Part shown: positions 1 through 12,691 of the stretch, one piece after another
How positions within the stretch are numbered: the first letter of the stretch is position 1
Layout: the number at the start of each line of letters is the position of its first letter
Assembly (NCBI RefSeq): GCF_004570345.1
Contig: NZ_SPQM01000129.1
Location: forward strand, 1 to 12,691
From: Blastococcus sp. CT_GayMR20
GTDB taxonomy: Bacteria > Actinomycetota > Actinomycetes > Mycobacteriales > Geodermatophilaceae
Direction: 5' to 3'
DNA: 12,691 nucleotides
Notes under the pieces: generated by a model
What the model was told of the DNA's origin: nothing
Database searches by the model: none
The model's input: only the letters and a program-made list of their open reading frames with translations
Made by a program: the position numbers and the translations under genes

Positions 1-551
1 CGCCGTCCATGCCGGTCGTCGTCCCTGAGCTGGCCGACCGGTGCGTCGTCGTCAACGGCGTCGCCAAGACCTACGCGATGACCGGGTGGCGGGTGGGCTG
101 GATCGTCGGGCCGGCCGACGTCGTGAAGGCCGCGACCAACCTGCAGTCGCACGCGACCTCCAACGTCGCCAACGTGTCCCAGGCGGCGGCGATCGCGGCG
201 CTGAACGGCGACCTGTCCGCCGTGGCCACGATGCGCGAGGCCTTCGACCGGCGCCGGCAGACGATCGTGTCGATGCTGCGGGAGATCCCGGGCGTCGCCT
301 GCCCGGAGCCGCAAGGCGCCTTCTACGTGTACCCGTCGGTGAAGGGTCTGCTCGGCCGCCCCATCGCCGGGCGGACGGCGGGGACCAGCGCCGAGCTCGC
401 GGAGCTGATCCTGGAGCAGGCCGAGGTGGCTGTCGTCCCGGGCGAGGCCTTCGGGACGCCGGGCTACCTCCGGATGTCCTACGCGCTCGGCGACGAGGAC
501 CTGGTCGAGGGCGTCAGCCGGATGCAGCGGCTGCTCGGCACCGCCGAGTAG
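1..551 (+). CDS. PLP-dependent class I/II aminotransferase, C-terminal part (5' end outside window)
   Basis: This is the C-terminal part of a fold-type I pyridoxal-phosphate aminotransferase of the aspartate aminotransferase group. The open frame runs in from the left edge (first full codon at position 3) to TAG at 549-551, so the ATG at 9 is internal and not the start. The Schiff-base lysine is visible in [16 protein letters not shown] (Lys codon at 66-68). Near the end, GYLRMSYA carries the arginine that binds the substrate carboxylate in this family. The family transfers an amino group between aspartate or a similar amino acid and 2-oxoglutarate in the cytoplasm. In Streptomyces an aspC-type gene sits beside tRNA-Trp-secE-nusG, which fits the neighbourhood here. 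The exact substrate cannot be read from this fragment. The gene is convergent with the lipoprotein peptidase gene, leaving only 3 nt between the two stop codons. Confidence 0.93.
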
Positions 552-554
552 GAG

Positions 555-2015
555 TCAGCGGGGACCGCTGGACGGCAGGTCCGACTTGTCGAGGGCACCG
601 GCCCGGTTGAGGACGGCGATCGCCTGCGGCAGGTCCGCGAGGGCGAGGGCGAGCTCCTCGGGCGTGGCGATGCTCCACGCAGCGGCGTCGACGTAGCAGC
701 GGATCGCGGCGTCGAACTGCTCCGCTCCGGCGGCCTCGCGCGCGGCCAGCAGCGCGGATCCGCCCTTGTCGTAGACGAGCCGGAAGTACGACCGCGGATC
801 GGCGAAATCGGTCATCGTGCCGCCGACCCGCCCCTCCAGGTCGATCGCCGCCTGGTTGACGAGGTCGTCGTCCCCGTCGACGAGCGACTCGGCCCAGGAG
901 GCGAAGGCCTCGTCGAGCCACGGGTCGCGGAACTGCGAGTTGCCGACCATCCCGTAGAACCACATGTGCGCCACCTCGTGCACGAGCACCTGCTCGCTCG
1001 GCGTCGCCTCGAGGATCAGGCTCGGGTACTCGATGCCACCGCCGTAGTCCGGCAGCAGGGCGACGGTGAGCGTCGCGTAGGGGAACGGGCCCACGAACCG
1101 CTCCAGGTCGGCGATCGCCGCCGTCGTCGCGTCGAGCAGCTGGGCCGGCTCGAGCTCGGCGTCGGGCAGTGTGCCGACGCGGACCCGGACGCCGCCGGGC
1201 GTCTCGCCGTCCGCAGTGGTGAAGGAACCGGCTGCCACGGCGACGTCCCGGGCCACCGGCTCCCGCGACGTCCACGTGCGGCGTCCCCCCTGAGGCTCCG
1301 ACGGCTCGGCCTGCGCGCCGGTCATGAGGACGGTGAGGTCCTCCGGCGCCGACACCGAGACGGTCGTGTCGGCGACCGGGCTGCTCGCGGTCTCCCCGCC
1401 CAGGTCGACGAACGGGTCCTCGGCCCAGCCGACGCCCGGCTCCCAGGTCAGCAGCGGTGCCCCGCTGGCCCACCAGGAGACGCCGTCGTCGGTGCCGAAC
1501 CGGTCGAAACCCTCGCTGCCGAGCGACAGGGTGAAGTCGAGCTCCACCTCGGTGGACTCCCCCGCGTCCAGCTCGTCCTCGAGGTCGACGACGTAGAGCC
1601 CGCCGGGGTCCGTCGCCCCGGCTGCCTCGTACCGGCCCGCGGCGACGTCGTCGCCCCGGACGGCGTCGACGACCAGGCGGTTGCCGCCGTCCGCGGAGTC
1701 CGGGCCGTTGGGCACCAGCCGGAAGACCAGCTCCCGGACCGGGAGGTCGGGGGTGAACTCGACCGTCTCCGTGCCGGTGACGGTCCGCCGGTCGTCCTCG
1801 AGCCGGAAGTCCAGCGCGACCACCGGGCGGTCGGGGTCGGGTTCGGCCCGCTCGTCCGGGCAGGCCGCCTCTCCGACGGGCGGCGGTGCCGGCTCCGACG
1901 CGGTCGGCTCCGCGGCCCGCGGGACCTGCGGGGTCGCGGTGTCGGCGAAGGAGGTGCAGCCGGGGAGGAGGAGCGCTCCGGCAGCGGCCAGCAGGATCCG
2001 CCGCCGGCCCGTCAT
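555..2015 (-). CDS. M1-family (gluzincin) metallopeptidase lipoprotein
   Basis: This gene encodes a predicted secreted, membrane-anchored zinc peptidase of 486 residues. The N-terminus is a lipoprotein signal: basic start, hydrophobic stretch, and lipobox LLPGC with the lipidated Cys20. A Pro/Ala/Glu-rich linker follows to about residue 60, then a beta-rich M1 N-terminal domain (about 65-285). The catalytic domain has a GGIEYPS substrate loop (about 326-332), zinc motif HEVAH (His346, Glu347, His350), and WLDEAF whose Glu369 is the third ligand after exactly 18 intervening residues. Tyr415 in YDKGG matches the conserved M1 tyrosine. Most M1 aminopeptidases are much longer (about 850 residues); this one lacks the large C-terminal helical domain. 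The ATG at 2013-2015 overlaps the stop of the upstream hadB-like gene (ATGA), so translation is probably coupled. The open frame extends to 2426, but that part is antisense-like, Arg/Pro-rich shadow sequence. Natural substrate unknown. Confidence 0.9.
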   Translation of the reverse strand: MTGRRRILLAAAGALLLPGCTSFADTATPQVPRAAEPTASEPAPPPVGEAACPDERAEPDPDRPVVALDFRLEDDRRTVTGTETVEFTPDLPVRELVFRLVPNGPDSADGGNRLVVDAVRGDDVAAGRYEAAGATDPGGLYVVDLEDELDAGESTEVELDFTLSLGSEGFDRFGTDDGVSWWASGAPLLTWEPGVGWAEDPFVDLGGETASSPVADTTVSVSAPEDLTVLMTGAQAEPSEPQGGRRTWTSREPVARDVAVAAGSFTTADGETPGGVRVRVGTLPDAELEPAQLLDATTAAIADLERFVGPFPYATLTVALLPDYGGGIEYPSLILEATPSEQVLVHEVAHMWFYGMVGNSQFRDPWLDEAFASWAESLVDGDDDLVNQAAIDLEGRVGGTMTDFADPRSYFRLVYDKGGSALLAAREAAGAEQFDAAIRCYVDAAAWSIATPEELALALADLPQAIAVLNRAGALDKSDLPSSGPR

Positions 2016-2419
2016 GCCAGGCGGACGATCGCGCGGGCCAGGGAGAGCACCTTCTCGCCGTCGCTGGTGACGGTGAGATCGATGCGGTGGCGGCCGTCGT
2101 CGAGCACCGCGCCCACCGTGCCGGTGACGGTGACCTCGGCGCCCCGGTCGTCGTCCGGGACGACGACGGGTCGGCCGAACCGGACGTGCTGCTCGACGAG
2201 GGCTCCGGGGTCGCCCGTCCAGGCCGTGACCGCGCGGCCGGCCAGGGCCATCGTGAACATCCCGTGCGCGATGACGCCGGGGAGACCCACCGCGGCGGCG
2301 GTGCGGTCGTTCCAGTGGATCGGGTTGAAATCGCCGGAGGCCCCGGCGTAGCGGACGAGGTCCGCGCGCGTGATGCGGAAGACGTGCTCGGGCAGCTCGG
2401 TGCCCACCTCGACGCTCAT
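2012..2419 (-). CDS. hadB: MaoC-family (R)-specific hydratase/dehydratase, HadB-like
   Basis: This is a 135-residue hot-dog-fold hydratase. The hydratase-2 active-site segment is clear: GDFNPIHWND gives catalytic Asp30 and His35, followed by GLPGVIAHGM, which forms the active-site loop and substrate tunnel. In mycobacteria the homologous HadB is the catalytic subunit of the (3R)-hydroxyacyl-ACP dehydratase of fatty acid synthase II, paired with HadA or HadC. Here the partner is the gene directly upstream: its stop overlaps this ATG (ATGA at 2416-2419), and this gene's stop in turn overlaps the start of the lipoprotein peptidase. The order rpmG-hadA-hadB matches Mycobacterium and Streptomyces. 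The enzyme type is secure. A role in mycolic acid synthesis is not implied, because the likely host group makes no mycolates. Confidence 0.9.
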   Translation of the reverse strand: MSVEVGTELPEHVFRITRADLVRYAGASGDFNPIHWNDRTAAAVGLPGVIAHGMFTMALAGRAVTAWTGDPGALVEQHVRFGRPVVVPDDDRGAEVTVTGTVGAVLDDGRHRIDLTVTSDGEKVLSLARAIVRLA

Positions 2420-2862
2420 GCCTCACCCCGGGCGACCAGCATCGACGTCGCTGTGCAGACGGCCTCGCCGTCCTCGGTGGCGAGGTCGACCCGCGCGGTC
2501 AGCATGTCGTTGCCGGCCACGGTGCGGGCGGCGTCGATCGTCGTGGTCGCCACCAGCCGGTCGCCCGCGCGGACCGGCCGGTGGTGGACGAACTTCTGCT
2601 CGCCGTGCACCACGCGGCTGTAGTCGATCGCGACGTCCGGATCGCCGAGCACCACCATGGCCGCCTCGAGGCTGACCACGATGGCGAAGGTGGGCGGGGC
2701 GATGACGTCGGGATGCCCGGCGGCCCGGGCGGCATCGGCGTCGCGGTGGACCGCCGACTCCTCACCGATGGCGGCGGCGAACTCGGCGATCTTCGCGCGG
2801 CCTACCTCGTAGACGGCAGAGGGCGGGTAGCTGCGCCCGACCAGTTCCCGGTCCAGCGCCAT
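2416..2862 (-). CDS. hadA: FAS1-like dehydratase-domain protein, HadA-like partner subunit
   Basis: This gene encodes a 148-residue protein with the N-terminal MaoC-like (formerly UPF0336) hot-dog domain. Visible family features are the N-terminal LVGRSYPPSAVYEVGRAKI, the segment AAIGEESAVHRD where active hydratases have their Asp-His pair, and the APPTFAIV loop. HadA proteins are substrate-binding partners that lack the full catalytic dyad and work as a heterodimer with a HadB-type subunit; the hadB-like gene follows with a 4-nt overlap. The ATG at 2860-2862 is preceded by a G-rich GAGGG ribosome-binding site. It lies 32 nt after the rpmG stop in the same orientation, so it could be transcribed from the rpmG promoter, subject to the hairpin straddling the rpmG stop. 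The 5' end and family are confident; the acyl substrate is not known. Confidence 0.88.
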   Translation of the reverse strand: MALDRELVGRSYPPSAVYEVGRAKIAEFAAAIGEESAVHRDADAARAAGHPDVIAPPTFAIVVSLEAAMVVLGDPDVAIDYSRVVHGEQKFVHHRPVRAGDRLVATTTIDAARTVAGNDMLTARVDLATEDGEAVCTATSMLVARGEA

Positions 2863-2886
2863 GCTCCCGCCCTCGGCTCGGCTACG

Positions 2887-2904
2887 GACCCGCGTCAGCG
2901 GGTC
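2887..2904 (-). terminator. Hairpin spanning the rpmG stop codon (attenuator or terminator candidate)
   Basis: GACCCGC and GCGGGTC form a perfect 7-bp stem with a 4-nt loop that holds the rpmG TGA. No T-run follows. It could reduce read-through from rpmG into hadA, or protect the 3' end of rpmG mRNA. Confidence 0.45.
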
Positions 2905-3059
2905 TCGCGGTGCAGCGTGTGCTTGCGCTCACGCGGGCAGTACTTCATCAGCTCGAGCCGGTCGGGGTCGTTCCGCCGGTTCTTGCGGGTGATGTAGTTG
3001 CGGTTCTTGCACTCCTGGCAGGCCAGGGTGATCTTCGGACGGATGTCGGTCGCTGCCAT
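2895..3059 (-). CDS. rpmG: 50S ribosomal protein L33
   Basis: This 54-residue protein is bL33. It starts [20 protein letters not shown], contains [16 protein letters not shown] and ends HTLHRETR, the typical actinobacterial form. bL33 sits in the large subunit near the tRNA exit site. Zinc-binding versions have two CxxC pairs. Here the first pair is present (Cys14, Cys17), but the second reads C-P-R-E (Cys41, Glu44), so the fourth cysteine is replaced. The codon is GAG where a cysteine TGC would be expected, which needs three base changes and so is not a simple read error. The start is fixed by AGGAG (minus strand, 3068-3072) 8 nt before ATG. The gene follows tRNA-Thr and tRNA-Met and precedes the hadAB-like pair, as in mycobacteria. 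Confidence 0.95.
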
Positions 3060-3124
3060 GAGGAGTGCTCCTAGCCTTGTCGTTACAGATGCAGTGCGTC
3101 CGTGGCGGCGGTTGCCGACACGGT

Positions 3125-3151
3125 GACGGACCCCGGAGTGCGGGGTCCGTC
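3125..3151 (-). terminator. Perfect 10-bp hairpin after the tRNA pair
   Basis: GACGGACCCC pairs with GGGGTCCGTC around a 7-nt loop, 5 nt beyond the tRNA-Met 3' end. It probably ends the tRNA transcript or marks its 3' processing site. There is no T-run, as is common for actinobacterial terminators. Confidence 0.65.
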
Positions 3152-3156
3152 GGGAG

Positions 3157-3230
3157 TAGCGGTGACCGGACTTGAACCGGTGACACAGCGATTATGAGCC
3201 GCTTGCTCTACCAGGCTGAGCTACACCGCC
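3157..3230 (-). tRNA. tRNA-Met (CAT), elongator type
   Basis: This is a 74-nt cloverleaf on the minus strand. The acceptor strands are GGCGGTG and CACCGCT (ending in a G-U pair), the D-stem is GCTC/GAGC, the anticodon loop CTCATAA gives CAT, and the T-arm is ACCGG-TTCAAGT-CCGGT. The anticodon stem lacks the three consecutive G-C pairs of initiator tRNA, so it is the elongator. The discriminator is A, and CCA is not encoded. Confidence 0.95.
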
Positions 3231-3285
3231 GGGTGACCGTGCGGCCCGGTCGCAGCGACTGGACCGGTAGGTCAGTTGTGTTACG

Positions 3286-3358
3286 AGCCCCTTTACGGAA
3301 TCGAACCGTAGACCTTCTCCTTACCATGGAGACGCTCTGCCGACTGAGCTAAAGGGGC
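3286..3358 (-). tRNA. tRNA-Thr (GGT)
   Basis: This is a 73-nt cloverleaf on the minus strand. The acceptor strands GCCCCTT and AAGGGGC pair perfectly, the D-stem is GCTC/GAGC, the anticodon stem is TCTCC/GGAGA with loop ATGGTAA (anticodon GGT), and the T-arm is TACGG-TTCGATT-CCGTA. The discriminator is T, and CCA is not encoded. It lies 55 nt upstream of tRNA-Met and is probably co-transcribed with it. Confidence 0.95.
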
Positions 3359-3379
3359 GTGCTCGAAGAGCCGTCGAAG

Positions 3380-3385
3380 ATGCTA
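3380..3385 (-). promoter_or_regulatory. Possible -10 element of the tRNA-Thr/tRNA-Met transcript
   Basis: TAGCAT on the minus strand lies 21 nt upstream of the tRNA-Thr 5' end and fits the TANNNT actinobacterial -10 consensus. I see no good -35 hexamer, so the call is weak. Confidence 0.35.
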
Positions 3386-3394
3386 CCCGACCGG

Positions 3395-3415
3395 CCCTCG
3401 GCAGCCGCTGCAGGG
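3395..3415 (-). terminator. Weak hairpin downstream of the EAL gene
   Basis: CCCT and GCAG on one side pair with CTGC and AGGG on the other, with a 2-nt bulge and a 3-nt loop. It lies about 25 nt past the stop of the GGDEF/EAL gene and before tRNA-Thr. It is a possible terminator only. Confidence 0.3.
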
Positions 3416-3438
3416 GTACGACAGCGTGGCGCCGGTGA

Positions 3439-5982
3439 TTACGTGCGCACGAACAGGCGCCGGTGGATCGACCCGGGTGCGGCCGACCGCACGCCGGTGC
3501 GGGCCAGCAGCCAGCTCTCCAGGCGGTCGTCGGGCAGCGGCCGGCTGACCAGGAAGCCCTGCAGCTTGTCGCAGCCCATTTCCGCCAGCAGGTTGCGGGT
3601 CAGCTCGTCCTCGACACCCTCGGCCACCACGAACAGGCCGAGGTTGTGAGCCAGCTCGATGATCGAGCGGGCGATGAACGACTCGCCCTGGCTGGTCGAC
3701 ATGCCCAGCACGAAGGACTTGTCGATCTTGACCTCGTCGATCGGCAGCTGCCGCAGCTGGGACAGCGACGAGTAGCCGGTGCCGAAGTCGTCCATCGAGA
3801 GTCGCAGGCCCAGTGCGTGCAGGTCGGCGAGCACCGTGCTGTCGCGGACGGAGTCCCCGACGACGCTGCCCTCGGTCAGCTCCAGAGTGAGCAGCTCACC
3901 CGGGACGCCGTGGCGTTGCAGGGCCCGCCGGACGCGCGAGACGAGGTCCGGTTCGGTCAGGCAGTGCGCGGACAGGTTCACCGCTACCGACAGCGCGATG
4001 TCCTGGTCCAGCCACCGCCGGCAGCGGGCGAGGGCCAGGTCGAGCACGTGGTCGGTCACCGCGCCGATCCGGCCGATCTGCTCGGCGAGGTGGATGAAGT
4101 CGTCCGGCGAGACCGCGCCGTAGCGGGGATGGGCCCAGCGGACGAGCGTCTCCACCGACACGATGTCCGACGTCTGGGCGTCGATGATCGGCTGGAAGAC
4201 CACGCTGATCTGGCCGTCTGCCATCGCCTGCTCGAGCTCGGTGCCCAGCTGCAGGCGGCGCAGGCTCTGCTGGTCGAGGACGGGGTGGTAGCTGGCCACC
4301 CCGCCGGACTCGACGGCGGCCAGCAGGGCGACGTCGGCGCGCTGCATGAGCGTCCCGGCGTCCGTCCCGTGCACGGGAGCGGCGGCGACGCCGATCTTCA
4401 GGGTGACCTCCAGATCGAGGCCGGCCACCCGGGCCCGGGTGGAGGCAGCCTCGCGCAGGCGGCGCGCCGCGCGCTCGGTCGCGGCCAGCGACAGGCCGGG
4501 CAGCAGGACGGCGAACTGCTCACCCTCCATCCGGGCCAGCAGCGCGTGCGGCGGGGCGTGCTCTCGCAGCAGGCCGGCCGTCACCAGGAGCAGCTCGTCG
4601 CTGGCTGCATGCCCCAGGGTGTCGGTCACCTCGGTGTAGTTGCCGAGCGAGGCCAGGATGAGGCCCGCCCGCGCGACGGCCGCGTCGGCGGAGAGCACCT
4701 GGTCGATCTCGGCCGCCAGGCGCTGCCGGTTGGGCAGCCCGGTCAGCCGGTCGTGGTCGGCGTCGTAGCGGATCTGGGTGAGCAGCTGCTGGTGCCGGAT
4801 CGCGGCGTTGACGTGCGTCAGCATCGAGTCCAGCGCAGCACGGTCGCTGTCGGCGAAGGAGACGATGTCGCTGCGGCGGTCGCACACCTCGAGGTAGCCG
4901 GGCTCGCCGGCCGCCGTCATGACCGGGGCGCCGAGCAGGTCGGAGACGCCGCGCCGCGCGAGCGCAGCCATCTCCTCGGCGTCGGCCTTCGCCATCGAGA
5001 CGAGGAGCGGGCCCTCCACGGAGCTGACCGCGCGACGCCGGAAGACGTCGTCCGGGTCCCCGGGGCCGTCGTACCAGACCGCGCCGTTCTCGGCGGAGAC
5101 GATCAGACGCGGCTCCTCGTCGAGGTAGGGCGGCAGCCACAGCGCCACTCGCTCGGCGTTGAGCAGTTCGCGGACGGCCTCGACGATCTGCTGCGTGCCC
5201 GCCTCGTCGGGCGACACCTGCTCGACCCGGCGGGCGAAGTCGTAGACCCGCTCGACGCTGCTGCCCTCGCGGGCGACCTTGCCGAACCGCCGGAAGAGCA
5301 GACCCACCACGGACAGCACCGGGAGGATGAGCAGCCACGCCCAGGTGCTGAGGGTGGACAGCAGCAGCGCCATGATCCCGACGGACACGATGACCGGCGA
5401 GACGATGGCGATCGGGACCAGTTGCTCGCGCCAGACCTGCGGTCCGTTGTAGCCCGCCGTCAGGATGATCGCCGACGTGATCATGAGGGCGACGACGACG
5501 TTGGCCACCAGGACGGCCAGGATCAGCTCGAACCAGCGGAGCGGGTCGGTGATCTCCGCGGCGGGCAGGGCGTCGAGGACCGCGACGGCGACTGAGCCGT
5601 GCAGCAGGACCATCGCCAGGTTGAACAGCGTCTTGGGCGGCGTGTAGGTCCGGAAGGACATCTGGACGGCGAGCGCGACGATCCACGAGAGCGTGGCCCA
5701 GAAACCGCCGACCTCGACCAGGGCGATGGTGAGCGGGAGTTCGGCCAGCGACCAGGAGAAGGTCTGCCGCCGGAACTCCACGTGCATCTCGATCGACTCG
5801 GCGATGAGGAAGAGCACGAAGACGGCGAGGACGGCGAGCGGCTGGAACGGTTCGATCGCCCCCGGCAGGACGACGACGGCCAGCGGGAGCGCGATGAGAC
5901 TGCCGGTGACGGCAATCGTCCATGCCCTGCGCGCCGCCGCGGTCGACACGCGCGGGGCAGGGGCTATCTCGGGCTCGGCCAA
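3439..5982 (-). CDS. Membrane GAF/degenerate GGDEF/EAL protein, probable c-di-GMP phosphodiesterase
   Basis: This 847-residue inner-membrane protein probably hydrolyses cyclic di-GMP. Residues about 20-230 hold six or so hydrophobic helices (a membrane sensor region), about 250-395 a GAF-like domain, 405-570 a GGDEF domain and 580-830 an EAL domain. The GGDEF signature is replaced by EGEQF (486-490), and the metal-binding aspartate upstream is lost (LASLGNY), so cyclase activity is unlikely. The EAL domain keeps its key residues: Glu611 in ETL (variant of EAL), Asn669, Glu701, Asp731/Asp732 in DDFGTGYSS, Lys752, Glu788 and Gln808. The degenerate GGDEF may act as a GTP or regulatory site, as known for other tandem proteins. 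The start used is TTG at 5980-5982, with at best a weak ribosome-binding site. A GTG at codon 12 is an alternative. The stop is TAA. It is probably a single-gene transcript. Confidence 0.9.
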   Translation of the reverse strand: MAEPEIAPAPRVSTAAARRAWTIAVTGSLIALPLAVVVLPGAIEPFQPLAVLAVFVLFLIAESIEMHVEFRRQTFSWSLAELPLTIALVEVGGFWATLSWIVALAVQMSFRTYTPPKTLFNLAMVLLHGSVAVAVLDALPAAEITDPLRWFELILAVLVANVVVALMITSAIILTAGYNGPQVWREQLVPIAIVSPVIVSVGIMALLLSTLSTWAWLLILPVLSVVGLLFRRFGKVAREGSSVERVYDFARRVEQVSPDEAGTQQIVEAVRELLNAERVALWLPPYLDEEPRLIVSAENGAVWYDGPGDPDDVFRRRAVSSVEGPLLVSMAKADAEEMAALARRGVSDLLGAPVMTAAGEPGYLEVCDRRSDIVSFADSDRAALDSMLTHVNAAIRHQQLLTQIRYDADHDRLTGLPNRQRLAAEIDQVLSADAAVARAGLILASLGNYTEVTDTLGHAASDELLLVTAGLLREHAPPHALLARMEGEQFAVLLPGLSLAATERAARRLREAASTRARVAGLDLEVTLKIGVAAAPVHGTDAGTLMQRADVALLAAVESGGVASYHPVLDQQSLRRLQLGTELEQAMADGQISVVFQPIIDAQTSDIVSVETLVRWAHPRYGAVSPDDFIHLAEQIGRIGAVTDHVLDLALARCRRWLDQDIALSVAVNLSAHCLTEPDLVSRVRRALQRHGVPGELLTLELTEGSVVGDSVRDSTVLADLHALGLRLSMDDFGTGYSSLSQLRQLPIDEVKIDKSFVLGMSTSQGESFIARSIIELAHNLGLFVVAEGVEDELTRNLLAEMGCDKLQGFLVSRPLPDDRLESWLLARTGVRSAAPGSIHRRLFVRT

Positions 5983-6065
5983 CGTGACCCGGTTTCTCGG
6001 AAGTGGGAAGGGCGGCGCCGAGGCTAACAGCGGCGGGGCCTCGAACCGAGGAGCCGGAACCCGAA

Positions 6066-6112
6066 CGGGGCAGGTGGTCGCGTACCGCCTGCCCCGTCGA
6101 AGGATTCTTCGA
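6066..6112 (-). terminator. Two consecutive hairpins after the RTGKWG-repeat gene
   Basis: The first, TCGAAG/CTTCGA (6-bp stem, 4-nt loop, 6097-6112), directly abuts the stop codon. The second is a 12-bp stem (6066-6077 with 6085-6096, one G-U pair, 7-nt loop). Together they form a strong termination or 3'-protection structure for the small gene. There is no T-run. Confidence 0.65.
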
Positions 6113-6214
6113 TCAGAGGGAGCTACGGCCCCACTTGCCGGTGCGGCCCCACTTGCCGGTGCGGCCCCACTTGCCGGTGCGGCCCCACTTGCCGGTACGG
6201 ATCTGCGAGCTCAT
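6113..6214 (-). CDS. 33-residue RTGKWG tandem-repeat peptide, unknown function
   Basis: I recognise no family. The product starts MSSQI, continues with four exact copies of RTGKWG (residues 6-29) and ends RSSL. It has four Trp, four Lys and five Arg with no acidic residue, so it is very basic and Trp-rich, with no hydrophobic helix or signal peptide. Support for a real gene: GGAGG (minus strand, 6219-6223) 4 nt before the ATG at 6212-6214; DNA repeats of exactly 18 bp that keep frame; a single repeat difference (CGT for CGC) that is silent; and a strong hairpin pair right after the TGA. It stands alone between the EAL gene and the type VII-like pair, both also on the minus strand. Possible roles are a modified or antimicrobial-like cationic peptide, or a nucleic-acid or membrane binder. 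No modifying enzyme is nearby. An upstream in-frame ATG (codon 9 before MSSQI) lacks a ribosome-binding site. Confidence 0.7.
   Translation of the reverse strand: MSSQIRTGKWGRTGKWGRTGKWGRTGKWGRSSL
6126..6197. repeat. Four tandem copies of an 18-bp unit
   Basis: Units lie at 6126-6143, 6144-6161, 6162-6179 and 6180-6197. Three are identical and the fourth differs by one base (A at 6197 for G). They encode the RTGKWG repeats. Near-perfect identity indicates recent expansion or homogenisation, so copy number may vary between strains. Confidence 0.97.
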
Positions 6215-6358
6215 GACGCCTCCACGTGAAATTGGCATGACTGACTGCGGTTGCTGCGGCAGCCACTTACGCGCGGGGGCAGAGCGTCGTTCGGTACGGA
6301 CCGCGCTGGGAACATTGCTTCCCGTCACCCACTGGGACAAGCATCGAAGATCACGACG

Positions 6359-6385
6359 GAGTGACGAACCCTCGCGTCGTCACTC
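6359..6385 (-). terminator. Perfect 9-bp stem-loop after the DUF6571-like gene
   Basis: GAGTGACGA (6359-6367) pairs perfectly with TCGTCACTC (6377-6385) around a 9-nt loop, about 50 nt past the stop of the minus-strand gene. It is probably that gene's terminator. It lies about 145 nt upstream of the repeat-peptide start, so it could alternatively be an operator for that gene. Confidence 0.5.
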
Positions 6386-6435
6386 AGTGTGACCAGAGGT
6401 CGACTTGTCGTCATCGAACGGGTGACACGGACGTG

Positions 6436-8550
6436 TCAGCGGAGCAACTGCACCACGTCGTTGACACCTCTCCCTGCCGTCCTGAGTCCGCCGCTGACAA
6501 CCTCACCCGTCACGGTGTCCACGACCGGGTCCAGCCAATTCGCCTTCGGTGAGACCGGCGCTGCCGGGATCCCGAGGGCTGCGCCCGTGCGCTCGAACGC
6601 CTCCTCCGCCTGTCGCGCGACCGACTCGACATCCCGCCTGAGCTCCCACCGGACGCGCGCCTCCTCGGCCGCGTCGGCGCTGGAGAATCGCAGGCCCCGG
6701 TCAACCGGCTCGTCCCACGTACCGTCCGCACCGAAGAGGATCGCGGCCGAGCCCTCCGCGAACGACAGCGCGGCCCCGACCGGGCTCCGACGCACGAGTT
6801 CCCCTCCGACGGTGGTCGGCAGACCCACGGTCCAGTTCCAGAGCAGTTCGACGTTCTCGGCCCGCTGTTTCGCCTCGAACCCGTCGAGCGCGTGGTTCAG
6901 CCGGTGTCCGTACTCCCGAACCGCGAGGAAGGCGGCCGGGAGGACCACCACCGGATGGGGTGCCCCGTCGCCGGCCACGGTGGAGGACCCGGGAACCACA
7001 CCGAGGGAGCGCTGGAGGGCCGCGCCGATCGCGGCGGCTGCACTCGCATCGAGGCTGACGTAGCCAATCCCTCGCAGGACCTCTTCCTGGCGGTCGACCA
7101 GACGGCCGTCGACCCCTACCGACAGCGCTCCCGCGGCGACATGCACCTGACTCGCCACCGCGCGGCCGATGTCGGCAGCAACCTGAGCGACGGTCCGGCG
7201 GCTGACATCCCAGTCCCGCGGTGATCCCTCGAACAGGCTGCTGCCGATCACGTCGAGGCCGGACCGCACGGCGTCTGCCCCCGCCTCTCCCGCCTGCAGC
7301 GCCGCGGACACGATCACCTGCCCGAGCGCGGCCCCACCGTCGTTCCAGCCCCGTGCCAGCGCCGCCTCCCAGACTGCCCCGTCCCCGAGCAGGGCCGCGG
7401 AGGCCGCGGAGTCGTGGCGGTCGGCCAGGAGACCCACCATCTGCCCGACCGGATCCGACGCCTCGGGCGGAAAGCCCTTCGGCAGGTCCCCGAGCCCCAC
7501 ATCCGTGCCCTGGACGTGTTCCCTCGACAGCATCTGGCGTGCCCATCCGGCGACGGTTGCCGGGCGCGGCCCCCCGGAACCGCCCGTCCGTCCTGCGACG
7601 ACGACCGCTGCCATCCCCACGGCCACCGCGTCGGAGTCGCCGTATCGCTCGTCGGTGTGGACGTAGACGGCGCCCAGGACGTCGTCGACCTCGCCGCTGC
7701 CGGCCGCCGCACCGAGTGCGGTGCCCAACATGGTGGCGAGGAAGGGCAACCACTCTCCGCCGCTGCCGAGGCGGGACAGCAGGGCACGGACGCCTTCGGC
7801 ACCCAGCGCCTCGAGAAACGCGGTCGCGAACGGAGGCGCCCCGGCGCTCGCGGTGGCCTGACGGGCGGCCTCCTCCATGCCGGCCGGTGTGGTGGCCTCG
7901 AACAGCGCGGTCGCAAGGGCCGCTCCCGATGCGGCGAGCTGTGGATCGCCCCAGAACGGGAGCAGAGCCGCCAGGTGGGCGAGCGCGCGCGTGTCATCGC
8001 CGGGCCGGCCGGTGCCGCCGACCACGGCGCAGGCGTCCACCAGTGCCCTCGCGGTGGCGCTGGCGTCGTCCTCGACATCGGCGAGCAGCGCCTCGTGCCT
8101 CCTGCGCCGCGACTCCTCGGACGCCCGCAGGTCCTCGACGACAGCCACCGCACCCGCGCCGTCGTACTGGACCTGCGCGCGGATGACCTCCAGCTCGCTC
8201 CACCGGCCCCAGGCCACGGCGTGGTCGTCGTCCTGCTCGGCTCTCAGGTCCCTCACCTGCCGCCGGGCGTCGCGGAGCCGGTCCGCGTGCGCGCTCAGGT
8301 GACCGGTCGCGACGAGCACCGCACCACCGACCTCGCGCACGAGGTGGCGCACCCGCCCGATCTGGGCAGCGGCCGCCGCCGCGTCGTCCCCGATCCACCC
8401 CGGCGCTGTCGCGGCCGGCCCCTCCAGGTCACCCGCGAGGACCGCCAGCACGTGCGCGGCGCCGGCGACCGACCGGACGACGTCGTCGATCGCCGCCGGG
8501 TCGCCGGGGGGCATGTCGAGCGGGATCCTGGCCGGCAGAGCGGTGGTCAT
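6436..8550 (-). CDS. WXG-type N-terminal, DUF6571-like large protein; putative type VII secretion-associated protein
   Basis: This gene encodes a 704-residue Ala/Gly-rich protein. The N-terminal part (about 14-100) is helical and resembles WXG100-superfamily leaders: PPGDPAAIDDVV, then a WIG turn at 52-54 followed by DDAAAAAAQI. Charged helices with coiled-coil character follow (about 90-165). A later region contains FATAFLEALGAEGVRALL (241 onward) and a repeated helix pattern seen in actinobacterial DUF6571-type proteins; this family name is from recall, not a search. No catalytic motif, signal peptide or convincing toxin domain is visible. ATG at 8548-8550 overlaps the stop of the preceding EspC-like gene (ATGA), so the two are translationally coupled and probably work together. 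The open frame extends to 8940, but the extra 130 residues are Arg/Gly-rich shadow sequence overlapping that gene. No ESX machinery is in the window, so secretion is an inference. Confidence 0.75.
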   Translation of the reverse strand: MTTALPARIPLDMPPGDPAAIDDVVRSVAGAAHVLAVLAGDLEGPAATAPGWIGDDAAAAAAQIGRVRHLVREVGGAVLVATGHLSAHADRLRDARRQVRDLRAEQDDDHAVAWGRWSELEVIRAQVQYDGAGAVAVVEDLRASEESRRRRHEALLADVEDDASATARALVDACAVVGGTGRPGDDTRALAHLAALLPFWGDPQLAASGAALATALFEATTPAGMEEAARQATASAGAPPFATAFLEALGAEGVRALLSRLGSGGEWLPFLATMLGTALGAAAGSGEVDDVLGAVYVHTDERYGDSDAVAVGMAAVVVAGRTGGSGGPRPATVAGWARQMLSREHVQGTDVGLGDLPKGFPPEASDPVGQMVGLLADRHDSAASAALLGDGAVWEAALARGWNDGGAALGQVIVSAALQAGEAGADAVRSGLDVIGSSLFEGSPRDWDVSRRTVAQVAADIGRAVASQVHVAAGALSVGVDGRLVDRQEEVLRGIGYVSLDASAAAAIGAALQRSLGVVPGSSTVAGDGAPHPVVVLPAAFLAVREYGHRLNHALDGFEAKQRAENVELLWNWTVGLPTTVGGELVRRSPVGAALSFAEGSAAILFGADGTWDEPVDRGLRFSSADAAEEARVRWELRRDVESVARQAEEAFERTGAALGIPAAPVSPKANWLDPVVDTVTGEVVSGGLRTAGRGVNDVVQLLR

Positions 8551-8828
8551 CCGAGGCGCGCCCGACCCGGGCCGGCGAGCACCGTGCCGTCGACGGTCAG
8601 CCAGGAGTCCGCGACCGCCGCCACGGTGTCCCCGAGCCACTGCAGTTCTCCCTCGAGGGCTCGACCGGCCGTCCGGTGGCTGTCGAGGAACGCCTCGACC
8701 GCGACGCTCAGAGGACCGACGTCCCCCGGCTCGTGAAGGCGGACGGCGAACTCCTGCGCCGTCCCTGCTGAGGCCCGGAGCGCGTTGGCGAGGCCGTAGA
8801 CCTCGCGTGCCGGCATCTCGATCGACAT
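8547..8828 (-). CDS. Small helical EspC/WXG100-like protein
   Basis: This 93-residue protein is predicted to be two helices around a short loop (EPGDVG, residues 33-38), the size and layout of type VII secretion-associated EspC or WXG100-like proteins. It starts MSIEMPAREVYGLANALRAS. A WLG tripeptide occurs at 64-66 but lies in the second helix, not at the turn, so it is not a classical WXG motif. The ATG at 8826-8828 was chosen because the open frame upstream to 8933 becomes Arg/Cys-rich and overlaps the DnaA-box-like cluster. The ribosome-binding site is weak (GAGAC). Its stop overlaps the start of the large downstream gene, giving a two-gene operon reminiscent of EspC-like chaperone or partner plus large substrate. 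Family assignment is by general form, not by a diagnostic motif. Confidence 0.72.
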   Translation of the reverse strand: MSIEMPAREVYGLANALRASAGTAQEFAVRLHEPGDVGPLSVAVEAFLDSHRTAGRALEGELQWLGDTVAAVADSWLTVDGTVLAGPGRARLG

Positions 8829-8867
8829 GGCGGCAGTCTCGCGTCGCTCCGCCACCCGCCGTGAGCG

Positions 8868-8953
8868 TCGTCCACAGGCCCGCCCGCGGGACAGGGCACC
8901 ACACGATCGGGTGTCCACAGTGTCCACAGGCATCGTCCACAGAGAGTGGACAA
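8868..8953. promoter_or_regulatory. Cluster of five DnaA-box-like 9-mers
   Basis: The actinobacterial DnaA-box consensus is TTGTCCACA. Plus-strand matches are TCGTCCACA (8868-8876), GTGTCCACA (8911-8919), GTGTCCACA (8920-8928) and TCGTCCACA (8933-8941). On the minus strand, TTGTCCACT occupies 8945-8953. The middle two form a perfect 9-bp tandem. The cluster fills the divergent gap between the EspC-like gene (-) and the TadG-like gene (+). It is not an origin: no dnaA/dnaN and no AT-rich unwinding region are present. Confidence 0.6.
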
Positions 8954-8966
8954 CCGTCGGCGTCCG

Positions 8967-8972
8967 TACGCT
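8967..8972 (+). promoter_or_regulatory. Possible -10 element for a leaderless TadG-like transcript
   Basis: TACGCT fits TANNNT and ends 6 nt before the GTG at 8979, the spacing expected when transcription begins at the start codon. There is no convincing -35; the DnaA-box-like sites lie immediately upstream. Confidence 0.4.
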
Positions 8973-8978
8973 GCGCCG

Positions 8979-9410
8979 GTGCCGACCATCGACGAGACGC
9001 GGGAGCGGGGCTCGACCCTGCCGTTCGTGCTCGTCTGCTGGACGGTCGCGGCGCTGATGGTCTTCGGCGCGATCGCCGCCTCCGACGCCTTCCTCGAGCA
9101 GCAGGAGGTGCAGGCCGTCTGCGACGGCGCTGCCCTCGCGGCGGCCAACCGCACCGACGAGGCGATCGTGTACACCAGCGGCGTCGGCACCGAGCTGCCG
9201 CTCACCCGCGCCACCGCCCAGGCGGCCGTCGCCGATCAGCTCGCCGACGGCGGGACGACGCTCGACTCGTGATCGGCCGAGACCGACGGTGTCGAGGTGA
9301 CCGTGCGCTGCACCCGCTTCGTCCAGATCGCCTTCGACTGGCTGTTCCTGGGCGGGGAACCGCTGGAACGCACCGCCACCGCCAGCGCTCGAGCGCCGAC
9401 GCTCCCATGA
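8979..9410 (+). pseudogene. TadG/Flp-pilus-assembly-like membrane protein, interrupted by in-frame TGA
   Basis: The gene would encode 143 codons from GTG 8979 to TGA 9408-9410, but codon 98 (9270-9272) is TGA. The first 97 residues read RERGSTLPFVLVCW, a single membrane helix (about 14-34), then FLEQQEVQAVCDGAALAAANRT, which is typical of TadE/TadG-like proteins: a short N-terminal basic segment, one helix, and a DGAALAAA motif. Beyond the stop the same frame continues for 45 sensible residues (VEVTVRCTRFVQIAF, FDWLFLGG, then Thr/Ala-rich end), as expected for the usual C-terminal strand region. One C-to-T change (CGA to TGA) would explain it. Such proteins are pseudopilin-like components of tight-adherence or Flp pili; no other tad gene is here. 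A GTG at 8946 is an alternative start. It could be a true pseudogene, a truncated product, or a sequencing error. Confidence 0.75.
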
Positions 9411-9417
9411 CGCGGAA

Positions 9418-9447
9418 CGGCCCCCGACCTGAGAAGGTCGGGGGCCG
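9418..9447. terminator. Perfect 13-bp bidirectional hairpin
   Basis: Arms at 9418-9430 and 9435-9447 pair perfectly around a GAGA loop. It lies 8 nt after the TadG-like final stop (+) and 13 nt after the tRNA-Tyr 3' end (-), so it can terminate both converging transcripts. Confidence 0.82.
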
Positions 9448-9459
9448 CCGAACCAGGCG

Positions 9460-9541
9460 TGGCGGGTGAAGGATTCGAACCTTCGTAGGCTAAGCCGACG
9501 GATTTACAGTCCGCTCCCATTGGCCACTCGGGCAACCCGCC
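9460..9541 (-). tRNA. tRNA-Tyr (GTA)
   Basis: This is an 82-nt class II tRNA on the minus strand. The acceptor strands are GGCGGGT and ACCCGCC, the anticodon stem is GCGGA/TCCGT with loop CTGTAAA (anticodon GTA), there is a long variable arm containing GGCTTAGCC, and the T-arm is GAAGG-TTCGAAT-CCTTC. The discriminator is A; CCA is not encoded. Confidence 0.95.
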
Positions 9542-9559
9542 GTGCGGTGGTACCGAAGG

Positions 9560-9565
9560 AGAATA
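9560..9565 (-). promoter_or_regulatory. Likely -10 element of tRNA-Tyr
   Basis: TATTCT on the minus strand fits TANNNT and lies 18 nt upstream of the tRNA 5' end. No clear -35 is seen. Confidence 0.42.
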
Positions 9566-9572
9566 CAAGACG

Positions 9573-9609
9573 GCGGACGGCGTCCTCGGCCCCCCGAGCC
9601 GACGTCCGC
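9573..9609 (+). repeat. Inverted repeat in the yajQ leader
   Basis: GCGGACG (9573-9579) pairs with CGTCCGC (9603-9609), and inside it CTCGG (9585-9589) pairs with CCGAG (9594-9598). It ends 18 nt before the yajQ start. It may be a leader structure or an operator shared with tRNA-Tyr. Confidence 0.4.
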
Positions 9610-9627
9610 GCAGCGAGAGGAAGAGCT

Positions 9628-10119
9628 ATGGCCGACGCGTCCTTCGACGTCGTGAGCAAGGTGGACCGCCAGGAGGTCGACAACGCCCTCAACCAAGCCG
9701 GCAAGGAGCTCTCGCAGCGCTTCGACTTCCGCGGCACCAACGCCACCATCTCCTGGGCCGGTGACGAGGGGGTGAGCCTCCAGGCCGACACCGAGGAGCG
9801 GGTGGCCGCGGCACTGGAGGTCTTCAAGGAGAAACTGATCAAGCGCGGCATCTCGCTGAAGGTGCTCGACGCCGGCGAGCCGCAGGCCTCCGGGAAGGTC
9901 TACAAGCTCTCGGCGAAGATCAAGCAGGGCATCGAGTCCGACGTCGCGAAGAAGATCGCCAAGCTGATCCGCGACGAGGGCCCCAAGGGCGTCCAGGCGC
10001 AGATCCAGGGCGACCAGCTGCGGGTCAGCGGGAAGAAGCGGGACGACCTGCAGGCTGTGCAGCAGCTGCTGCGCGGCGCCGACCTCGACGTCGCCCTGCA
10101 GTTCGACAACTACCGCTGA
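9628..10119 (+). CDS. yajQ: YajQ family nucleotide (c-di-GMP)-binding protein
   Basis: This 163-residue protein matches YajQ (UPF0234) in length and sequence. It starts [20 protein letters not shown], continues with SQRFDFRGT and the signature [27 protein letters not shown], and ends LQFDNYR. YajQ has two ferredoxin-like domains. The Xanthomonas homologue binds cyclic di-GMP and modulates a LysR-type regulator; roles elsewhere are less clear. The ATG at 9628 is preceded by AGAGGAAGAG. The open frame reaches back to 9466 across the tRNA-Tyr gene, which rules out the longer form. It is divergent from tRNA-Tyr and overlaps the methyltransferase gene tail-to-tail by 10 nt. The phosphodiesterase with an intact EAL domain in the same window makes a shared c-di-GMP theme possible but not shown. 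Confidence 0.95.
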
Positions 10120-10649
10120 TCGACAGCAGCTCGGCGCCTCGGGTCACGGCGCCTGACTCCCCGCCAGGGAGTCAGGCGCGGCAGCCACCGCGGCACGTTC
10201 GCGCAGAACTCCTCGTACGGCGGGCCGTAGGCCTCGCGCAGGGTGGGTTCCTCGTACGTGCGCACGAAGGCGTGCACGGTGAGGCCGAGGACGACCAGAT
10301 AGCCGAAGAGCCCCCAACTCGTGAAGAGGAGGACCTGGCCGAGCACGAGCGCGAGGACCGCGACGTACATGGGGTTCCGGACGTGCCGGTAGGCGCCCTC
10401 GACGACCAGCCGTTCGGTCGGCGCCGATGGTGCGGGTGTCCCCCGCCCGTGCCAGGCGAAGGCGACGAACGCGTGGGCCAGCGCCGCCGCTCCGGCGAGG
10501 ACGAGGACCCAGCCCAGGCCGTCGACCCACGGCACCGGATCGACGGGCCGACGCCAACGTGTGATCAGCGAGGGCACCAGGACGCAGACGGTTCCGGGTG
10601 TCACGAGCAGGAAACCGAAGCTGCCGACTGCGGCCGAGGTCCTCTTCAT
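10110..10649 (-). CDS. Isoprenylcysteine carboxyl methyltransferase (ICMT/PEMT-like) family membrane protein
   Basis: This predicted integral-membrane methyltransferase has 179 residues. Hydrophobic helices lie at about 7-29, 43-66 and 96-130. The family motif is clear: RHVRNPMY (88-95), then [16 protein letters not shown] (133-148) and VPRWLP (152-157), which form the SAM-binding pocket in ICMT, phospholipid N-methyltransferase and related proteins. Bacteria do not usually prenylate proteins, so the substrate is unknown; a lipid or small molecule is likely. The ATG at 10647-10649 is preferred over the ATG at 10677-10679: it has GGAG 5 nt upstream, while the upstream one has no ribosome-binding site and lies between the predicted -10 and transcription start. 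The gene is divergent from a TetR regulator that probably controls it. Its TAG overlaps the end of yajQ by 10 nt. Confidence 0.87.
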
Positions 10650-10670
10650 GGCATCTCCGGAGTCACCAGG

Positions 10671-10728
10671 TGTTGACATCAGCGTAGAGCCGCGGATCCG
10701 GCGAGGTCAACGCGTGCTGACATAGCAT
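10671..10728. promoter_or_regulatory. Divergent promoters and possible TetR operator
   Basis: Minus strand: -35 TTGACC (10705-10710), 18-nt spacer, -10 TACGCT (10681-10686), serving the methyltransferase. Plus strand: -10 TAGCAT (10723-10728) exactly 7 nt before the TetR GTG, so that transcript is probably leaderless. A near-direct repeat, TGTTGACATC (10671-10680) and TGCTGACATA (10715-10724), touches each promoter. GTTGAC (10672-10677) and GTCAAC (10706-10711) are inverted, and the centre has palindrome CGGATCCG (10693-10700). Confidence 0.6.
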
Positions 10729-10735
10729 CACCGGC

Positions 10736-11311
10736 GTGACCGGGACGCGGCGCTCGTCGGACACGAAGGCGGCGATCCTGGCAGCGGCCCGCACCCGTTT
10801 CGCCGCCGAGGGGTATCGCTCGGCCTCTCTCCGGGCTGTCGCCCGAGACGTGGGAGTGGACGCGGCCCTGGTGGTGCGCTACTTCGGTTCCAAGCCAGCG
10901 TTGTTCGCCGCGGCCACCGACATCGACCTCCGCATCCCCGACCTCACCCACCAGCCCGCGGGCGAGCACGGAGAACGCCTCGTCGAGCACTTCCTGTCGC
11001 GCTGGGATGCGGAGACCCTGGAGGGCCAGGTCCTCCTGAGCCTGCTGCGCTCCGCCGCCAGTGATGCCGCCGCGGCAGCCGGCATGCGCGAACTCTTCGC
11101 CCGCCAGCTCGTGCCCGGGCTGCGCCGCCTGATCACCGACGAGTCCGAGGCGCCCCAGCGCGCGGCCCTCGTCGCCAGCCAGATACTCGGCCTGGCACTG
11201 GCTCGATCCGTCCTCGCGCTGCCTCCCTTCGACGCGATGCCGCCGGACGTGATCGCAGCGAACGTCGGGGCGACGGTCCAGCGCTACCTCCACGAGCCGC
11301 TGCGGCCGTGA
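10736..11311 (+). CDS. TetR/AcrR family transcriptional regulator
   Basis: This 191-residue regulator has the TetR N-terminal DNA-binding domain: TKAAILAAARTRFAAEGY (helix 1), then ASLRAVARDVGVDAALVVRYFGSK (about 30-53, helix-turn-helix with the conserved Y-F-x-S-K). The remaining helical domain (about 60-191) would bind ligand and dimerise; its ligand cannot be inferred. The GTG at 10736-10738 fits a leaderless transcript from the TAGCAT -10. TetR proteins usually repress a neighbouring divergent gene by binding a palindrome over both promoters. Here that gene is the ICMT-like methyltransferase, and the 86-bp gap holds repeated TGYTGACAT motifs that are candidate half-sites. The gene is convergent with htpX. 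Confidence 0.93.
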   Translation: MTGTRRSSDTKAAILAAARTRFAAEGYRSASLRAVARDVGVDAALVVRYFGSKPALFAAATDIDLRIPDLTHQPAGEHGERLVEHFLSRWDAETLEGQVLLSLLRSAASDAAAAAGMRELFARQLVPGLRRLITDESEAPQRAALVASQILGLALARSVLALPPFDAMPPDVIAANVGATVQRYLHEPLRP

Positions 11312-11316
11312 CGGGA

Positions 11317-11357
11317 GGGCCCGCTCGCAGGGCCTGCCCCGAGGAACGAGGGGTGGG
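11317..11357. terminator. Hairpin region between convergent tetR-family gene and htpX
   Basis: CCTGCCCC (11333-11340) can pair with GGGGTGGG (11350-11357), including two G-U pairs and a 9-nt loop. An alternative stem is GGCCC (11318-11322) with GGGCC (11330-11334). It is a plausible shared terminator with no T-run. Confidence 0.42.
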
Positions 11358-11371
11358 GCGAGGGAGTTCTC

Positions 11372-12244
11372 CTACTGACCGAGCTCGCGCGCCATGCGCT
11401 CCAGGCGGGCGATGCGCTCGGGCATCGGCGGGTGGCTGGCGAACATCGACGCGAAGCCCTGACCGCGGAACGGGTTGGCGATCATCAGGTGGCTCTGGGT
11501 CACCAGGCGGTCGTCCTGCGGCAGCGGCAGGGCCGTGGCGCCCCGTTCGATCTTGCGCAGGGCACTGGCCAGCGCCAGCGGGTCCTGCGAGAGCTGGGCG
11601 CCGGTGGCGTCGGCCTGGAACTCCCGGCTCCGGCTGACCGCCATCTGCACCAGGCCGGCCGCCAGGGGACCGAGGAAGATCAGCAGCAGCCCGCCGAGGG
11701 CGTTGCCTCCCCCGCGGTCGTCCGACCGGCCGCCGAACAGTGACGCGAACATCGCCATGTGGGCGAGGTAGGTGATGACCGTGGCCATGGCGCCGGCGAC
11801 CGAGCTGATCAGGATGTCGCGGTTGTAGACGTGGGACAGCTCGTGCGCCAGCACCCCGCGCAGCTCGCGGCGGTCGAGCAGCTCGAGGATGCCCTGGGTG
11901 ACGCACACGGCCGCGTTGCGGGGGTTCCGCCCGGTCGCGAAGGCGTTGGGCTGGTTGGTCGGGCTGACGTAGAGGCGCGGCATCGGCTGACGGGCCTCGG
12001 TGGCCAGCTCCCGGACGATCGAGTAGAGCTGCGGGGCCTGGGTCTCGGTGATCGGGAACGCCCGCATGGCGCGCAGCGCGAGCTTGTCCGAGTTGAAGTA
12101 GGCATAGCCGTTGACGCCGAGCGCTATCACGAGGGCGATGAGCAGCCCGCCACGTCCCCCGATGAGCGCACCGGCGGCGAGGATGAGACCGCCCATGAGC
12201 CCGAGGAGGACGGCGGTCTTCAACCCGTTGTTCCAGCGCTGCAC
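11372..12244 (-). CDS. htpX: HtpX, membrane-bound M48 family zinc metalloprotease
   Basis: This 290-residue protein is HtpX, a heat-shock membrane protease that degrades damaged membrane proteins with FtsH. Two N-terminal membrane helices (about 10-30 and 33-50) are followed by the catalytic site HELSH (His134, Glu135, His138), further hydrophobic segments (about 141-168 and 183-203), and SREFQAD with Glu208 as third zinc ligand. The family SHPP motif occurs at 270-273, followed by the PERIARL C-terminal helix. Length matches the family. The start is GTG at 12242-12244: there is no other usable start close upstream in frame and no Shine-Dalgarno, but a possible alternative-sigma promoter is placed to give an almost leaderless mRNA. 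It is divergent from korA and convergent with the TetR gene. htpX and yajQ are also close neighbours in Mycobacterium tuberculosis, by recall. Confidence 0.95.
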
Positions 12245-12253
12245 GACCGGTCC

Positions 12254-12279
12254 AACGCGACCGCCCGGGGCGCCGTTCC
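12254..12279 (-). promoter_or_regulatory. Possible SigH/SigR-type promoter of htpX
   Basis: On the minus strand, GGAAC (12275-12279) and GTT (12254-12256) are separated by exactly 18 nt, matching the GGAAY-N18-GTT pattern of actinobacterial SigH/SigR extracytoplasmic-function promoters. The predicted transcription start would lie 1-4 nt before the GTG. Chance matches of this size occur in GC-rich DNA. Confidence 0.4.
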
Positions 12280-12299
12280 CCTGGCCGCTGCGAGGCCTC

Positions 12300-12315
12300 C
12301 CTCATCGGAATGAGG
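12300..12315. repeat. Small inverted repeat between htpX and korA
   Basis: CCTCAT (12300-12305) and ATGAGG (12310-12315) flank a CGGA loop. It lies in the 174-bp divergent region and could be a regulator site. No specific regulator is recognised. Confidence 0.35.
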
Positions 12316-12418
12316 AACGGAAGCGCCCGGTTAGGGGTTTTCGAGGTCGTCATGTCGGGATCCACATGCCGGCCGTGGACACACGCACGTAACCTCGGCC
12401 GGTGGAGGTACACCACTG

Positions 12419-12691
12419 ATGACTGCGATCGATCGACCCGAGGCGGCCCTCACCTCGGCTCCGGGCGGGCTCGTGAAGAGCGTCGTGGAGCTCGACCGGG
12501 TCGTCATCCGCCTGGCAGGTGACTCCGGCGACGGCATGCAGCTGACCGGCAACCGGTTCACCGCCGAGACGGCGTCCTTCGGCAACGACCTCTCGACGCT
12601 GCCCAACTTCCCCGCCGAGATCCGCGCGCCGACGGGGACGCTGCCGGGTGTCAGCTCCTTCCAGCTGCACTTCGCCGACCACGACATCATG
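12419..12691 (+). CDS. korA: 2-oxoglutarate:ferredoxin oxidoreductase subunit alpha, N-terminal part (runs off window)
   Basis: The first 91 codons of a fused gamma-alpha subunit of a 2-oxoacid:ferredoxin oxidoreductase. The segment [18 protein letters not shown], then [20 protein letters not shown] and [14 protein letters not shown], is the conserved gamma-domain start of actinobacterial KorA. With KorB it converts 2-oxoglutarate and CoA to succinyl-CoA, CO2 and reduced ferredoxin in the citric acid cycle; korB should follow to the right. The first 25 or so residues are a variable extension. The ATG at 12419 has GGAGG at 12404-12408, 10 nt upstream, a slightly long spacing. TAACCT (12390-12395) could be a -10, but no matching -35 is seen. 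The coding frame is open at the right edge. Confidence 0.93.

Follow-up and report, generated by a model that had tools for sequence, protein, structure and literature searches.

We found that a short gene at 6113–6214 on the minus strand of the window, the whole 12,691-nucleotide stretch of Blastococcus DNA analysed here, is one of a large and, it appears, previously undescribed family of Trp-centred repeat peptides encoded beside a membrane c-di-GMP enzyme in actinobacteria. On balance, we slightly favour the view that the Trp-repeat peptide and the neighbouring enzyme constitute a two-gene module of ligand and sensor. In the open-access literature (subscription papers lay outside the scope of the search), none of the titles or abstract starts listed describes such a module.

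The gene encodes 33 amino acids, MSSQI(RTGKWG)4RSSL; translation of 6113–6214 (minus strand) gave MSSQIRTGKWGRTGKWGRTGKWGRTGKWGRSSL*, and an array-bearing open reading frame (ORF) occupies the equivalent place in the family. Tandem Repeats Finder reported an array of 18-bp units at 6126–6200 on the minus strand (period 18, 4.2 copies, 98% matches, score 143), and pairwise comparison of the units revealed three synonymous changes and no nonsynonymous one. The original prediction had described four exact RTGKWG units, DNA repeats that differ silently, and an ATG with a strong ribosome-binding site (RBS) and a hairpin after the stop; each of these is borne out, with the ATG at 6214–6212, the Shine-Dalgarno sequence GGAGG at 6219–6223 (minus strand; four bases before the ATG, read from the sequence and similar in the family alignment), and a terminator-like hairpin at 6065–6097 (minus strand; also a sequence reading, and recurrent in the family). 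Its statement that there is no classical leader likewise holds in the window lineage: five residues precede the array, and by reading the N-terminus is hydrophilic, with no signal peptide. Searches of Pfam and NCBIfam returned nothing above cut-off for the window peptide (collagen-like matches below cut-off only) and, for the peptides of seven relatives, at most weak sub-threshold matches, in agreement with the claim that the pattern fits no known family. Collagen and prion-octapeptide profile matches of the peptides tested were dropped as falling below cut-off. A plasmid collection yielded four short unrelated matches in one search and none in another.

The peptide is no orphan, as it had initially been called. 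We searched 112 genomes of one GTDB family, taken to be Geodermatophilaceae, with the first 400 residues of the enzyme, which matched 110 of them. Strong best matches (E 1.1e-50 or better) in 106 genomes, two of which carry two loci, defined 108 loci; four genomes with weak enzyme matches only (G273, G294, G302 and G313) were left uncounted. An orthologous enzyme lies downstream at all 108 loci, and 102 of them have a called array of two to five Trp units upstream. At the six loci missed by the array caller, a related W unit is present (by eye, unblinded): the array of G255 is cut by a contig end, G030 has one unit, and G298–G301 have other W units, in two cases behind a signal-like N-terminus. 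Trp in 103 of 103 called arrays (the 102 plus the window) is built in because the caller demands a Trp every six residues. In a Trp-independent check, the ORF was taken blindly after the leader anchor and RBS at 109 places including the window; an ORF was present at 102 places, all 102 contained Trp, and 101 contained two or more. Across the 103 arrays, the unit begins with Arg in 95, has Lys or Arg at position 4 in 98, and carries Gly, Ser, Thr, Asn or Ala at position 6 in 102. The commonest units number 67 as called, a few of which differ merely by first-unit phase, and the N-terminus is hydrophilic, by reading, in the family members listed.

Units within an array are homogeneous: 91 of the 103 arrays repeat one and the same protein unit, and in most of the remaining 12 the difference is confined to an edge unit. 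Codon columns that vary within arrays number 227; the variation is purely synonymous in 211 and changes the amino acid in 16, against 52 synonymous columns expected from random single changes (binomial p about 1e-112, the columns not being fully independent). The peptide is therefore under selection, in support of the earlier claim of a real small gene. Homologous frames, the absence of which from relatives the original prediction had named as evidence against itself, are present. The array copies are old, with their protein units kept alike by selection while the DNA drifts. Similar arrays differ in every copy at once (RGVKWG versus RGVRWG), and the codon at the Lys/Arg position may be AAG, CGC, CGG or CGT. 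All units of an array change together between species, which slippage alone would not bring about.

Relatives were missed by an exact-letter contig scan with (RTG[KR]WG)2 because the unit changes between species; its one hit was a DRSGPT repeat of Nocardia alni read in antisense. When the peptide, lengthened to 40 amino acids, served as a protein query, none of 68 candidates scored. An 18-nt-period pattern matched 43 of the 112 family genomes, some of these being chance matches inside other frames, and the six of its matches inspected in an order-level sample outside the family (L090–L095) were dropped because they fall within, or antisense to, long frames made of other repeats. Two genomes carry two cluster copies with differing units, RTAKWG and RTARWG at L062 and L063 (G274) and RNGRWG and RAGRWG at L071 and L072 (G295); duplication or mixed bins are both possible explanations.

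The gene at 3439–5982 (minus strand; 847 amino acids, TTG start) lies on the same strand, directly downstream of the tandem, uniform Trp-centred array, and encodes eight predicted N-terminal helices followed by GAF, GGDEF and EAL domains (Pfam; AlphaFold). The AlphaFold model covers residues 1–400, and the eight predicted helices are mostly hydrophobic. From this model and the sequence, we placed a transmembrane (TM) sensor region at about residues 14–236 (5275–5943, minus strand), which is more variable than the following GAF region. Foldseek matches listed for the first 400 residues fell on the GAF part, and none was useful for the TM part. The original prediction had reported no modifying enzyme nearby, and none was recognised with Pfam or NCBIfam among the nine window ORFs scanned; it had overlooked the TM-GAF-GGDEF-EAL gene as a meaningful neighbour.

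We then considered the expression signals of both genes. Alignment of 38 loci revealed TTG[CT]C, 17 bases, cAatgT, then GCGGTCCGTACCGAACGACGCTCTGCCCCCGCG, a small hairpin and the RBS, strongly conserved in nearly all of the loci, with L071 deviating. In the window, a promoter-like element at 6312–6340 (minus strand) comprises a −35 TTGTCC (6340–6335), a 17-nt spacer and a −10 CAATGT (6317–6312), and is conserved in most of the aligned loci; we infer that it serves as the promoter. The conserved 5′ leader at 6243–6310 (minus strand) includes the small hairpin GGCTGC/GCAGTC (6264–6243), and GCTCTGCCCCCGCG is nearly invariant within it. Pairing support in the leader was slight, with two-sided change in 2 of 18 pairs (RNAalifold, 22 sequences), and Rfam gave no match to the leader above the gathering score; because of the little covariation, we make no riboswitch claim. 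After the stop, the best 45-nt hairpin had a median of −31.8 kcal/mol in 103 arrays, versus −25.0 kcal/mol in 76 upstream controls. A TTAGC-like string occurs between the array and the enzyme start at 81 of 103 arrays; in the window it is represented by CTGTTAGCCT at 6021–6030 (minus strand), a −10-like element ahead of the enzyme gene that may act as a second promoter. The peptide gene thus probably forms a transcription unit of its own, and since the terminator-like hairpin and this additional promoter-like element separate the genes, peptide and enzyme need not be co-expressed. Farther upstream, TCACACTGAGTGA at 6380–6392 (minus strand) fits TnACnCWGnGTnA, which we take to be the box of BldD, a regulator that binds c-di-GMP. 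In relatives, the alignment contains several GTCACCC...GGTGAC boxes upstream of the peptide promoter.

Pairing of the enzyme with Trp-motif proteins extends beyond the family. In an order-wide sample of 249 genomes, 158 had an enzyme match, and we inspected the region upstream of 38 weaker homologues by eye, unblinded; 34 of the 38 had a short W-motif ORF there, many of these with a hydrophobic N-terminus (including G176, G221 and G233; hydropathy, no signal-peptide program). The repeats included (DGNTWTFV)n, (DGGSWTFA)n and (AGDIVWQ)n, and single motifs included GVEWG and DVVWT. G011 and G027 showed no candidate ORF upstream of the enzyme homologue by eye. In G106 (L236) and G120 (L240), signal-like repeat peptides without Trp precede the enzyme gene, with the units SGEVN and NSGDVA, respectively; these are possibly a second ligand type. 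A profile of 18 signal-bearing peptides retrieved 23 database proteins, mostly from Micromonospora, of which 19 are named hypothetical, one is named 'Fic family protein' and three are unnamed.

The class-wide sample comprised 296 genomes, of which 46 had the enzyme; of 30 loci fetched and inspected by eye, unblinded, 17 had a W-motif ORF upstream. Thirteen of these were long Trp-repeat tails such as (GSQWS)n, (GAGWR)n and (GLRWN)n, and all four tailed proteins tested were subtilases (PF00082); small W peptides were found at L248, L249, L255 and L272. The other 13 class-level loci had no W ORF in reach, some of them being paralogs or contig ends. For the phylum-wide sample, also of 296 genomes, a different query was used; 89 genomes matched, and Trp-repeat tails lay upstream at 13 of the 30 loci fetched. 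The 17 loci without such an ORF again include paralogs and contig ends. Across the two samples, one extreme case is L256, with just 121 bases upstream. In an antisense control of the phylum sample, three of 30 loci contained repeats; two of these loci bear a tail, and the repeats there are probably its antisense. L248 and L255 of the class sample and L285 of the phylum sample come from genomes already within the order-level set.

Pairing was also observed in the reverse direction, starting from the subtilisins. The S8 query, the protein beside the enzyme of L251 and thus itself chosen next to such an enzyme, matched 99 of 112 family genomes, and we fetched the best locus of 30 genomes. A TM-domain homologue lies downstream on the same strand at 28 of these 30 loci (the misses being L332 and L337); each of the five TM queries was taken from downstream of an S8 locus that is itself among those tested, and without those five the count is 23 of 25. 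W repeats were present in 28 of 30 S8 tails; L335 and L337 did not show them in the frame read, where both fall short of three repeat pairs. Stop codons interrupt the excerpts read for L331, L337 and L350, and that of L347 contains masked bases. Among the genes downstream of S8, an EAL-type motif occurred in nine of nine fetched and a letter-exact GGDEF in eight, and GAF, GGDEF and EAL were all found in the four scanned. Among 41 enzyme paralogs compared with 56 S8 hits, both sets taken from among the matches listed, 20 had an S8 hit no more than 1.5 kb upstream and 21 did not, and in a control of 20 enzyme paralog loci a W-repeat ORF lay upstream in only seven. These results indicate that the tails nearly always accompany an enzyme, but that not every enzyme accompanies a tail. 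A hexapeptide array could be compared with an S8 tail in 28 genomes, and in every one of them the core around the Trp is different (G187, for example, has GSRWT and GLSWN), although the difference between S8-type and hexapeptide-type units may be one of mere subtypes.

Distances between units correlated with distances between TM regions (r 0.375, 56 loci). Partial correlations were 0.205–0.332 when the distance of GAF, GGDEF-EAL, m2416, the M1-like protein or m11133 was held constant (20–36 loci), and the numbers of 999 permutations giving values as high were 0, 0, 0, 1 and 28, respectively; reverse partial correlations were 0.03–0.22. Because the TM region evolves fastest among those compared, we regard the correlation as a hint only, and shared ancestry could explain it.

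In the ligand/sensor module that we slightly favour, the peptide gene would encode the ligand half, one Trp-centred unit repeated (here RTGKWG four times). The repeated unit would bind the TM sensor region of the neighbouring enzyme multivalently, and binding would alter c-di-GMP synthesis or breakdown by the TM-GAF-GGDEF-EAL enzyme; the binding itself, the side of the membrane on which it would occur and whether c-di-GMP would rise or fall are conjectural parts of this scheme. In other actinobacteria, the unit would be delivered as a signal-like small protein or as a subtilisin C-terminal tail, and different enzyme copies would pair with different units, so that the pairs would be insulated. 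Since the hexapeptide form has no signal peptide, it may act inside the cell or exit by some other route. This signal-less form counts against the module, as do the S8- or W-less paralogs, the Trp-less peptides of G106 and G120, the empty G011 and G027, the class- and phylum-level loci that lack a W ORF, and the hairpin and promoter-like element lying between the two genes. The broader proposal, that actinobacterial Trp-repeat ligands (naked arrays, secreted peptides and subtilisin tails) are each read by their own membrane GGDEF-EAL enzyme through species- and pair-specific repeat codes, is more tentative, and we place it somewhat below an even chance.

Several other explanations share part of this evidence. 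The repeat could be a surface or envelope anchor, or a scaffold that binds a polymer or itself, with the c-di-GMP enzyme regulating adhesion and no direct recognition between the two. Secreted subtilisin tails may bear binding repeats, c-di-GMP governs adhesion in many bacteria, and both multivalent identical units and the Trp tails observed on S8 proteins would suit this; a constant polymer, however, would not demand that the units switch in all copies together, as from RGVKWG to RGVRWG, and single W units in some relatives and the pairing of a sensor with 28 of 30 S8 loci also speak against it, so we consider anchoring unlikely. We give slightly less credence to a precursor of a modified or processed peptide, of RiPP type or a repeated-core pheromone, that acts on other cells beside an incidental or indirectly related enzyme. 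Tandem identical cores of species-specific sequence, an S8 peptidase in related modules, and W-G-R and W-S-R strings resembling Trp crosslink motifs, of which WGK is one, would agree with such a precursor. Against it, no maturase or exporter was recognised among the nine window ORFs scanned (Pfam/NCBIfam: GGDEF-EAL, PEMT/ICMT-like, M1-like or nothing), core charge and length are not conserved, and similar units form S8 tails while the same enzyme type adjoins at 108 loci; the RiPP-like leaning of the original prediction accordingly finds no support. PepX of Streptomyces (PMC11256431) was considered and dropped, the passages available from that source giving no sequence and no link.

A leader ORF that controls enzyme expression through ribosome stalling or attenuation at Trp or Arg codons is improbable. 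It would account for a short ORF 5′ of the enzyme gene with regular Trp spacing, a conserved 5′ leader and a post-stop hairpin, but not for similar units at the ends of S8 proteins of 400 amino acids and more and in signal-like small proteins, nor for protein units that stay alike though codons differ, and a promoter-like element lies ahead of the enzyme gene. The original prediction leaned towards a cationic membrane-active peptide, and the units of the window lineage are indeed basic and Trp-rich; charge is not conserved, however, acidic or neutral units (DGNTWTFV, DGGSWTFA, GMSWS) occupying the equivalent position elsewhere, Pfam and NCBIfam recognised neither an immunity nor an export gene among the window ORFs scanned, and the peptide is present at all 108 family loci examined, which makes an Arg/Lys/Trp-rich antimicrobial or membrane-active role very improbable. 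We find it hardly credible that the tandem 18-bp repeat and its conserved leader are a DNA or RNA element (an array of protein-binding sites or a sponge RNA) in which the frame is incidental, given the 211 of 227 variable codon columns that are synonymous and the different codons at the Lys/Arg position.

For most membrane-bound GGDEF-EAL enzymes the sensed signal is, to our knowledge, not known. With the ligand/sensor module, a large GGDEF-EAL subfamily comes with a genetically linked, simple and synthesizable candidate ligand, and since the repeat code differs between species and between copies per genome, specificity is testable by unit swaps. If true, this reading would also suggest what the Trp-repeat tails of subtilisins in actinobacteria are for, and c-di-GMP signalling would gain a peptide input.

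The protein encoded at 6436–8940 (minus strand) is fast-evolving (704–834 amino acids, no family match), with an all-helical AlphaFold model (mean pLDDT 84.2) that gave no Foldseek match at E 0.001; its invariant W52 and G54 near the N-terminus are reminiscent of WXG/ESX-type proteins. Its named relatives are mostly from Blastococcus, with one from Modestobacter and one from Klenkia, which marks the contig as Geodermatophilaceae-like. We dropped it as a partner because it had no hit at a good part of the peptide-keeping loci. Genes for tRNA-Met, tRNA-Thr and tRNA-Tyr lie at 3156–3358 and 9459–9541 (minus strand), and Pfam indicated an M1-peptidase-like protein at 555–2426 and a PEMT/ICMT-like methyltransferase at 10110–10679 (both minus strand).

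Among known systems, amino-acid attenuation leaders resemble the window gene as tiny ORFs with several Trp codons before another gene, but here the Trp codons are spaced rather than consecutive, a promoter-like element precedes the next gene, and similar units also occur in large proteins. Repeated-core RiPP precursors of the WGK/streptide type share identical tandem cores with Trp beside Gly; they differ in that the window peptide has neither a leader peptide nor a recognised modifying enzyme nearby, and similar units are fused to S8 in relatives. ComX-ComP and CSP-ComD are peptide pheromone/receptor gene pairs, in which a short lineage-specific peptide is likewise encoded beside a polytopic membrane sensor. 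As in those pairs, a membrane protein that is polytopic by its predicted helices is encoded beside the window peptide, but the output there is a histidine kinase and here GGDEF-EAL, the units are repeated, no exporter was seen, and the hydrophilic N-terminus of the window peptide does not, by reading, suggest an exported peptide. Also comparable are the small Micromonospora-type 'hypothetical proteins' (MSGRRLGRLLG...DIVWQ), which lie upstream of a homologous enzyme and carry a W core towards the C-terminus, repeated in some; unlike the window peptide, they have a hydrophobic, signal-like N-terminus and often a single unit. Peptidase_S8 proteins (PF00082) with Trp tails also carry short Trp units (GSQWS, GLRWN, GMSWS) beside a TM-GAF-GGDEF-EAL enzyme; their tails consist mostly of five-residue units on a protease, whereas the 33-amino-acid window product, with no PF00082 match in Pfam and no signal peptide, is built of six-residue units with Arg.
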